From: Saccharibacillus kuerlensis DSM 22868
GTDB lineage: Bacteria > Bacillota > Bacilli > Paenibacillales > Paenibacillaceae
NCBI RefSeq assembly: GCF_000378145.1
Contig: NZ_KB899277.1
Span: forward strand, 124,001 to 188,000
DNA: 64,000 nt
Direction: 5' to 3'
The notes beneath the pieces are model-generated. The model was not told the DNA's origin and did no database searches. It worked only from the letters and a program-made list of their open reading frames with translations. Shown here piece by piece: positions 1-64,000 of this stretch. Every line of letters begins with the position of its first letter. Within the stretch, counting starts at the first letter, position 1. The position numbers and the translations under genes were made by a program.

Positions 1-675
1 GGATCGATCCCTCGTCCCGGTGAAGTCAGCCTTGCTCATCGCGGTGTACTCTTCCTTGACGAACTGCCGGAATTTTCACGTGGTGCACTTGAAGTTCTTC
101 GTCAGCCCCTGGAAGATCGAACGGTCACAATCAGCCGCGCCCGGGCCGCATTCACATTTCCCGCGCATTTCATGCTGGCCTGTTCCATGAATCCATGTCC
201 GTGCGGCGGAGGGCGGGAGCAGGACGGACAATCCTCCTGCTCCTGCTCTCCGCTTGCGATTGCCCGCTACCGCAGCCGCATTTCAGGCCCTTTGCTTGAC
301 CGGATCGATATGCAGGTAGAGGTCCCGCAGCCCGCTCCAAACGAGCGGCTAAGCCCAGGAGCTTCTTCCGCTGAGCTGCGAAGTATGGTCGAAGCAGCTT
401 CACTGCGGCAGAGGGAACGCTATCGTTCACTGTCTCTTCAGTGCAACAGCGAGTTGAGCGGCGCTCTGCTCCGCAAATATGCTGCTCCGGGCCAAGAAGC
501 GATGATGATGCTGGAAAACGCGATCGGCGCTATGGGCTTAAGCATGCGTTCTCGCGATCGAATTTTGAAACTGGCGCTAACTATTGCGGATCTGGAAGGT
601 TCGGACGAAATTCGGACGGAACATATTGCGGAAGCCCTGCAGTACAGACAGATGGATCGACGGATGCCGGAATAG
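1..675 (+). CDS. comM: ComM/YifB-family Mg-chelatase-like AAA+ ATPase, 3' part
   Basis: The frame is open from the first base, so the N-terminal Lon-like domain and Walker A lie outside the window; 224 residues are visible. They show a Walker B-like LFLDELPEF near fragment residues 17-25, the family signature MNPCPCGG with its Cys pair, and the helical C-terminal Mg-chelatase domain containing RDRILKLALTIADLEG, ending at TAG 673-675. Characterised ComM proteins are ring helicases that promote branch migration of incoming DNA during natural transformation; that role is only inferred here. The gene converges on the minus-strand yraN cluster and shares the hairpin at 701-748 with it. Confidence 0.93.
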   Translation, partial: GSIPRPGEVSLAHRGVLFLDELPEFSRGALEVLRQPLEDRTVTISRARAAFTFPAHFMLACSMNPCPCGGGREQDGQSSCSCSPLAIARYRSRISGPLLDRIDMQVEVPQPAPNERLSPGASSAELRSMVEAASLRQRERYRSLSLQCNSELSGALLRKYAAPGQEAMMMLENAIGAMGLSMRSRDRILKLALTIADLEGSDEIRTEHIAEALQYRQMDRRMPE

Positions 676-700
676 ATTTAGATACAAACTATGCCTATTT

Positions 701-748
701 GCAGCCCGAATAAGCCTGGCGCTTGGAGCGCAGGCTTATTCGGGCTGC
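701..748. terminator. Bidirectional hairpin between comM and yraN
   Basis: An 18-bp perfect inverted repeat (701-718 with 731-748) encloses a 12-nt loop that itself has a GCG/CGC pair. It lies 25 bp after the comM stop and about 50 bp beyond the yraN stop. No long T run follows on either side, so termination is likely but not proven. Confidence 0.7.
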
Positions 749-800
749 ATCAGATCCTGTCTTTTCGGCATCTTTCTTCTTAATGAATTTCGCAAACGTC

Positions 801-1349
801 TCAAAAAGCCTCTTCAATATGATCCAGCGAGCGGATCTGAAGATTGCGATCCAGCATGACCGCGATCACGTCAAAACGAATATGCCGATCCAATAATCCG
901 AAACGCTGCAAATAAATCTCGGCAGTTCGTCTGACTTTAATCATTTTTCGGTTATCAATCGATTCCGCCGGCAGGCCGAATCCTGTACCGCTGCGGCTGC
1001 GAACTTCCACAAACAGAATCGTTTCACCTTTGAAAGCAATCAGGTCAAGTTCCCCGCTGCGACAGCTCCAATTGCGTTCCGTAATTTCCCAACCTTTGCT
1101 CTGCAAATATAGGGCAGCCGCTTCTTCAGCAGCGCGGCCTTTATCTTTGCGTGTAGGAGCAGGGGCTTCAAATATTCTATGTACAGAAGAACCGCCTCCG
1201 GCCGCAGAGCATTCTGCAGAGTTGGAAGACGGCTGTATGATTTTATTGATCTGTCCATCCTTGGAAGACACCATCCGACGCTTCGAATCGGAGCCTTTCT
1301 TCGAAGCTGCTGTTCTGTCCGCAGAGATTCGATATTCCGACTCCTTCAT
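801..1349 (-). CDS. yraN: YraN family protein (UPF0102), nuclease-like fold
   Basis: The conserved UPF0102 core runs from about residue 68 (KDKGRAAEEAAALYL) to the C terminus and contains GELDLIAF (99-106) and FVEVRSR (113-119), the acidic/Lys constellation of the restriction-endonuclease-like fold. The cellular role of YraN is not established. At 182 residues it is longer than the usual roughly 120, because of a polar, low-complexity N-terminal extension of about 65 residues. The start is supported by AAGGAG nine bases upstream and by an ATGA overlap with the preceding FlhB-C-like gene, so the extension is probably translated. It is the last gene of a cluster reading rnhB, ylqG, ylqH, yraN. 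Confidence 0.88.
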   Translation of the reverse strand: MKESEYRISADRTAASKKGSDSKRRMVSSKDGQINKIIQPSSNSAECSAAGGGSSVHRIFEAPAPTRKDKGRAAEEAAALYLQSKGWEITERNWSCRSGELDLIAFKGETILFVEVRSRSGTGFGLPAESIDNRKMIKVRRTAEIYLQRFGLLDRHIRFDVIAVMLDRNLQIRSLDHIEEAF

Positions 1350-1651
1350 TGATTCAGTCTCCTTCCTGCTTCACGATCACTTCGATAAACGAATGACAGC
1401 AGCTCGGCAACGAGACCATAAAGCTCGGCAGGAATCTGCTGATCCAGATCCAGCTTGGACAGCACTTCGACCAAAGCGGCGTCTTCTTGGATCGGGACGC
1501 CTGCTTCTTGAGCGCGATTGAGAATCGCTTCAGCAATGTTTCCACTGCCTTTCGCTACAATGGTAGGCGCAGACATCTGCTCGGGAGCATATTTCAGCGC
1601 GACCGCTCGCTTACGTATGGTCTCCTCCGGTGTACTTGCTTTCTTTTTCAT
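1346..1651 (-). CDS. ylqH: FlhB/YscU cytoplasmic-domain-like protein (YlqH type)
   Basis: This 101-residue soluble protein resembles only the C-terminal cytoplasmic domain of the flagellar/type III export switch FlhB: VALKY (16-20), APTIVAKG, then an IPAELYGLVAELLSFVY helix. The NPTH autocleavage motif that precedes VAL-Y in true FlhB is replaced by IRKRA, and there are no membrane segments. It overlaps yraN by ATGA at its 3' end and the FliK-like gene by ATGA at its 5' end, so the three are translationally coupled. Known flagellar biology pairs FlhB-C with FliK, and the adjacent gene is FliK-like. What the non-flagellar pair does is unknown. Confidence 0.85.
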   Translation of the reverse strand: MKKKASTPEETIRKRAVALKYAPEQMSAPTIVAKGSGNIAEAILNRAQEAGVPIQEDAALVEVLSKLDLDQQIPAELYGLVAELLSFVYRSDREAGRRLNQ

Positions 1652-3834
1652 ATCTTCACATCAACTCCCCGGTAAGAAGGCGGAGTGTACGATAACGAAG
1701 CATTGGTGTCTGCAGCCGCTTCGGTACTGCGTACCGGCAGTGTATCGGTTCGGAGTGCCATCAGCTGATAGCCCGCAGATTCCAGCGCTGCCGCAATCTG
1801 AGCTTGGCCCGCTTCAAGTAGTGGTCCTGCCCATTCTTCGTCATTGCGGAAGTTCAAGCTGACATTACGATCCACAACCTGTACATCAATGACGGTGCGA
1901 CCAAGCGCTTTCATCTCGAGATCAAACCATAGCCGGCAGTTGGAAGCATCAAGTTCCCCTTTGGGACCACGTCTTGATTCAATCTGCACGGCAGCCGTCT
2001 GACTGCCGTCCGGTCCTACAAACGGCAGAAACATTGTAACTTGTGCAAAAGGAGCGGTACGATCCGTATTAAGCAGCAGCTGCTGGCCGGTCATCTGCTG
2101 AACGGCCTGCTGCGCGGCATCCTTCAGCCCTGCCGGGAGCGAATCGGATGCGGAAAGCTGCAGCAGCAGCGATTTTAACGTTTCGCGAACTTCGGCTGCT
2201 GCCTGCTGCCCAGCAGGCAGCGGAGCTGACCGATCATCTGCCAATGATGCAGAATCGGGACGACCGCCCTCACCCTGAAGGGCTCGCAGTGCCTGGTCTG
2301 CAGCGGAGCGAACCGCCGCCGATAATCCCTCAGGCGCCTCGGTATTTGCTGCTGCCGTACCTGCCGCTTGTGCCGCAGCAGCCTGCTGCGGCTGAGCCGA
2401 TGACCCTGCCTGCTGCGGTGATTGAGACTGAGCTTGAACGGTCTGAGCCGTCTGCTGCTGCGCAGCAGATGCTGCATTGGAAGTCGAAGGCGCGGTGTTC
2501 AACAATGTAGAACGCGCGGTCTGCTGCTCGTGCTCCGTCCCGAGCATCTTCAGCAGACGGCCGACCCACGGATCGGCATCGGCACCTTTGGCCTGCTGTG
2601 CAGCTTGACCGGCTGCAGCGGCAGAAGGATTCTCCGCCGTGCTCGCTGCGCCCGTGCTGCCCGCTGCTGCGGTGCGCAGCTCGCCCAGCAGCGCCTGCAC
2701 CTTGCGCAGCAGTACGGCGTCCGAAGAAGCGGACGCCGAGGCGCCGGCCTGCGGAGCGGCGGTCCCCGGCGCGCCCTGCGGCGCCGGGCCTGCCGCCGGC
2801 GCTTGATTTGCGCCGGCACGGACTGCGGCTGCGGAGGCTGCGCTATCCGCAGTCCGCGCCGAACCGGACGCCTGCGGCGCGGTGTCCGGTTCGGCCGCGT
2901 TTCCGGCGCCTCCGACAGCGCCGGATGCCGCTTGAGCGGCAGGGCGGGCCTGTGCCTGCGGCCCGCCTTCCGCCGCGTCTGCGAGTACACCCGCAGACGC
3001 ACCTGCCGCAAGAGCCCCGGCAGAGCTGCCGGATATAGGAGAGCCGGTATTCACGTTTCCAGCCGTTCCAGCACCGATAGGATTCCCTCCTACCCCGGCA
3101 GCAGTCTGCCCAGCAGCCATCCCCGTACCTGCGCTTCCTCCATTTTGCAGCGCTCCGTTCGCTGCAGCCGCTCCCGGCTGCACATTTCCCGGAATGCGGC
3201 CCGGTACATGAGCCTCATCTCCCGCACTATCACCAAGCTGAGCAAGCGCAGCCGCAACCTGCTGTTCCAGGTTATTCAGCAGCGCCGAGGCAGGAGGACC
3301 AAACACCGCCTGCTGCATGCCCGCTACACTTTGCGGCGTGACAGGCAGTCCCCGCTGCTGCAAAATGCCAATCGATCGTATAAACTGCTGTGCATCCACA
3401 GCTGCAGGCTTCTGTGCCAACAGATTGCGAATCTCGGCAGTCTGCTCACGAGTTACAGGAATTTCCGCCTGCTGCATCATGCGAATCATTTCCCTGTTCT
3501 GCTTATTATCCGGCAGCCCGACCTGCTTCAGCGTCTCCTCCATAGAAGCTCCTGCAGCAGCGGCTCCCGGCGGAGCTGCGACCGGCTTCATCACGATTGA
3601 ACCGTCTTCCGTGGCAGGCTGAACCTGCATAAAAGCGGTCTGTCCCGTCTGCAGCGGCGTCTCAAGCTTGGCACTGACCTTCACACCCTGAATTTGAACG
3701 ACCGCTTCCTTACCGTCGTCCGATACAGATTGAACAACACCTCTGACCACCTGCCCTGCACGCAGATCCAGCTGTTTTATTTCTCCAGGCTTGGATTCAC
3801 CTATCATACTTTTGAACAGCGAACCGATATTCAT
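1648..3834 (-). CDS. FliK/Flg_hook-like protein with long Ala/Gln/Gly-rich linker (YlqG type)
   Basis: This protein of about 728 residues has three parts. The N-terminal ~90 residues look like a small beta domain (VVRGVVQSVSDDGKEAVVQI). A low-complexity Ala/Gly/Gln/Ser linker covers roughly residues 200-560. The C-terminal ~130 residues contain LWFDLEMKALGRTVIDVQVV and a following helix, resembling the Flg_hook domain of FliK. An ATG at 3834 has AGAGGTG upstream and is preferred over the in-frame GTG at 3843. It overlaps ylqH by ATGA. The position after rnhB matches ylqG of Bacillus. No other flagellar gene lies nearby, so it may be a paralogue of the hook-length/switch pair. The large antisense ORFs over the linker are composition artefacts. 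Confidence 0.75.
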   Translation of the reverse strand: MNIGSLFKSMIGESKPGEIKQLDLRAGQVVRGVVQSVSDDGKEAVVQIQGVKVSAKLETPLQTGQTAFMQVQPATEDGSIVMKPVAAPPGAAAAGASMEETLKQVGLPDNKQNREMIRMMQQAEIPVTREQTAEIRNLLAQKPAAVDAQQFIRSIGILQQRGLPVTPQSVAGMQQAVFGPPASALLNNLEQQVAAALAQLGDSAGDEAHVPGRIPGNVQPGAAAANGALQNGGSAGTGMAAGQTAAGVGGNPIGAGTAGNVNTGSPISGSSAGALAAGASAGVLADAAEGGPQAQARPAAQAASGAVGGAGNAAEPDTAPQASGSARTADSAASAAAVRAGANQAPAAGPAPQGAPGTAAPQAGASASASSDAVLLRKVQALLGELRTAAAGSTGAASTAENPSAAAAGQAAQQAKGADADPWVGRLLKMLGTEHEQQTARSTLLNTAPSTSNAASAAQQQTAQTVQAQSQSPQQAGSSAQPQQAAAAQAAGTAAANTEAPEGLSAAVRSAADQALRALQGEGGRPDSASLADDRSAPLPAGQQAAAEVRETLKSLLLQLSASDSLPAGLKDAAQQAVQQMTGQQLLLNTDRTAPFAQVTMFLPFVGPDGSQTAAVQIESRRGPKGELDASNCRLWFDLEMKALGRTVIDVQVVDRNVSLNFRNDEEWAGPLLEAGQAQIAAALESAGYQLMALRTDTLPVRSTEAAADTNASLSYTPPSYRGVDVKI

Positions 3835-4127
3835 CTCGCTCACCTCTCTTCCTTATTTGATGCTCGCCTCACTCAGGAAGCACCCACTATCCGATATATC
3901 GGAAAAAAAGCTCTGGGCAATAAGAAGAGGCAGTCAACTCGACGAACTTTTCTGCGAGAGAATCAAATGTCCTCCAATTTAGAGAGCAGCAATCTTAATG
4001 ATTTCCCGCCTAATCCCCTTTAATCTTTTCCAAAACAGCGAGGCTCTGCGACTCTTGTGGCCGCGAGGACTCGGCAGCTTTACTCGATGACTTTACCAAG
4101 TATTTTATCAACCGCTTCATCTCAAAT

Positions 4128-4805
4128 TTAACGCAGCTGCTCGTATTCCGCCTTCATTTTGACCAGAAAGCTGTGTCTGTGCATGTTGCTGATTCCAAGC
4201 TCCAGAATCCGCTCTCGATGAACAGCCGTCCCATACCCTTTATGGATCGCAATACCGTAACCGGGATAATCCCGTTCCCAGTCCCCCGTACACAACCGAT
4301 CCCGCGTAACTTTTGCAATGATCGAAGCCGCTCCAATACTCTGACTAAGCGAATCGCCTTTGATAATTGCCCGCTGAGGGAGTTCCATCTGAATAGTTTC
4401 CGCATCCACCAGCAGGGCATCTGGCTGATCCGTTAATGCTTCGACAGCCATTTTCATCGCCAGACGCGACGCCTGCTTGATATTGATCCGATCGATCGTT
4501 TGCGGGTCGACCCGCCCTACACCAACAGCAATCGCTTCGCTCATAATAATATCGTACAGTTCATCGCGCTTTTTCTCCGACAGTTTTTTGGAATCGTCGA
4601 TCCCTTCAAGCTTCAAGCCTGCCGGCAGAATAACCGCTGCCGCTACGACGTCGCCGAACATACAGCCGCGTCCGACTTCATCGACACCGGCAATTTTTTC
4701 AAACCCTTCCGACCACAATTCTTTCTCCAGCAGAAGACGGTCGATGTCTACCTTTTCTTTTTTGGACTTGATCCCCGTTTCAACACTTTTTTTCGTTCTT
4801 GGCAT
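4128..4805 (-). CDS. rnhB: Ribonuclease HII
   Basis: This protein cleaves RNA in RNA-DNA hybrids and 5' of single misincorporated ribonucleotides. At 225 residues it is a usual family length. Catalytic acidic residues are visible in AGVDEVGRG (~39-47), LLVDAE and AKVTRDR, with the conserved IIKGDSLSQSIGAASI stretch and a C-terminal HKGYGT and HRHSF. The segment after DEVGRG reads CMFGDVV instead of the common PLAGPVV, a variant I note but do not regard as disabling because the acidic residues are intact. The start has AGGAG upstream. It sits between rbgA and the FliK-like gene, as in Bacillus. Confidence 0.96.
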   Translation of the reverse strand: MPRTKKSVETGIKSKKEKVDIDRLLLEKELWSEGFEKIAGVDEVGRGCMFGDVVAAAVILPAGLKLEGIDDSKKLSEKKRDELYDIIMSEAIAVGVGRVDPQTIDRINIKQASRLAMKMAVEALTDQPDALLVDAETIQMELPQRAIIKGDSLSQSIGAASIIAKVTRDRLCTGDWERDYPGYGIAIHKGYGTAVHRERILELGISNMHRHSFLVKMKAEYEQLR

Positions 4806-4919
4806 TTCATTCTCTCCTAATTTTCCCGTCTATTTCTTTCTAGTTTAACCGATTTCCAACTCTTTTTTGTGTAATGGATATAAAAAGGACCGCCGAAGCC
4901 CGTGTATCAACCGGAGGAC

Positions 4920-4938
4920 ATGTTCGTTGAACGAACAT
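4920..4938. repeat. 19-nt perfect palindrome between rbgA and rnhB
   Basis: Two 9-nt arms, ATGTTCGTT and AACGAACAT, flank one central G. The motif lies 115 bp upstream of rnhB within its 5' spacer. It could be a protein-binding site or a short RNA hairpin; no U tract follows, so it is not a terminator. Confidence 0.5.
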
Positions 4939-5052
4939 CCGTCATCAATCGGTCTACACACTTTTTCGGCGATCCTACACCGCGCTGCCTGCACGGTTTA
5001 TTGTTTCGATCGATATTGAATTTACATTATGCAGCTTGCCCGCTTATGCATT

Positions 5053-5916
5053 TTAGAACGGTTCTTCAAGCGAGAATCGGCCCATTTTCCCTGCACGAAG
5101 TTCACGCAGGAACAGAATGGAAGCTTTTTGGAGATCCACGCGTCCGCCGCTCATGAGACAGCCGCGCTTGCGTCCGATCTCTTCCATAATACGTACAATT
5201 TCATCCGCATCGTCAAAAGCGGTCGGGCGTTCTCCCAGCGAATAACGTTCCGACAAACGAGCCCAGTAATGTTCGGCGCAGTATTTGACTGCAAAGAAAG
5301 TGACTTCTTCGACATTCAATACGTCTTCCTTAATTGCACCGGTAACGGCCAGCTTCATGCCTACGTTCTGATCTTCAAACTTCGGCCACAGAATACCTGG
5401 TGTATCGAGCAGTTCCATTTCTTTGCCGACTTTGATCCACTGCTGGCCCTTCGTCACGCCCGGACGATCCCCGGTTTCGGCAATACTTTTGCCTGCGAGA
5501 CGGTTGATCAGCGTAGATTTGCCGACATTGGGAATGCCGACGATCAACGCCCGAATCGCCCGTGGATTCATTCCTTTGGCGATCTGACGATCAATTTTTT
5601 CCTGCAGCAGCATTTTCGCCTGCACGGATATATCCTTGACTCCCCGTCCGCCCGGTGTATCGGTCTCGACAGCGATATGGCCTTCCTCGCGGAAGTATTC
5701 GATCCACTTTTTTGTAACTTCAGGATCTGCCAAATCCGACTTGTTGAGCAAAATCAAACGCGGCTTGTCTTTCAAAATATCACTGATCATCGGGTTGCGG
5801 CTGGACAGCGGCAGACGAGCATCAAGCAGCTCGATCGCCAAGTCGATCAGACTCAGCTTTGCCTCGATCTGTCTCCGCGCTCTCGTCATATGACCGGGAA
5901 ACCATTGAATTGTCAT
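5053..5916 (-). CDS. rbgA: Ribosome biogenesis GTPase A
   Basis: This is a circularly permuted GTPase needed for late 50S subunit assembly. The G motifs occur in permuted order: NKSD (G4, residues 58-61), GIPNVGKS (G1, 127-134), then DTPG (G3, 171-174). The N-terminal WFPGHM signature and the C-terminal ANTAR-like RNA-binding region are present, and 287 residues is the family length. GAGGTGA precedes the ATG. Its location downstream of lepB and upstream of rnhB is the conserved order. In characterised Bacillus, RbgA acts with L6 on the pre-50S particle and its GTPase is stimulated by that particle. Confidence 0.96.
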
Positions 5917-6001
5917 AACGGTGTTTCACCTCTCTCGGCGGCCAGATGCGTTCATTCGCGCTCCGGCCGATCATGCTTGCATTTGCCGTATCGAACGGCA
6001 A

Positions 6002-6628
6002 TTAATGATTGACGATATGAATGTCGCTGAACGGCCAGAAGACCAGATCGGCGCGGCCGGTAATATCGCTGTAAGGAACGTAACCGATCATCCGACTGTC
6101 TTTGCTGTTCGGCCGATTGTCTCCCATTGCGAATACATGGCCTTCAGGAACGGTTCCGTCGGGAAAGTCTGGGTTCGGGAAGTTCGTATTGTTGTTATAC
6201 GTTCCTCCGTCCGCTTTCGCAGCGTCGATCATATCCTGAATATAAGGTTCGCTAATAACCTCGCCATTGACGGTCACTACGTCGCCTTCAACTTTGACAG
6301 TGTCGCCAGGCAGTGCGATTACGCGTTTGATAAACTCCTTGTTATCTTCGGAAGGCACTTTAAAAACGATGACCTCGCCTTTTTTCGGTGGACGGATATC
6401 GTAGAGGATCTTATTGACAATCACGCGCTCGCTATTATGAAAATTCGGTTCCATTGAGGTCCCGTCGACCATATAAGGTGCGAACAGCAGCCAGCGGATT
6501 ACAAAAACCAGTACCAACGCAATCACGATTGCTTTAATCCACTCGAACACTTCGCTTTTCACTTTGTTTTGCGGATTGTTAGGCGCGTTTTCCGATGCCG
6601 CCGCGGATTGGTTCACGTTTTCTTCCAT
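6002..6628 (-). CDS. lepB: Type I signal peptidase
   Basis: This membrane-anchored Ser/Lys protease removes signal peptides from exported proteins. In the 208-residue form it has an acidic/polar N-terminus, one transmembrane helix (~31-52, WIKAIVIALVLVFVIRW), the nucleophile Ser58 in GTSMEP, the general base Lys101 in KRVIALPGD, and the late GDNRPNSKDSR box. The ATG at 6628 is chosen because AAGGAG lies 11 bases upstream; the ATG ten codons earlier has no ribosome binding site. The insert around ADGGTYNNNTNFPNPDFPDG is a polar loop also seen in Gram-positive Sip proteins. It follows rplS after a terminator and precedes rbgA. Confidence 0.95.
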   Translation of the reverse strand: MEENVNQSAAASENAPNNPQNKVKSEVFEWIKAIVIALVLVFVIRWLLFAPYMVDGTSMEPNFHNSERVIVNKILYDIRPPKKGEVIVFKVPSEDNKEFIKRVIALPGDTVKVEGDVVTVNGEVISEPYIQDMIDAAKADGGTYNNNTNFPNPDFPDGTVPEGHVFAMGDNRPNSKDSRMIGYVPYSDITGRADLVFWPFSDIHIVNH

Positions 6629-6758
6629 ACCTTGCCCTCTCCTTACATGGATGTTCAAACATCAGCATTTTGCAAAAACGTCCGAGTGCGAAATTCCGAG
6701 TGCGGCCGTCCGGTTTTGAGAAATGCTCATATTTATGAGTCCCATCCTTAATTTTGAG

Positions 6759-6790
6759 AATAAAACGAAAGGAGCTTGTTTCCAAGCTCC
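6759..6790 (-). terminator. Rho-independent terminator of rplS
   Basis: On the minus strand GGAGCTTG (6790-6783) pairs with CAAGCTCC (6778-6771) around a 4-nt loop and is followed by TTTCGTTTTATT. It lies 38 bp after the rplS stop and insulates lepB. Confidence 0.9.
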
Positions 6791-6827
6791 CCATTTTTCG
6801 CCCATCAATCTTTCCCATAAGGGAAGA

Positions 6828-7172
6828 TTAACGACGAATTTCTTTAATTCTTGCTGCTTTACCGCGCAGTTCACGCAGGTAGTACAGTTTCGCGCGACGT
6901 ACTTTACCGTAACGCACGACTTCGATTTTGTCGATTTTAGGCGAGTTCAGCGGGAAAGTTCTTTCCACACCCACGCCGTAAGAGATCTTACGAACTGTGA
7001 ATGTTTCGGCGATACCGCCACCTTTGCGCTTGATTACGACGCCTTCGAACAACTGGATACGCTCGCGAGTTCCCTCGATAACCTTAACGTGCACTTTCAA
7101 AGTGTCGCCAGGACGGAAGCTCGGGATATCTGTGCGCAGTTGTTCTTGAGTCAGAGCTTGAATCAAATTCAT
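6828..7172 (-). CDS. rplS: 50S ribosomal protein L19
   Basis: L19 sits at the 30S-50S interface. The 114-residue product starts [17 protein letters not shown] and shows the family core [28 protein letters not shown] and the basic tail [19 protein letters not shown]. The ATG at 7172 has GGAGGAAATAAC directly upstream; the longer open frame reading to 7292 is 5' untranslated sequence. A promoter with -10 at 7271-7276 gives a leader of about 90 nt with a small GC hairpin, which could be an autoregulatory L19 leader; I could not match it to the known structure by eye. In Bacillus trmD lies directly upstream; here a TPM-domain gene intervenes. Confidence 0.97.
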
Positions 7173-7270
7173 GTTATTTCCTCCTTCCACACATGCGTTC
7201 ATACGTCTTCTTCGGAAACCTTTTTCCGCCTCATCATTCGCAGAGGACCGCAAGATTACACAACGGATTG

Positions 7271-7300
7271 ATTTTACCATGAATCCATGCAAAAAGGCAA
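7271..7300 (-). promoter_or_regulatory. Sigma-A-type promoter for rplS
   Basis: Minus-strand TTGCCT (7300-7295), an 18-nt spacer and TAAAAT (7276-7271). It explains how rplS is expressed separately from the TPM-domain gene and trmD. Confidence 0.6.
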
Positions 7301-7373
7301 TACTTACACATAAAAAACTTCGGACCCCGTCCTCATGTATAGTCGATTTCCAAAAGTTTATCGGAAAGAAGGC

Positions 7374-9791
7374 TCACCATTTCGAAGAACCGGACGAACG
7401 TCCTCCTCCGCCTCCTTTGCCCCATGAAGAAGAACCGCTTGACCGGCCGCCTCCCCAGCTTGATCCGCCGGATGAACGGCCTCCGCCAGGTCCGCCGAAG
7501 CCGCCTCCGAAACCACCCCCGAAGCCGCCTCCTCCTCGGGTATTGTTTGCCCTCTGGACAGCTCGCCGGTAATCCCGCTCCATCTCTTCGAGAACCTGCC
7601 GTCCGTAAGCGGCTTGAGCCAACGCATCTTCGAAATGTCCGGATGAAATCAACCGCCGAGCTTCCGCTTCAAATTCATTATAACGTCCAGTGTAGCGGCG
7701 CGTCTGCAGATGACGTCGATACATCTGCTCTCGGCTGAAAAAGTCGCTGCTCAATTGTTCCAATTGACGCACAGCTTCGCTGCGCCGCTCCTGAAGATCG
7801 CGAATATGCTGCGCGAAGTCCGACGCCTTCCGTTCATAAGCTGCCAGCAGCGGCTCTGCACGCAGCAGATCGATCGGCTCGCTGCGCAGCGCCGATTCGA
7901 CCGCTTCGCCTTCCCTCTCCGACGAGTCCAATACACGGTCATATTCCGCCATGCGCACACCAAGACCCCTATACGTTCCGCCCGCTTGGTGAAATACGCT
8001 GCGCGCTCCTTCAAACCGCTGCTGAGCCGCTCTCTGCTGCGCATCCAGTACACGGGCATAGTCCAGCGCCTCCGACATCAGCTCCCGCGAGCGAACTGCA
8101 AGTTCGTCCGTTCGATCTGCCTTTTCACGTGCGGCCTTATAATACTGCACCTGAGGATTCAACGCCGAGCGGATCTCCGGCAGCAGTCGGCGAATTTCGC
8201 TGTCGGCACGTTCGATCTCTTCTTGGCGTTCTCGCTGCGCTCCAAGATGAGATTCGGCATAGCGTCCGCGCAGCTGAGTCAACTCCTGTTCATAACGCGG
8301 CTTAAACTCTTCAATTTCGCGCAGCAGCGTTTCGGCGTTGCGCAGTGACTCTGCCGATGATGTTCGACTGTCGATTCGGCGGCGAACGATATCTTTCGCT
8401 TCATCGATTCTTGCGCCAATCCCCGCCGAACATTCCTTCGCCGCCGGTACATCGCCTGCACGAATAAGAGCTTCCAGACGCTGCGTTTCTCCGCCTGCTT
8501 CGCTCAGTACCCGAAACGGATCTTCCTCGCTCAGCAGCAGACCTTCCCGCTGCACAACCGGACGCAGTTCCTGCTCCATCCGTACAATTTTCCCCGGCCA
8601 CTCTGCCGCTTCTTCGGCCAATTTGCCCATCCATTGAACATTTTCAGAAAGTTCTGTCAATTGAGCAAAAGCCTGCTCCGCCGGTGCGGCAGCCTGCATA
8701 ACGTCAAAATTGTCGAGACTGTCCGCCCGCTCCAGCAGTGCAGCGGCGTTATCATAGCTTCTCTGCATGGTCTCAAGCGGGTATCCGGTATCCGAGCGCA
8801 GCTTTTCCAGCGCTTGACGGGTTTCCTCCGCCAGCTCTTTACCTTCCTTCACCCGACGACGAACTTCAGCAAAGCTTGCGGAAACTTCCTCAAAACGAAT
8901 ATTCAGCGCTTCAACCCGCTCGGACCAACTCTGTGTTTCCCGGGTTAATGTATCCAACTTCCTGCGCTGTGAACCTGAAGCGAAAGTTCCGGGATGGAAT
9001 GCTTCCAGGCGCGACGCCAGCTCCCCGCCAGCTTGATGCAGCTCTACCGCTTCACGACTGATACTTTCCGCTTCTTTAAGCGTTTCTCCCTGCACAAAGC
9101 CCATCTCCACCTCGCGGAACAGCTCCGATACCATAATTCCATCTACAAGAGCTGCTGTTTCTTTTTGGCGATTCCGCAGCTCCTCCGCCCGTTTTTTCAC
9201 TCTTGAACCGGAGCGGAACATGCTGAACAGCACATAGGCCGCGATAGCGAGTACGCCAAGCGCAAGAACTGCATAGAGCCAAGTGTTGCTGGAGAACAGA
9301 CCGCTCGAAGACGAAGCTCCTATTCCGCCTGTACTCCCTGCTCCTCCTATACCGTTGACATATTCGCCGACAGCAAGTGCTCCTGCAGCCGGGCCGTCAT
9401 TTCCCGCCACTGGAACAAAAGCGCGGTCGATAATTCGCTGCGCACTGCCGAGAGACTGATTGTTTAATTCGAGGTAGACACTATTGGGATCGGTCACAAT
9501 CAGCAGCAGCAGCTCGTTTCTTCCCAAATTCCAGTCCCTGTAAGTCTGCTGAGACAGTCTTGCCGCTTCTCTGTCGCTCAAGCCGCTTTCGGTCAATACA
9601 TAGACGGTATACGGTCCTTCCGCAAGCTTCTGCTCCAGCTGTTCAATCTGACGCTGTGTGAACAGCCCGGCCTCATCCGTCACAATTCCGCCCTTTTGCG
9701 GAGCTGCTGCCTGCACCGGCAGAGCCAGCATCAGCAGAAGCGTCAGCGCAATCAGCGAGAGCAGCATGTTCTTCGATTTAGCTTTTCGCAT
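7374..9791 (-). CDS. TPM-domain, membrane-anchored coiled-coil protein with Gly/Ser-rich tail
   Basis: The N-terminal signal-like segment (~5-28, LLSLIALTLLLMLALPVQAAA) is followed by a TPM domain (~36-150, IVTDEAGLFTQRQIEQLEQKL, then LLLLIVTDPNSVYLEL), a glycine-rich spacer and a transmembrane helix (~171-191). A long Glu/Arg/Leu-rich coiled coil (~200-735) has an EzrA-like appearance, and the protein ends in a tail rich in Gly, Ser and Trp (GGGFGGGFGGPGG, SSWGKGGGGG). Topology suggests an extracytoplasmic TPM domain and a cytoplasmic coiled coil. TPM proteins act in photosystem repair in plants; bacterial roles are unclear. At 805 residues it is much longer than YgcG. It sits inside the normally tight trmD-rplS pair, so it appears inserted. 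Antisense ORFs here are shadows. Confidence 0.8.
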   Translation of the reverse strand: MRKAKSKNMLLSLIALTLLLMLALPVQAAAPQKGGIVTDEAGLFTQRQIEQLEQKLAEGPYTVYVLTESGLSDREAARLSQQTYRDWNLGRNELLLLIVTDPNSVYLELNNQSLGSAQRIIDRAFVPVAGNDGPAAGALAVGEYVNGIGGAGSTGGIGASSSSGLFSSNTWLYAVLALGVLAIAAYVLFSMFRSGSRVKKRAEELRNRQKETAALVDGIMVSELFREVEMGFVQGETLKEAESISREAVELHQAGGELASRLEAFHPGTFASGSQRRKLDTLTRETQSWSERVEALNIRFEEVSASFAEVRRRVKEGKELAEETRQALEKLRSDTGYPLETMQRSYDNAAALLERADSLDNFDVMQAAAPAEQAFAQLTELSENVQWMGKLAEEAAEWPGKIVRMEQELRPVVQREGLLLSEEDPFRVLSEAGGETQRLEALIRAGDVPAAKECSAGIGARIDEAKDIVRRRIDSRTSSAESLRNAETLLREIEEFKPRYEQELTQLRGRYAESHLGAQRERQEEIERADSEIRRLLPEIRSALNPQVQYYKAAREKADRTDELAVRSRELMSEALDYARVLDAQQRAAQQRFEGARSVFHQAGGTYRGLGVRMAEYDRVLDSSEREGEAVESALRSEPIDLLRAEPLLAAYERKASDFAQHIRDLQERRSEAVRQLEQLSSDFFSREQMYRRHLQTRRYTGRYNEFEAEARRLISSGHFEDALAQAAYGRQVLEEMERDYRRAVQRANNTRGGGGFGGGFGGGFGGPGGGRSSGGSSWGGGRSSGSSSWGKGGGGGRSSGSSKW

Positions 9792-9995
9792 TATTCAGTC
9801 CTCCGTTTCCATTTCCTATACCGGTACGCCGCTCGATGTTCTTTTTTGTGTATCATTCTACCGCCTCCGGCTCTTCCGTATAGTTTACCATTTCCTCCAA
9901 AAAAACAACAAAGATCTATTCGATAATCACTACCTTCTATTATTCAGTAGCTAGTGATATGATGTTCCCGAAGAGTTTGAAGGAGGCCCCTGCAT

Positions 9996-10152
9996 ATGAA
10001 CGTAAATACTCAATTTAAAAAAGGCGTGCTTGAACTCTGCGTACTTGTTCTGATTGGACGCAAAGACCGGCACGGGCGACTTCGGTAAATTAACTGCCGA
10101 TCGCTTGTCTATTGAGCTCAGTTCCGGCGACATCAACATTAGCCAATCCTAA
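9996..10152 (+). pseudogene. Deletion scar: PadR regulator 5' end fused to DUF4097 3' end
   Basis: A GAAGGAGG ribosome binding site precedes ATG 9996, which encodes [20 protein letters not shown] and then GRKDRHG, the N terminus of a PadR-family repressor. The frame stops at TAA 10086. In the frame starting at 10072 the sequence continues [20 protein letters not shown] and then INISQS, ending TAA 10150; this is the beta-repeat C terminus of a DUF4097 protein. PadR, DUF1700 and DUF4097 genes normally stand next to each other in this order, so a single deletion joining codon ~27 of padR to the last ~27 codons of the DUF4097 gene explains the sequence. The original terminator (10155-10196) remains. 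The product, if any, is a 30-residue peptide. Confidence 0.8.
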
Positions 10153-10154
10153 TA

Positions 10155-10196
10155 AAGGCCCCGAACGTTTCGCTTCAGCGAAACGTTCGGGGCCTT
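10155..10196. terminator. Strong hairpin terminator of the decayed PadR/DUF4097 operon and trmD
   Basis: A 20-bp perfect stem (10155-10174 with 10177-10196) has a 2-nt loop and A and T ends (AAGG...CCTT). It lies 2 bp after the DUF4097 remnant stop and about 90 bp beyond the trmD stop, so it can serve both strands. Confidence 0.85.
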
Positions 10197-10287
10197 CCCA
10201 TGAAATTAAAGCTGAAATTACAGCCTATGCGCAAACTGTGAGTCGATTTCATCTTCAGCGCTTAAACATTTCAGATGGAATCGAATA

Positions 10288-11208
10288 TCAAATATCTCGC
10301 TGCTGCTCTTCCCGCTTCAATTCTTCCAACCATTTCAAATCCTGCTTGCTCAGTTCCATTGCATCCAACAGATCCGGACGACGCTGCAGCGTACGGCGCA
10401 GCGATTCTCTCCGTCGCCACGACTCGATGTTGGCATGATGTCCCGACATGAGAACCTCCGGCACTTTCATTCCCCGAAACTCCACAGGACGAGTATAATG
10501 CGGGTATTCCAACAGTCCGGTACTGAACGAATCCGTTACCGCACTGTTCTCATTCCCCAACACGCCGGGCAGCAGCCGGACCGTACTGTCGATCATGACC
10601 ATCGCCGGCAGCTCTCCGCCTGTCAATACATAGTCCCCAATCGAAATTTCGTCCGTCACCAATCCTGTACGAATGCGTTCGTCGTAACCCTCATAATGAC
10701 CGCAGATAAAGATCAGATGATCTTCCGCCGCAAACTCCTCCGCTTTCCGCTGCGTAAACGTCTCACCTTGTGGGCAGAGCAGTACAATACGTGGACGGGA
10801 AGGGCTGCTGTCGGCCATGACTTCCAACTCGCTTGCAGGAAGTCCGCTCTGTTCCGCACACAGTGAATCGTCTTTTCCCAAAACGGATTCGGCAGCCAGC
10901 TTTGCCAGCACTTCCTGTTCCGTTTCTACAATACGATTTCCCTCACGGTGCATATATTCGCCGTTTTCCTGCTCTCGGCGCTGCAGCAGATCCTCGACTG
11001 CGGCAAAGATCGGCTCGGGCTTAAGTACCATCCCTCCGCCTCCGCCGTATGGCGTATCGTCAACCTGCCCGTGCTTGTTGGTGGAATACTGCCGGAAATT
11101 GACTGCAGACAGCTGTACAATACCTTTGTCTCTCGCTTTGCCGAGAATGCTGGCGCCGAACACACCCTCGAACATTTCCGGAAACAAAGTCAGCACGTCA
11201 ATCCGCAT
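10288..11208 (-). CDS. trmD: tRNA (guanine-37-N1)-methyltransferase with an internal insertion
   Basis: TrmD methylates G37 of tRNAs and prevents frameshifting. The SPOUT fold is clear: [13 protein letters not shown] at the start, [15 protein letters not shown] (54-68), the SAM-binding knot with [15 protein letters not shown] (170-179) and [12 protein letters not shown] (191-202), and the C-terminal [19 protein letters not shown]. At 306 residues it is about 60 longer than usual; the excess is a polar, acidic insertion at residues ~77-138 between the active-site loop and the strand RIVLLCPQG. The frame is intact, so the insertion is tolerated. The ATG overlaps the rimM stop by one base (TGATG). 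Confidence 0.96.
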
Positions 11209-11735
11209 CAGTCTAACAGTCCTTCCATAACTTCGATGCGCACCGTTTTTTCGGTCACATTGACGTCTTTGACGATATCTTCAATAAACGGAATCAGCAC
11301 GTCTTTGCCGCCTTTACGTTTCACTACCCATACATCATTGGCACCCGGCGTTAAAATATCCGTAATCGTACCCAATTCTTCGCCTTCTACAGTGAATACT
11401 TTACAGCCGATAATTTCGTGGAAATAGAATGCATTCTCTTCCGCTTCTACCGCTTCTTCCTTTGGTACCTTTACATCCCAACCTTTATATTTCTCTACCT
11501 GATTGATGTTGTCGTACCCTTCCAATTTCACCACATACACGTTTTTCTGCTCGCGTGAGGAAATAATTTTCACTTTCAAAGTCGATCCGTCCTCCGGCGA
11601 AATCATCAGAAGCTCTTTACCTTTGGCGAAGCGGATCTCCGGAAAGTCGGTAAACGGGAAAATTTTCAGTTCTCCCTTTATTCCGTGCGTATTCGCTATT
11701 TTGCCTACACTCAAAAATTCAGGTTCCATACTCAT
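11208..11735 (-). CDS. rimM: 16S rRNA processing protein RimM
   Basis: RimM is a 30S maturation factor that binds S19 and helps assemble the head. The N-terminal RimM domain ([19 protein letters not shown]) is followed by a PRC-barrel (~100-170, [28 protein letters not shown]). The ATG at 11735 is preferred because AAAGGA lies about a dozen bases upstream; an in-frame ATG ten codons earlier lacks a ribosome binding site. The stop overlaps the trmD start by one base, so the pair is translationally coupled. A terminator at 11825-11868 separates it from rpsP-khpA upstream, so it needs its own promoter in the short spacer, where I see no clear hexamers. Confidence 0.95.
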
Positions 11736-11824
11736 ATTCGCATCTTGTCCTTTCGTTCTTATCATTAGCTGTTTATTGTAATCTATATTTACAGAAAGCT
11801 GCTCCTGCTGAAGTCTTGACCATG

Positions 11825-11868
11825 TACGAAAAGGGGCTAGGAAAATAATCTCCTAACCCCTTTTCGTA
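11825..11868 (-). terminator. Terminator after khpA
   Basis: An 18-bp stem with an 8-nt loop; the one imperfect pair is a G-U wobble only in the minus-strand RNA, and the 3' arm ends CCCCTTTT. It lies 79 bp after the khpA stop and separates the ffh-rpsP-khpA transcript from rimM-trmD. Confidence 0.85.
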
Positions 11869-11946
11869 TATTTTTAAGACCGGAAATTATCGGTACGTTG
11901 AGCATGTCAACGATTAGAAGACTTATTCAACGCACGAAACTTCCCT

Positions 11947-12177
11947 TTAAGACTGGATATCCACGGTAACCCGCTTGTCCAGTTTGACCGCTGCCGACGT
12001 CACGACCGTACGCAGTGCCTTGGCGATACGCCCCTGCTTCCCAATGATCTTACCTACATCTTCAGGATGCACAGTTAGTTCGTATACGACCAAGGACTCT
12101 TTCTCTACGGTACGGACCTTGACGTCTTCCGGATGATCGACCAGAGCTTTTGCGATAACCGCTACTAACTGTTCCAT
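11947..12177 (-). CDS. khpA: KH-domain RNA-binding protein KhpA (YlqC)
   Basis: This 76-residue protein is made up essentially of one KH domain with the loop signature GKIIGKQGRIAKALR (~51-65). KhpA pairs with KhpB (Jag) in Gram-positive bacteria and affects RNA metabolism and cell elongation. GGAGGGG precedes the ATG. It follows rpsP by 23 bp in the conserved ffh-rpsP-khpA order and ends at the terminator 11825-11868. Confidence in identity is high; the specific role in this organism is inferred. Confidence 0.95.
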   Translation of the reverse strand: MEQLVAVIAKALVDHPEDVKVRTVEKESLVVYELTVHPEDVGKIIGKQGRIAKALRTVVTSAAVKLDKRVTVDIQS

Positions 12178-12200
12178 GTCAACCCCTCCGAGTCACTGTC

Positions 12201-12473
12201 TTATTTTTGCAGTTTAGCTTCATGGAATTTCTTCATGATGCCAGCTTTGCTCAGCAAGTTGCGAACAGTATCGGACGCTTGCGCGCCAGTTTGCAGCCAA
12301 GCCAGAGCTTTTTCTTCGTTGATGCTTACTACTTGCGGTTCAGCGACCGGGTTGTAGTAACCAATCTCTTCGATAAAGCGTCCATCACGCGGGGAACGGG
12401 AGTCCGATACCACGATACGATAGAAAGGCGCTTTATGCGCACCCATGCGCTTCAGACGAATACGAGTTGCCAC
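12201..12473 (-). CDS. rpsP: 30S ribosomal protein S16
   Basis: The 90-residue product reads (V/M)[19 protein letters not shown], then [19 protein letters not shown], the S16 signature. The true start is GTG at 12473: it encodes the canonical residue before [10 protein letters not shown] and is preceded by AGGAGGTGA with a six-base gap. The ATG six codons further upstream overlaps that ribosome binding site. S16 is an assembly protein of the 30S body. It lies between ffh and khpA. Confidence 0.97.
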
Positions 12474-12544
12474 GAAAATCACCTCCTTCAAGAAATAAAC
12501 GACTTCAGATATCTGCAGTCTTTATAAAAATGTTCCTTCTCCGC

Positions 12545-13921
12545 TTAACGGAACGGGAACTTCATTCCCTTGCTCATTTTTTGCATTTGCTTCATCGCTT
12601 TGTTCTTGCCGCCCTTAGGATCCATCATCCCGGAGAGCTGCTTCATCATCTTCTTCATCTCATCAAATTGCTTGATCAGACGATTGACTTCGGCAAGCGA
12701 AGTACCGCTTCCTGCGGCAATCCGCTTGCGTCGGCTGTAGTTGATGATGTCCGGCGACTGCTTTTCCACGCTCGTCATCGAGTGCACGATCGCTTCGATT
12801 CGACCGACCTGCTTGTCGTCAACCTTCATGTCGGTCTTCTGTTTCATCTTGTTCATGCCCGGGATCATATCCATGATCTGATCGAGCGGTCCAAGCTGCT
12901 TGACTTGTTCCATCTGCTCCAAGAAGTCGTCAAAGGTGAATTCCGCGTTGCGCATTTTGCGCTCCATTTCCTTCGCCTTGTTCTCGTCGATGCCGGCCTG
13001 CGCCTTCTCGATTAACGAGAGCATATCGCCCATGCCGAGAATTCGCGACGCCATCCGCTCCGGATGGAACGGCTCCAGCGCATCCAGTTTCTCGCCGAGC
13101 GAGATAAACTTGATTGGACAGCCGGTAACGGCTTTGACCGACAGTGCCGCACCGCCACGAGTATCCCCGTCCAGCTTGGTCAGCACAACGCCGGTCAGCG
13201 AAAGCTGCTCGTTAAAGCTCTGAGCGACGTTGACAGCGTCTTGACCGGTCATGGCATCTACGACCAGCAGTACTTCATCCGGCTTCGTTTCCGAATGAAT
13301 CTGCTTCAGCTCATCCATCAGCTGCTCGTCGATGTGCAGACGGCCTGCGGTATCGATAATCACGTAATCGTGACCCTTGTCCTTCGCCATCTGCAGACCT
13401 TGGCGCGCAATCTCCACCGGACTCACCTGATCGCCAAGCGAGAATACCGGAACGTTCAACTGCTCGCCAAGAACCTGGAGCTGCTTGATTGCTGCCGGAC
13501 GATAAATGTCGCCTGCAATCAGCAGTGGGCGGCTGCCCTGCTTCTGCAGCATCTTGGCCAGTTTGCCGGTGGTGGTCGTTTTACCCGCACCCTGCAGACC
13601 CGCCATCATCACTACGGTAGGCGGTCGAGTATTTTTGTTCAGCTTCGACTGCGTACCGCCCATCAGGTCGGTCAATTCTTTGTTAACGATATCGATGATG
13701 ACCATGCCCGGCGTGAAGCTTTCGGTCACTTCCTTGCCCAGTGCCTTCTCCTTCACCTTGCCGATAAAGTCTTTCACGACTTTGAAGTTGACGTCTGCTT
13801 CAAGCAGAGCCAACCGCACCTCGCGCATCGCGTCGTTTACATCCTCTTCGGATACTTTCCCTTTGCCCCGCAGTTTGCCGAATACATTCTGCAGGCGGGT
13901 AGTCAATCCTTCAAATGCCAT
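12545..13921 (-). CDS. ffh: Signal recognition particle protein Ffh
   Basis: This SRP GTPase binds signal sequences and 4.5S/6S RNA and delivers ribosomes to FtsY. The N-domain helical bundle (1-85) is followed by the G domain with GLQGAGKTTTTGKLA, DTAGRL, TKLDGDTRGGAALS and GLGEK-like closing loops, then the methionine-rich M domain from ~300 (GMGDMLSLIEKAQ to MKQMQKMSKGMKFPFR). Length 458 is typical. GGGGGTGA precedes the ATG. It is transcribed with ylxM from the promoter at 14421-14449 and continues into rpsP. Confidence 0.97.
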   Translation of the reverse strand: MAFEGLTTRLQNVFGKLRGKGKVSEEDVNDAMREVRLALLEADVNFKVVKDFIGKVKEKALGKEVTESFTPGMVIIDIVNKELTDLMGGTQSKLNKNTRPPTVVMMAGLQGAGKTTTTGKLAKMLQKQGSRPLLIAGDIYRPAAIKQLQVLGEQLNVPVFSLGDQVSPVEIARQGLQMAKDKGHDYVIIDTAGRLHIDEQLMDELKQIHSETKPDEVLLVVDAMTGQDAVNVAQSFNEQLSLTGVVLTKLDGDTRGGAALSVKAVTGCPIKFISLGEKLDALEPFHPERMASRILGMGDMLSLIEKAQAGIDENKAKEMERKMRNAEFTFDDFLEQMEQVKQLGPLDQIMDMIPGMNKMKQKTDMKVDDKQVGRIEAIVHSMTSVEKQSPDIINYSRRKRIAAGSGTSLAEVNRLIKQFDEMKKMMKQLSGMMDPKGGKNKAMKQMQKMSKGMKFPFR

Positions 13922-14008
13922 ATGTTCACCCCCGTTCCGCTTCTATTCTCTACCATTATATATCGAACGGTATTCATTTATCGAATTTGTGAGGTTTCAA
14001 GCCATTCG

Positions 14009-14365
14009 CTATTCCAGAGCTTGCAGTTTCTCAGCAATCATGCCGAGCTTGCTTCGCGTCTCTTCCGGCAGTCCGTCGTTTTCCGACAGAGCTTCCAGTT
14101 CGCGAATTTCGTGCAATCGGCTTTCGTGCCGCTTTAGCAGCTCAAGCTTCGCTTCATAATTCTCCAGCGTCTGCTCAGCCCGCTTAATGTGTTCGTACAC
14201 CGCCTGGCGGCTAATTTCGAATTCCGCAGCGATCTCGCCCAGCGAGAAATCGTCGTGAAAATAATACTTCAGGAAAGTCTGCTGCTTCTCTGTCAACAAT
14301 CGTTCATAGAAAGCGAACAGCAGGTTGATTCGATTCGTCTTTTCCAGACGATTTTCTTGACTCAT
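14009..14365 (-). CDS. ylxM: SRP-associated regulator YlxM (p13, helix-turn-helix)
   Basis: This small sigma-factor-region-4-like HTH protein is known to associate with Ffh in Firmicutes. [20 protein letters not shown] and the recognition helix [15 protein letters not shown] are the family hallmarks; the C-terminal half is a charged coiled coil. The ATG at 14365 ([11 protein letters not shown]) has GAGAGGGG upstream and gives 118 residues, the family length; the ATG nine codons earlier lacks a ribosome binding site. It is the first gene of the transcript from the TTGACA/TATGAT promoter. Its usual neighbour ftsY is displaced by two inserted genes. Confidence 0.93.
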
Positions 14366-14420
14366 CCGGAACGCCCCTCTCGTCAAGGCCAAACACTTTA
14401 CACATCAATCAACGTTCCCT

Positions 14421-14449
14421 ATCATACCGAAAACAAAAGAAGATGTCAA
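14421..14449 (-). promoter_or_regulatory. Consensus sigma-A promoter for ylxM-ffh
   Basis: Minus-strand TTGACA (14449-14444), a 17-nt spacer and TATGAT (14426-14421), 56 bp from the ylxM start. The -35 hexamer lies inside the 3' arm of the upstream gene's terminator. Confidence 0.88.
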
Positions 14450-14469
14450 GCGTTTGTGCTTAACATCTT
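14436..14469 (-). terminator. Terminator of the Sde182-like gene
   Basis: On the minus strand AAGATGT and AAGC pair with GCTT and ACATCTT around a 6-nt loop with one internal mismatch, followed by CTTTTGTTTT. It lies 40 bp after the stop at 14510. Confidence 0.85.
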
Positions 14470-14509
14470 TAAGGTTTAATAAAATTTGTTTTTCTGCATG
14501 CCGATCCGT

Positions 14510-16144
14510 CTATTTCACAGTAATAATGACCCGCTGATAATGCTTAAGATTATGCGCTCCGTCGTCTTGCACTTCCGCAATCATGTGGATTGTATCGCCT
14601 CGCTCGGCATCCTTTGGAACGCGGAAACTCATGACAGCCGTGTCGGCGTTCCGCATGCCGATCTTATTGCGATGTTCACCTTCGGCTTTTTCCCGATGAA
14701 GTCCGAGCAAGAGGTCACCGGCCATTTCCTTCACAACTTCCATAGGTTCCACCGGGGAATCGTTGTAAGTATCCGCTTCGTGATAACGCCACCAGCGATA
14801 ACTCAGATTGTCGCCGTCCGGATCACTTCCTGTTGCATGCAGCGTTACGTATTGTCCGGGAGATGCCGTAATATCCAGTCCTTCTTTTATGCTCAGCACA
14901 GGATTATGATTGGCTTCCGAATATTCCGAAGCAATTGCCCAATCCGCTCTTGCAGCAAAATCGTTCTGAATATCATCGAACCAGCGCATCAACGTATATT
15001 CGGCTTCATAACGTGTAGTGTATACGTCGTAATCCAGCACATTATTGCGATACAGTGTATCGTTGACTTTCCCGAAGCGTCCGCCCCAGCCGCCGTAACT
15101 TGGGTCTTCCATACTGCGCAGCCCGTTATCGATCAGATAGAAGAAGGACGGAGAATCGCCTTCGGAAATAAAATCGTACCGGTTATATTGAGGATTGGCA
15201 GCCAAATACTCTTCGCTTCCGCGCTGCTCTTCGATCAGTTCTCCCTCGATCATCTTTCCGTCGCCCATTAACGCGTACAAATCAAGCAGCGGCCCATGTC
15301 CGTTTCCAATGTTTTCAAAATTCCACTTCCCCTGCAGTTTATCGTTCACCGCGGGCGTATGGTACTGCCAAGCGTAGGCGAAGTGCCAGAAGTTTGATTG
15401 GTCGTTGAGAATGCGGATGTCCGGCCAGCTTTTGGCAATATATTCGTTGTAGCTGTCGTCCTGGTCCAAAATAATGTACACCACCAGCTTATCACTGACT
15501 TTCTTCTGAATTTCCGCCCACTGCGCCGTTCCTTTATATTGTTCTTCGATCGATTTCAATGCGCGTGCCGTCGTGTTTGTACCGCCCCATGTCTGAACGT
15601 AGAGATCACGCGGATCGTTGTCGAGAAACAGTTCCTTCAAAAATTCCGAGCCTTCCGTTACCTCTTCCATTTCGCCTTTGTAGCTGATATTGCCGATTTT
15701 CGTCACGCTGCGTAAATAATCGGGAGTCGGATAACCGTCGGCATGCTTGATCAGATTCGGATAGGCCTGCGCGTAGGCATCAATCATATCGGTTAGCCAC
15801 TGTGTTCCTGTCCAGCGGTAGGGCTCGATATTTTTGGCCGAGTCCCCTGCATAATGATATACCGAGCTGGTAAGGACAATGCCTGCCAGGTCTACCTCAT
15901 TGGCATAAAGCAGAAAACGCAGCATCGAGTTCATGTCGTCGACTTCTCCATCGTTCGTAATGACCGTTCTGGCTTGGTTTTGCTTTAACTGTGCGTTTTG
16001 TTCCACAGCCGGCCGCACAGCTGTGCCCTCACTCCCCATTCCCTGAGATGCTGTCGTCGCATAAGCCTGTGCGCTGCCTCCTACAGCCAGTACGGCGCTC
16101 AAGTTCAATACAGCCAGCATCTTCCCCCATCTTACTTTGTTCAT
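14510..16144 (-). CDS. Secreted Sde182-type nucleoside-hydrolase-like protein (DUF1593)
   Basis: The signal peptide (~8-30, MLAVLNLSAVLAVGGSAQAYA) is followed by a nucleoside-hydrolase-like fold (~58-400) whose first strand carries TNDGEVDDMNSMLR, an analogue of the Asp-rich Ca-binding motif of inosine-uridine hydrolases. The C-terminal ~100 residues (GQYVTLHATGSDPDGDNLSY) form a cadherin/Ig-like beta domain. This architecture matches the Sde182 cellulose-binding/NH-like family found with polysaccharide-degrading systems; the substrate is not known. The leader contains a promoter, a cre-like site, a RAT antiterminator target and an overlapping terminator, so expression should respond to a PTS sugar and to catabolite repression. 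It is inserted between ftsY and ylxM, which are normally adjacent. Confidence 0.85.
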   Translation of the reverse strand: MNKVRWGKMLAVLNLSAVLAVGGSAQAYATTASQGMGSEGTAVRPAVEQNAQLKQNQARTVITNDGEVDDMNSMLRFLLYANEVDLAGIVLTSSVYHYAGDSAKNIEPYRWTGTQWLTDMIDAYAQAYPNLIKHADGYPTPDYLRSVTKIGNISYKGEMEEVTEGSEFLKELFLDNDPRDLYVQTWGGTNTTARALKSIEEQYKGTAQWAEIQKKVSDKLVVYIILDQDDSYNEYIAKSWPDIRILNDQSNFWHFAYAWQYHTPAVNDKLQGKWNFENIGNGHGPLLDLYALMGDGKMIEGELIEEQRGSEEYLAANPQYNRYDFISEGDSPSFFYLIDNGLRSMEDPSYGGWGGRFGKVNDTLYRNNVLDYDVYTTRYEAEYTLMRWFDDIQNDFAARADWAIASEYSEANHNPVLSIKEGLDITASPGQYVTLHATGSDPDGDNLSYRWWRYHEADTYNDSPVEPMEVVKEMAGDLLLGLHREKAEGEHRNKIGMRNADTAVMSFRVPKDAERGDTIHMIAEVQDDGAHNLKHYQRVIITVK

Positions 16145-16211
16145 TCTTCTGCACCCTCTCTTTTTGTTTTTTACCGGTCATACAATTGTTCCGTAAGGGC
16201 CCCTTTTACGC

Positions 16212-16268
16212 AAAAAAACCTGATCGCCACAGCATCTCCCAGGGGAACGCCGCAGCAATCAGGTTTTG
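16212..16268 (-). terminator. Leader terminator (attenuator) of the Sde182-like gene
   Basis: In minus-strand RNA a stem of about 13 pairs, with one G-U wobble (16267-16255 with 16227-16215), encloses a GC-rich loop and ends in a run of U residues. It sits 70 bp upstream of the start codon and shares bases 16262-16267 with the RAT element, so the two structures exclude each other. Confidence 0.88.
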
Positions 16269-16290
16269 CCTGCATGACCAGTCACAATCC
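16262..16290 (-). promoter_or_regulatory. Ribonucleic antiterminator (RAT) for a LicT/SacT-family protein
   Basis: The 29-nt minus-strand sequence begins GGATTGTGACTGGTCATGCA and ends GGCAAAACC. It matches the RAT consensus of the BglG/LicT/SacT/SacY family, closest in memory to the sacPA target. It overlaps the 5' arm of the terminator at 16212-16268. No antiterminator protein is encoded in the window. Confidence 0.88.
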
Positions 16291-16297
16291 TATTTAA

Positions 16298-16326
16298 AGA
16301 ATAAGGGAGAATAAATCAAATGTAAA
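16298..16326 (-). promoter_or_regulatory. Promoter of the Sde182-like gene
   Basis: Minus-strand TTTACA (16326-16321), 17-nt spacer, TATTCT (16303-16298). The predicted transcript start is within about 8 nt of the RAT, as expected for this control type. Confidence 0.75.
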
Positions 16327-16336
16327 CGGTTTATTT
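16320..16336. promoter_or_regulatory. Candidate cre (CcpA) site over the -35 region
   Basis: ATGTAAACGGTTTATTT agrees with the cre consensus except at the two bases of the terminal CA. Its position over the -35 hexamer would block transcription in glucose. Confidence 0.6.
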
Positions 16337-16525
16337 TAGAGATATGAGGGTAAGACAGCGGATTTTTAAATTCAATTTCGGAAAAAACGTCATCCACTGA
16401 AGTCCGTTTCTTATTTCGATTTCTGGCTCGCAGGTACGAGTAAGCCGCTTTTCACATGCACTTTTAGATGACACGTCCTCCCTCAAAGCCTGCTTCCTTA
16501 ATTTGATTGAACCGCTCGCGGGTAA

Positions 16526-16562
16526 GAAAAAGAAGCCGGTTGAATCGTCCGGCTTCTTTTTC
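16526..16562 (-). terminator. Terminator of the hemolysin III gene
   Basis: A 14-bp perfect stem (16526-16539 with 16549-16562) with a 9-nt loop and A/T ends, 26 bp after the hlyIII stop. Between it and the Sde182 promoter (16331-16520) I see no gene. Confidence 0.92.
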
Positions 16563-16587
16563 GGTCTATTGGAACTCGCTTTTGGAT

Positions 16588-17229
16588 TTAAGGAAGCAGG
16601 TACATCAGAATACAGAAGAAATGAAGAATACTTCCCGCCAAAACGAACAAATGCCAAATCGCATGGTGATACGGGAAGCCCCGCCATACGTAAAAGACTG
16701 TACCAACCGTATACATAAGACCGCCGGCGACGAGCAGATGAATGCCCTCCGCCGGAATGGCTTGAGTCAGCGCACCCCAGGCAAGCACGATCAGCCAGCC
16801 CATCAGCAGATAGAACAGCGTTGAGATGAACAGAAACTTTTTCACAAAAAAGGCTTTGAACACAACTCCGCCGATCGCAATCCCCCACACAAGTCCGAAC
16901 AGTGTCCAGCCGAGTGTTCCACGAACCGCTACCAACATGAACGGCGTATAGGTACCCGCAATATATAGGTAGATTGAAGAATGGTCCATGAACTCGAAAA
17001 AGTCCTTCACTTTGCCTTCGGGAAAACTGTGCACAAGCGTCGAACTCGTGTAGAGCAGCAGCATCGTAACGCCGTAGACGGTAAAACTTACAACATGCCA
17101 GGCATTGCCTTTAGCAGTCGCAAAAACAATCAACAAAACGAGCGCCACAATACTGAGAACGGCTCCGATTCCGTGTGTAACCGCATTGGCAACTTCTTCC
17201 CGGCGGGAATACGTATGCGTATTAGCCAT
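16588..17229 (-). CDS. Hemolysin III family membrane protein (PAQR/YqfA type)
   Basis: This 213-residue protein has seven predicted membrane segments. Family landmarks are NAVTHGIGAVLSIVAL near the N terminus, STLVHSF and FMDHSSIYLYIAGTYTPF in the middle, and the C-terminal HAIWHLFVLAGSILHFF, which supply the conserved Ser/His/Asp zinc-site residues of PAQR proteins. Named for haemolytic activity of a Bacillus cereus homologue; bacterial relatives influence membrane lipid or fatty acid homeostasis, but the substrate is unsettled. It stands alone between ftsY and the Sde182-like gene, with its own terminator. Confidence 0.92.
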   Translation of the reverse strand: MANTHTYSRREEVANAVTHGIGAVLSIVALVLLIVFATAKGNAWHVVSFTVYGVTMLLLYTSSTLVHSFPEGKVKDFFEFMDHSSIYLYIAGTYTPFMLVAVRGTLGWTLFGLVWGIAIGGVVFKAFFVKKFLFISTLFYLLMGWLIVLAWGALTQAIPAEGIHLLVAGGLMYTVGTVFYVWRGFPYHHAIWHLFVLAGSILHFFCILMYLLP

Positions 17230-17421
17230 AGAGGCATTCCTCCTTCTCTTTAAAATGATACATTTTCATCTGATGTGCATCATTTTCAGAAACATCATAT
17301 TTCGATTATACCGGCTTCCTCTGCGCATTACTACTTTGGACCCTTCGCTTGGCAGTTGAAACAGCATGCAATATGCAGTTGTCGGCTGCCTGTCATATTC
17401 GGCTGCGCTCGCAGCCGATTC

Positions 17422-18435
17422 TTATTCGGGCTGCTGCGGCTCTCCGTTCTCGTCGACCAACTCTTCCTCGATCAATCCGGCAAACAAGGCATGAACAAAC
17501 TGCTCGGAATCGAATTCCTGAAGATCTTCCATCTTTTCGCCGAGACCGACCAGCTTCACCGGAATATTCAATTCCTGACGGATCGCAACGACGATGCCAC
17601 CTTTGGCTGTTCCGTCAAGTTTCGTCAGCACAAGGCCGGTCACGCCGCTCTTCTCGCCGAACAATTTGGCTTGGCTCAATGCGTTCTGTCCCGTCGTCGC
17701 ATCAAGTACCATCAGCACCTCATGCGGTGCGCCCGGAATTTCGCGCTGAATGACACGGAAAATTTTGTTCAGCTCATCCATCAGGTTGGTCTTGTTCTGC
17801 AGACGTCCTGCCGTGTCGCAGATCAGTACGTCTACACGGCGCTGTTTCGCGGCTTGAACGGCATCATACATAACCGCAGCCGGATCGGAACCGGAACCCT
17901 GCTTGATTACCTCGACGCCTGTACGGGTTCCCCATACTTCAAGCTGCTCAATTGCTCCGGCACGGAACGTATCACCGGCCGCAAGCAGTACTTTTTTGCC
18001 TTCGTTTTTGAACTTATGTGCTAATTTGCCGATTGTCGTCGTTTTTCCGACTCCATTGACACCGACGAATAGAATGACGGTCGGGCCATCAGGGTTCATC
18101 TTGATCGAATTGTCTTCCTCGCCCCGCAGCAGTTCGACGAGCTTCTCGGACAATACCGGACGCAGCTCGCTCGCATCGTTCAAACGACGCTTTTTGACTT
18201 CGACGCGCAGATCGTCAATCAATTCCATGACCGTGTTGACGCCTACGTCTGCACCGATCAGAATCTCTTCCAATTCTTCATAAAATTCTTCGTCGATCTT
18301 GCGGCGGCGGACCATCAGGCTCGATACGCGATCCACAAAACCTTTACGTGTTTTCTCCAGGCCGTCCTTAAACTGTTTGGTGACCGTCTCGGTTTTACCC
18401 GCAATGCTTTCTTTCAACTTGCGAAAAAAGCTCAT
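17422..18435 (-). CDS. ftsY: SRP receptor GTPase FtsY
   Basis: FtsY docks SRP-ribosome complexes at the membrane. The 337-residue protein has a short amphipathic start (MSFFRKLKESIAGK) instead of the long acidic A domain of proteobacteria, an N domain, and the G domain with GVNGVGKTTTIGKLA, DTFRAGAIEQL, DTAGRLQNK, TKLDGTAKGG and GLGEKMEDL. GGAGGAACT precedes the ATG. It follows smc by 32 bp in the rnc-smc-ftsY order of Bacillota. Downstream (17230-17421) no gene is visible. Confidence 0.97.
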   Translation of the reverse strand: MSFFRKLKESIAGKTETVTKQFKDGLEKTRKGFVDRVSSLMVRRRKIDEEFYEELEEILIGADVGVNTVMELIDDLRVEVKKRRLNDASELRPVLSEKLVELLRGEEDNSIKMNPDGPTVILFVGVNGVGKTTTIGKLAHKFKNEGKKVLLAAGDTFRAGAIEQLEVWGTRTGVEVIKQGSGSDPAAVMYDAVQAAKQRRVDVLICDTAGRLQNKTNLMDELNKIFRVIQREIPGAPHEVLMVLDATTGQNALSQAKLFGEKSGVTGLVLTKLDGTAKGGIVVAIRQELNIPVKLVGLGEKMEDLQEFDSEQFVHALFAGLIEEELVDENGEPQQPE

Positions 18436-18467
18436 ACTCTAGTTCCTCCAGTCATAGATGTGAATTC

Positions 18468-21400
18468 TCAGGCAATTCCGACTTCCTCGTCTTCCAATCG
18501 TACCGAAACCAGCTTCGACACGCCGCCTTCTTCCATCGTTACGCCGTACAGCACGTCCGCTTCTTCCATCGTTCCTTTGCGGTGAGTTACAACGATGAAC
18601 TGTGTCTGCTCTGCAAATTCTCGCAAGTATTGGGCAAAACGGGTAACGTTCGCTTCATCAAGCGCCGCTTCTACTTCATCCAGTACACAGAAAGGCACCG
18701 GTTTGACGTGCAGAATGGCGAACAGCAGCGCCATTGCCGTCAGTGCACGCTCCCCGCCCGACAGCAGCTGCAGGTTTTGCAGTTTCTTTCCCGGAGGCTG
18801 AGCGACAATATCGATACCGGTCTCCAGCAGGTTTTCCGGATTCAGCAGCACCAGATCGGCGCGGCCTCCGCCGAACAGCTTGGAGAACACTGCACCGAAC
18901 TGCCGCCGGATTGCGTCGAATGTCACTTTGAAGCGCTTTGACATCTCATCGTCCATTTCGCGGATTACCAGATACAGCTGAGCTTTCGCTTCCATAAGAT
19001 CGTTTTTCTGTTCGCTGAGGAATTCGTAACGTTCGCCTACCCGCTCGTATTCTTCGATTGCACCCAGATTGACTTCGCCGAGCATCGTCATTTTGCGCTT
19101 GATTTCCCGTACATCCAGACGTGCTGATTCCGGATCTTCCGGTACCTCGTAACGCTGCTTGGCGAGCTCATAGCCGATCCCATATTCTTCGGTCAGCTTC
19201 TGCAGCGTATTTTCCAGCTCCACATCCAGACGCGCGGCCTGAATTTCCGTGTGCCGAATATGCTCTTCAACCGTCTTCAGTTCACTGCGCTGCTTGTGCG
19301 TCTCGCTCTCGCGCTCTTCAAGCTTGGTCTGGCACTGCAGACGTTCCCCGCGCTTCTCCTCAAGCCGTTCCTGCGTACCGCTCTTCAGCTCTTTGGCTTC
19401 TCGCAGTTCCCGGACATGCTCCTCGGCGTCCCGGCGATTTGCCGCAAGTTCCGCTTCCGCGGCGCGCAGCATCTTTCGCCGATCGGCCAGTTGGCTGGAG
19501 AACGTGCCGGTCTCTTCGCCCAGACGGCCAAGACGCTCTTCAAGCGAAGCGGTCTCTTGACTCAAGCGACTTTCCTGAACCCGCAGCTCCGTAAGCTTAT
19601 CCTGCAGTTCTTCCTTGGCCGATTCGCTCGCCTTGCGCGCAAATTCGGCCGCTGCAATCGCTTGGCGGATCGACGTTTCTTCGGCTTCCAATTCCTTCAG
19701 ACGTTCTTCTGCAAGCTTGCGGTTCTCGCCGGCACTTTCCAGCTCCTCGGTATAACCCGAGCGTTCCTCCCCATGCAGCGCAAACTGCTCGTTTACATGT
19801 CGAAGTCCGTGCTCAGTCTGCTTCAGTTCACCATCAAGCCGCTGTTCTTCCGCACGCAGGGAGTCGCCCTTCTCGCGCAGTGCCGACAATCTCTGTTCAC
19901 TCGCCTCGGCCAACTCGCCGTTTTCGCGTTCCTCGCGAGCCAGACGCGCGATCTCCCGCTCGCTTTCCTTGATATCGAGTTCCAACTGCTCCAACGCCCT
20001 TTTGCGTCCGAGCAGACTGCCGCCGCGCCGGTTCTGGCTGCCGCCTGTCATTGAGCCGCCGGCATTGACAACGTCGCCGTCCAGTGTGACGACACGGTAA
20101 CGGTAATTCAGGCGCGATGCGATCCTATTTGCGTCTTCCAACGTTTCGGCAACGACCAATCCGCCGAGCAGGCTGCCGACAATGCCGGCATACCGCTCAT
20201 CGGCTTCGACCAGTTCCGCACCGATCCCGACAAAGCCTTCGGCGCCGCTGGCCGCACGCTTATCGCTTTCGGACATATGCCGTGGACGAATAACGTCCAG
20301 CGGCAGGAAAGTCGCACGCCCAAGCTGACGCTGCTTCAAGTAACCGATCGCTTTTCGCGACACGGCTTCATTTTCCATTACGACATGCTGAAGTGACGCC
20401 CCAAGCGCCGTCTCGATCGCGGTCTCGACCTTTTGCGGAACGCGGATCAACTCCGCTACCGCTCCGTGTACCCCTTCAAGCTGAAGGCTGCGCGATGCTT
20501 TGAGCACTTCTTTAACTCCGACCATAAAACCTTCGAAATCTTCCTGCATCTCCTGCATCGTATCGCGGCGGGATACCAACGCTTCGCGCTTTTGTTCCCA
20601 TTTGCGTGCGGCAGACGAGCTTTCGGATACGTTTTTTTGCAGCGTATGCAGTTTCTCGCTCTCTTCGATATACGAACGGCGCAGCGATGCAATATCAGCG
20701 GATGCCTGCTGAAGCGCAGCTTGGCGATCGGCTAATTCCTGCTCCAAGCGCTTCTTCTCCGCTTCCCAGCGTCCGGATTCTTCATCAACACGGTTCATGC
20801 GCCGCATGACGCCTTCCCTCTGTTGATCGGCGTAGCGAATCTCATTGCGGGTCTGTGCCATCTTGTTCATCAGCTCGAGCAATTCGCCTTTTAATTTCTC
20901 TTCCTGCTCATGGCTTACGCCTTCGGTTACGCCCGTCAGCTTGGCCTGCTCCGCCGACAGTTCGCTGCGAAGCCGCTCCAGTTCCAGACGTGCCGCGTCA
21001 AGCTTATTTTGTACGAAAAGGCCTTCCTGCTTGCGCTGGTCAAAACGCTCGCCTTCGTTCTCGATCGCTTCCTTCAACTGTTCGCGCGACTGCTCCAAAT
21101 TGCGGCGGCGCTCCTCAAGGAGCTGCGCATAGCCTTCCGATTTCTCGGACAGTTCGCTGTAGCGAAGCAGCCGTCCCTGCAGCTCTTCAATCTCAGCTTC
21201 CACCGCACGCAGTGCCTGCCGTTCGCTGTCCAGTGTCCGATCATGCTGTTCCACAATTGCGGCCAGACGTTCGCGCTGACGTTCAAGCTCCGCCAGCTTT
21301 CCGCTTGCTTCGGTCCAAGCTTCATGAATCTCGCCAATCTGATACACGAACAGAGCGATCTCCTTGTCTTTCAGCTCTTCCTTCAGCGCTTTATACCGCT

Positions 21401-22037
21401 GAGCTTTCTCGGCCTGCGCCTTCAGCGGTCCGATCTGATCTTCCAGCTCCGTAACCAGATCATGAATGCGAAGCAGGTTCTGTTCCGTATCGGCCAGCTT
21501 ACGGTTTGCTTCCTTTTTGCGCGATTTATATTTGACGATGCCTGACGCTTCTTCGAAAATACCACGGCGGTCTTCCGAGCGTGTGCTCAAAATTTCCTCG
21601 ATTCGCCCTTGTCCGATAATGGAGTAGGCTTCTTTGCCGATGCCCGTATCCATAAACAGCTCGGTAATGTCTTTCAGACGGCACGGCTGTCGGTTGATCA
21701 GATATTCGCTGTCTCCGCTCCGATGGACCCGTCTTGTAACCGTCACTTCGGAAAAATCAAGCGGAAGCATATGATCGGTGTTATCGAGTGTCAGGGATAC
21801 TTCGCCGTAATTGACCGCTTTTCGAGCATCGCTGCCTGCAAAAATAATATCTTCCATCTTTCCGCCGCGCAGACTTTTGGCACTTTGTTCCCCCAGTACC
21901 CAGCGAATGCCGTCAGAAATGTTACTTTTTCCACTTCCGTTCGGACCGACAACCGCAGTAATACCGCGAACAAATTCCATTTCCGTTTTGTCGGCGAACG
22001 ATTTGAATCCGGCGAGTTCGATCCTTTTCAAATACAT
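18468..22037 (-). CDS. smc: Chromosome segregation ATPase SMC
   Basis: This condensin ATPase acts with ScpA/ScpB to fold and segregate the chromosome. The 1189-residue protein has Walker A GPNGSGKS (31-38), a long coiled coil, a hinge (~510-680, including VHGAVAELIRVP and GGSMTGGS), a second coiled coil, and the C-terminal head with the ABC signature LLSGGERALTAMALLFA and Walker B FCVLDEVEAALDEAN. It starts at an ATG preceded by GGGGAGGTGA. It lies between rnc and ftsY and is probably cotranscribed with ftsY. Several antisense ORFs across the coiled coil are compositional shadows. Confidence 0.98.
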   Translation of the reverse strand: MYLKRIELAGFKSFADKTEMEFVRGITAVVGPNGSGKSNISDGIRWVLGEQSAKSLRGGKMEDIIFAGSDARKAVNYGEVSLTLDNTDHMLPLDFSEVTVTRRVHRSGDSEYLINRQPCRLKDITELFMDTGIGKEAYSIIGQGRIEEILSTRSEDRRGIFEEASGIVKYKSRKKEANRKLADTEQNLLRIHDLVTELEDQIGPLKAQAEKAQRYKALKEELKDKEIALFVYQIGEIHEAWTEASGKLAELERQRERLAAIVEQHDRTLDSERQALRAVEAEIEELQGRLLRYSELSEKSEGYAQLLEERRRNLEQSREQLKEAIENEGERFDQRKQEGLFVQNKLDAARLELERLRSELSAEQAKLTGVTEGVSHEQEEKLKGELLELMNKMAQTRNEIRYADQQREGVMRRMNRVDEESGRWEAEKKRLEQELADRQAALQQASADIASLRRSYIEESEKLHTLQKNVSESSSAARKWEQKREALVSRRDTMQEMQEDFEGFMVGVKEVLKASRSLQLEGVHGAVAELIRVPQKVETAIETALGASLQHVVMENEAVSRKAIGYLKQRQLGRATFLPLDVIRPRHMSESDKRAASGAEGFVGIGAELVEADERYAGIVGSLLGGLVVAETLEDANRIASRLNYRYRVVTLDGDVVNAGGSMTGGSQNRRGGSLLGRKRALEQLELDIKESEREIARLAREERENGELAEASEQRLSALREKGDSLRAEEQRLDGELKQTEHGLRHVNEQFALHGEERSGYTEELESAGENRKLAEERLKELEAEETSIRQAIAAAEFARKASESAKEELQDKLTELRVQESRLSQETASLEERLGRLGEETGTFSSQLADRRKMLRAAEAELAANRRDAEEHVRELREAKELKSGTQERLEEKRGERLQCQTKLEERESETHKQRSELKTVEEHIRHTEIQAARLDVELENTLQKLTEEYGIGYELAKQRYEVPEDPESARLDVREIKRKMTMLGEVNLGAIEEYERVGERYEFLSEQKNDLMEAKAQLYLVIREMDDEMSKRFKVTFDAIRRQFGAVFSKLFGGGRADLVLLNPENLLETGIDIVAQPPGKKLQNLQLLSGGERALTAMALLFAILHVKPVPFCVLDEVEAALDEANVTRFAQYLREFAEQTQFIVVTHRKGTMEEADVLYGVTMEEGGVSKLVSVRLEDEEVGIA

Positions 22038-22102
22038 GACCGGTGCTCACCTCCCCTTATAGTGTTAATCCTTAGCTGGCTATAGTTTTGGTGCTTGGCT
22101 GG

Positions 22103-22197
22103 CTTGCTTCGGTTAAGTGTAAGCTTAGGCCCGCCTGAATCGCACTTGAACCGTGTGCGTTTCAGACAGGCCTAAGCCTTGATTCAGGCGAAGCAAG
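22103..22197. repeat. Compound hairpin between rnc and smc
   Basis: Nested inverted repeats: CTTGCTTCG (22103-22111) with CGAAGCAAG (22189-22197), CTTAGGCC (22124-22131) with GGCCTAAG (22169-22176), and CGCAC with GTGCG inside. It lies between the rnc terminator and smc and could set smc leader structure. Confidence 0.6.
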
Positions 22198-22211
22198 ATT
22201 CTACAACGAAA

Positions 22212-22280
22212 AAGAGCAAAAAGCGGCCTAGGCATACTCGGATAATTCCGACTTAAAGCTTGCGGCCGCTCTTTGCTCTT
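22212..22280 (-). terminator. Large-loop terminator after rnc
   Basis: A 17-bp stem with one mismatch (22212-22228 with 22264-22280) and a 35-nt loop; on the minus strand the 3' arm runs into TTTTTCGTTG. It starts 31 bp beyond the rnc stop. Confidence 0.78.
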
Positions 22281-22311
22281 CACTTGTATCATGGCGTGTG
22301 GCATACGCGCC

Positions 22312-23004
22312 CTACAATTTCAGCGTTTCCAGTGCCGCAGCCGCGGCCTGCTGCTCGGCTTCCTTCTTGGAACGTCCCATCCCGCGGCCCAAGCTGCGTT
22401 CGCCCATATAGACTTCCGAGACAAACTCCCGCTCGTGCGCCGGACCGCGCTCTTCCACAATCCGGTACTCGAGTACGCCGAGGTTATGATGCTGGGTCAG
22501 TTCCTGAAGTTCCGTTTTGAAATCGCTCATTTGCAGTTTCCCGTCCCATGCGACCTGAGGGAATACATAACGGTCGAGGAAACCTCTTACCGCTTCCAAC
22601 CCCTGGTCCAGATACAGCGCACCTACGAACGATTCAAACACGTCCGCAAGCAGAGCCGGACGGCTGCGGCCGCCCGTCAGCTCTTCGCCTTTGCCCAGTA
22701 GGACATAGGCACCGAAGTTCAGTGCTTCAGCGAACTTGACCAGCGAAGGTTCACAGACGATTGCCGCACGCAGCTTGGTCAGCTCTCCTTCCGGGCGACC
22801 GGGAAAACGGTTGTAGAGAAATTCCGACACCGTCAGCTCTAGTACCGCGTCGCCCAAAAATTCGAGCCGCTCATTATCATGATGCTGACTGAACCGGTGT
22901 TCATTGACATACGACGCATGTGTAAAAGCCTGTTTAAGCAGAGGCTTGTCCACAAATTGGATTCCTAGTTTCTGCTGCAGTTGTTTCAGATCTCCGCTCA
23001 ACAC
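22312..23004 (-). CDS. rnc: Ribonuclease III
   Basis: This double-strand-specific RNase acts in rRNA and mRNA processing. The RNase III domain has the signature [16 protein letters not shown] and the second acidic site [15 protein letters not shown]; the C-terminal dsRBD begins at ~155 ([12 protein letters not shown]) and ends [13 protein letters not shown]. Start is GTG 23004 with AAGGAG five bases upstream; this ribosome binding site overlaps the fabF stop codon, so translation is coupled. At 230 residues it is the usual length. Confidence 0.96.
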
Positions 23005-23013
23005 CCCGACTCC

Positions 23014-24258
23014 TTACGCTTCGAATTTTTTGAGAATGACGGAAGCGTTATGGCCTCCGAACCCGAACGAGTTGGACATGACCACATTCAAGTCCGCTTT
23101 ACGGGCCGTATTCGGCACATAGTCCAGATCGCATGCTTCGTCCTGATTGTCGATATTGATCGTTGGCGCCAGCATTTGATGTTCCAACGACAGGGCGCAA
23201 ATGACCGCTTCCACTCCGCCGGCCGCGCCGAGCAGGTGTCCGGTCATCGACTTGGTTGAGCTGACCGCAATTTTGTAGGCGTGGTCGCCGAGCGCTTTTT
23301 TGACTGCCGTCGTTTCCGACTTGTCGCCGGCCGGCGTCGACGTACCGTGCGCATTGATGTAGTCCAGATCTTCCGACTGAAGTCCGGCACTTTTCAGCGC
23401 CATTTTCATGCATCGCGCCGCGCCGTCTGGATCCGGATCAGTCATGTGATGCGCATCCGCGCTCAAGCCGTAACCAACCACTTCCGCATAAATATGCGCA
23501 CCACGGGCCTGTGCATGTTCCAGAGATTCCAGAACGAATACTCCGGCTCCTTCACCCATAACAAATCCGTCACGGTCTTTATCAAACGGACGGCTTGCTT
23601 TGGACGGCTCTTCATTGCGTGTGGACATCGCCCGCATTGCACAGAAACCTGCCAGTCCCGTCGGACGAATTGTCGCTTCCGCTCCGCCGCAGATCATTGC
23701 ATCGGCATCGCCGCGCGCAATCAACCTGAAGGAATCGCCGATCGAATGCGTACCCGTTGCGCAGGCCGTTACGACCGACGTATTCGGGCCTTTAGCACCC
23801 AGCTTAATCGATACGTCGCCGGAACCCATATTCGCAATCATCATTGGAATAAAGAACGGGCTTACCCGCTTTGGTCCTTTTTGCATCAGCGTCGTGAACT
23901 GGTCTTCCCAAGTTCCAAGGCCGCCGATACCCGAACCGACAATAACTCCGATCCGTTCCGCTTCGACCGTATCGCCGATCTTCAGGCCGCTGTCCTGCAG
24001 CGCCTGCGTGGAGGCCGCATAGGCGAACTGCACATAGCGGTCCATCTTACGTGCTTCCTTGCGCTCTACGTAATCTTCCGGATTGAAGTCGTGAATCTCC
24101 GCGGCAATCTGCGTCGGATACTCGCTGACATCAAAGCTCTCGATTTTCGAGATCCCCGATTTGCCTGCGAGCAAACTGTTCCAAAACGTTTCCACGTCCT
24201 TGCCGAGGGAAGTCACGACTCCCATACCGGTAACGACTACTCTGTGCTGCTGTTCCAT
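23014..24258 (-). CDS. fabF: 3-oxoacyl-ACP synthase II
   Basis: This elongating condensing enzyme of type II fatty acid synthesis uses acyl-ACP and malonyl-ACP. The Cys-His-His triad is visible in TACATGTHSIGDSF, NAHGTSTPAGDKSE and MTGHLLGAAGGVEA. The ATG 24258 (MEQQHRVVVTG) is chosen because AGAGGTG stands eight bases upstream; the GTG three codons earlier overlaps that site. It follows acpP after a hairpin-bearing 120-bp spacer and overlaps the rnc leader signals. Confidence 0.97.
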   Translation of the reverse strand: MEQQHRVVVTGMGVVTSLGKDVETFWNSLLAGKSGISKIESFDVSEYPTQIAAEIHDFNPEDYVERKEARKMDRYVQFAYAASTQALQDSGLKIGDTVEAERIGVIVGSGIGGLGTWEDQFTTLMQKGPKRVSPFFIPMMIANMGSGDVSIKLGAKGPNTSVVTACATGTHSIGDSFRLIARGDADAMICGGAEATIRPTGLAGFCAMRAMSTRNEEPSKASRPFDKDRDGFVMGEGAGVFVLESLEHAQARGAHIYAEVVGYGLSADAHHMTDPDPDGAARCMKMALKSAGLQSEDLDYINAHGTSTPAGDKSETTAVKKALGDHAYKIAVSSTKSMTGHLLGAAGGVEAVICALSLEHQMLAPTINIDNQDEACDLDYVPNTARKADLNVVMSNSFGFGGHNASVILKKFEA

Positions 24259-24325
24259 ATGGGTCACCTCTATAGTTTACGAATCCCCGATGAGGGGCCT
24301 CTTATTTTATTCCATAATGAAGGAG

Positions 24326-24368
24326 AAGTCCCGAGCCGGCTTTTATAAAAAAGCGCGGAGCGGGACTT
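24326..24368 (-). repeat. Intercistronic hairpin between acpP and fabF
   Basis: AAGTCCCG (24326-24333) pairs with CGGGACTT (24361-24368); a second small stem of A/T runs lies inside. It begins 10 nt after the acpP stop without a U tract, so it looks like an attenuator or mRNA-processing/stability element rather than a full terminator. Confidence 0.6.
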
Positions 24369-24378
24369 TTAAACGCCC

Positions 24379-24612
24379 TTAGGTATGAGATTGTATGTAG
24401 CTAACAACATCACCTACGGTCGTGATCTTCTCTGCGTCTTCGTCAGAGATTTCCATGTCAAACTCGTCTTCAAGCTCCATTACCAATTCGACCACGTCGA
24501 GCGAGTCCGCTCCGAGATCTTCCTTGAAAGAAGCCGTCGGCGTAACTTCCGCTTCGTCGGCACCAAGACGGTCCACAACGATACGCGTTACGCGCTCTTG
24601 TACATCAGACAT
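24379..24612 (-). CDS. acpP: Acyl carrier protein
   Basis: This 77-residue acidic carrier holds growing acyl chains on a 4'-phosphopantetheine attached to the Ser of [15 protein letters not shown]. The ATG 24612 ([11 protein letters not shown]) has GAGGAGGTGA upstream; the longer open frame up to 24747 overlaps fabG and lacks a good start. It lies between fabG and fabF, the classic Bacillota order. Confidence 0.97.
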
Positions 24613-24721
24613 CCGATTCACCTCCTCTTCAAATGGTATTATACGAGAAGCTCCGCCAAAATGCCACTGTTTGCGAAATGCCACTGCAAACAAGTGTTTG
24701 ACAGCCCCTCCCATCAATGGT

Positions 24722-25471
24722 TCACATATACATGCCGCCGTCGACATGCAGGACTTGTCCTGTCATATACGAAGCGTCAGGCGAAACCAGAAAAGCAACG
24801 GCCGTCGCGACTTCCTCCGGACGGCCGAGGCGGTTCAGCGGAATACTGCCCAGCAGCCCCGTCTTGATTTCCTCTGACAGTACATCCGTCATGTCCGTAT
24901 CGATGAAGCCGGGAGCGACACAGTTTACCGTGATGCCTCGGCTGCTGAATTCGCGCGCGCACGATTTCGTCATGCCGATTACACCGGCTTTGGCAGCCGT
25001 ATAGTTAACCTGTCCGGCATTACCGATCGCACCTACAACCGACGAGATATTGACGATTTTTCCCGAGCGCTGCTTCATCATTGAACGGGACGCCGCTTTG
25101 ATGCAGTTAAATACGCCTTTAAGATTTGTCTCGATCACGTCGTCGAATTCTTCTTCCTTCATACGCATAACCAAGTTGTCGCGGGTAATGCCCGCATTGT
25201 TGATCAGAATGTCGAGACTGCCGAATTCCGCAGATACCGCTTTGATCAGCTCGTCCGCTTCCGCACTCTTGCCAACGTTCGCTTTGAAGGCAGCCGCTTT
25301 GACGCCCAACGCTTCCAGCTCACGTACCACTTCGAGTGCCGCCGCTTCGTTGCCCGCATAGTTGACTGCGACATTGGCGCCGCGGCGTCCCAGCTCAAGT
25401 GCGATCGCTTTGCCAATACCGCGTGAAGCGCCCGTTACAAGTGCATTCTGCCCTTTAATTGGTTGTTCCAT
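24722..25471 (-). CDS. fabG: 3-oxoacyl-ACP reductase
   Basis: This NADPH-dependent short-chain dehydrogenase reduces 3-oxoacyl-ACP. Its 249 residues carry the TGASRGIG cofactor loop, NNAGIT, the catalytic Ser of ISSVVG with YTAAKAG (Tyr/Lys), and the C-terminal [19 protein letters not shown] precedes the ATG. A 220-bp spacer holding a 14-bp repeat array separates it from fabD, so its expression may not simply follow fabD. Confidence 0.97.
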
Positions 25472-25534
25472 GTTAACCTCCTCTTCGGCGCGTCTCTTGC
25501 TGCTGCACAGCGGCAGCAGGGAACGTCCTGAAAA

Positions 25535-25645
25535 TAAGTCGCATCCGTAAGTTTCGCTCTCTAAGTTTCAATCTCTAAGTTTTGAGCTCTAATTTTTAAT
25601 GTATAAATTCCAAATTGTAAGTTCCGGTCCATAAAGTTCGAGCTG
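25535..25645. repeat. Degenerate 14-bp tandem array between fabD and fabG
   Basis: One 13-bp unit is followed by seven consecutive 14-bp units, each beginning TAA; the best conserved are TAAGTTTCGCTCTC (25548), TAAGTTTCAATCTC (25562) and TAAGTTTTGAGCTC (25576), decaying toward fabD. No coding frame crosses it. Confidence 0.8.
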
Positions 25646-25690
25646 ATTCGTTCTCCCGAAACCTTTTTTTCTGGTCGGACCGGGCTTTGC

Positions 25691-26626
25691 TTACGCCAGC
25701 GCTTCGGCAAGCGCATCTGCGCTTTCCAAACTATTCACACTAAAAATCCGTACGGACTTATCAATCTTTTTGATCAGACCGCTCAATACATTTCCAGGTC
25801 CAATCTCGATAAAGGTATCGACACCTTCTCCGATCAACCACTGTACGCTGTCTTCCCACAGTACCGGGGAATAAACCTGACTGATCAAGGATTCACGAAT
25901 GTCTTCCGCACCGGTTACTGGACGGGCGCCGACATTTGCGACAACCGGTACGGAACCGGTATTGAACGTTATGCCGGCCAGCTTTTCACCCAGCTGTTCC
26001 GCCGCTTCCTTCATCAGCGAAGAGTGAAACGGGCCGCTAACTTCAAGCGGAATCGCCCGCTTGGCGCCGATTTCTTTGACACGGGCAATCAGCGCTTCCA
26101 CACCTTCCGAAGATCCGGATACGACGATTTGACCTGGGCAGTTGATGTTCGCCGGCTCCACGACCGTCCCGGATGCCGAAATTTCGGCACACAGCTCGGC
26201 AAGCTTCGTTCGTTCCGCACCGAGAACCGCCGCCATAGCGCCGCGTCCTCCCGGAACAGCAGCTTCCATGAATTGTCCGCGGGCACGGACTGTCGATACC
26301 GCATCTTCGAACGAAAGTACGCCAGCTGCCGCCAACGCACTGTATTCGCCCAGACTGTGGCCGGCCGCGTAATCGGCTTCGATCCCTTTTGCCTTTACGG
26401 CCTGCAGCAAAGCCAGACTAGCCGTCAGAAGTGCCGGCTGCGTATTGGCCGTCTGCTTTAGATCTTCAGCAGGGCCTTCGAAGACCAGCTTCGTCAAGTC
26501 AAATCCGAGCGCTTTATCCGCCGTTTCGAACAGGGACTTGGCTTCCGGCAGCGCATCGTAAACGTCGCGGGCCATGCCTACGCTCTGTGCGCCCTGACCG
26601 GGAAATACAAATGCAATTTTACCCAT
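25691..26626 (-). CDS. fabD: Malonyl-CoA:ACP transacylase
   Basis: This enzyme loads malonyl groups onto ACP. It starts MGKIAFVFPGQGAQ, the acyltransferase signature, with the nucleophile in GHSLGEYSALAAAG (Ser ~92), the catalytic His in GPFHSSLM and a late IEIGPGNVLSGL. AGGAGAG precedes the ATG. It is placed between fabH and fabG in the FapR-controlled operon. 311 residues is typical. Confidence 0.97.
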   Translation of the reverse strand: MGKIAFVFPGQGAQSVGMARDVYDALPEAKSLFETADKALGFDLTKLVFEGPAEDLKQTANTQPALLTASLALLQAVKAKGIEADYAAGHSLGEYSALAAAGVLSFEDAVSTVRARGQFMEAAVPGGRGAMAAVLGAERTKLAELCAEISASGTVVEPANINCPGQIVVSGSSEGVEALIARVKEIGAKRAIPLEVSGPFHSSLMKEAAEQLGEKLAGITFNTGSVPVVANVGARPVTGAEDIRESLISQVYSPVLWEDSVQWLIGEGVDTFIEIGPGNVLSGLIKKIDKSVRIFSVNSLESADALAEALA

Positions 26627-26675
26627 TGCAAACTCTCCTACCTTCCGTTGACATTAATCCTTTACAAGACCTGGC

Positions 26676-27665
26676 TTACCAGATCAGAGCCGCTCCGCCC
26701 CAAGTCAGACCGCCGCCGAATCCGACCATAATCACCCGATCGCCTTCTTTGACCCGACCTTCTTCGACCGCTTCTACCAATGCCAGCGGAATCGAAGCTG
26801 CCGACGTGTTGGCATACTTGTCCACGTTGATCATCACCCGGTCTTCCGACAGATCCAAACGCTGCATCGCAGACTGAATGATTCGGATATTGGCCTGATG
26901 CGGAATAAACAAGTCGATGTCTTCCTTGGTCATCTCCGCTTTACGCAGCACTTCTTCGGTCGCCGTCCCCATAACCCGCACTGCGAATTTGAAAACATCG
27001 CGACCGTTCATTTGAATAAAATGCTGACGTTGATCAATCGTTTCCTGCGAAGCCGGAAGACGGGAACCGCCCGCTGCCTGCTGCAGCAGACCACCACCCG
27101 CTCCTTCGGCTCCCAGATCAAATGACTGGAATCCGCGTCCTTCCGGTACTTCGCCGAGAATGACTGCTCCTGCGCCGTCACCGAACAGTACGCAGGTATT
27201 GCGGTCGGTGTAATCGGTAATGCGCGACAGAGTGTCCGCGCCGATAACCAGGGCATTGTTATACATTCCGTTCTGAATAAAGCCGGTTGCGGCCGCAAGG
27301 CTGTAGACAAAGCCCGAGCAGGCCGCGCCAAGATCGAATGCCGCCGCTTTCTTGGCACCCAACTTGTCCTGCAAAATGCAGGCCGTCGAAGGGAAAGACG
27401 TATCCGGAGTAACTGTCGCTACGATGATCAGATCCAGCTGATCGGCTGTCATTCCCGCCGACTCCAATGCATGAACCGCCGCTTCGTAAGCCAGATCGGA
27501 AGTCGCTTGTTCCGGTGCCGCGATATGACGCTCCCGGATTCCTGTGCGACTGACAATCCATTCGTCGTTCGTATCCACCATTTTTTCGAGCTCCGCATTG
27601 TCCAGGATACGCTCCGGTACATATTTGCCCGTTCCGATCACGCCGACCGGCCGTAAATTCTTCAT
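26676..27665 (-). CDS. fabH: 3-oxoacyl-ACP synthase III
   Basis: This enzyme starts fatty acid synthesis by condensing acyl-CoA, in this phylum often branched, with malonyl-ACP. The catalytic Cys lies in FDLGAACSGFVYSLA, His in FIPHQANIRI and Asn in the NTSAASIPLAL region. I prefer ATG 27665 (MKNLRPVGVIGTG), which has GAAGTGAG upstream and matches homologue N termini; the alternative GTG 27680 would give a GTGA overlap with plsX. It is in the order plsX-fabH-fabD. Confidence 0.96.
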   Translation of the reverse strand: MKNLRPVGVIGTGKYVPERILDNAELEKMVDTNDEWIVSRTGIRERHIAAPEQATSDLAYEAAVHALESAGMTADQLDLIIVATVTPDTSFPSTACILQDKLGAKKAAAFDLGAACSGFVYSLAAATGFIQNGMYNNALVIGADTLSRITDYTDRNTCVLFGDGAGAVILGEVPEGRGFQSFDLGAEGAGGGLLQQAAGGSRLPASQETIDQRQHFIQMNGRDVFKFAVRVMGTATEEVLRKAEMTKEDIDLFIPHQANIRIIQSAMQRLDLSEDRVMINVDKYANTSAASIPLALVEAVEEGRVKEGDRVIMVGFGGGLTWGGAALIW

Positions 27666-27676
27666 CTTTATGTCAC

Positions 27677-28690
27677 TCACTTCCCGCTGATTTGCTGATT
27701 CACACTTTCCATACTTGCCGAAATACTCTCGACAAGATGATGTTCCAATGCCGTACGTGTCTGCCGAACCGCATTCTTGATCGCTTCGGCGTCGGAGGAT
27801 CCGTGCGCTTTGATAACAAGACCGTTAAGTCCGAGCAGCGGCGCTCCGCCATGCTCCTTGTAATCCATTTTCGACTTGAGACCGCGAAGTTGGGGCATGA
27901 CAAGCGCAGCACCGATCTTTGCCTTGAATGATGAAGTTAGTTCTTTCTTGAGCAGCTTGAATACGGCCCCCGCTGTTCCTTCAAGCGATTTAAGCATGAT
28001 GTTGCCGGCAAAGCCATCGCAGACGAGAACGTCGCAGACACCGTCCAGAATGTCGCGGGCTTCGACATTGCCGACAAAATTTACCGGCAGTTCCGAAATC
28101 AGCGGAAACGCCGCTTTCGTCAGTTCGTTGCCTTTGCCCGGCTCCGTTCCGACATTCAGCAGGCCGACTCGCGGACGCTCGATACCGTGTACCTTTTCCC
28201 GGTAGAGGCTGCCCATCAGCGCATACTGCGCCAGATGCTCGGGTTTGGCGTCCATGTTGGCGCCCAGATCAAGTGCAAGCGTACCGCGTCCATCCTCGTC
28301 CAATGATGGAATCATTGGCGCCAATGCCGGACGCTCCACGCCGTTCATTCGACCGACGACAAGCAGTCCAGCCGTCATCAATGCACCAGTGTTGCCCGCC
28401 GAGATCATGGCGTCGGCTTCGCCTTCCTTGACCATACGTCCGGCCACAACCATCGAAGCGTCTTTCTTGCGGCGAACAGCCTTGACCGGCTCGTCATCGC
28501 CAGAAATAACTTCGCCTGCATGGACAATTTCAAGATTTGGCCTGCCCTCGCCAATCAGCGGCTTGAGCTTGACCTCGTCGCCAACGAGCTTGATGGTGAT
28601 GTCGCTCCATTCGGCAGCCGCCGCAAGTGCTCCCGCTGCCGCACTTTCCGGTGCATGATCCCCGCCCATGGCGTCTATTGCAATAATCAT
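27677..28690 (-). CDS. plsX: Phosphate acyltransferase PlsX
   Basis: PlsX converts acyl-ACP to acyl-phosphate for PlsY, linking fatty acid and phospholipid synthesis. It begins [14 protein letters not shown] and contains [28 protein letters not shown] and [14 protein letters not shown], all family motifs; 337 residues. GGGAGGA precedes the ATG. It is directly downstream of fapR, as in Bacillus, and under the FapR operator at 29582-29598. Confidence 0.97.
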
Positions 28691-28791
28691 TTCCGAATCC
28701 TCCCTGTGCGTTGACCTCGTTCTAGTTTTGGTTTTCGTTTGACGCTTCCGAATTCCCGGAACTTCACTCGGTCAACGCGTTCGTGACCGGG

Positions 28792-29364
28792 TTACCGGCT
28801 CTTGTCGTCGGATCGGTAAATAATGAAATTCCCTTGAAAGACCATTTCTTCGCCGACATAAGACAGCACTTCGACTTTGGCTCTGCCCGCCTTGCCCGGA
28901 CTGCTCCGCACATACGCTTTGGCGATACACTTCTCGCCAAGATGGATCGGACGGACAAATCGCAGATCCGCAGAAGCGGTAAGTGCGATCTCATCGTTGA
29001 TGACTGCAACAGCCAACGAATTGGCCTGGGCGAAAATATGATGTCCGCGCGCAATCTGCGTGCGGCTGAATACATGTTCCTCGCGAATTTCAAAAATCGA
29101 AATGCCGCTCCGGTCAAGCTGAAGATCGATAATATCGCCGATGACTTCTTCCGCAGCCAGCGACCGCACCTGATCGTACGACCGTTCCGCCATCAGCTTC
29201 ATTCGCTCGCGGAGCTCAGGAATCCCGAGCTCCATCCGGTCGAGACGAATAGTCTGAATGCTGACTTTGAGACGGCGGGTCAGTTCCCGGTCGGTTACGA
29301 ACGGATTCTCGTCGATCAGTTCGACGAGCCTCTGCTGGCGCTGACGTTTTGGTAAACGTTCGAT
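28792..29364 (-). CDS. fapR: Fatty acid biosynthesis regulator FapR, AUC start
   Basis: FapR represses fatty acid and phospholipid genes and is released by malonyl-CoA. The C-terminal hot-dog domain reads ARGHHIFAQANSLAVAVI and SYVGEEMVFQGNF. The first internal ATG (29235) would remove the DNA-binding domain. Reading upstream in the same open frame gives IERLPKRQRQQRLVELI, then the HTH VTDRELTRRLKVSIQTIRLD, which aligns with full-length FapR. The only codon in position is ATC 29364-29362, exactly eight bases after AAGGAGG; no ATG, GTG or TTG occurs between. The product of 190 residues matches the ~188 of Bacillus. So I call an AUC start, with a sequencing error as the alternative. Confidence 0.88.
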   Translation of the reverse strand: MERLPKRQRQQRLVELIDENPFVTDRELTRRLKVSIQTIRLDRMELGIPELRERMKLMAERSYDQVRSLAAEEVIGDIIDLQLDRSGISIFEIREEHVFSRTQIARGHHIFAQANSLAVAVINDEIALTASADLRFVRPIHLGEKCIAKAYVRSSPGKAGRAKVEVLSYVGEEMVFQGNFIIYRSDDKSR

Positions 29365-29581
29365 GCCGGTCTCCTCCTTATGCCGACGTCCGCAAGGGCG
29401 CCGGCCGTTCCTGAACCGCCTGATTAAGGCTTGCTGTTTGTACGTTGTCCCCCATCATGCCGAACAACGTACGGATCCGATATTCGCGCCCGTCTCCGGG
29501 CCGCTTCCCCTTTGAATCAAAGACTTCGCGCGGGCTGCGCAATCAAGTGCGCTTATTATGTATAACCGGCGCAAAAACTTT

Positions 29582-29598
29582 TTAGAACCTGGTACTAA
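29582..29598. promoter_or_regulatory. FapR operator
   Basis: TTAGAACCTGGTACTAA differs at one position from the palindromic FapR box TTAGTACCTGGTACTAA. It lies just downstream of a minus-strand -10 (TATACT, 29609-29604), ideal for repression of the fapR operon. It leaves a leader of about 230 nt before the fapR start, containing a 9-bp hairpin (29440-29448 with 29464-29472). Confidence 0.9.
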
Positions 29599-29603
29599 CC
29601 GCT

Positions 29604-29609
29604 AGTATA
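29604..29609 (-). promoter_or_regulatory. -10 element of the fapR-plsX-fab operon
   Basis: Minus-strand TATACT immediately upstream of the FapR box; the -35 region is a T-rich stretch (TTTCTT) that fits the consensus poorly. Confidence 0.6.
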
Positions 29610-29696
29610 AAGCATTCTTTTCAAAAAAGAAAGAGGTCAGCAGAAACACCCCTAGGAATCACACGCTCGGTAGGTTTAAAAAAGTAAAAATTCCAT

Positions 29697-29725
29697 AAGA
29701 AAAAGCCCCGCCAAAGGCGAGGCTT
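29697..29725 (-). terminator. Terminator of yceD-rpmF
   Basis: Minus-strand AAAGCCTCGCC, loop TTT, GGCGGGGCTTT followed by TTCTT; the single imperfect pair is G-U in RNA. It separates the rpmF transcript from the fapR promoter. Confidence 0.9.
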
Positions 29726-29864
29726 TCTACAGACCGGTTAGCCGGCCTGTTCCTGAGAATCTTTAAAGACTACGAGTCGACAGGCCCCGCCAAATTGATG
29801 TTCAAGCTGCCGAAATAACGGGAACTCGTTCTTCAAAAGCGGCACTCATCTTCTCATAAGTTCC

Positions 29865-30038
29865 TTATTGGGAAATAACTTCTCTGGATTTGTAAGTTCC
29901 GCAAACTTTGCATACGTGGTGAGCCAGTTTCAGCTCTCCGCATTGTTCGCACTTCACCATGCCCGGCACCGCCAGCTTGAAATGCGTGCGGCGCTTGTCG
30001 CGGCGTGTCTTGGACGTTCTCCGTTGAGGTACTGCCAT
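29865..30038 (-). CDS. rpmF: 50S ribosomal protein L32
   Basis: The 57-residue protein starts [20 protein letters not shown] and carries the zinc-ribbon pairs CEQC and CKVC, so it is the zinc-binding (C+) form. The ATG 30038 is set by AAGGAGG eight bases upstream. It is paired with the upstream DUF177 gene, the usual yceD-rpmF arrangement, and is followed by the terminator 29697-29725. Confidence 0.97.
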
Positions 30039-30192
30039 GTTTAACACCTCCTTATTCAAGTCAACCGGCCCGAAGGCCGGAATTTAGCCTGAAACGCTGT
30101 GCGCTCATGCTCATTCCAAAACAAAGAAATGCAACGAAAAAGCCGGATGGTTCTCCGTTTCTCGTAATAATCGCTCATTTCGGGACAAGCAC

Positions 30193-30702
30193 TTACTTAA
30201 AGAAATCTTTGAGTCCGGCAAGCCGGGGGTCGATTACCGTATTGTCGCATCCGCAGGCCGTTTCGTTCAGATTGGTTCCACATGTCTGGCATAGACCTTT
30301 GCAGTCTTTCTTGCAGAGCGGAGAGTTGGGCACGCCCAGCGTCACATACTCTTCCAAGTACGGTGTCAGCAGAACTTCGTCCACACTCGCGAGGATCATA
30401 TCCTCATCATCTTCAAGATCGGCCTCGCCCTCTTCACGCTCCTTAAACCGTTCATCGAACGGAATATCAAGCTTAATGTGGGCGGGTTCCAAACAGCGCG
30501 AGCAAACCATATCCAAATGTCCCGAAAGCGTTCCGCGTACTTCTACCAATCCATCCATCGTCGGGTAAGCCGTCAGATCGGCATGGAAAGGAGCAGCGGA
30601 GATTACATCCGTGCGACCTTCGATTGATCGTTCAATCGGCACACTGCCGTCCAAACGAACCGGTTCGCCGTTTTGAATCGTTCTGCGCATATGCAGACGC
30701 AT
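30193..30702 (-). CDS. yceD: YceD/DUF177 family protein
   Basis: DUF177 proteins are required for normal 23S rRNA maturation in characterised bacteria and plastids and are linked to L32. The core shows VCSRCLEPAHIKLD, an acidic stretch EEGEADLEDDEDM, and two late Cys pairs, CKGLCQTCGTNLNETACGC, before DPRLAGLKDFFK. The ATG at 30702 (MRLHMRRT) is best placed relative to GGAGTG; two ATGs upstream are too close to it. The promoter at 30729-30758 drives it with rpmF. Confidence 0.93.
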   Translation of the reverse strand: MRLHMRRTIQNGEPVRLDGSVPIERSIEGRTDVISAAPFHADLTAYPTMDGLVEVRGTLSGHLDMVCSRCLEPAHIKLDIPFDERFKEREEGEADLEDDEDMILASVDEVLLTPYLEEYVTLGVPNSPLCKKDCKGLCQTCGTNLNETACGCDNTVIDPRLAGLKDFFK

Positions 30703-30728
30703 ATTCATCACTCCAAACAAACAAAGTT

Positions 30729-30758
30729 ATTATATCGACTTTACTTCCGTTTTGTCAA
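30729..30758 (-). promoter_or_regulatory. Strong sigma-A promoter for yceD-rpmF
   Basis: Minus-strand TTGACA (30758-30753), 18-nt spacer, TATAAT (30734-30729), both consensus, 27 bp from the start codon. Confidence 0.88.
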
Positions 30759-31005
30759 CCGTCAGTCAAGTATTTTTCATTTACGCCCTTTTCGGCGCCC
30801 AGCGCGGCTTAAGAGAGTGTTTCACCCTTTCGCCGAAGCCTTCACGCGTGTAAGCTAGAAGAAGTGTGCGCGAATTCCGTTATCCGCTCTTGTCCTCCGC
30901 GGAATCACCAGCCTGTTTGAAAATTCAACGAGCTCGGCAATACCGGACGAATGTTTATTCTACCATATATTTTCTTCCTTGTTAAGAGAGGAGACGTGTT
31001 CTTTC

Positions 31006-32250
31006 ATGAAAACAGTCGGTTTAATTGTCGAATACAACCCGTTTCACAACGGACATCTGCTGCACCTGAAGCGCTCGCTCGAAATTTCAGGCGCTGAAGC
31101 CTCGGTCGCCGTTATGAGCGGGCCATTTACTCAGCGCGGCGAACCCGCCCTGCTATCCAAGCGCGCCCGCGCCGAAATGGCTTTGGCTGCCGGCGTAGAT
31201 CTTGTGCTGGAATTACCCGTTTTATACGCTCTGCAGCCTGCGGAATGGTTCGCTTTCGGCGCTGTGTCGCTGCTTGATGCGACCGGAGTCGTGGACAGCA
31301 TGTGCTTTGGCAGCGAGAGCGGCGAGATCGCGCCGCTGGAGGAGCTGGCTTCGCGCATGCAGGGCGGCGAATCGCCGGCCATGCGCGAAGCACTGCGTCA
31401 GGCCCTGAATGCGGGCCTGAGCTACCCGGCCGCCTATGCGAAGGCGGCCTCTGGGCAGGACGGCGGCCATTCCGCCGCGGCCGCCGCCCTGCTGGGCAAT
31501 CCGAACGATACGCTCGGATTGCATTACGTGCTGGCGCTGCGCCGCCTCGCCAGCGGGATCACGCCGCTCGCCGTGCGGCGCGAGCAGGCCGGCTACCATG
31601 ATGCCGACCTGCCCGTCGGCGGAGCCATCGCCAGCGCGACGGCAGTGCGCGCGGCTCTCGCGCGCGGGGCGGACGGCCTTGAACAGGCCGCCCCTTACCT
31701 GCCTCCCTCCTCGCTGCGCGTGCTTCGCCGCGAAGCGCAGGCCGGCCGCATGCTGGCGGACGGCTGGGAGGCGCTGGCGCAGCCTCTATTGGCCGCGCTC
31801 ATCACCCGCGCGCCGGAAGAGCTGGCCCTCGTCCCGGAAGCCGCCGAGGGCTTAGAGCACCGCATCGCGGCCGCGCTGCCGCGCCTGCCCGAACCGGGCG
31901 TAGAGGCGCTGCTCGCCGCGATCAAGACCAAGCGCTATACGCGCACCCGTCTTCAGCGGCTGCTGGCGCATGCGCTTCTGAACCATCGCGGTCCCATGTT
32001 TGACCGCGAAAGCCTCTCCTCCGGACCGCAGTATCTCCGCGTGCTCGGCTTTTCGCCGAAAGGCCGCCAACTGCTCAAAAACATGAAAAAAACGGCGAAA
32101 CTGCCGGTTGTCGTCCGGGCCGCGGATTGTTCCCATCCGCAGCTTACGCTCGACATCCAAGCTTCCGCCGTTCACGGTTCGGCTTTTCCATCTCCTCAAG
32201 TCCGGGAAATGTATGCCGACTATTATGCACCGCCGGTCACTGAATTTTAA
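31006..32250 (+). CDS. tmcAL: tRNA(Met) cytidine acetate ligase (YlbM)
   Basis: TmcAL uses ATP and acetate to form N4-acetylcytidine in the wobble position of elongator tRNA-Met. The nucleotidyltransferase signature VEYNPFHNGH stands at residues ~7-16, followed by MSGPFTQRGEPAL. The central third (31300-31950) is GC-rich and Ala-rich compared with its flanks, but the frame is intact. ATG 31006 is chosen because GAGAGGAG lies upstream; an in-frame start nine codons earlier has none. It is divergent from yceD and converges on ylbL. Confidence 0.93.
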   Translation: MKTVGLIVEYNPFHNGHLLHLKRSLEISGAEASVAVMSGPFTQRGEPALLSKRARAEMALAAGVDLVLELPVLYALQPAEWFAFGAVSLLDATGVVDSMCFGSESGEIAPLEELASRMQGGESPAMREALRQALNAGLSYPAAYAKAASGQDGGHSAAAAALLGNPNDTLGLHYVLALRRLASGITPLAVRREQAGYHDADLPVGGAIASATAVRAALARGADGLEQAAPYLPPSSLRVLRREAQAGRMLADGWEALAQPLLAALITRAPEELALVPEAAEGLEHRIAAALPRLPEPGVEALLAAIKTKRYTRTRLQRLLAHALLNHRGPMFDRESLSSGPQYLRVLGFSPKGRQLLKNMKKTAKLPVVVRAADCSHPQLTLDIQASAVHGSAFPSPQVREMYADYYAPPVTEF

Positions 32251-32298
32251 TTCCCTGACCGGGAAAATCTATAAATTCTCTTCTTTTTTGTATAATGG

Positions 32299-33327
32299 TT
32301 AACCGTAATTAACAGGAAGTTTATCGATATACGCTAATGCATCTTGCAGTGTTTTCACAGGAACAAGCGTCATTGACCCTCCGGTTTCTTTCATTTTTTT
32401 CTCTGCAACCGCAAAATTCCCTTCGGGAACAAAGAAGATGTCGGCGCCTCTGCGTTCAGCGGCTACAACTTTGTGCTGAATGCCGCCGATTTCGCCCACT
32501 GTTCCGTCGGACTTGATCGTTCCGGTGCCTGCAATCCGGTAACCGCGGGTCAGATCGCCGGGCGTCAGCTGGTTGTAGATCTCCAGCGTAAACATCAATC
32601 CCGCCGAAGGGCCTCCTACCTGAGTTTGAGTAAAATAGACTTCATCGGAAGGATTCTCAGGATCGATGCGAAGCACCTCGCCCGTCGAAACGCCGAAACC
32701 TGGGCGGGTCGTGCCGTCGTCGTTCAGAATAGCGACCAGTTTTACGGGTTGTTCGATCGGCCGTCCTGCCCGCTCTATCGATACTTCCACGACATCGCCG
32801 ACGGAATGGCTTTCAAGCAAATTGCGCAGTCCCTCCAACGTGAAGATTTTCTCGCCTTCCACTGCAATGATTTTGTCTCCGGTGATAAACTCTTTTTGCT
32901 GCGGGTCACGATCGGGCACGGTCGTAATAAAAACGTACTCCGTCTCAATACCGAATTTGACTCCGGCTTCACGATAAGCGGCCGCAATCGCCGAGGATTG
33001 CGACGAGTTCATATAATACTGCTGCGTGATCCGGTACTCGTCATCGTCTTGATCCTTGATACGCTTGCCGATATCGGCATTTTCGTCCAACAGCGAGAGT
33101 CCCAGCAGGGCCAGGTTAGCGTATGTGACGGAGACGGTTGTCATCATGAATGAGCCCCGCTCTTCCATCTCTCCCTCCGCTACGCGCACCATCGGTTTCA
33201 CTTCGTCCGCGCTGCCGGGCCGCTCGATCGTATACGAAGTCGGCATATAAACGACGACGTACACCAGCAGGGCGAGACAGAGCAGATAAGCCAGAGTCCG
33301 GATCCGCGGAATTGTGGAACGCAGCAT
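32299..33327 (-). CDS. ylbL: PDZ/Lon-type membrane serine protease (YlbL/SepM family)
   Basis: The N-terminal transmembrane segment (~10-30) is followed by a PDZ domain (~130-215, ITGDKIIAVEGEKIFTLEGL) and a C-terminal Lon (S16) protease domain with Ser in GGPSAGLMF and Lys in IGGIQHKVVAAERRGAD. Homologues cleave peptide signals (SepM) or regulatory proteins at the outer face of the membrane; the substrate here is unknown. The 342-residue length is standard. It sits beside coaD-rsmD, as in Bacillus. GAGGAG lies 13 bases from the ATG, somewhat far. Confidence 0.93.
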   Translation of the reverse strand: MLRSTIPRIRTLAYLLCLALLVYVVVYMPTSYTIERPGSADEVKPMVRVAEGEMEERGSFMMTTVSVTYANLALLGLSLLDENADIGKRIKDQDDDEYRITQQYYMNSSQSSAIAAAYREAGVKFGIETEYVFITTVPDRDPQQKEFITGDKIIAVEGEKIFTLEGLRNLLESHSVGDVVEVSIERAGRPIEQPVKLVAILNDDGTTRPGFGVSTGEVLRIDPENPSDEVYFTQTQVGGPSAGLMFTLEIYNQLTPGDLTRGYRIAGTGTIKSDGTVGEIGGIQHKVVAAERRGADIFFVPEGNFAVAEKKMKETGGSMTLVPVKTLQDALAYIDKLPVNYG

Positions 33328-33359
33328 AATGGTCGTTCATCTCCTCTTGCTTGTACTTG

Positions 33360-33401
33360 CGCCCGTAGGCAGCCTCTACTCGCAGAGGCCGCCTACGGGC
33401 G
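33360..33401. terminator. Hairpin between coaD and ylbL
   Basis: An 18-pair stem (11 bp, one mismatch, 6 bp) with a 6-nt loop, 29 bp past the coaD stop. No U tract follows on the minus strand, so it may be an incomplete terminator or processing site. Confidence 0.6.
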
Positions 33402-33430
33402 AGACTTTATGGGCTATCTGTCGTGCGATC

Positions 33431-33934
33431 TTATTTGCCGTGCAACTTCGACTTTAGCGCCGCCTGAACTTCGGGCGTCACTAGTTCGCTCACGTCACCG
33501 TCGAACTGCGCGATTTCTTTGACCACACTGGAGCTTAGGTACGAGTACAATGGGTTGGTCATCATAAAAATGGTTTCTACATTTTCATTCAGCTTCCGGT
33601 TCGTCGTGGCAATTTGCAGCTCGTATTCAAAATCCGTTACCGAGCGAACCCCCCGTACAACGACCTGTGCCTTTTTTTGATCCACATAGTTGACGAGCAG
33701 ATCGCGGAATACGTCTACTTCTACGTTCGGCATATCAGCCGTTCCCTGCCGCAGCAGTTCTGCCCGTTCTTCAACCGTAAACATTGGCTTTTTGCTCAGG
33801 TTATTGAGAACCGCCACAATCAAACGATCGTACTGTCTCGCGGCGCGCCGGATAATGTCCATGTGTCCGAGCGTCACCGGGTCAAAGCTTCCCGGATATA
33901 CGGCAATACGTTCGATTCTGCTTTCCTTTTCCAT
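33431..33934 (-). CDS. coaD: Phosphopantetheine adenylyltransferase
   Basis: This catalyses the penultimate step of coenzyme A synthesis. The 167-residue product starts [19 protein letters not shown], with the nucleotidyltransferase motif TLGHMDI, the phosphopantetheine-binding [14 protein letters not shown] and the closing YLSSSVVKE. The ATG at 33934 overlaps the rsmD stop (TAATG) and has AGAGGAGG upstream; the longer frame inside rsmD is not used. Confidence 0.97.
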
Positions 33935-34533
33935 TATGCGTCCAAGTCCTCCTCTGTAGGTGGGTCTTCTTCGCCCTCTTCCGGATTCCAATCGTAGATG
34001 GAAACGGCAGTCTCACCGTATACGGCCTTACGCTGCAGAACAAATGAACCGAACGCTTCCGGATACTCGTATGAAGATTCGTATTCCAGAACGATAGTTG
34101 CTCCCGCGTTCAACAGACCGGTTTCTTCCATACGAAGCATCAGCTCCGCCCCGTTCTTCATTCGGTAAGGCGGATCCAGAAAGACCAGATCGAACGCTGT
34201 CTCACGCTTCGTCAGCGCTTTGAGCGCACGCTGCGCGTCATTGCGGTATACTTCGGCCCGATTTTCGAATCGTGTTGCTTTAAGATTGGACTTTATTACT
34301 TCGATGCTTTTGGTATCGGTGTCGACCAAGACCGCCCGCTCTGCTCCGCGGCTCAGCGCTTCGATCGCAAGTCCGCCCGTTCCGGCAAACAGATCGAGCG
34401 CTTGTCCTCCGTCGAAGAAGGGGCCGATCATACTGAATATCGCTTCTTTCACTTTATCGGTCGTCGGACGCGTTCCGCTGCCCGGTACCGCTTTAAGGGG
34501 TCTCCCCTTGGCTTCCCCCGCTACTACTCTCAC
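33934..34533 (-). CDS. rsmD: 16S rRNA (guanine-966-N2)-methyltransferase
   Basis: RsmD methylates G966 in the 30S head. The SAM-binding motif is [14 protein letters not shown] and the catalytic N6/N2 motif is LDPPYR. GTG 34533 is chosen: it begins the canonical (M/V)[10 protein letters not shown] and has GGGAGGA nine bases upstream. The product of 199 residues ends in an acidic tail. It is coupled with coaD by TAATG. Confidence 0.95.
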
Positions 34534-34677
34534 GCTAAGTTGTCCTCCCGTTCTTTCATGCTGTGCCTGCCTATCGGCTTTCCTTATCGTAACACAACCC
34601 GGCGGAGAGGAAAACGGCAAGAACTTTAGTGGGGAAGCCCGTCAGGGCTCCCGTCACTCTCTGCTTCATCCTGATAT

Positions 34678-34723
34678 AAAAAGACCGCTCCACTCCTTTC
34701 GGAGGCTGCGGCCGCGGTCTTTT
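34678..34723 (-). terminator. Terminator after the SMP-30 gene
   Basis: AAAAGACCGC (34679-34688) pairs with GCGGTCTTTT (34714-34723), and an inner CTCC/GGAG stem caps it. T-rich on both strands; it lies 174 bp beyond the SMP-30 stop. The sequence between (34724-34896) shows no gene. Confidence 0.75.
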
Positions 34724-34896
34724 ACCTATACGGACTTATCGTATTGGTCATAAAGTTATCTTATTGTCACAGAGTTATCTTGTTGAATAATGGATTTATC
34801 AAACCTGATCGACTGTTGGGCTTGCAGGAGCCGAGCGACATGTTTCGTCAACACCGGCTTTCTCCTTTCACTTTCAGTCTGCTGATTTCCGCCGCT

Positions 34897-35799
34897 TTAC
34901 TTGGCTGCGGCCGTCTGACGAAATACATGCGCTGGCTGCCCTTTAGGTCCCGGTCTGCAGCAGAACAGCGCACCGGCCAGCGGCTGCTGCGCCTTCTGCT
35001 CATCCGACAAACCGTCAATCGCCGTCGTAATGTACAAATCGCCGTAATCTTCTCCGCCAAAAGTGCAGCAGGTGACGTTGTCGACAGGCAGCATGATCTC
35101 ACCAAGCTTCAATCCGGCTGTGGAATCCCATTTGCTGACGCGTCCGCCGCCGTAGTGCGCAATCCATAGATTGCCATCGGCGTCTACTGCCATGCCGTCC
35201 GGGAAGCCTTCTTCGTTTTCAAAAGAAACGACTGTGCGTTCTGCGCCCAGTTCGCCTTTTTCTACATCAAACTCAAAAGCCTGAACTTTTCCCGTACCTG
35301 TATCGATATAATACATCACCGTTCCGTCGGGGCTCCAGCCCAAGCCGTTGGATGTGGATACTTCGCCGAAAATATGCCGCACGGACATGTCCCCGTCCAT
35401 ACAGTAGAAAGCCCCCTGCTTCTCTTTGCCGACCAGGCTCATTGTACCGGCCCAGAAGCGTCCTGCCGCATCGCATTTCCCATCATTGAAGCGATTGTCT
35501 TCACGGTTCTCCGGATCATGAATCGGCGTATGTTCACGGCTGTCCAGATCGTAGAAAGCAAACCCTTTTTCTGCAGCCAGTACGATCTTGCCGTCCGTAT
35601 GTCCAACTGCTGCGCCTACTCTTTCGGGCAGCTCATGTACCTCTTCGCTTCCGTCCGCCGGATTGTAGAAACGAAGCTGCTTGCCTTCGATATCGACCCA
35701 CATCAGTATCCGCTTATCCTCAAGCCAGACCGGACCTTCGCCCAGTGTCGCCCGGTAATCGGAGACCGGCTCCGGTTTGATGCCTTTCAGTTCACTCAT
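34897..35799 (-). CDS. SMP-30/gluconolactonase family protein
   Basis: This six-bladed propeller lactonase of about 300 residues has metal-binding positions visible in LGEGPVW (Glu), TSNGLGWSPDG (Asn) and FPDGMAVDADGN (Asp). Family members hydrolyse sugar lactones such as glucono- or L-arabinono-lactone; the substrate cannot be read from sequence. The ATG 35799 (MSELKGIKPEPVSDY) has GGGAGGA upstream. It is downstream of an SGNH hydrolase in the same direction, close to the AraC/GH42 sugar genes, consistent with a sugar catabolic role. Confidence 0.9.
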   Translation of the reverse strand: MSELKGIKPEPVSDYRATLGEGPVWLEDKRILMWVDIEGKQLRFYNPADGSEEVHELPERVGAAVGHTDGKIVLAAEKGFAFYDLDSREHTPIHDPENREDNRFNDGKCDAAGRFWAGTMSLVGKEKQGAFYCMDGDMSVRHIFGEVSTSNGLGWSPDGTVMYYIDTGTGKVQAFEFDVEKGELGAERTVVSFENEEGFPDGMAVDADGNLWIAHYGGGRVSKWDSTAGLKLGEIMLPVDNVTCCTFGGEDYGDLYITTAIDGLSDEQKAQQPLAGALFCCRPGPKGQPAHVFRQTAAAK

Positions 35800-35916
35800 A
35801 TCGCTGCTCCTCCCGCATGATGAATTCATGATCGCTTTCCGGGCCGCAGTCTCGCGGCTCTCGCCGTATCTTTACCCAATTTGGACGGTATATGACTTTC
35901 TTAAGGAGTTTTGCAT

Positions 35917-35961
35917 GCACTTTTGGCACTTTTGGCAACTTTGGCACTCTTGGTATTTTTG
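35917..35961. repeat. Five tandem 9-bp units upstream of the SMP-30 gene
   Basis: Units GCACTTTTG, GCACTTTTG, GCAACTTTG, GCACTCTTG and GTATTTTTG run head to tail. Because 9 is a multiple of 3, the plus strand can encode HFW-type repeats after an ATG at 35914 with AAGGAG upstream, but that frame then runs antisense through the SGNH gene. Confidence 0.8.
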
Positions 35962-36008
35962 CGGCCTAGGCCTGCAGCGAAGCAAAGACCCTGCTAAAGG
36001 CTGGAGTG

Positions 36009-36677
36009 TTAATTTCCTATTGGTGAGCCCCGATCCCATTCGAAATCAAGCGCATTCAGCAAACCGCGAGCGATTAACATGTGGCCAGCCGTATTCGGAT
36101 GCACATGGTCCCACCCGTTCGACAGCGAAGATTGAATCATATGATGCCCCATTCGGTCGAATGCCGCCTGGGTATTGACCAACTCTGCGCCGTAGTCACC
36201 GGCCAGACGCTTAATGACTGCACCGTAGCGATCCATCAAGGAGCGCATTGGATCTTCATGTACGGCCATATAGTAAGGTGTCACCAAGATCAAGCCTTTG
36301 AGCCCCGGCTGTACAGCATCAAGCAGCTCACGCAGCGTTGCTTCGTATTCTTCCAACGTCACGAAAGATTGGACAGCTTCCGGCGTATCAAACTGACGCC
36401 ATACATCGTTGATGCCGATCATGATCGACAGCCAATCCGGCTTTAAATCCAATACATCGCTCTGCCAGCGTTTTTTCAAATCACGCACCGTATTGCCTCC
36501 GATACCGGTATTGAGCACCAGCAGGTTCAGTTCCGGATAGCCGGTACGCAGCAGCGCGTCGACCAGAGCGGGGTAACCGTTTCCGAGACCGTTTTTGTAA
36601 CCGACCGGATAATCCCGTCCGGCATCGGTGACCGAGTCGCCGATCAACAGCAGCTTATCGTTTTGAGTCAATTTCAT
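36009..36677 (-). CDS. SGNH/GDSL-type esterase
   Basis: This 222-residue intracellular hydrolase has the four SGNH blocks: GDSVTDAG (Ser, block I), NTGIGGNTVRDL (Gly, block II), GINDVWRQ (Asn, block III) and DHVHPNTAGH (Asp/His, block V). No signal peptide is seen. Related Bacillota proteins deacetylate sugars such as rhamnogalacturonan or acetyl-xylooligosaccharides; this is an inference from family and neighbourhood. AAGGAG precedes the ATG. It is followed by the SMP-30 gene on the same strand with a 209-bp gap. Confidence 0.92.
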   Translation of the reverse strand: MKLTQNDKLLLIGDSVTDAGRDYPVGYKNGLGNGYPALVDALLRTGYPELNLLVLNTGIGGNTVRDLKKRWQSDVLDLKPDWLSIMIGINDVWRQFDTPEAVQSFVTLEEYEATLRELLDAVQPGLKGLILVTPYYMAVHEDPMRSLMDRYGAVIKRLAGDYGAELVNTQAAFDRMGHHMIQSSLSNGWDHVHPNTAGHMLIARGLLNALDFEWDRGSPIGN

Positions 36678-36795
36678 ATTCTATTCCATCTCCTTAAATT
36701 CAGCTCGATATTGGGATCTATTCAGAAATTCGAGATCTGCCCGGCATATTCCTTTGTTGTTTAATTTTCGCTTTTTGCCGCTTCAATAAGCTGGA

Positions 36796-37623
36796 TCAAT
36801 GAAGCGTCCGAAACTGTTCCGGCGTAACGCCTTCCTGCTTGCGGAATGTTGCTACGAAATGGCTGGCATCGCGAAAGCCGACCAATCCCGATACTTCTTT
36901 AATCGTCATTCGGGGATGCAGCGTCATCATTTCTTTGGCTTTGCGCAGCCGCAGAAGAATCAGGTAAGCATAAGCAGTCATCCCAAATGCCTGTTTGAAT
37001 AAGGTATTGAGGTGCCGGGGCGTAATATCCGCACGTCTTGCCATGTCCTCCAGCCCTACGTCCGAATCGGCGTAATGACGATCGAGAAATTCAAGCACCG
37101 GTGTAAGCCGGCGGACAGAATTCGACAGCGATGGCATACGATTGACCCGGCCGTCCTTTTTGAGCAGAGTAAGGAAACGGTACACTTCTACCGATATGTT
37201 CAGACCCGACAAATCCCGCTCACTGCCTATACTGTTCAGTAAGGCAGGTACAAAACCATTCAATTCCGCTCCTTCATCCCAAGTGTAGTACGAAGATACC
37301 GGCAGCCCCAATGTACCAAGAATGGCTCCGGCCTGTGCGCCCCCGAATGTCATATAATAAGTTTCCCATCGCTCCTCCAATGGTCGGTATTCGTGAGCTT
37401 CACCGGGCAGCAGCAGAATGCCTGTCCCTTTATCCAGCACATACTTCGCTCCGCCCATCGTAATCTCTCCTCTGCCGCCGAGCGTTTGCAGCCAATGGTA
37501 ACAGTTGTACCCGTCAGGCCTTGCGACCACTTCCTGATCGGGATTGTAGCCGATACTTTCCGTGTAGAGAGGCAGAGGCAGGTCTTTGAGCTCTGTGAAA
37601 TATCGTCTATGCGCGCTGTTCAT
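36796..37623 (-). CDS. AraC-family transcriptional regulator
   Basis: The N-terminal cupin-like sensing domain (~20-130, ILLLPGEAHEYRPLEERWETY) is followed by two HTH motifs at the C terminus (~175-275): VGLEDMARRADITPRHLNTL and TIKEVSGLVGFRDASHFVAT, ending FRKQEGVTPEQFRTLH. It is divergent from the GH42 gene across a 122-bp AT-rich spacer, so it most likely controls that gene and senses a galactoside-related sugar. AAGGGG precedes the ATG. Confidence 0.92.
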   Translation of the reverse strand: MNSAHRRYFTELKDLPLPLYTESIGYNPDQEVVARPDGYNCYHWLQTLGGRGEITMGGAKYVLDKGTGILLLPGEAHEYRPLEERWETYYMTFGGAQAGAILGTLGLPVSSYYTWDEGAELNGFVPALLNSIGSERDLSGLNISVEVYRFLTLLKKDGRVNRMPSLSNSVRRLTPVLEFLDRHYADSDVGLEDMARRADITPRHLNTLFKQAFGMTAYAYLILLRLRKAKEMMTLHPRMTIKEVSGLVGFRDASHFVATFRKQEGVTPEQFRTLH

Positions 37624-37745
37624 TGCCGTATCCCCTTCAGATCGAATATTTCTCTTTTTTTATACGCTGTTCCCTTTTTATTATATTTTATAATAATTTT
37701 CAGTAGATTAAAATAGAATTATTCTTATATGTTGAGGTGATTGTA

Positions 37746-39773
37746 ATGATTAGCAGCAAACTTCCCAAAATTTTTTACGGTGGCGATTATAACCCGGAGC
37801 AGTGGGATGAAGCGACCCACCGCGAAGACCTGCGCATGTTCAAACTGGCGGGTATCGATATCGCAACTATCAACGTATTCGCTTGGGCGCTGAATCAGCC
37901 CGATGAAGTCACTTACAATTTCGAATGGCTCGATGAGCTGCTGGACGGTCTGCATGCGAACGGCACCTATGTATGTCTGGCGACCAGTACAGCCGCGCAC
38001 CCTGCATGGATGGCGAAACGTTATCCGGACATTCTGCGCACGGATGCCGACGGACGCAAACGTAAATTCGGCGGACGCCACAATTCCTGCCCAAACAGTC
38101 CTACCTACCGTAAATATTCGGAAGCGATTGCAGAGAAACTGGCCGAGCGTTACAAAGACCATCCGGCGGTGCTCGTCTGGCACGTATCCAATGAATACGG
38201 CGGCGACTGCTACTGCGAGAACTGCGAGAAAGCGTTCCGCGTGTGGCTGAAGCAGCGCTACGGTACGATTGAGACATTGAACCGCGCTTGGAATACAAAT
38301 TTCTGGGGACATACATTCTACGACTGGGACGAGATCGTTCTGCCGAACAATTTAAGCGAGCACTGGGGCGACAACAACTCGACATTCCAGGGAATCTCGC
38401 TCGATTATTCCCGGTTCAATTCCGACAGTATGCTGGACTGCTACAAGCTGGAACACGCGGTGATCAAAAAGCATATTCCGAACGCTGTGATCACGACCAA
38501 TCTGATGGGCTTCTTCAAACAGCTGGATTATTTCAAATGGGCGAAAGAAATGGATATTGTTTCTTGGGACAATTATCCGGGTCTGCAAACACCGGTCAGC
38601 TTCACGGCAATGGCTCATGATCTTATGCGCGGACTCAAGGACGGCGAACCGTTCATGCTGATGGAACAGACGCCGAGTCAACAGAACTGGCAGCCTTATA
38701 ACTCGCTCAAGCGTCCTGGCGTTATGCGTTTGTGGAGCTATCAGGCGGTCGCACACGGTGCAGACACAGTCATGTTCTTCCAGCTTCGCCGCTCGGTCGG
38801 AGCCTGCGAAAAGTATCACGGTGCCGTGATCGAACACGTCGGTCATGAAAATACCCGCGTCTTCCGCGAAGTATCGGAACTTGGCCGCGAACTCGGAGAC
38901 TTGGGCGATCGCCTGCTCGACTCCCGTCTTCCGTCTAAAGTCGGCATTCTGTTCGACTGGGAAAACTGGTGGGCTGTCGAGAAGTCCAGCGGACCGACTG
39001 TTGCACTGAACTATGTTGATCAGATCCACAAATATTACAAATCGTTCTATGATCGCAATGTTCCGGTCGATATCGTCAGCGTCGATTCCGACTTCAGTAA
39101 ATACGATATTGTTGTCGCTCCAGTACTGTACATGGTCAAGCCCGGCCTTGCCGACAAGCTGGAAAGCTTTGTGAACGGCGGCGGCACGTTCTTGACCACC
39201 TTCTTCAGCGGGATCGTCGACGAGTCCGATCTAGTTAAGACCGGCGGTTACCCCGGCGAACTTCGGAACCTACTGGGCATCTGGGTCGAAGAGATCGATG
39301 CGCTGTTCCCGGATATGCGCAACAAAATTGTTGTGAACGGCGAATTCGGCAGCCTCAAAGGCGAGTACGAATGCGGTATGCTGTGCGATCTGCTGCATAC
39401 GGAAGGTGCCGAGACATTGGCCGAATACGGTGATGACTTCTACAAAGGCATGCCGGTATTGACCCGTAACACTTTCGGTGAAGGACAAGCTTACTATGTC
39501 GCTTCCGATCCAGAGCAGTCGTTCCTGGACGGCCTGCTGGAACAGCTCTGCGCCGACAAAGGGATTCAACCGCTGCTGGACACCCCCGAAGGCGTCGAAG
39601 TCACCAAACGGGTCAAAGACGGCGAAGAGTTCTTGTTCGTGATGAACCATAACGCCGAAGAGTCGGCCTATGAGCTGAGCGGCGATTACGTTAACCTGTT
39701 AACAGGCAATGCCTTAAGCGGATTCTCCAAGATCGCTGGACGAGACGTGCAAATCTTGAGTCCGGCAAAATAA
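37746..39773 (+). CDS. GH42 beta-galactosidase
   Basis: This intracellular family 42 glycosidase has 675 residues. The acid/base Glu (~150) is in WHVSNEYGG, the nucleophile Glu (~310) in LMEQTPSQQNW; the Cys cluster DCYCENCEKAF is the GH42 zinc site. A central Rossmann-like trimerisation domain (~390-590) and a small beta C-terminal domain follow. The ATG 37746 has GAGGTGA upstream; an in-frame GTG at 37737 lies inside that site. GH42 enzymes typically act on galactooligosaccharides from plant polymers. Regulation by the divergent AraC protein is likely. Confidence 0.95.
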   Translation: MISSKLPKIFYGGDYNPEQWDEATHREDLRMFKLAGIDIATINVFAWALNQPDEVTYNFEWLDELLDGLHANGTYVCLATSTAAHPAWMAKRYPDILRTDADGRKRKFGGRHNSCPNSPTYRKYSEAIAEKLAERYKDHPAVLVWHVSNEYGGDCYCENCEKAFRVWLKQRYGTIETLNRAWNTNFWGHTFYDWDEIVLPNNLSEHWGDNNSTFQGISLDYSRFNSDSMLDCYKLEHAVIKKHIPNAVITTNLMGFFKQLDYFKWAKEMDIVSWDNYPGLQTPVSFTAMAHDLMRGLKDGEPFMLMEQTPSQQNWQPYNSLKRPGVMRLWSYQAVAHGADTVMFFQLRRSVGACEKYHGAVIEHVGHENTRVFREVSELGRELGDLGDRLLDSRLPSKVGILFDWENWWAVEKSSGPTVALNYVDQIHKYYKSFYDRNVPVDIVSVDSDFSKYDIVVAPVLYMVKPGLADKLESFVNGGGTFLTTFFSGIVDESDLVKTGGYPGELRNLLGIWVEEIDALFPDMRNKIVVNGEFGSLKGEYECGMLCDLLHTEGAETLAEYGDDFYKGMPVLTRNTFGEGQAYYVASDPEQSFLDGLLEQLCADKGIQPLLDTPEGVEVTKRVKDGEEFLFVMNHNAEESAYELSGDYVNLLTGNALSGFSKIAGRDVQILSPAK

Positions 39774-39849
39774 TGACGGAAGCTTCCGCAATCATGCGGA
39801 GAAACCCGGTATTTCGGATGGGTACCATTCAAATACGGTGGAGATAATG

Positions 39850-39888
39850 AACGTCCGCGCATCGTTTGTCGATGCGCGGACGTTTTTT
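39850..39888 (+). terminator. Terminator of the GH42 gene
   Basis: A 15-bp perfect stem (39850-39864 with 39870-39884), 5-nt loop, then TTTT, 77 bp after the stop codon. Confidence 0.95.
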
Positions 39889-39985
39889 CAGTTCCACAGA
39901 ACTTCTTTGTATGAGCTGTTGGCCACTTTTTCGCGCCTTTACGCAGCTTTATGATCTGCCGGGCGGTCTCCTTCAAGCGGCAGCA

Positions 39986-40816
39986 TCAAATCCCGAAGAC
40001 GCCTAACGTAACGCCAAACACAGTCAGCACGACGAAAATGAGCACGAAGGCAACAATCAATACGGCGAAGAACAAAATGACGTACAGAAGCAGCGATTTC
40101 CAGGCAGAGAACCCATGAGCTTCACCTGTCGCATGCAGAATAGCAATGAACGACCAGACTCCGAACACGAGTTCCAGCATGATCAGGCCCAGATACAGCA
40201 TACTTCGACCGACGCTTTCATCCAGATTCGGCGTAAGGGAAGTGAAGTTTTCCATACCTGCAATCAGCAGTTCCGGAATCCAAAGCAATCCGACCATAAT
40301 GCCAAGCATGCCGTAAATTCGGCCGCTTACGACCCGCATGTCTTTGGTCGAACCTGTTCCGCCCAGCCAGCCGCCGATCAACCTAAGCAGCCATGATACG
40401 ATATAATAGGTCGCCAATCCGCCCACGATCCCGCTGATGACCACACTGACAGCGATTCCTCCTGCCGACATATCGTCGCCTGCGTTTCTACCGGAAGCAC
40501 TGTTCAACGCGTTGAAAATACCGGCAATCAAAGCTAACAGGAGTGCGTTTTTCAGCGGATTCGACGAATAAAGGAAATCCCTTGTTACCTGCCTCGGGTG
40601 AATCCATACACGAAGCCACGGCGACAAACCGCTCGGAGCAGGTTGACCATTTTTCATACCGCCTCTACCTTCACGTTCCGGATAGTCGGTTACCTTTCTC
40701 CTTCCGGGGCTTTCATCAAAGTTCTCCCGGCCAAATAGACCATCCTTTCCTTTTCCGGAGTCTCCCCTTTCACCGCTGTCTTCACTATTTCCATTATTCC
40801 CGTAACGTCCGTACAT
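39986..40816 (-). CDS. Yip1-domain integral membrane protein
   Basis: Residues 1-60 are a hydrophilic Gly/Asp/Glu-rich N terminus (GNNGNSEDSGERGDSGKGKD). From ~65 the Yip1 family motif WLRVWIHPRQVTRDFL precedes five hydrophobic helices, the last ending FVVLTVFGVTLGVFG. Yip1-like proteins in Bacillota have no assigned function; they occur near sugar transport and glycosidase genes. It stands alone between the GH42 terminator and the oligo-glucosidase gene, transcribed toward GH42. Confidence 0.8.
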   Translation of the reverse strand: MYGRYGNNGNSEDSGERGDSGKGKDGLFGRENFDESPGRRKVTDYPEREGRGGMKNGQPAPSGLSPWLRVWIHPRQVTRDFLYSSNPLKNALLLALIAGIFNALNSASGRNAGDDMSAGGIAVSVVISGIVGGLATYYIVSWLLRLIGGWLGGTGSTKDMRVVSGRIYGMLGIMVGLLWIPELLIAGMENFTSLTPNLDESVGRSMLYLGLIMLELVFGVWSFIAILHATGEAHGFSAWKSLLLYVILFFAVLIVAFVLIFVVLTVFGVTLGVFGI

Positions 40817-40972
40817 TCTTCCAGCCCCACCGTTTCTTTGTATGATTTTGGAACTTAATTATACAATATTAGTTTAAAGTATATATGCTGGGGCTATAAA
40901 AGATTTTTCATATTCCTGCTTTTTTGTCAAACTTCCGCATGTAAGCTGTAGGATCTGTTCAGCTCTGTAAAC

Positions 40973-42640
40973 TTACTTTATCGCGTATACCCGGGATTCA
41001 TAAGGTCGCAGTTCCTTTTCATCCATACCCTCTTCGCTGTAGTTACCGATCACAAGCGAGGCTTCTTTCCCCAATAGGTTCGGCGGCCATTCAAGCGCTG
41101 TCTTCTCCGTAGAGAAATTGAGCACGATCAGCCATGTTTCTTGTTCAAGCGTTCTTGTATACATGTACAGCGTCTCATGATCCGGCAGCAGCAGCTCATA
41201 ATCGCCGTAAGTCATAATCGGATTTTCTTTGCGCAGTGCGATCAGCTTTTTGTAGTAATGGAAGACGGAATCCGGGTCGCTCTGCTGCTGCTTGGCGTTA
41301 ATTTCTACATAATTTGGATTTACTCCGATCCACGGCGTTCCCGTTGTGAAGCCTGCATAATCGCTGTCATCCCACTGCACCGGCGTACGGGCATTATCGC
41401 GTCCTCTTGTCTGAATCGCCGCCATCACGGTACCCGGATCGGCACCGCCATATGTTACGCGATCATGATACATGTTCAAACTCTCGATATCCTTGTAGTC
41501 GTCGATCATTTTAAACTTGACGTTGGTCATGCCAAGCTCTTCGCCCTGATATACATAAGGCGTTCCTTTGAGCGTATGCAGCAGTGTTGCCAGCAGCTTG
41601 GCTGACTGAACGCGATACTCGCCGTCATTGCCGAATCTCGACACCATACGCGGCTGATCATGATTGTTCAGGTAGAGGCTGTTCCAACCTTTTTCCGCCA
41701 GTCCAATCTGCCATTTGTGCATAACAGCCTTGAACTGCGGCAGTTTCCACGGCACAATGTCCCATTTGCCGCCCGGACCGCCGTCCAGACGCATATGCTC
41801 GAACTGGAAAACCATTTGGAGCTCCCCGCGGTCCTCGCCCGTATACTTTTTCGCTTCCTCGATTGTTACGCCCGGCATTTCGCCAACAGTCATAATGTCA
41901 TACTTCGACAGTACTTCCCGATTCATCTCCTGCAAAAATTCATGGATGCGAGGTCCGTCGGTATAATACATACTGCCGTCCGCGATCGGAGCGTTTCCGT
42001 TCGAAGGCAGCCCTTCCACTTTGGAAATCAGATTAATGACATCCATGCGGAAGCCGTCTACCCCTTTATCCAGCCAAAACTTCATCATATCGTATACGGC
42101 ATGACGTACCTTTTCATTCTCCCAGTTGAGATCCGGCTGCTTTTTCGAGAACAGATGCAGATAATATTGGCCGCGTTCCTCACTGTATTCCCAGACCGGT
42201 CCACTGAAAAAAGATTCCCAGTTATTCGGCAGACTGCCATCGGGTGCAGCATCGCGCCATACATAATAATCGCCGTATTCGCTATCCGGATTCCGGACCG
42301 ATTCCACAAACCAGGCATGCTCATCCGACGTATGGTTAACAACCAGATCCATCATCAGCTTAATTCCGCGTTGATGCAGACCCGCCAGCAGCTCTTCCCA
42401 ATCCGCCATCGTGCCAAATTCATCCATAATGTCTTCATAGTCGCTGATATCGTATCCATTGTCGTCATTCGGCGATTTGTACACCGGCGATAGCCAGACC
42501 ACATCTATGCCAAGCTCCTTCAAATAATCCAGTTTCATAATAATGCCCCGCAGATCGCCTACACCGTCTCCGTCGCTGTCCATGAAGCTGCGCGGATAAA
42601 TTTGATACACAACCGCTTCTTTCCAAAAAGTACGTTCCAT
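40973..42640 (-). CDS. malL: GH13 oligo-1,6-glucosidase / alpha-glucosidase
   Basis: This cytoplasmic family 13 enzyme has 555 residues. The four conserved regions are DLVVNHTSDEHAW, GFRMDVINL (nucleophile Asp ~200), TVGEMPGV (acid/base Glu) and LNNHDQPR. The motif GFRMDVINLISK with Val after the nucleophile is typical of alpha-1,6-specific enzymes acting on isomaltose and panose. GGGGAGGA precedes the ATG. The symbol is given by family, not by transport context: no transporter or regulator accompanies it. Confidence 0.93.
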   Translation of the reverse strand: MERTFWKEAVVYQIYPRSFMDSDGDGVGDLRGIIMKLDYLKELGIDVVWLSPVYKSPNDDNGYDISDYEDIMDEFGTMADWEELLAGLHQRGIKLMMDLVVNHTSDEHAWFVESVRNPDSEYGDYYVWRDAAPDGSLPNNWESFFSGPVWEYSEERGQYYLHLFSKKQPDLNWENEKVRHAVYDMMKFWLDKGVDGFRMDVINLISKVEGLPSNGNAPIADGSMYYTDGPRIHEFLQEMNREVLSKYDIMTVGEMPGVTIEEAKKYTGEDRGELQMVFQFEHMRLDGGPGGKWDIVPWKLPQFKAVMHKWQIGLAEKGWNSLYLNNHDQPRMVSRFGNDGEYRVQSAKLLATLLHTLKGTPYVYQGEELGMTNVKFKMIDDYKDIESLNMYHDRVTYGGADPGTVMAAIQTRGRDNARTPVQWDDSDYAGFTTGTPWIGVNPNYVEINAKQQQSDPDSVFHYYKKLIALRKENPIMTYGDYELLLPDHETLYMYTRTLEQETWLIVLNFSTEKTALEWPPNLLGKEASLVIGNYSEEGMDEKELRPYESRVYAIK

Positions 42641-42803
42641 ACCTATCCATTCCTCCCCACTGTTCGCTTGTAGCGTTTTCCCACCTTACTGGCGAGCAAG
42701 CCCTGTCTTACCCCATTTACCCAGAAAACGCCAGCTTGAGCGGTAGAAATGATAACTTAAAAAAATTGATGTTGAGCAAATTTTCCATAAAAGTCCCTAT
42801 ACA

Positions 42804-42817
42804 AGAAAACGTTTTCT
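42804..42817. promoter_or_regulatory. LacI/CcpA-type operator-like palindrome
   Basis: AGAAAACGTTTTCT is a perfect 14-bp palindrome centred on CG, the pattern of LacI-family operators including cre (which would have TG/CA ends). It lies between the divergent oligo-glucosidase and secreted-protein genes, 50 bp before the latter's start. Confidence 0.6.
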
Positions 42818-42867
42818 ATATACAATAAATGCGTTCCATTAATTTAACAAAAAAGGGGATTAAAGAA

Positions 42868-43296
42868 ATGAACAGGATGTTTACGAAAGCATCGGGAATC
42901 CTGCTGATTGCGCTGACACTTGTGTTGGGCGGTTTGTACGTACCTGAAAAGGCAGCTGCCGCGGGTACATACGTCGTCACTTTCCAAAGCGCACGTCTGG
43001 TATCGAACAGCCATGTCGGCAGCGATTGGTACACCGAAGGATCGGTCAACGGCAAAAACGTAAGAGAAGGTTCCAGTGTTAAAGTTTCTTCGGGAAACAT
43101 CAAGTTATATGCTTACGCCGAAGAGCAGGACAAAATTCCGGATATCGGTAAAGCGAACAAAACGATCAAGACCTCTTCTGTTTCCTCTTCCGGAACTACG
43201 GTCAAAATAAAAGTTATCGTTACTGAAAATCGCGGACGTTATTCGGGCCACCAGGCTGTCTGGGAATTTACGTACAAGATCAAATCCCAAAAGTAG
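42868..43296 (+). CDS. Small secreted protein of unknown function
   Basis: The product of 142 residues has a clear signal peptide (~8-30, ILLIALTLVLGGLYVPEKAAAA, likely cut after AAA). The mature ~110 residues are beta-rich and basic: TYVVTFQSARLVSNSHVG, SSVKVSSGNIKLYAYAEEQD, and WEFTYKIKSQK at the end. I do not recognise a domain. ATG 42868 is chosen for AAGGGG upstream and because the signal peptide begins there. It is downstream of the palindrome 42804-42817, which may make it sugar-responsive. A weak hairpin with a T run at 43350-43370 may end the transcript. Confidence 0.7.
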   Translation: MNRMFTKASGILLIALTLVLGGLYVPEKAAAAGTYVVTFQSARLVSNSHVGSDWYTEGSVNGKNVREGSSVKVSSGNIKLYAYAEEQDKIPDIGKANKTIKTSSVSSSGTTVKIKVIVTENRGRYSGHQAVWEFTYKIKSQK

Positions 43297-43403
43297 AAAT
43301 TCGTAAGCCCGTAAACCATACATATGCGTCGTTTCAAGCTGGATTTTCCGGCGTGAAGCGGCGCCTTTTTACGTTTGTCTTCAGCTGTCTTCCTAGGTCA
43401 TGA

Positions 43404-43409
43404 TATAAT
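43404..43409 (+). promoter_or_regulatory. -10 box upstream of the Tet-like gene
   Basis: TATAAT at 43404-43409, with only a weak -35 (TTCAGC) 18 bp upstream. It would give a leader of about 130 nt before the TTG start. Confidence 0.45.
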
Positions 43410-43544
43410 CAAGAAACCTGCTCATTGATATTCCGAATTCGTGATTGTGTACCAAACCTATAGCATACAAGGTATCGAAGTATCAAAAAAACGAAAATTG
43501 AAATCGCTTTATTTACTTCTTACAGAATCGAGGCGGATATTACG

Positions 43545-45632
43545 TTGAATGACTCTCAATCCGTACGAAATATCGGCATATTCGCCCATATTGATGCCGG
43601 TAAAACGACAACTACTGAACATATGCTGTACCGCAGTGGAAGCATACGTGCACTTGGCAGCGTTGATGCGGGCACCACCTCTACCGACTCTCTCGACGTG
43701 GAAAGAGAACGGGGCATTTCCGTTAAAGCGACTTCAGCCTCTCTGACCTGGAAAGGACATAAGATCAATCTTGTCGATACACCGGGTCATGCCGACTTTC
43801 TCGCTGAAGTGGAACGTTCGCTTGGCGTAATGGACGGCGCAGTATTAATCATCTCTGCCGCAGAAGGCGTTCAGGCCCAGACCGAAGTGTTGTGGCAGGC
43901 GCTCCGACTGATGAATATCCCTACGCTCATCTATATTAATAAGCTTGACCGAATCGGTGCTTCATTTGAGCGGACGCTGGAGGATATCGAACGATTGCTG
44001 TCGTCTGCGGTTCTTCCTGTACAGCATCCCGTTTATACGGAGGACGGCCTATTTACCGACTTGCATGAACTTTGGCAGAAGCCAGCCGATACTGCCTCCC
44101 TGCACAGTGGGGATTCCGAGAAGGAACTTGGGGGAACTTCTTCCGCTTCATCAGCTCCTGGTTTATCATCTTCTGACGCATCTTCCTTGCCCTTTTCTTT
44201 TGAAGCGAAAAAAAGAAATTTTCGTTCGGCGGCTGCCGAAAAAATGGCCGAATTCGACGAAGAGCTGCTGCTTCGATATATCGAAGGCGATATTCCGGAT
44301 GACAGAGAGACGAATCAGCTGCTAATCCGGCATACGGCGGCAGGACATCTCTATCCGATCTGCTGCGGCTGCTCGCAAAAAGGATTAGGTATCGAAGAAC
44401 TGCTTGACGCTGTGCTGACGTTCCTCCCCGCCGCACCGCCCAAACCGGATCTTGCTGGGATCGTATTCAAGGTTGAGCGTGAACGTTCGATGGGACGCGC
44501 CGCCTGGATTCGTCTGTACGGTGGTTTCCTGCGCAATCGCGACATTGTCCGGCTTGACGGCCACGAAAATGAGAGCAAGATTACACAAATCCGTATGCTC
44601 GACGGCCTTAAAAAAGTGGATGCCGGCGAGATTGGGCCCGGTGACATCGCCGCCGTCTATGGACTGCCGGACGCCGCGATCGGCGACATCATCGGCGATG
44701 CGTCTCTCGTGCCGAAAACGCCGGAAATGGCTGTCCCGCTGCTGACGGCGCGAGTCCTTCCCGAGAGCGAGGCTGATTACACCCGTACTGCCGAAGCACT
44801 GCAGGAACTGACCGACGAAGATCCTTTGCTTGATCTGGCTTGGCTGCCGGAGCAGCGCGAACTTCATGTTCGCATGATGGGTGCGATCCAGCTTGAAGTG
44901 TTGGCCAGTATCCTGCAATCCCGTTTCGGTCTGAACGTTGAATTCGGTCCTCCATCCGTCATCTACAAAGAAACGCCTGCTCAAGTGTGCGAAGGCCGGG
45001 TTGCTTACCTTGCACCTAAGCCCTGCTGGGCGATCCTGCATTTCAAAATCGAACCGGGTGAGCGCGGCAGCGGACTTGTATACCGTTCATTGGCTCGAGC
45101 CGACGATATCCTGCCGGCTTACCAAAATGAAGTCGAACGCCGTGTTCCCGAAGCACTGAAGCAGGGACTTTACGGCTGGGAAGTGACCGATCTTGTTGTC
45201 ACTCTGACCTACGGACAGCATCATGTCTGGCATACCCATCCACTCGATTTTGTCATCGCTACACCCATGGGCATCATGAACGGATTGGCTACCGGAGGAA
45301 CCAAACTGCTGGAGCCCGTGCTGCGGTTTCGTATTTCCGTACCCGAAGAACACGCAGGCCGCGTCATGAGCGATTTATCCCGTATGCGCGCCGAATTCTC
45401 TTCGCCTTCTATAGAAAGCGGCCGCTTTGTTATCCAAGGCACTGTCCCCGCCGCCACTTCGATGGACTACTCTGCCGAACTGCGTTCTTTTAGCGGCGGT
45501 AAAGGCATGATGACCGCTTCCTTCGAAGGCTATCAAGATGCCCCGGAAGGTACCGAAGCATCCCGCCCTCGCACCGGCATCAATCCGCTAGATGAAGCCA
45601 AATATATTCTGAGCGCACGAAGCGCTCTGTGA
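43545..45632 (+). CDS. TetM-like ribosomal-protection GTPase (EF-G family)
   Basis: This 695-residue translational GTPase has G motifs AHIDAGKTTTTE (G1), DTPGHADF (G3) and INKLDR (G4), followed by EF-G-like domains. It starts at TTG 43545 with GAGGCGG upstream; the ATG four bases on is in another frame. A Ser-rich insertion (~185-230, GGTSSASSAPGLSSSDASS) lies after the G domain. TetM-type proteins expel tetracycline using a domain IV loop YSPVS; the equivalent position here, after VVTLTYG, reads QHHVWHTH. Thus the fold is certain, tetracycline resistance is not. It is followed by a 38-bp repeat array and a terminator. Confidence 0.88.
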   Translation: MNDSQSVRNIGIFAHIDAGKTTTTEHMLYRSGSIRALGSVDAGTTSTDSLDVERERGISVKATSASLTWKGHKINLVDTPGHADFLAEVERSLGVMDGAVLIISAAEGVQAQTEVLWQALRLMNIPTLIYINKLDRIGASFERTLEDIERLLSSAVLPVQHPVYTEDGLFTDLHELWQKPADTASLHSGDSEKELGGTSSASSAPGLSSSDASSLPFSFEAKKRNFRSAAAEKMAEFDEELLLRYIEGDIPDDRETNQLLIRHTAAGHLYPICCGCSQKGLGIEELLDAVLTFLPAAPPKPDLAGIVFKVERERSMGRAAWIRLYGGFLRNRDIVRLDGHENESKITQIRMLDGLKKVDAGEIGPGDIAAVYGLPDAAIGDIIGDASLVPKTPEMAVPLLTARVLPESEADYTRTAEALQELTDEDPLLDLAWLPEQRELHVRMMGAIQLEVLASILQSRFGLNVEFGPPSVIYKETPAQVCEGRVAYLAPKPCWAILHFKIEPGERGSGLVYRSLARADDILPAYQNEVERRVPEALKQGLYGWEVTDLVVTLTYGQHHVWHTHPLDFVIATPMGIMNGLATGGTKLLEPVLRFRISVPEEHAGRVMSDLSRMRAEFSSPSIESGRFVIQGTVPAATSMDYSAELRSFSGGKGMMTASFEGYQDAPEGTEASRPRTGINPLDEAKYILSARSAL

Positions 45633-45650
45633 CCCTCCCTACGGGAGAGG

Positions 45651-45836
45651 TTTCCGCGTTGTGCAGCGTACACGCCCGCCTTTCAGCTTTCCGCGTTGTG
45701 CAGAGCACACGCCCGCTCTTCGGCCTTTCCGCGTTCTGCTAAGCACACGCCTGCTCTTCAGCCTTTTCGCGTTGTGCAGAGCACACGCCTGCTCTTCAGC
45801 CTTTTCGCGTTGTGCAGAGCACACGCCTCTTTTCCT
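45651..45836. repeat. Five tandem 38-bp repeats
   Basis: Unit starts are 45651, 45688, 45726, 45764 and 45802 (first unit 37 bp, last partial). Each contains CGCGTTGTGCAGAGCACACG, an imperfect inverted repeat able to form a small hairpin. No spacers differ between units, so this is not CRISPR. It begins 19 bp after the Tet-like stop and ends just before the terminator. Confidence 0.92.
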
Positions 45837-45843
45837 GAAATCG

Positions 45844-45890
45844 AAAGAAGGACCGTTTCCCTAGTTCATGGGAAACAGTCCTTCTTTTTA
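45844..45890 (+). terminator. Terminator after the 38-bp repeats
   Basis: Stem of 10 bp, one mismatch and 7 bp (45844-45861 with 45870-45887), 8-nt loop, then TTTTT. It ends the Tet-like transcript after the repeat array. Confidence 0.92.
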
Positions 45891-45960
45891 TTCCTCCCTC
45901 ATCAAATAGGGATGAGGGAATACCTGCGTCCTTCAATGGTTGATGGAAGCGGCGGTCGGT

Positions 45961-46085
45961 GAGCGGAGGAGCTGCAGGAGCCGGAAAAACGAAGTGGTCG
46001 CCTTTGAAATTGGATTCCCCCTGCTCTCATCTAATCGAGGGAATCCAATTGAAACAGCGATTGAAGGCCCTGCAGCTCCAGAGCG
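45961..46085. repeat. Structured interspersed element, copy A
   Basis: Outer arms GGAGCTGCAGG (45968-45978) and CCTGCAGCTCC (46069-46079); inner arms AATTGGATTCCC (46008-46019) and GGGAATCCAATT (46039-46050). Landmarks GAGCGGAG (45961), TCGCCTTTGAAAT (45998) and ATCTAATC (46029) occur at exactly the same relative spacing as in copy B at 59096. It lies between the repeat terminator and the MMPL stop; there is no gene in 45891-46112. Confidence 0.8.
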
Positions 46086-46112
46086 CCTCCGAAGCGCCCC
46101 TCCAACCTAACC

Positions 46113-49100
46113 TTACTCCTTCTCCTCCCTCATCCCAAACGGCCACCAATTCGCTTTCCCAAACGTCTTCACCATAACAGGAACGAAGAACGGAAGCATG
46201 AACAGCGCATAGATCGCGAGTCCCGACAGAACGACAGTCGCGATCTGCATCATCGACAATACGCCCGACGGAATCATGGAAGCGAAAGTCCCGCTGAGAA
46301 TCAGCACAGCCGACAGAATGACGGTTCCCATATTGCGCATCGCATGCACGATAGCGTCTTTGGGATCCATATCCCGATGTTCATTGAAGCGATCCATCAG
46401 GAAGATGCTGTAATCGACACCGAGCGCGATGAGCATAACGAAACCAAAGAACGGTGTGGTCCACGTAATACCCGAGTATCCAAGCAGATCCACAAAGATC
46501 GCTTCCGTTACGCCCATAGCCGCGTAGTAGGTCACAAACAGCGACAGCATCAAGTACAGCGGCATTACGATGGAGCGCAGCAGCAGGATCAGAATGATCA
46601 GAATGCCGCCCATCATGAGATATACCGTACGACTGTAGTCTGAGTTGGATACCGTCTGTAGATCAGCGAACGTGCTCGTTACGCCGCTGATTGCCACATC
46701 GGCTTGTTCCAGCGCCGTGTCCTGTGTCGCGCGGTCAACGGCTGCACGGATATCGTCGATATTGGCGAGCGCTTCCGTACTGTACGGATTGTCCGACAAT
46801 ACAACGTCGAGCGTCATGATCTTTCGGTCGTTCGACATATAATTATCGAACACCTGCTGGAAGTCTTCGTTCTCGAGCGCCTCCTGTGGAATGAACCATC
46901 CGCCAAGTTCCGCATCGGAATTGTTCTGCAGCTGCCCCAGATAATCCTCAGCCGAACCCAGACCGTCTCCGACCTGTTTAAGTCCGTCGACACTCTGGTC
47001 GAGTCCGTCCGTCAGCTGCATGAGCTGATCCGACAGGTCGCTGAATCCTTGGCCCAGCTGCTGCTGACCGTCCTGCAGCTGATCCAAGCCTTCGGTAATA
47101 GACGGCACTTCGCCGACAATCTGACCTTGGCCGTCCGCCGCTTGATTCAGGCCACTTTGCAGTTGGTCAATGCCTGCAATCAACTGATCAAAACCGCCTG
47201 TCAGCTGATTCTGACCGTCCAGTGCCTGAGCATAACCCTGATTGGCTTGACCGATACCGGCGGCAACTTGGGATACTTGTCCCTGCACCTGGCCGAAAGC
47301 ATCCGCAAGAGCAGCAGCGCCTTGCCCAGTCTGAGTGACCGTGCCGCGAATCGTCAAGTAATCTTCATCCTGCAGCAGTGCCGGGAATTTGCTTTCCAGA
47401 CTGCCGAATCTTCCCTGTACGCTGCTTAGCGCACCTGACAGCGCGGTCAGTTGATCGCCCAATTGGGACATTCCGCCGTTCAGGGCGCCGAGTCCTGTGC
47501 CAACCTGCTGATAACCCGCCAGCAGCTGTGCATGGGCGTCGGCAAGCTGCTGAGCGCTGGCTTTCATCTGCTGAAGACCTGCCTGCAGTTCGCCTGCACC
47601 GACAGCTCCGGAACGAATGCCTTCTTCAATCTGTGAGAGGCCCTCTCCGAGCTGTCCGATTCCTGTCTTAAGCTCTTCCGTGCCGCTGACAAGCTGATCA
47701 GCTCCGGAAGCCGCTTCTTGAATCTGCGGCGCATTGTCGCTCAACTGCTGGCTGGCTTCGGCGAGTCCGTCCTGAATCTGAGTCAATCCTTCTCCAGCCT
47801 CGCCAAGCCCTTCCTTCAATGTTCCGGCCTGATCCGCTACACTGAAGTCCTGAATTTCTTCGCCAGTCGGACGACTGGCGCTTCGTACCGTATCGACACC
47901 GGCCACCTTGCTAACTTCGCGGCTGATCCGTTCCGCCAGCGAAACGTATTCCGCATTGTCCATCGTTTCATCGTTTTTGATCACGATTTTGGCAGGCATG
48001 GCCTGACCGGCGCCAAAGCTGTCCGAGATAATATTGAATCCTTGTACCGATTTATAATTCGGCGGAATCTCTTCCAGGCTGTTAAACGACAGCTTTCCGC
48101 TTGAAGTCAGCAGAAACGGCAGCGTTACGGCCAATACAATCAGCATGGCAGCCCAAGGACGTTTGAGCGAGAAATTGCCGGCCCAGCCCCACAGCTTGTT
48201 TTCGCTGTGTCCGATCGCTTTACGTGAAGGCCAGAACATTTTCTGACCCAATACCGCCATGAAGAACGGTACGATCGTGACCATCGCAAGCAGCATCACT
48301 GCAATGCCGACAGCAACGGCTACTGCCGAACGATACAGCATGAATTGCGAGAAGCCGATTGCTGCAAAGCCAACCAATACCGCAATACCGGATACGATTA
48401 CTGTACGACCCGCTGTCCGGTAAGTTTCGATGATCGCGTCCCACTTGCTTTCGTGACGTCCAATCTCTTCCTTGTAGCGGCTGATCAACAGAATGCAATA
48501 ATCCGTTCCGATCCCGAACATGACCGCAACCATAAAGATCTGCGTGAAGTTCGACAGCGGGAAGTCGAAGCGATCTACAAGGAAAGCCACAATACTTTGC
48601 GAGACGATATAACTGATTCCGACGGTCAGCAGCGGAATCAATGGCGCTACGATCGAACGGAATACGAGAATCAGAATCAGCAGGATGAAGACGACCGTAA
48701 TATATTCCGACTTCTTCAACCCTTCTTCGGAACTGCGCACCGTATCCTCGCCGATCAGCGATTCACCGGTCAGATAGTGCTCCACCTGATAAGCATCAAG
48801 TGTCTGCTCGATGCTGTTCTGGACTGTGGTCACTTCGCCTTCAGGAATTTCGGCGCTCAATGAGACAAGAATAGTCTGCCCGTTTTCCGAAACCATCTGG
48901 CTTTCCAGTTCGCTCTGTTCGAACGGGCTGAGAATCGACGTAATATGCAGGCTCTCTTTATTTTGATCAAGCGCTTGAACAGCTTGTTCCGCCTGCTCTT
49001 TCTCTTCGGCACTCAATCCGTCGGGATTGTGGAAGACGAGCGCAATGGTCGTACCTTGCGATCCGCCTTCCTGAGCGGCCATTTCATTCAAAATTCGTGA

Positions 49101-49250
49101 AGCGTCTGTCGATGTGTATCCATCAGGTACGGAAAAACCGCCCTTTTCACGCACCAGATCCGACATGGACGGCGCAGTCAGAAACAATCCTACTGCCGCC
49201 GCCAGCCAGAGTACTAATACCAGCCATCTGGCTTTCAGTATCGTTCTCAT
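46113..49250 (-). CDS. MMPL/RND-family membrane transporter with long extracytoplasmic repeat domain
   Basis: This 1045-residue transporter has about 12 membrane segments in two sets (first from ~10 and ~175-360, second from ~855). Each half ends in a sterol-sensing-like bundle with GIGTDYCILLISRYKEE and ALGVDYSIFLMDRFNEHRD. Between them (~470-800) is a long domain of heptad-like repeats such as QLSDQLTALSGAL, LDQLQDGQQQLGQG and LTDGLDQSVDGLKQV, as in YhgE/YdgH-type proteins. Likely substrates are lipids or toxic hydrophobic compounds, by family only. The ATG overlaps the marR stop by ATGA, so MarR very probably controls it. Confidence 0.93.
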   Translation of the reverse strand: MRTILKARWLVLVLWLAAAVGLFLTAPSMSDLVREKGGFSVPDGYTSTDASRILNEMAAQEGGSQGTTIALVFHNPDGLSAEEKEQAEQAVQALDQNKESLHITSILSPFEQSELESQMVSENGQTILVSLSAEIPEGEVTTVQNSIEQTLDAYQVEHYLTGESLIGEDTVRSSEEGLKKSEYITVVFILLILILVFRSIVAPLIPLLTVGISYIVSQSIVAFLVDRFDFPLSNFTQIFMVAVMFGIGTDYCILLISRYKEEIGRHESKWDAIIETYRTAGRTVIVSGIAVLVGFAAIGFSQFMLYRSAVAVAVGIAVMLLAMVTIVPFFMAVLGQKMFWPSRKAIGHSENKLWGWAGNFSLKRPWAAMLIVLAVTLPFLLTSSGKLSFNSLEEIPPNYKSVQGFNIISDSFGAGQAMPAKIVIKNDETMDNAEYVSLAERISREVSKVAGVDTVRSASRPTGEEIQDFSVADQAGTLKEGLGEAGEGLTQIQDGLAEASQQLSDNAPQIQEAASGADQLVSGTEELKTGIGQLGEGLSQIEEGIRSGAVGAGELQAGLQQMKASAQQLADAHAQLLAGYQQVGTGLGALNGGMSQLGDQLTALSGALSSVQGRFGSLESKFPALLQDEDYLTIRGTVTQTGQGAAALADAFGQVQGQVSQVAAGIGQANQGYAQALDGQNQLTGGFDQLIAGIDQLQSGLNQAADGQGQIVGEVPSITEGLDQLQDGQQQLGQGFSDLSDQLMQLTDGLDQSVDGLKQVGDGLGSAEDYLGQLQNNSDAELGGWFIPQEALENEDFQQVFDNYMSNDRKIMTLDVVLSDNPYSTEALANIDDIRAAVDRATQDTALEQADVAISGVTSTFADLQTVSNSDYSRTVYLMMGGILIILILLLRSIVMPLYLMLSLFVTYYAAMGVTEAIFVDLLGYSGITWTTPFFGFVMLIALGVDYSIFLMDRFNEHRDMDPKDAIVHAMRNMGTVILSAVLILSGTFASMIPSGVLSMMQIATVVLSGLAIYALFMLPFFVPVMVKTFGKANWWPFGMREEKE

Positions 49251-49732
49251 TTTTTCTCACTGCCTCCATCTTCTTTGACCAGCATCGCAAGTTTGTCGAA
49301 TGCGGCCAGAACGGTCTCGACTTCCTTCTCTTCAAAATGCTCCAAATATTTTGCGAACGACTCGGTGATTCGCTGCTCGGCCTGAACAGCCATGTCCCGT
49401 CCCCGTTCGGTCAGCGTCAAATACACTTCACGGCGATCCTGCTCGCTCCGGGTTCGTTCGATAAGTCCGCGATCGACCAAACGTGTCACGATCGCCGTAA
49501 TCGAACTTTTGACCACTTTGAACGCTTCGGCCAGCTCGGAAGACGTGCAGGGACCCCGTTGAATGATCGTCTGCAGCAGATAATATTGATCACTTGTCAT
49601 ATCTTCCTGCATCTGACTGCGTACCAAAGCACCGAATTCTCGTTCAATTGCTATCCAAGATCCCAGAAAGCGATCGATCAGCTGCTTGGCATTTTCTGTA
49701 ACAGGATTGGGCATGCCTTTCGGTTCCTCCAT
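49247..49732 (-). CDS. MarR-family transcriptional regulator
   Basis: This 161-residue winged-helix repressor has recognition features SSELAEAFKVVKSSITAIVT and the wing RTRSEQDRREVYLTLTERG. It is followed with ATGA overlap by the MMPL gene, the usual arrangement in which the regulator represses its own pump operon and is released by a small hydrophobic ligand. AAGGGG precedes the ATG. Its promoter region carries four 16-bp direct repeats (49760-49823), which may be its operator. Confidence 0.93.
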   Translation of the reverse strand: MEEPKGMPNPVTENAKQLIDRFLGSWIAIEREFGALVRSQMQEDMTSDQYYLLQTIIQRGPCTSSELAEAFKVVKSSITAIVTRLVDRGLIERTRSEQDRREVYLTLTERGRDMAVQAEQRITESFAKYLEHFEEKEVETVLAAFDKLAMLVKEDGGSEKK

Positions 49733-49759
49733 CTTTTACTCGCCCCTTTCATAAAATGA

Positions 49760-49823
49760 TTCTACAATCGAATGGTTCTATAATCGAATGATTCACCAAT
49801 GAAACTATTCACCAATGAAACTA
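49760..49823. repeat. Four tandem 16-bp repeats in the marR promoter region
   Basis: Units TTCTACAATCGAATGG, TTCTATAATCGAATGA and two identical TTCACCAATGAAACTA. Each has TTC...GAA dyad character and they end 28 bp before the marR start. The rest of the spacer (49824-50025) shows no gene. Confidence 0.9.
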
Positions 49824-50025
49824 TAAAGTTTTTTCCTACAGCTGTCAACCTGCAGACATTTCGTCAAACTGCAAATCAGACGCACAAAAAGCCCAATCCG
49901 TATAGGAAAAGGCTTAGTCTGTTGATGTTATGCAAACGAAGAAATTTTACTGAGATTAGAAATAGCGTGCTGAAATTTTTTCGAATTATCGGACTGAACT
50001 GGACATTGATGCTTTGTTCGTACGT

Positions 50026-51351
50026 TCAAACACGTTTGACAAGACGCGCAATTGAACGATCCGCTTCCCTCAGTACAATATTGCGATCAAGCGTACGGAC
50101 AACGCGATTTTCCATCACAATTTTGCCATCAATAATGACTGTATCGACATTCCCTCGCGTTGCGGAATATACAATTCGGGAATAGACGTCAACCTCATGA
50201 GAAGGGAACGTATGAAAATCATACAGATCAAGCAGGACCAGATCCGCTTTTTTGCCAACTTCCAGGCTGCCGATTTCTTCTTCCATGCCGAGTACTTCCG
50301 CGCCGCCCATTGTCGCCATACGCAGTACCGTTCGAGCATCCATCGCTGTAGGGCCATGTATCGGCTTCTGGATCAGTGCGGCCAGCCGCATCTCCTGAAA
50401 CATATCCAAGTTGTTATTGCATGGTGCGCCGTCCGCTCCCAGTCCGACCGGCACATGGCGACTCAGCATATCGGGAACTTCCGCGATACCTGAAGCCAGC
50501 TTTAGATTGGAACCCGGGCAGTGCGTCATCTTGACGCCTCTCTCGCGGATAATGGTCTTTTCCTGCTCATCCAGCCAGATGCAATGAGCGAGAATCAGGT
50601 TGGGCTTGGCCAAACCGATATGATCGAGATACACGATATTGCGCATGCCGCGTTCTCGCTCCACAACCTCGATCTCTCCCCGGTTTTCCGAAGCATGCGT
50701 ATGAACCCGAACTTGGTACTGCTCAGACAGATCGCGGACCCCAATCAGCAGCTCTTCGGTGCAGGAAACGACAAATCGCGGACAGAACGCATACTGGATA
50801 CGGCCGCTATCATAACCGTTCCACTTCTCAAGCAGACGCACGCTTTCCTCCAAGGAACGTTCTGTTTTCTCCTGCAGAGGCGCCGGAACTTCAATGCCGT
50901 GATCCATCATGACTTTGCCGGATACAGCCCGAATGCCGGTCTCCGCTATCGCGTGAAACGCCGAATCAGTATGGTGCACCGTCTCCATATCAAGCAGAGT
51001 GGTCGTACCGCTGGAGATCAGTTCGCCGATGCCCAACATCGCCGAATAGTAGATCGATTCCTCATCATGTGCCGCTTCAAGAGGCCATATCCGCTGCTGC
51101 AGCCAGTCAAGCAGTTCCAGGTCATCGGCCCGGCCGCGAAACAGAGTCTGACACAAATGAACATGCGTCTGAATAAATCCGGGCAGCAGCACTTTGCCCC
51201 GCGCATCGATCACCCGGTCTGCTCCTTCACTCGACAAGTCTTCGCCAATTCCGACGATACGATCGTCTTTTATCAGCAGGTCTCCGGTAAATACGTTCTG
51301 TTTGTCGTTCATCGTGACGATTTGAGCGCCTTGAATCAACAGTGTTCCCAT
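50026..51351 (-). CDS. Amidohydrolase (SsnA/TrzN/5'-deoxyadenosine deaminase-like)
   Basis: This metal-dependent deaminase or chlorohydrolase has 441 residues. Metal ligands appear in QTHVHLCQTLFRG (HxH), HTHASEN, AHCIWL and GLGADGAPCNNNLD, and the motif after HxH (DDLELLDWLQQRIWPLEAA) is characteristic of the adenosine/guanine/S-adenosylhomocysteine deaminase branch. The substrate cannot be fixed from sequence. ATG 51351 (MGTLLIQGAQIVTMND) has GGAGGA upstream and matches family N termini. It is flanked on the same strand by a GNAT gene but with separate signals. Confidence 0.9.
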   Translation of the reverse strand: MGTLLIQGAQIVTMNDKQNVFTGDLLIKDDRIVGIGEDLSSEGADRVIDARGKVLLPGFIQTHVHLCQTLFRGRADDLELLDWLQQRIWPLEAAHDEESIYYSAMLGIGELISSGTTTLLDMETVHHTDSAFHAIAETGIRAVSGKVMMDHGIEVPAPLQEKTERSLEESVRLLEKWNGYDSGRIQYAFCPRFVVSCTEELLIGVRDLSEQYQVRVHTHASENRGEIEVVERERGMRNIVYLDHIGLAKPNLILAHCIWLDEQEKTIIRERGVKMTHCPGSNLKLASGIAEVPDMLSRHVPVGLGADGAPCNNNLDMFQEMRLAALIQKPIHGPTAMDARTVLRMATMGGAEVLGMEEEIGSLEVGKKADLVLLDLYDFHTFPSHEVDVYSRIVYSATRGNVDTVIIDGKIVMENRVVRTLDRNIVLREADRSIARLVKRV

Positions 51352-51407
51352 ATCCGATCCTCCGCCTTCCACGCCTTTCTTTCAACAGCCTTACAGCAAC
51401 CTTATTC

Positions 51408-51842
51408 TTACTCTTCTTCGTCTTCCTCCACGTCGTATACACAGCGGAATCGTTCAAGTCCCGACGAACTGATGCCGAGTCCAATGACGGCAAACCCGAC
51501 GCTCCGATAAAAGTCGATCGCTTCTTCGTCCGTTTCCGCGATGACGCGTTCCGGTTTTTCCCTTACCATCAGCTCAAGAATCATACCCCGACCGTAGCCG
51601 AGCCCCCGGCTCTCCGGTTCCACAGCAAGATGAGTAATCGTAATTTCCCGTTCTCCGCTGGAGCGATAACCGATGATCCCCAGGTTCTCTCCTTCTTCGA
51701 CATATGTCAGCAGTTGAGCTTCATCGTTCTCTTCGTAAAATTTGATTGCCTGTTCTACATGTTCGGGATCGGGAAACACGGCCAGTTCAAGAAGGCCGGC
51801 AATATTTGGTTCACGTACTTGGTCTTTAACGGATTGCAGCAT
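51408..51842 (-). CDS. GNAT family acetyltransferase
   Basis: This single-domain GNAT protein has 144 residues. The acetyl-CoA loop is visible as VEPESRGLGYGRGMI and the closing strand as AIDFYRSVGFAVIGLG. The acidic C-terminal tail EEDEEE is unusual but harmless. ATG 51842 is set by ACAGGAGG; the longer frame upstream would cross that site. The substrate is unknown. The downstream amidohydrolase starts 57 bp on. Confidence 0.88.
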   Translation of the reverse strand: MLQSVKDQVREPNIAGLLELAVFPDPEHVEQAIKFYEENDEAQLLTYVEEGENLGIIGYRSSGEREITITHLAVEPESRGLGYGRGMILELMVREKPERVIAETDEEAIDFYRSVGFAVIGLGISSSGLERFRCVYDVEEDEEE

Positions 51843-51904
51843 GTTTTCCTCCTGTATGATTTCATTTAGATTTGGATTTGGACTTTTATAGATGAGATGA
51901 AACA

Positions 51905-51934
51905 ACCGGTTTGCCTGAATTCAGGCAAACCGGT
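51905..51934. terminator. 30-bp perfect palindrome at the end of the hybrid kinase gene
   Basis: ACCGGTTTGCCTGAA followed at once by its reverse complement. It covers the last codons and stop of the kinase gene (stop at 51921) and can act as terminator or mRNA 3' end stabiliser. Confidence 0.75.
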
Positions 51935-53597
51935 GCAGTTCTTCCCGGGCCGCTTCATAAGCACCGTACAGCTTGGGCAGCACATCTCTCGCTTCTTCCG
52001 TACGCTCTTCCCGCAGCGCATGCTCGATCGTTTCAAGCAGCTTGGCAAAATAATCGATTCCGATACTCAGACTGCCGGATTTCAAGTCGTGAGCCGCATA
52101 CATCCCCTGTTTGCAGTCGCCTTGAAGGACCAGCATCTCAAGTTGAGCCAGTTTTTTGGGAGTCTCTTCTTCGTAGGCAAGCAGCAGAGAGCGGAAAATT
52201 TCCGGTTCCCCGTCTTCGTCCAGATCAATAATTTCACGGATAACCTGTGAATCAAGCGCCTTTTCGGAATTTTTCGAGATCCATTTTTGCAGCATGGAGC
52301 CTAATGAATCCATGCTGACCGGCTTGCCGAGAAAGTCGTTCATCCCCGCTTGGAGACAAACTTCCCGCTCACTGTCCAAGGAATCTCCTGTAAGCGCGAT
52401 GATCGGAATCGGCCGACGCATCTCTCCGCGTTCGATCTCGCGAATTTTGCGCGTCGCTTCAGGACCGTCCATGCTCGGCATATGCTTATCCATTAAAATT
52501 ACAGCATACGGTCGGCTGAGAAAGGCGGATACCGCTTCCTGACCATCGCCGACGACCTCTACGGAATTCAGTCCCAGCTTCTTGAGCTGCATGCGAATGA
52601 CCTGGCTGTTAATGGGGTTATCTTCGGCGACCAAAATCGGAATTTCCATACCCGGAGTTCCGAAGACGGGTACCGCACGCAGAGAAGCCCCGTCGCTCTC
52701 CGGCACTTCGGCAGGCGGCAGAGTGATTTGGAACCAAAAATTCGAACCTTCACCTTCCCGGCTGAATACGCCGATCTCGCCTTTCATCGATTCAACCAAT
52801 GACTTACAGATCATAAGGCCAAGCCCGGTTCCTTCTTTCGCTTTACCGGCTTCGGTCTGCGAATACGGCTTGAACAGTTTTTCAATCCCTTCTTGCGAGA
52901 TTCCGATACCGCTGTCCCTGATTTCAAAACGCATAATATTCGGTCCGGCAGCCCCGGGATGTACGGATATACGAATTTTACCGTTTTCGGTAAACGTATT
53001 GGCATTGTTGATTAAATTGATTAATATTTGCCGGATACGTGTCGGATCGCCGCTGAGCGCTTGGGCAATCGAATCGTCGATTTCGCATTCGACCATGTTC
53101 CCTTTGCCTTTCGCCCGCGGTTGAAGCAGCTGTACGGCATGCGTAACGACTTCTCGCAGATCAAAAGGCTTTTCTTCAATATCCAGCGCTCCCGCTTCAC
53201 TTTTCGAGAGATCCAACAAGTCGTTGACCATTCCCAGCAGCGATGAAGCTGATTCTTCGACCAGCCCTGTCCAGGTCCGCTGTTCTTCGGTAAGCACACT
53301 TCCGCGCAGCAGCTCGGTCATACCCAGAATACCATTCATCGGCGTGCGAAACTCATGACTGATCATCGCCAGGAAATAATTTTTCGCTTCGTTCGCTCTT
53401 TTCGCTTCATGTACCGCTTCTTCCAGTTTCGCATTACTTTTGGCCAGCTCGCGCTGGAGCGTCACCATTTCGTTGTTCATGGATGAAAACTCATTCAAAA
53501 TCCGTTCCTCTTGTACTTGTCCGCGTACAATTCGGTCATTCAGTTCTTCAATAACGGAACTCATACGTTCAATCTCGCGCTGTAAATCAACTTCCAA
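51921..53597 (-). CDS. Soluble hybrid histidine kinase (HisKA-HATPase-REC-Hpt)
   Basis: The 558-residue protein has no membrane segment. Order: coiled coil (1-75), HisKA with phospho-acceptor His81 in SHEFRTPMNG, HATPase_c with N box NLINNANTF (194-202), DSGIGIS and GTGLGL, a receiver domain with Asp370 in LMDKHMPSMDG, and a C-terminal Hpt domain with His503 in AAHDLKSGSLSIG. The start is TTG 53597 with GGGAGGG upstream; its first 11 bases overlap the end of the cobalamin-binding gene. With no sensor domain of its own, it probably takes input from that protein and passes phosphate through Hpt to a regulator elsewhere. Confidence 0.93.
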   Translation of the reverse strand: MEVDLQREIERMSSVIEELNDRIVRGQVQEERILNEFSSMNNEMVTLQRELAKSNAKLEEAVHEAKRANEAKNYFLAMISHEFRTPMNGILGMTELLRGSVLTEEQRTWTGLVEESASSLLGMVNDLLDLSKSEAGALDIEEKPFDLREVVTHAVQLLQPRAKGKGNMVECEIDDSIAQALSGDPTRIRQILINLINNANTFTENGKIRISVHPGAAGPNIMRFEIRDSGIGISQEGIEKLFKPYSQTEAGKAKEGTGLGLMICKSLVESMKGEIGVFSREGEGSNFWFQITLPPAEVPESDGASLRAVPVFGTPGMEIPILVAEDNPINSQVIRMQLKKLGLNSVEVVGDGQEAVSAFLSRPYAVILMDKHMPSMDGPEATRKIREIERGEMRRPIPIIALTGDSLDSEREVCLQAGMNDFLGKPVSMDSLGSMLQKWISKNSEKALDSQVIREIIDLDEDGEPEIFRSLLLAYEEETPKKLAQLEMLVLQGDCKQGMYAAHDLKSGSLSIGIDYFAKLLETIEHALREERTEEARDVLPKLYGAYEAAREELHRFA

Positions 53598-54714
53598 ATT
53601 GATGCCCTCCCCTCACTTCCAGACGCCGACCCGTTTCTTCAGGTCTGCTTTCGCGTATGCGTTCCCGCATCATTCGCTCCGCTTCATGCAGCGCGCTTTC
53701 GGCATCAGGCGCATATCCATCCGCGCCGACGCGACTCCACAATGAAGGATCAAGGTTAAAAGGCAATCCTCCCACCATAATTTTCACATTTTCCAAACGC
53801 TTGTCCGCACGCAGATGGCCGATCAGCTTTTTCATCAAATGCACGTGAAAAGTCATTGTAGCCGACAGCGCAACCAGATCTGCACCTCTACGTACAACCA
53901 TTTCCGCAAGCTTTTCCTCGTCGGCATTCGCGCCCAGGTAGTGCGTATCCCAGCCTTCCATCTCGAACACGTCGGTAAGCATTCGCAAACCGATCTCGTG
54001 CAATTCTCCTCCAACGCAGGCCGACACGAGCACACCACCTGTTTTTGGACGTTCCCCACCAATCCATTGTGTATACAGGCGCGACATAGCGCTCTGCGTA
54101 ACCGCTGTACAGTAATGTTCGTCCGCAACACTGATCTGCTGGGTCTGCCACAACCGGCCTACTTCATACTGCGAGGATTGGAACACATACCGATAAATGT
54201 TCCTGATAATTTCTCCACGCTCAAACAAGCTGTCCACCAAAGCATAAGCACCAAGGCGGTCATTTCTCAGCAGCGCGTCCAGGTAGCTTCGGGATTCCCG
54301 GCCCAGATGATGATCTTCGGAAATAAAGGACGGAACTTCAGCTGGCTGCTCAGTTCGCAAAATGCCCATTTCCAGAATCCGAATCGTTCGCTCCACCTGT
54401 TCGTTTCGTTTCCCCGCACGCACCCGTCCGAGAATAAGTTCAAGTTTCATTCGAATATCAATGTCGGTAAGCCCGTAACCGGCCAAAAGCTGCTTCAGCC
54501 AGCCGATATAATGCACAAACAGCGAAGGGCTGTCCATCATTACGCCCTCCGCCAAATAATTCAATGTATAGACGGTATCCCTGCGGGATTTTTCAAATCC
54601 GGGCCGCCCGTATCGATCCATCAGATCCGGTTGAATTTTGTACTGCTCTTCCGTCACTTCAAGCGCGAGCTGTTCAATCCCCGCGAACAAAGTCTCTTCG
54701 GTCCATAATGTCAT
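53587..54714 (-). CDS. Cobalamin-binding sensor-like protein (CarH-type light/B12 domain)
   Basis: The 375-residue protein has an N-terminal helical region of unknown type (1-170), then a four-helix B12-binding domain with the motif W-x9-E-H (W189, E199, H200; WQTQQISVADEH), which in CarH photoreceptors caps the upper face of adenosylcobalamin. A Rossmann B12 domain follows with VSACVGGELHEIGLRMLTD, where E-x-H-x-x-G supplies the lower His ligand (H239), then VALSATM and VGADGYAPDA. There is no MerR DNA-binding domain. The ATG overlaps the stop of a 19-codon ORF (ATGA), which supports this start over TTG 54747. The 3' end overlaps the hybrid kinase by 11 bp, so the two likely form one sensory module. 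Confidence 0.88.
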   Translation of the reverse strand: MTLWTEETLFAGIEQLALEVTEEQYKIQPDLMDRYGRPGFEKSRRDTVYTLNYLAEGVMMDSPSLFVHYIGWLKQLLAGYGLTDIDIRMKLELILGRVRAGKRNEQVERTIRILEMGILRTEQPAEVPSFISEDHHLGRESRSYLDALLRNDRLGAYALVDSLFERGEIIRNIYRYVFQSSQYEVGRLWQTQQISVADEHYCTAVTQSAMSRLYTQWIGGERPKTGGVLVSACVGGELHEIGLRMLTDVFEMEGWDTHYLGANADEEKLAEMVVRRGADLVALSATMTFHVHLMKKLIGHLRADKRLENVKIMVGGLPFNLDPSLWSRVGADGYAPDAESALHEAERMMRERIRESRPEETGRRLEVRGGHQFGS

Positions 54715-54770
54715 AACAATTGCCCGCTTGGGGAGCGGAAAAACCAATTTCTCTCCGCTGTCTTAGTCAT
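54711..54770 (-). CDS. Putative 19-codon leader ORF coupled to the B12 sensor gene
   Basis: ATG 54770 follows GGGGGAGGG by eight bases and encodes MTKTAERNWFFRSPSGQLL. Its TGA overlaps the ATG of the cobalamin-binding gene. The sensor gene itself has no good ribosome binding site, so translation of this ORF may be needed for its expression. Confidence 0.5.
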   Translation of the reverse strand: MTKTAERNWFFRSPSGQLL

Positions 54771-54974
54771 TTGCGCATCCCTCCCCCGTTCATTTTGTCG
54801 CTGCCGATTCAGCTGTGCCTCGGCTACATCTTCCCATACCGAGAAGAGATGCGCAACTTTACAAGGTAGTTACCTCGTACTGAGCGGACTGTGGTTTGCC
54901 TCCCCTTACGCCGCAATCTCGTTGAGATTTTAGGAGCAGGCCCATCTGCAAAAAGGGATCGCCGAACGATAAAA

Positions 54975-55664
54975 TTACTCGGAATCTGCCAGGGAAGAAC
55001 GAATTATCGTATCGATACTTCCGTCTTCACGGCCGACGATGACCGTATGTGCCATATCGACGAACAGTCCATTTTCGACCACACCAGGAATCGCATTGAG
55101 CTGCGCATGAAGCGAAGCCGGATCGGGAATCGATATCGAGCGGCAGTCCGCAATATAGTTGCCATTATCCGTTATGTACAGCTCTCCGTTTTCCATACGC
55201 AGCTCCGGGTTCAATTGCAGCGCTTTCAGCGCATCCAGAGTCCACTCATGGGCAAAAGGAATAATCTCCACCGGTAAAGGAAAAGCGCCGAGCGTATCGA
55301 CAAGCTTGTCTTCCCCGACGATCACGAACATTTTGTCGCTTCGTGCCGCCACAATCTTCTCGCGCAGCAGCGCTCCGCCACCGCCCTTGATCAGCTGCAG
55401 GCTGCGATCCACTTCGTCCGCACCGTCGATCGTAATATCGATCTGCCCCACTTCCGCAAAAGGCACAATGGAGATACCCAGACCTCGCGCCTGCTCCTCC
55501 GAGCGTTTTGATGTAGCGACAGCGCGGATATTCAGCCCTTCCTTTACCCGCTCGCCCAACTTTTCGATCGCATAATAGGCCGTCGATCCTGTGCCAAGAC
55601 CAACTGTCATACCGTCTTCTATTGCTTCTACCGCCCGTTCGGCGGCCAGTTTCTTCGTATTCAT
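54975..55664 (-). CDS. rpiA: Ribose-5-phosphate isomerase A
   Basis: This interconverts ribose-5-phosphate and ribulose-5-phosphate. Motifs: GLGTGSTAYYAIEKL, TIDGADEVD, LIKGGGGALLREKIVA and late DNGNYIADC with GVVENGLF. The 229-residue form from ATG 55664 (MNTKKLAAE) has GGAGTGG upstream; the ATG nine codons earlier does not. It stands alone; the 54771-54974 spacer toward the B12 sensor gene holds only a short AATCTC-GTT-GAGATT palindrome. Confidence 0.96.
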   Translation of the reverse strand: MNTKKLAAERAVEAIEDGMTVGLGTGSTAYYAIEKLGERVKEGLNIRAVATSKRSEEQARGLGISIVPFAEVGQIDITIDGADEVDRSLQLIKGGGGALLREKIVAARSDKMFVIVGEDKLVDTLGAFPLPVEIIPFAHEWTLDALKALQLNPELRMENGELYITDNGNYIADCRSISIPDPASLHAQLNAIPGVVENGLFVDMAHTVIVGREDGSIDTIIRSSLADSE

Positions 55665-55830
55665 TTCCACCACTCCGTCCCGATTCGACATTTTTTTGAA
55701 AAGTCTTCCTTGTTTATTTTAGGCAATTGGTTTTCGTAAAACAATCTTTTTCTTAATATTCTCAAACCCGGATGCTTGGGTCGCAGCCTTGTTCAATATT
55801 CTTTCTTTTCAAAAAAAGCCCATAAATAAA

Positions 55831-55868
55831 AAGACTTCAAGCTCCGCCGCAGCGAGACTTGAAGTCTT
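55831..55868 (-). terminator. Terminator of the YfiT/DinB gene
   Basis: An 11-bp perfect stem (AAGACTTCAAG with CTTGAAGTCTT), 16-nt loop, then TTTTTATTTA on the minus strand, 19 bp after the stop. Confidence 0.92.
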
Positions 55869-55887
55869 CATAATTCCAGCCGATCTC

Positions 55888-56445
55888 TTACTCCCAACCC
55901 GAGCGTTCCCGCAGAGCAGCAATCTGAGACGTATGATGCTGTCCATGCCAAGCATAATGCGATGTCTGCGTATCGAGACGATTCCATTCCCGGGACTCCG
56001 GGTGATAGAAAGTCTTCTGCCACTGCTCCGGCGTCAAAGACTCCAGCAGGAATGCCCAGCGTACATGCAGCCCGCGCAGAATCATCAGCGAAGCACCGAC
56101 GGCCAGCTTCGTGTCGGGCTGTTCCGCCCACACCGCTTCTTCATAAGGCTTGATCGTCGGACCGTCTTCGCTCAGCGCAAGCTTAAGACGAATATAAGCG
56201 TTCATATGGCTGTCGGCCAAGTGGTGGACAACCTGCTTCACACTCCAACCTCCTGGTCGGTATGGCGTATCCAGCTGTTCCTCGCTCAAACCTTCGATCG
56301 CGTCTTCCAGCCGGTCCGGTAGACGTCGAATATGTTCAATCCACTCTTCGCGCTTCTCTTCATCCGATTCAAGCGCGTCATTCGGACGCCCGATCGGATA
56401 ACGCATAGATTCCAATTCAGCTTCACTCGTAGCGTGTTCAGTCAT
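55888..56445 (-). CDS. DinB-fold metal-dependent hydrolase/transferase, YfiT/BstA family
   Basis: This 185-residue four-helix protein has metal His residues in VVHHLADSHMNAY and AWHGQHHTSQI, and the family opening RYPIGR. Characterised relatives transfer bacillithiol or hydrolyse amides with a nickel or zinc centre. ATG 56445 (MTEHATSEAEL) has GGAGGGG upstream; the longer frame would start without a ribosome binding site. It is separated from fumC upstream by about 140 bp. No obvious partner. Confidence 0.9.
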   Translation of the reverse strand: MTEHATSEAELESMRYPIGRPNDALESDEEKREEWIEHIRRLPDRLEDAIEGLSEEQLDTPYRPGGWSVKQVVHHLADSHMNAYIRLKLALSEDGPTIKPYEEAVWAEQPDTKLAVGASLMILRGLHVRWAFLLESLTPEQWQKTFYHPESREWNRLDTQTSHYAWHGQHHTSQIAALRERSGWE

Positions 56446-56587
56446 GGTTTCTTCCCCTCCGGATGATACTTGTCGATTGTAATCAAAAAGGGCTTCTGCA
56501 CAGCTTGGCTGTGGCAGAGCGGCTCCTTTCGGCTCCATCTATTTTAGCTTGGATCATGTCATTTCGACTTGGATGATTCTATTCGAC

Positions 56588-57967
56588 TCAGATCATTTTG
56601 CTCGGATCGACATAGCGATCGAATTCTTCTTCGGTCAACAGACCTGTCGCCAGCGCCGCTTCCTTAAGCGATGTTCCTTCCTCATGCGCTTTCTTCGCGA
56701 TCTTGGCCGCATTTTCGTATCCGATGTGCGGGTTCAGCGACGTAACCAGCATCAGCGAGTTGCGCAGGTTATGTCCGATTTTATCGAGATTGGCTTCAAT
56801 GCCTACCGCGCACTTGTCATTGAAAGCAATAATCGAATCTGCCAGCAGATTGACGGACTGCAGGAAGTTATAAATCAATACCGGCTTGAACACATTCAGC
56901 TCAAAATTGCCCTGACTTGCGGCGAACCCGATTGTTGTATCATTGCCGAATACTTGGGCGACCACCATAGTGATGGCTTCCGGCTGGGTCGGATTGACCT
57001 TACCCGGCATGATCGAGCTGCCCGGTTCGTTGGCCGGAATCGTCAGCTCTCCGAGACCGCTGCGCGGTCCGCTTGCCAGCCAGCGCACGTCGTTGGCAAT
57101 CTTCATGAGGTCGGCTGCAAGAGCTTTGATCGCGCCATGGGTGTAGACCGTTTCATCATGGCTCGTCAGCGCATGGAATTTGTTTTTCGCGGATGTGAAT
57201 TTGGCCTGCGTGAACTGCGAGATATACTCGGCTACTCGGTCACCGAATTCCGGATGCGCGTTGATGCCGGTTCCGACCGCTGTTCCGCCGATCGCAAGCT
57301 CTTTCATCTGCTGCACGCTCTCCTTGATCATGTAGCCGCTCTTCTCCAGCATCGCGGACCAGCCGCTGATCTCCTGACCGAGCGTGAGGGGAGTCGCGTC
57401 CTGCAGATGCGTGCGTCCGATCTTGATGACATCCTTGAACGCTTCCGTCTTCTCGTCGAACGTTGCCTTGAGTACGGAGATCGCAGGCAGCAGTTTGTCT
57501 TCGACAGCCATGACTCCCGCTACGTGAAGCGCAGTAGGGAACGTATCGTTTGAGCTCTGGGACATATTGACATGATCGTTCGGATGCAGCCGTTCTTCAG
57601 TTGTCCCCTTTTCCTCAAGCAGCTGATTGCCGCGATAGGCGATAACTTCATTGACGTTCATGTTGGACTGTGTGCCGCTGCCCGTCTGCCAGACAACGAG
57701 CGGGAAGTGATCGTCAAGCAGTCCTTCAAGAATCTCGTCAGCTGCCTGGGCAATTGCACCGGCTCTAGCTTCGGACAGCTTACCAAGGTCGCGATTGGCA
57801 AGTGCAGCGGATTTTTTCAGGATCGCAAAAGCACGGATGACTTCGGAAGGCATCTTCTCCTGGCCGATCGGAAAGTTCTCTTTGCTTCGCTGCGTCTGTG
57901 CGCCCCACATTTTATCTGAGGGCACCTTCATTTCTCCAAGCGTATCTTTTTCGATGCGGTAATCCAA
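56588..57967 (-). CDS. fumC: Class II fumarate hydratase
   Basis: Iron-independent fumarase of the TCA cycle, 459 residues. Signature [15 protein letters not shown] (~317-331), with [10 protein letters not shown] and the active-site [10 protein letters not shown]. Start is TTG 57967, supported by GGAGGAGA eight bases upstream and by the canonical [14 protein letters not shown] terminus. Monocistronic by layout. Confidence 0.97.
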
Positions 57968-58088
57968 AATCCGTCTCCTCCTTCGTCATGATCACAAAAT
58001 AGTCACACTTCAATTTTAATTGTAGCGTTTTCAAGAGTCAAAAAGATAGCTTTCTGCCCAACATTTTTTACAGAAAGCGGAATGACGA

Positions 58089-58117
58089 TTGTCCCGGCAC
58101 AACCGCCTTGCTATAAT
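58089..58117 (+). promoter_or_regulatory. Sigma-A promoter for the GNAT gene
   Basis: TTGTCC (58089-58094), 17-nt spacer and consensus TATAAT (58112-58117), 29 bp before the start codon. Confidence 0.82.
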
Positions 58118-58145
58118 CGGAACCATTACCTGCCGGGAAGGAAGA

Positions 58146-58967
58146 ATGCGAATGACGAAAGTCGAACAAAACGGGCCGCATCTGGAACAAGCGCAATCCC
58201 TGGAACGGTTGGCGATCGAAGCATGGCCGCCGAGAGTCCGTCAGCCGCTGGGCGGCTGGCTAATGCGCGCGTCAAACGGAATCAGTAAGCGGGCCAACAG
58301 CATCTGGACCGGAGCGCCTTATCCGGATGTTGAAGGAGGATGGCTGAGTCATGCGGAAGATTTTGCCGAACGACACGGTATTGCTCCCTGCTTCTATGTG
58401 AGCGATACATCTCCGGAAGATCTGGACGCAGTGCTGGAAAAGGCCAGATATACGTTTCGCGATGCCTGCTTTCTGATGAACGGGTCGGCTGCGCTTATCC
58501 GGAAGCTATCTTCCGGACGTTTGATTGAAGGTGAACAGCCGGAAACCGCATGGCAGCAGCAAGTCGAGGTTGGCACTCGATCAGCAAACCCCGATTGGCT
58601 GGAAGACTTTCTGGAGCTTGAAGGCTTCCCTCTTGAAAAGGGTCCGGGGTACGCCGCCATCTTCAACGCGGCTGGCCCTGAAAAAACGTTCGTCAGGCTG
58701 CGAATCGCAGGAGAAACTGCAGCAATAGGAGCTTCTGTTCTACAGGACGGCTGCGCTTATGTCAGCAGTATAGCTGTCGCATCGAAATTTCGGCGGCGCG
58801 GATTGGCATTTCGCCTAATGGCAGAACTGTCCGGCTGGGCTGTCGAACATGGCGCTCGGGATATGTATCTTCAAGTTTTACAGGATAATCTGCCAGCAGT
58901 ACGGCTGTACGAAGCGCTCGAATTCAAGATCCTGGCGCAGCATCATTATCGGATATTGAACGATTAA
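58146..58967 (+). CDS. GNAT family acetyltransferase with N-terminal partner domain
   Basis: This two-part protein has 273 residues. The C-terminal GNAT domain (~155-270) has VSSIAVASKFRRRGLAFRLM and LQVLQDNLPAVRLYEALEF, the acetyl-CoA core and closing strand. The N-terminal half (WLMRASNGISKRANSIW, FYVSDTSPEDLDAVLEKA) resembles a degenerate second GNAT fold. ATG 58146 follows AAGGA; ATG 58152 is an equal alternative, and the longer frame begins inside the promoter. Substrate unknown. Confidence 0.9.
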   Translation: MRMTKVEQNGPHLEQAQSLERLAIEAWPPRVRQPLGGWLMRASNGISKRANSIWTGAPYPDVEGGWLSHAEDFAERHGIAPCFYVSDTSPEDLDAVLEKARYTFRDACFLMNGSAALIRKLSSGRLIEGEQPETAWQQQVEVGTRSANPDWLEDFLELEGFPLEKGPGYAAIFNAAGPEKTFVRLRIAGETAAIGASVLQDGCAYVSSIAVASKFRRRGLAFRLMAELSGWAVEHGARDMYLQVLQDNLPAVRLYEALEFKILAQHHYRILND

Positions 58968-59031
58968 CGGACTGCATACGATCAAAGCTTTAAAAAGAAG
59001 GTTTGAAAAGACGTGCGGCAGCCGCATAAAA

Positions 59032-59284
59032 GATGGAGCGTCCGTGGGACACTCCGTCAACGTGTCGAGAAAGTACAATCTTACGAAAAGTCTGGGAGCG
59101 GAGAAGGGAATTCAGTGAAGGAGCGATAGCGTTCGCCTTTGAAATCGGGAAAATTCCAATAAAATCTAATCCTTTTCCCGATTTCAACACGCGACCGTAA
59201 CGAATTTCCTTTGCAGCCTCTGCGGCTGTTCGGTACATTGGACTTTCTCGACAGCCTGACGGAGCGTCTGTAGGACACTCCGTC
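59032..59284. mobile_element. MITE-like element with 43-bp terminal inverted repeats, containing structured element copy B
   Basis: The left arm 59032-59074 and right arm 59242-59284 are imperfect inverted repeats, 33 of 43 positions matching, with the innermost 12 (TGTCGAGAAAGT) identical. Inside, 59139-59153 and 59173-59187 form a 15-bp perfect stem, and GAGCGGAG (59096), TCGCCTTTGAAAT (59133) and ATCTAATC (59164) match copy A at 45961 in sequence and spacing. No ORF is credible in 58968-59298. Confidence 0.7.
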
Positions 59285-59291
59285 TTTTTTT
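59258..59291 (+). terminator. Terminator formed by the right end of the MITE-like element
   Basis: GACGGAGCGTC (59258-59268) pairs with GACACTCCGTC (59274-59284) with one mismatch and is followed by seven T residues. It serves the plus-strand GNAT transcript. Confidence 0.8.
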
Positions 59292-59298
59292 AAGGCTT

Positions 59299-60039
59299 TT
59301 ACATCGAGCTCGGCAAACTCGCTGCATTTGTGATGTCCCGACGCGATCCCAGCGGAAGCAGCTCGAGCAGTTCGGTCAGCTTCTCAATTTCGTAAGTCGG
59401 CGTGATCCCGCTGCCATTCTCCAAAAGCTCCGGATTGTACCAACAGGTGTCGATGCCGTAATTATGGCCTCCCCGAATGTCCGAGGACAGCGAATCGCCG
59501 ACAATCAGCACTTCGGATTTGTCGACGCAGCCGATTTTTCGCAGCGCATAATCGAAAATTTCTGGTGCGGGCTTGGCGAACCCCGCATCGTCCGAGACGA
59601 TGATATGATCGAAGTGATCTTTCAGCTCCGAGCCTGAAATACGCGAGAACTGTACGTCGCTGACACCGTTCGTAATGATCGAGAGATCGTACGACGGCTT
59701 CAGCGCATCGCATATCGCCAGCGCGTCCGGCGTTAAGAACGAGCCAGCAGCAAAATGCCTCAAATAAATAGCCCCGAAAGATTCAGAGTCTCCCTCAATG
59801 CCGAGCTCCACGAACAACCGCCGGAAGCGTTCGCTGCGCAGCTGTGCCTGCGTGACCTTGTTCTGCTCGAAATCGAGCCACAGTGCCCGGTTGATAGCCG
59901 TGTACTGGGTCAGGCAGTCCGCCAAGTCCAAGTTCAAGTCGGCTTCACTCAGCGAGCTGGCTAGTGCTTCCCGCTCACAGCGTCGAAAATCAAGCAGTGT
60001 GTCATCCGCGTCAAACAGAATGTATCGGTAATTTTTCAT
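59299..60039 (-). CDS. HAD-superfamily hydrolase, YjjG-type pyrimidine 5'-nucleotidase
   Basis: HAD motifs: FDADDTLLDF (I, nucleophile Asp), SIITNGVSD (II), KPAPEIFDYAL (III, Lys) and IVGDSLSSDIRGG (IV). The family annotated as YjjG/noncanonical pyrimidine nucleotidase shares the NxVSDVQ and GDSLSSDI spacing; these enzymes remove modified or mutagenic nucleotides. ATG 60039 overlaps the ung stop by ATGA and has AAGGGG upstream. Pairing with uracil-DNA glycosylase makes a nucleotide-pool/DNA-repair role plausible. Confidence 0.9.
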   Translation of the reverse strand: MKNYRYILFDADDTLLDFRRCEREALASSLSEADLNLDLADCLTQYTAINRALWLDFEQNKVTQAQLRSERFRRLFVELGIEGDSESFGAIYLRHFAAGSFLTPDALAICDALKPSYDLSIITNGVSDVQFSRISGSELKDHFDHIIVSDDAGFAKPAPEIFDYALRKIGCVDKSEVLIVGDSLSSDIRGGHNYGIDTCWYNPELLENGSGITPTYEIEKLTELLELLPLGSRRDITNAASLPSSM

Positions 60040-60749
60040 GTTTTCGTTTCCCCTTCTTCCTTCAATGCTTCCACGACGGCGGGCAGGCACCAGTCGATTT
60101 CAGGCAGTCCTTTGGCTCGCAGAAAATCGTTCGTACGCGAGAACGGCCGGCTGCCGAAAAAACCTCGGTCCACCGAACGCGGACTCGGATGCGCCGACTT
60201 GATGACCAGGTGCCGGCTTTCGTCAATAAATGAACCTTTTTCCTGCGCGCTGCGTCCCCAGAGAATAAATACTGTCGGAGTCTCTCTCTCGTTAATCGCC
60301 GCGATCGCCGCATTCGTGAACATCTCCCAGCCGAGCCCCTGATGTGAAGCCGCAAGCCCTTTTCGCACCGTCAGTACATGGTTAAGCAGCAGAACGCCCT
60401 GCTTCGCCCAATGTTCGAGAAAACCGTGACGCACCGGCGGACAGTCCAGATCGTCATGCAGTTCGCGATAAATGTTTTCCAACGAGGGTGGCACATGCCT
60501 TCCGGGCTGCACCGAAAAACTGAGACCGTGCGCCTGGTTCGGTCCGTGATACGGATCTTGCCCCAGTATGACGACCCGCGTATCGGCGAAAGACGTCAAA
60601 TGAAAAGCGCTGAAGATCCGATACATGTCCGGATATACAGTATGGCTCCGGTATTCATCTGCCAATTTGCGCCGCAGTTCCAGATAATAAGGCTTCTGCA
60701 TTTCAGGATGCAGGATATCCGCCCAATCATTTGTAAAAATTGGTTTCAT
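60036..60749 (-). CDS. ung: Uracil-DNA glycosylase
   Basis: Removes uracil from DNA. The water-activating loop is LGQDPYHGPNQAHGLSF and the minor-groove loop is HPSPRSVDRGFFGSRPF; most relatives have HPSPLS, so the Leu that pushes out the base is shifted or replaced by Arg, an unusual detail. VLLLNHVLTVR and ILWGRSAQ are also typical. ATG 60749 (MKPIFTNDW) has AAAGGA upstream. It is translationally coupled to the HAD gene. Confidence 0.95.
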   Translation of the reverse strand: MKPIFTNDWADILHPEMQKPYYLELRRKLADEYRSHTVYPDMYRIFSAFHLTSFADTRVVILGQDPYHGPNQAHGLSFSVQPGRHVPPSLENIYRELHDDLDCPPVRHGFLEHWAKQGVLLLNHVLTVRKGLAASHQGLGWEMFTNAAIAAINERETPTVFILWGRSAQEKGSFIDESRHLVIKSAHPSPRSVDRGFFGSRPFSRTNDFLRAKGLPEIDWCLPAVVEALKEEGETKT

Positions 60750-60799
60750 GTTTATCGGCTTCCTTTCCGTTCTCGCGGCAGGCATCTCGCATGGCCGTT

Positions 60800-60862
60800 G
60801 GCTGTCAGCTGTTAGTTGTCGGCTATCGGTTGTTAACTGCCGGCTGCTTGCTGGCTGTCAAC
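60800..60862. repeat. Three degenerate 21-bp tandem units upstream of ung
   Basis: Units begin GGCTGTCAGC (60800), GGCTATCGGT (60821) and GGCTGCTTGC (60842). They occupy the ung 5' region, ending about 50 bp from the start codon. Confidence 0.6.
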
Positions 60863-60915
60863 ACTGCCATTTAGCGTGTTTGTTCAAATTATACAGCAGC
60901 CTATACACAAAGAAA

Positions 60916-60939
60916 ACGGCCTCCCTCCGGGAAGACCGT
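60916..60939 (-). terminator. Terminator after the VOC gene
   Basis: Minus-strand ACGGTCTTCCC pairs with GGGAGGCCGT around GGA, with a G-U pair and one bulged T, and continues TTTTCTTTG, 13 bp after the stop. Confidence 0.8.
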
Positions 60940-60951
60940 CAACTTCTATTC

Positions 60952-61806
60952 TTAGGAAACTCGCAGAACGGCACGGTTGCCGAACGGATCAAGCACGGAA
61001 GGACCTTCAGGCGTATCCGTCACTTCTATACCAGCCGCTTGCAGTGCAGCAGCCGCTCTGCTGCATTCTTCCGCATTCGGGTATTCGATCGTGAAGTAAC
61101 TCAGACCGACCGCATTCGCGGGAGCAGCGGGAGCGCCGACGCCTGCCCACGTGTTCAGCCCCATATGGTGATGGTAACCGCCCGCCGAGACGAACAGCGC
61201 ACTTCCGCCGAAATGCAGCACCACATCAAAGCCAAGTCCGTCTACGTAAAATTTGCGAGCTGCCGGCAAATTGCCGACGTGCAGATGAACGTGTCCGATG
61301 ACCGTTCCTGCCGGCAGTCCATTCCACACGCCCGCCAGCTGCAGCAGCGAGTCCACGTCAACCGGATCGGTTCCCATGATATATTCGCCGTTCGCATCTT
61401 TTTGCCACTGTGAGCGCGGACGGTCCGCATAAATTTCGATACCATTGCCATCCGGATCATTCAGGTAAAAAGCTTCGCTGACCAGGTGATCGCCTTGACC
61501 GATACTCATCCCACTCTCCGCCAGATGGCGCAGTACTGTACCGAGTGATGCGCGGTCTGGCAGCAGGATTGCAAAATGGTACAGACCGGTTACGCTCTGC
61601 TGCTGCATAACCTGTGCATTCGCAACTTCTTCAATACCGAGCAGCACACCGCTGCCTTTTACGCCGAATTCGGCCGTCTTTTCCGTCTGCGCGATCAACG
61701 TCAGTCCAATTACATCGTGGTAAAAACGGATTGAACGTTCGATTTGGCTGACTTTCAACTGTACACGTCCCATATGTGCATCGGGATGAATCCGATAGTG
61801 AGTCAT
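60952..61806 (-). CDS. VOC-family ring-cleavage dioxygenase-like protein (CatE type)
   Basis: The 284-residue protein has two vicinal-oxygen-chelate modules. Likely metal ligands are His in GHVHLHVGN and HHHMGLNTW and Glu in FTIEYP. The first module begins AHMGRVQLKVSQIERSIRFY and carries YHFAILLPDR. It resembles catechol-2,3-dioxygenase-like CatE/YfiE of Bacillus, in which it detoxifies catechols or quinones; substrate here is inferred. GAGGAGG precedes the ATG. It is alone between two terminators. Confidence 0.9.
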   Translation of the reverse strand: MTHYRIHPDAHMGRVQLKVSQIERSIRFYHDVIGLTLIAQTEKTAEFGVKGSGVLLGIEEVANAQVMQQQSVTGLYHFAILLPDRASLGTVLRHLAESGMSIGQGDHLVSEAFYLNDPDGNGIEIYADRPRSQWQKDANGEYIMGTDPVDVDSLLQLAGVWNGLPAGTVIGHVHLHVGNLPAARKFYVDGLGFDVVLHFGGSALFVSAGGYHHHMGLNTWAGVGAPAAPANAVGLSYFTIEYPNAEECSRAAAALQAAGIEVTDTPEGPSVLDPFGNRAVLRVS

Positions 61807-61937
61807 GGGTTGAACCTCCTCATTCCTTATATCATTATTTGTTTTTCATGAGTAATATTTCGATGTGTTTATCTTAATCCAAATGGTTACAAAAGTAAAG
61901 TAGGTGATTAAAATAAACTATTCTGCTTATGTTATAT

Positions 61938-61992
61938 AAAAAAGCTTACAAAGATCGCGGGCTTACGCCGCTGATTTCTGTAAGCTTTTTTT
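61938..61992. terminator. Bidirectional terminator after the acetylxylan esterase gene
   Basis: AAAAAAGCTTACA (61938-61950) pairs with TGTAAGCTTTTTT (61979-61991), with an inner GCGG/CCGC pair. It is T-rich on both strands and lies 35 bp after the esterase stop. Confidence 0.92.
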
Positions 61993-62026
61993 ATGTTAAT
62001 GAGATAGCATTGCGAAATGCTTATTT

Positions 62027-62992
62027 TTAAGACGTTGAGAATGCTGCGTGACGGGCCAAAAACTCCATCGCCAAACGATTTTGTCCATCTGATACCCAAT
62101 GTCCATCGAACGGGTACACCTTCATTTCTTTTTCCGAAGCAATCCGGTTGTATGCCGCATATACCGTCTCCGGCATACAGCACGGATCTTTGAGTCCGCA
62201 TGATATCATAATCGGAATCTTGATCCGCGGCGCGAGATTCAAGTTATCAAAATAACTCAGCGTATGCAGGACCGAATTCAAATGTTCCGGATGCTTGCTG
62301 ACGAATTCCGCCGCTTCGGACAGCGAGCTGTTGGAATTCAGAATCCCGAAATCCATATGACACATGTTTGGAATATGTGCGACTGCGGCTTTCGGTACAG
62401 AGCTTAGTGCGGAGACGATCAGCGCAAGACCCCCTCCCTGACTTCCGCCAATGAGAAAAATACGGTTCGGATCGCTTTCTGGCTGCGCTGACGCCCATTC
62501 CGCCGCACGGATCGCATCCAATGTAATCGCTCGATAATAAGCGGTCTCACGGTCCAAAATCCCTGGTGTCAGCCAGCCTTTGACTGCGCCATAAGGTTGC
62601 TCCAACCGAGTTCCCGTATCTCCACTCTGACCGCGTATATCAATGGACAGCACAGCAAATCCCATCAGGATGTAATGGGCAAAATGCTCCGGCATCCCTT
62701 TGCTGCCTCCGTATCCGTGGTAGTGGACCACACAGGGAAATTGTTCTTCATTTGATGACTTGGGAGTCAAATACCAGGCATGCAGCGGCGTATCATCCGC
62801 TCCCTCGTAAGTCGTCCGATACACATTCATTCCGCTCATCGGAGTATGAACAAGCTCTCTCGTTCCATTCAACGGCTTATTCGAGTAATCGGCCAATGTC
62901 TTTTCCCAAAATTCATCAAGATCCGCCGGTGCGGTCAGACAGGGATTATACCGCTCCAACTCTTGAATTCGCGCTTCAATCGCATGAGTCAT
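62027..62992 (-). CDS. Acetylxylan esterase / cephalosporin-C deacetylase family protein
   Basis: This alpha/beta hydrolase of carbohydrate esterase family 7 has 321 residues. The nucleophile is in IGGSQGGGLAL, the acid Asp in CGLKDPCCMPE and the His in FDGHWV; the family oxyanion region is HYHGYGGSKG and the RGQSGDTG loop is also typical. No signal peptide, so it removes acetyl groups from imported oligosaccharides. The ATG 62992 (MTHAIEARIQEL) is placed six bases after GGAAGG. It is downstream of the macrodomain gene, only 36 bp away, so they are probably cotranscribed. Confidence 0.93.
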   Translation of the reverse strand: MTHAIEARIQELERYNPCLTAPADLDEFWEKTLADYSNKPLNGTRELVHTPMSGMNVYRTTYEGADDTPLHAWYLTPKSSNEEQFPCVVHYHGYGGSKGMPEHFAHYILMGFAVLSIDIRGQSGDTGTRLEQPYGAVKGWLTPGILDRETAYYRAITLDAIRAAEWASAQPESDPNRIFLIGGSQGGGLALIVSALSSVPKAAVAHIPNMCHMDFGILNSNSSLSEAAEFVSKHPEHLNSVLHTLSYFDNLNLAPRIKIPIMISCGLKDPCCMPETVYAAYNRIASEKEMKVYPFDGHWVSDGQNRLAMEFLARHAAFSTS

Positions 62993-63028
62993 TGCCATCC
63001 TTCCTCTCTGCATCTCCTTTATCGGTCC

Positions 63029-63589
63029 TCAACTTTCTTGCTCCAGGAGCTGCCGGTATATTCGTTCATTTTCTTCATCATAACAAACAAAAGCGACTTC
63101 TTGCGGACACACTTCATCATTTCCATTAGTCGACGTTCGCAGCAGGTCAAGTACAGCTGACAAAGCCGCTTTCGCCGCCGCTTCCTTCGGATAGCCGTAA
63201 ATACCCGTAGAAATATTCGGGAAAGCGATTCGCTGCGCCCCTGCTGCACAAGCCTCTTCAATCGAACGAAGGTAGCAGCTTTTCAACAGTTCTTCTTCCC
63301 GATCCTGGCCGCCCCGGTATACAGGTCCAACTGTGTGTACAACAATTTTCGCCGGAAGCCGTCCAGCTGTCGTGACCACCGCATCCCCCGTATCGCAGCC
63401 GCCCTGTCGATCTCGGATCTTGTGGCATTCTGCCAGAATGGCGGGACCGCCAGCTCGATGAATCGCACCGTCTACACCGCCGCCGCCAAGCAGCGACGAA
63501 TTGGCCGCATTGACGATAGCGTCCGTTTCATAACGAGTGATATCTCCGCGAACGATTTTGACCGCTGTCCCGTTTATCATGCTCTCCAT
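63029..63589 (-). CDS. Macrodomain protein (ADP-ribose/O-acetyl-ADP-ribose hydrolase-like)
   Basis: The 186-residue protein is a single macrodomain: [18 protein letters not shown], then [17 protein letters not shown], and the phosphate loop [13 protein letters not shown]. MacroD-type relatives hydrolyse O-acetyl-ADP-ribose or ADP-ribosyl groups. ATG 63589 ([12 protein letters not shown]) has GGGAGG upstream; the frame extending to 63673 has no ribosome binding site. Together with the adjacent acetyl esterase gene it could deal with acetylated metabolites, but this is only a guess from position. Confidence 0.94.
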
Positions 63590-63675
63590 AGATGATAACC
63601 TCCCAAATCGGATTCTAACGTAAACCTTACCCGAATGTGGTCCTGCTGCAGCGGCAGTCTCATCTATGGACAAGA

Positions 63676-64000
63676 TTAGGACACCAGATTGCGATCAAAC
63701 TGTTCGAATCGGGTCCCTTTGAATGTCAGCATTCCCCGATCATCTTCGCCTATAATTCCGTACTGTTCGCCGGATACTTCGAATTCTTTCCGCTCTCCGG
63801 TTTCCAGTTCAAAAGCCACATGATAAACTGTTCTGACCCGAAACTCTCCGCCGCCCTGCATTTCGGTACGCTTGCCGAATACACGCGCCGGCAGCGTCGA
63901 AACGCCTGCCGCGTTGTTGTTTCTTTTTTCTCTCATTGATTTGATGATGGTAGAGCCAATACCCAACACAAAGACAGATACAACCAGCAGCATGATAACG
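63676..64000 (-). CDS. DUF2500-family membrane protein, 5' end outside the window
   Basis: The frame is open to the window edge; the ATG at 63993 is probably internal, because it begins inside the single transmembrane helix ([16 protein letters not shown]). After a basic loop ([11 protein letters not shown]) come about 70 residues of beta-rich cytoplasmic domain: [20 protein letters not shown] and [16 protein letters not shown], typical of DUF2500. The family has no known function. It reads toward the macrodomain gene, 86 bp away. Confidence 0.8.

Follow-up and report, generated by a model that had tools for sequence, protein, structure and literature searches.

Organization of the photocobilin and kinase genes

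The window, the whole stretch of 64,000 nucleotides of Saccharibacillus kuerlensis DSM 22868 that was analyzed, carries on its reverse strand a gene for a photocobilin-type sensor protein followed directly by a gene for a hybrid histidine kinase (Table 1). The sensor start was taken as the ATG at 54714, with an in-frame TTG also present at 54747. In the original prediction, this pair was described as a cobalamin sensor "fused by overlap" to a kinase. The 11-bp overlap itself was located as claimed, and it recurs (aligned TTG start) in seven of the eight nearest relatives whose sensor is intact (L031-L038, the exception being L035). In more distant relatives the two genes are separate, as in L040 with a gap of 19 bp, and "fused" is therefore too strong a word.

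Table 1 Features of the sensor and kinase locus, in window coordinates.
Feature	Position	Strand	Description
Photocobilin-type protein, 375 aa	53587..54714	(-)	Photoglobin (1-135), then B12 half (136-352)
Photoglobin (bilin-binding-type globin) domain	54310..54714	(-)	Residues 1-135
CarH-like B12 half	53659..54309	(-)	Residues 136-352, four-helix bundle and Rossmann fold
Pocket residues			W189, E199, H200 and H239, inside the CarH-like B12 half
Sensor/kinase gene overlap, 11 bp	53587..53597	(-)	
Soluble hybrid histidine kinase, 558 aa	51921..53597	(-)	TTG start behind GGGGAGGG
Kinase domains			HisKA 71-136, HATPase_c 183-293, REC 321-436, Hpt 471-550; N-terminus helical-looking
Linker signature of photocobilin partners, 28 residues	53415..53498	(-)	Proposed coupling or docking element

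The same-strand run continues beyond the kinase with a GNAT acetyltransferase gene (51408-51905) and ends with a 5'-deoxyadenosine deaminase gene (50026-51372, reverse strand; NF005557, 725.7 bits against a cut-off of 522). Among the window and its nine nearest relatives, five of the ten genomes have the deaminase there; that it helps to clear away the adenosyl group is a speculative idea. A search for a cobalamin riboswitch or another known RNA gave no Rfam family at or above its gathering score in the window. A promoter scan upstream found none, and it gave a single terminator-like site (54723-54739), compared with 0.5 (sd 0.8) in shuffled sequence.

The B12 half resembles CarH and is closest to photocobilins

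Pfam identified B12-binding_2 (E 9e-12) and B12-binding (E 5.6e-25) in the sensor and, as predicted, no MerR-type DNA-binding domain. The predicted W-x9-E-H motif was found exactly as numbered (GRLW at 186-189, EH at 199-200), as was the E-x-H-x-x-G motif of the B12 domain, with GELH at 236-239. None of W189, E199, H200, H239, E240 and G242 varies across 87 distinct sequences, among them that of the window (L056 and L057, each without a whole B12 half, were omitted), so these motifs are not chance, and together they give the W-(9/10)x-EH and E/DxH pattern of a photocobilin B12 half. Of the light-responsive signature GxxW, EH, GxxH and GxxxP given in PMC11796333, the window protein has GxxW, EH and GxxH; it is one of only 44 among 104 rows that keep the Gly of GxxH.

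Beside the pocket Trp, the position that holds H132 in CarH numbering is Q190 in the window protein; of 102 aligned rows, 98 have Gln there, two have His and two a gap. H132 is the light-state ligand of CarH. SasPcob likewise has Gln after its pocket Trp, and its light state has water or hydroxide on the cobalt rather than the bis-His form of CarH (PMC10979010). The NCBIfam model for CarH (NF052513) scored the window protein at 41.9 bits against a cut-off of 400, and the closest solved relatives by sequence are SasPcob and AbPcob, both closer than CarH. The designation "CarH-like" held for the B12 half only: as a whole, the protein is a photocobilin fronted by a bilin-type globin and does not represent a CarH that lacks one domain.

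An N-terminal photoglobin domain with a conserved putative bilin pocket

That globin had gone unnoticed in the original prediction: the first 135 residues form a second, bilin-type sensor domain, an attached globin of the bilin-binding kind. By sequence alignment, D46 and W72 occupy the positions of SasPcob Asp270 and Trp296 (chain residues 264 and 290 at a chain-file offset of 6, by which Trp61 becomes residue 55 and Glu71-His72 become 65-66), D46 being the very first residue of that alignment. Asp270 of SasPcob holds the three co-planar bilin rings A, B and C, Trp296 sits at ring D and also bonds to the corrin, and the globin contacts both parts of the B12 half (PMC10979010). AbPcob, a weak bilin binder, has His at the Asp270 position (PMC10979010), and our own AbPcob alignment agrees, placing His opposite D46; AbPcob was not reached by a globin profile search.

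Only D46, L54 and W72 never vary in positions 1-128 of an alignment of 102 rows (89 distinct, as 13 rows repeat a sequence), in which the 14 distant rows listed share 24 to 38% identity with the window's photoglobin domain. Two of the original 104 rows were dropped, L126 for its truncated N-terminus and L054 for a false second domain; read by eye, L054 carries the D and W as well. A photocobilin is expected to have its two chromophores next to each other and its globin packed against the B12 half; the structure predicted here gave a pTM of 0.79. At the position of the bilin-linking Cys the window protein has S43 and no Cys. A Cys at the phycobiliprotein linking position (CxxD) does occur in a few photoglobins (L104, L106, L116, L122, L127 and L057; L200 and L202), where covalent bilin binding is therefore possible.

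The partner kinase and its linker signature

The kinase is a hybrid histidine kinase with an Hpt domain, bearing the motifs SHEFRTP, GTGLGL, ILMDKHMP and AAHDLKSGS. Its description as soluble and without a sensor of its own was borne out: the best 19-residue Kyte-Doolittle mean is 1.22, with no transmembrane-like stretch, there is no Pfam match before residue 71, and beside HisKA, HATPase_c, REC and Hpt no other input domain was recognised. REC and Hpt profile matches occur in the partner kinases of Paenibacillus, Saccharibacillus and Heliorestis and are mostly absent elsewhere. Around 110 extra N-terminal residues, which the window kinase does not have, were aligned in partner kinases from 19 loci of other phyla and five of Paenibacillus. 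By eye this region looks PAS-like, and Pfam reported PAS in three of ten partner kinases scanned. In a kinase tree, the partner kinases were not cleanly separated from the other kinases at the loci.

What the partner kinases have in common is a stretch just before HisKA with the consensus YxEFSxLNNELVxxQRELAKxNxEL, whose core pattern was present in 66 of 79 partner kinases and in none of 24 other kinases at the same loci. A 28-residue profile, built from 28 pattern-bearing partner kinases including that of the window, gave seven matches below 1e-6 when run on 299 genomes from the phylum. Each of the seven adjoins a B12-domain gene, and six of them are in the seven genomes with a photoglobin. 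Five of these matches lead into a kinase, and one (G081) lies in a short broken frame with no kinase match. In the remaining genome (G243; L176, 2-2070), the linker protein directly follows the photocobilin and has a GGDEF cyclase at its end. A weaker match (G147; L193, 2685-4802) is likewise a linker-GGDEF protein beside a B12-domain gene, here one whose product has a different N-terminus, and for another weaker match (G131) no B12 domain was found. The linker thus seems to be retained beside the B12 protein when the output is exchanged.

The association was also followed through 392 genomes of the order, several of which overlap with the training rows of the profile. Here, 101 of 111 photoglobin places were followed by a same-strand linker match 932 to 1512 bases on; counted by genome, 99 had both, six the photoglobin only, eight the linker only and 279 neither. 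The ten unpaired photoglobin places held either short globins standing alone or copies that were degraded or truncated, as judged from open-frame length with the surroundings examined for four, and no photoglobin in a full-length frame without a linker partner was found among the 392 genomes. Several unusual arrangements were seen. In L194 (G145, 2544-5540), the photocobilin is split over two ORFs separated by about 1.8 kb; a linker kinase comes after them, and a REC-Hpt protein lies just upstream. L197, L198 and L199 are stand-alone photoglobins of ~130-150 residues, and in L198 (G323) a separate B12-domain gene directly follows the photoglobin, a split version of the same sensor.

Eleven genomes of the order retain the kinase where the sensor is lost or apparently broken. 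Among the eight with a linker kinase and no photoglobin match, B12-domain remnants lie just upstream of the kinase in three (G436, G447 and G469), and none was seen upstream in the other five. In G014 (L050), the sensor is in pieces (residues 1-202 and 294-375) with the cobalt-ligand region missing next to an intact kinase frame, and in G367 and G536 only partial globin matches with an internal stop lie beside a 570-residue kinase frame. In addition to these eleven, a stop falls inside the sensor match of G366. Loss thus seems to affect the sensor more easily than the kinase, which, once its sensor is gone, probably still signals or stays fixed in one state; it may have work of its own.

Sensor and kinase remain adjacent across phyla

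A survey of genomes for conserved adjacency had been named beforehand as a check on the original prediction, which would not have stood if the pair were not kept together in relatives. Around the best matches, the kinase adjoins the sensor in 20 of 20 relatives, with flanking genes that differ between groups. A contig scan with alignment, from which 80 of 127 confirmed relatives were kept, used patterns taken from the B12 half and therefore did not select for the kinase. At 79 of these 80 loci, a same-strand kinase ORF begins no more than 500 nt downstream, and at 77 of them no more than 60 nt. The pair is thus strongly conserved, so that this refuting condition fails.

Thirty of the 80 loci lie outside Paenibacillaceae and kin, in Chloroflexi, Desulfobacterota, gamma- and betaproteobacteria, Spirochaetes, Bacteroidota, Cloacimonadota, Actinomycetota, Aminicenantes, Heliorestis and the archaeal Methanohalophilus and Methanolobus. 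The Aminicenantes locus (L130) is the only one of the 80 without an adjacent kinase; a displaced partner was considered and rejected, as the kinase nearby groups only with two kinases of L115 (support 0.993), and L130 was consequently counted as a miss. Three of the 36 plasmid records with a match were examined; the pair is present on large plasmids of Azospirillum brasilense Sp7 and A. thermophilum, and Skermanella rosea has a photocobilin without a kinase partner. Sensor and kinase tree distances correlated with r 0.73 over 75 of the 79 pairs (short kinase matches omitted) and with r 0.33 over the 25 pairs outside Paenibacillaceae, where permutations gave a 99% value of 0.29 and a largest value of 0.45, so that co-evolution measured in this way is weak.

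Haem oxygenase and the candidate pigment

The genome of the window encodes a haem oxygenase (PF01126) near a phytochrome-type gene, the PHY domain of which begins ~1.2 kb from the oxygenase (contig C4:118703-120906), and the bacterium therefore has two candidate bilin photoreceptors. Across the order, haem oxygenase was found in 67 of 105 photoglobin genomes and in 15 of 287 others, numbers that are uncorrected for kinship. PHY, however, was present in every one of the 16 genomes sampled from the window's genus and, in another genus, in 23 of 28 genomes with photoglobin and oxygenase (28 taken of 39); one further such genome (G021) had no PHY. In a third genus, the oxygenase occurred in two of 17 photoglobin genomes. 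Because co-occurrence is confounded by phytochrome, it was discarded as support for biliverdin binding and shows only that biliverdin can be made.

Outside Paenibacillaceae, PF01126 was absent from 27 of the 28 genomes searched, many of them metagenome assemblies (28 of the 30 loci; L106 and L117 were left out). HutW (TIGR04107), for anaerobic haem cleavage, was above cut-off in 0 of 39 genomes, with matches below cut-off in 39 of 39 and in 14 of 14 controls. Since the oxygenase lies by the phytochrome and 27 of 28 outside genomes have no PF01126, biliverdin is no more than a candidate for the in vivo pigment of the window protein.

Discussion

The architecture of the sensor, its key residues, the conserved adjacency, the linker signature and the occurrence of this linker before a cyclase in two genomes were observed here, and light input to a phosphorelay, one of the two inputs originally proposed, is the best reading of the locus. 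We consider it probable that the two genes form a light-input module in which the photocobilin acts in trans on the sensorless kinase. Several results weigh against this reading: the kinase is kept in eleven genomes whose sensor is missing or apparently broken, L130 and Skermanella rosea have a sensor with no such kinase, nearly all outside genomes searched lack PF01126, the globin profile does not extend to AbPcob, D46 stands at the very start of the SasPcob alignment, fewer than half of the rows have the Gly of GxxH, and tree distances outside Paenibacillaceae correlate only weakly. Its chromophores and photochemistry are presumed, by analogy, to be those of published photocobilins. The first gene would yield a photocobilin with the photoglobin ahead of the B12 half, which in the dark would bind adenosylcobalamin with H239 as lower ligand and W189 and E199/H200 around the adenosyl group. 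Where biliverdin is available, D46 would hold it and W72 would sit where bilin and corrin meet. The Co-C bond would then be broken by green light acting on the cobalamin or by red light acting on the bilin, the adenosyl group would leave and the oligomeric state of the photocobilin would change. In our inference, the photocobilin binds to the linker and light alters the kinase. The contact would most likely lie just before HisKA, and phosphate flow through HisKA, REC and Hpt towards a response regulator with its gene at another place would be set in this way. A broader proposal, put forward tentatively and with more doubt than confidence, is that globin-first photocobilins form a widespread, cross-domain two-gene module that plugs into a separate output protein, in most cases a kinase and at times a cyclase, through a dedicated linker with swappable output, using another linear tetrapyrrole or none where haem oxygenase is missing, so that the Asp-Trp pocket would there serve a different pigment.

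The sensor could instead report whether adenosylcobalamin is present and intact, with light being incidental and the photoglobin merely shielding the corrin. Such a role would suit the 27 of 28 outside genomes lacking PF01126, several of which belong to methanogens, Anaerolineae and treponemes. These are largely anaerobic groups. It would also agree with SasPcob, in which Trp296 contacts the corrin as well as the bilin and the globin is in contact with each of the two parts of the B12 half (PMC10979010). Nevertheless, the counterpart of the bilin-holding residue, D46, is Asp in 89 of 89 distinct sequences and His in the weak binder AbPcob, and W189, E199 and H200 of the reported light-responsive signature are invariant, which makes a cobalamin-status sensor unlikely in our judgment. 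Less probable still is a photocobilin that is merely co-transcribed with a kinase taking its inputs elsewhere. The 11 genomes that kept the kinase beside a lost or apparently broken sensor, and the extra PAS-like N-terminal region of many partner kinases in other phyla, speak for it; against it, the two genes stay together from phylum to phylum while the genes around them differ, the linker is found almost only beside B12-domain genes, also with a cyclase output, and no further input domain was recognised in the window kinase. Descent from a CarH-type transcriptional regulator by loss of the DNA-binding domain is very improbable: the W/EH/H motif is indeed CarH-like and the next best sequence match after the photocobilins is a MerR-family light-responsive protein (8jbs, E 4e-18), but the N-terminus is a photoglobin and not a MerR remnant, photocobilins are closer than CarH, and Gln follows W189 in place of H132.

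Photoglobins as described by Schneider et al. 2022 reportedly combine a globin with a B12 domain and are linked to signal transduction, and the window sensor is alike in both respects. Like TtCarH and LitR, it has the motifs of an adenosylcobalamin pocket; unlike them, it has no MerR domain, an additional globin and a Gln after the Trp. AerR of Rhodobacter capsulatus (7te2) is not known to contain a photoglobin or to have a kinase as its partner. The bilin biosynthesis-associated globins BBAG-2, a related bilin-binding lineage, lie beside separate B12-binding proteins (PMC10151467), whereas globin and B12 protein are fused in the window. The protein shares with SasPcob (8j2w, 8j2x) and AbDPcob (8j2y) a B12 half with W/EH/H motifs and a bilin-type globin, the match of D46 and W72 to Asp270 and Trp296, and the lack of a Cys at the bilin-linking position, but it is globin-first and its apparent output is a separate kinase gene rather than a fused cyclase. 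Photocobilins and the globin-first order are already known: PMC10979010 groups photocobilins by an AdoCbl domain at the N- or C-terminus, links photoglobins to other functional domains, shows a separate cyclase whose rate photocobilins alter in trans and describes what stand-alone photocobilins do as "less clear", and its main text does not contain the word kinase. Among the papers listed by the literature searches, a set that did not include Schneider et al. 2022, none was found on the dedicated kinase partner, the linker signature or their spread.

A large group of stand-alone photocobilins thus comes with a built-in candidate target, an adjoining kinase with a recognisable linker, and the target itself, the site of contact and the sign of the regulation can all be put to a direct test. 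For optogenetics, the locus suggests a natural, separable pair of green/red photoreceptor and kinase. It also raises the question of which pigment, if any, fills the conserved pocket where no haem oxygenase was found. If the proposed module is correct, it would bring B12-based light sensing into the two-component systems of several phyla, methanogens included.
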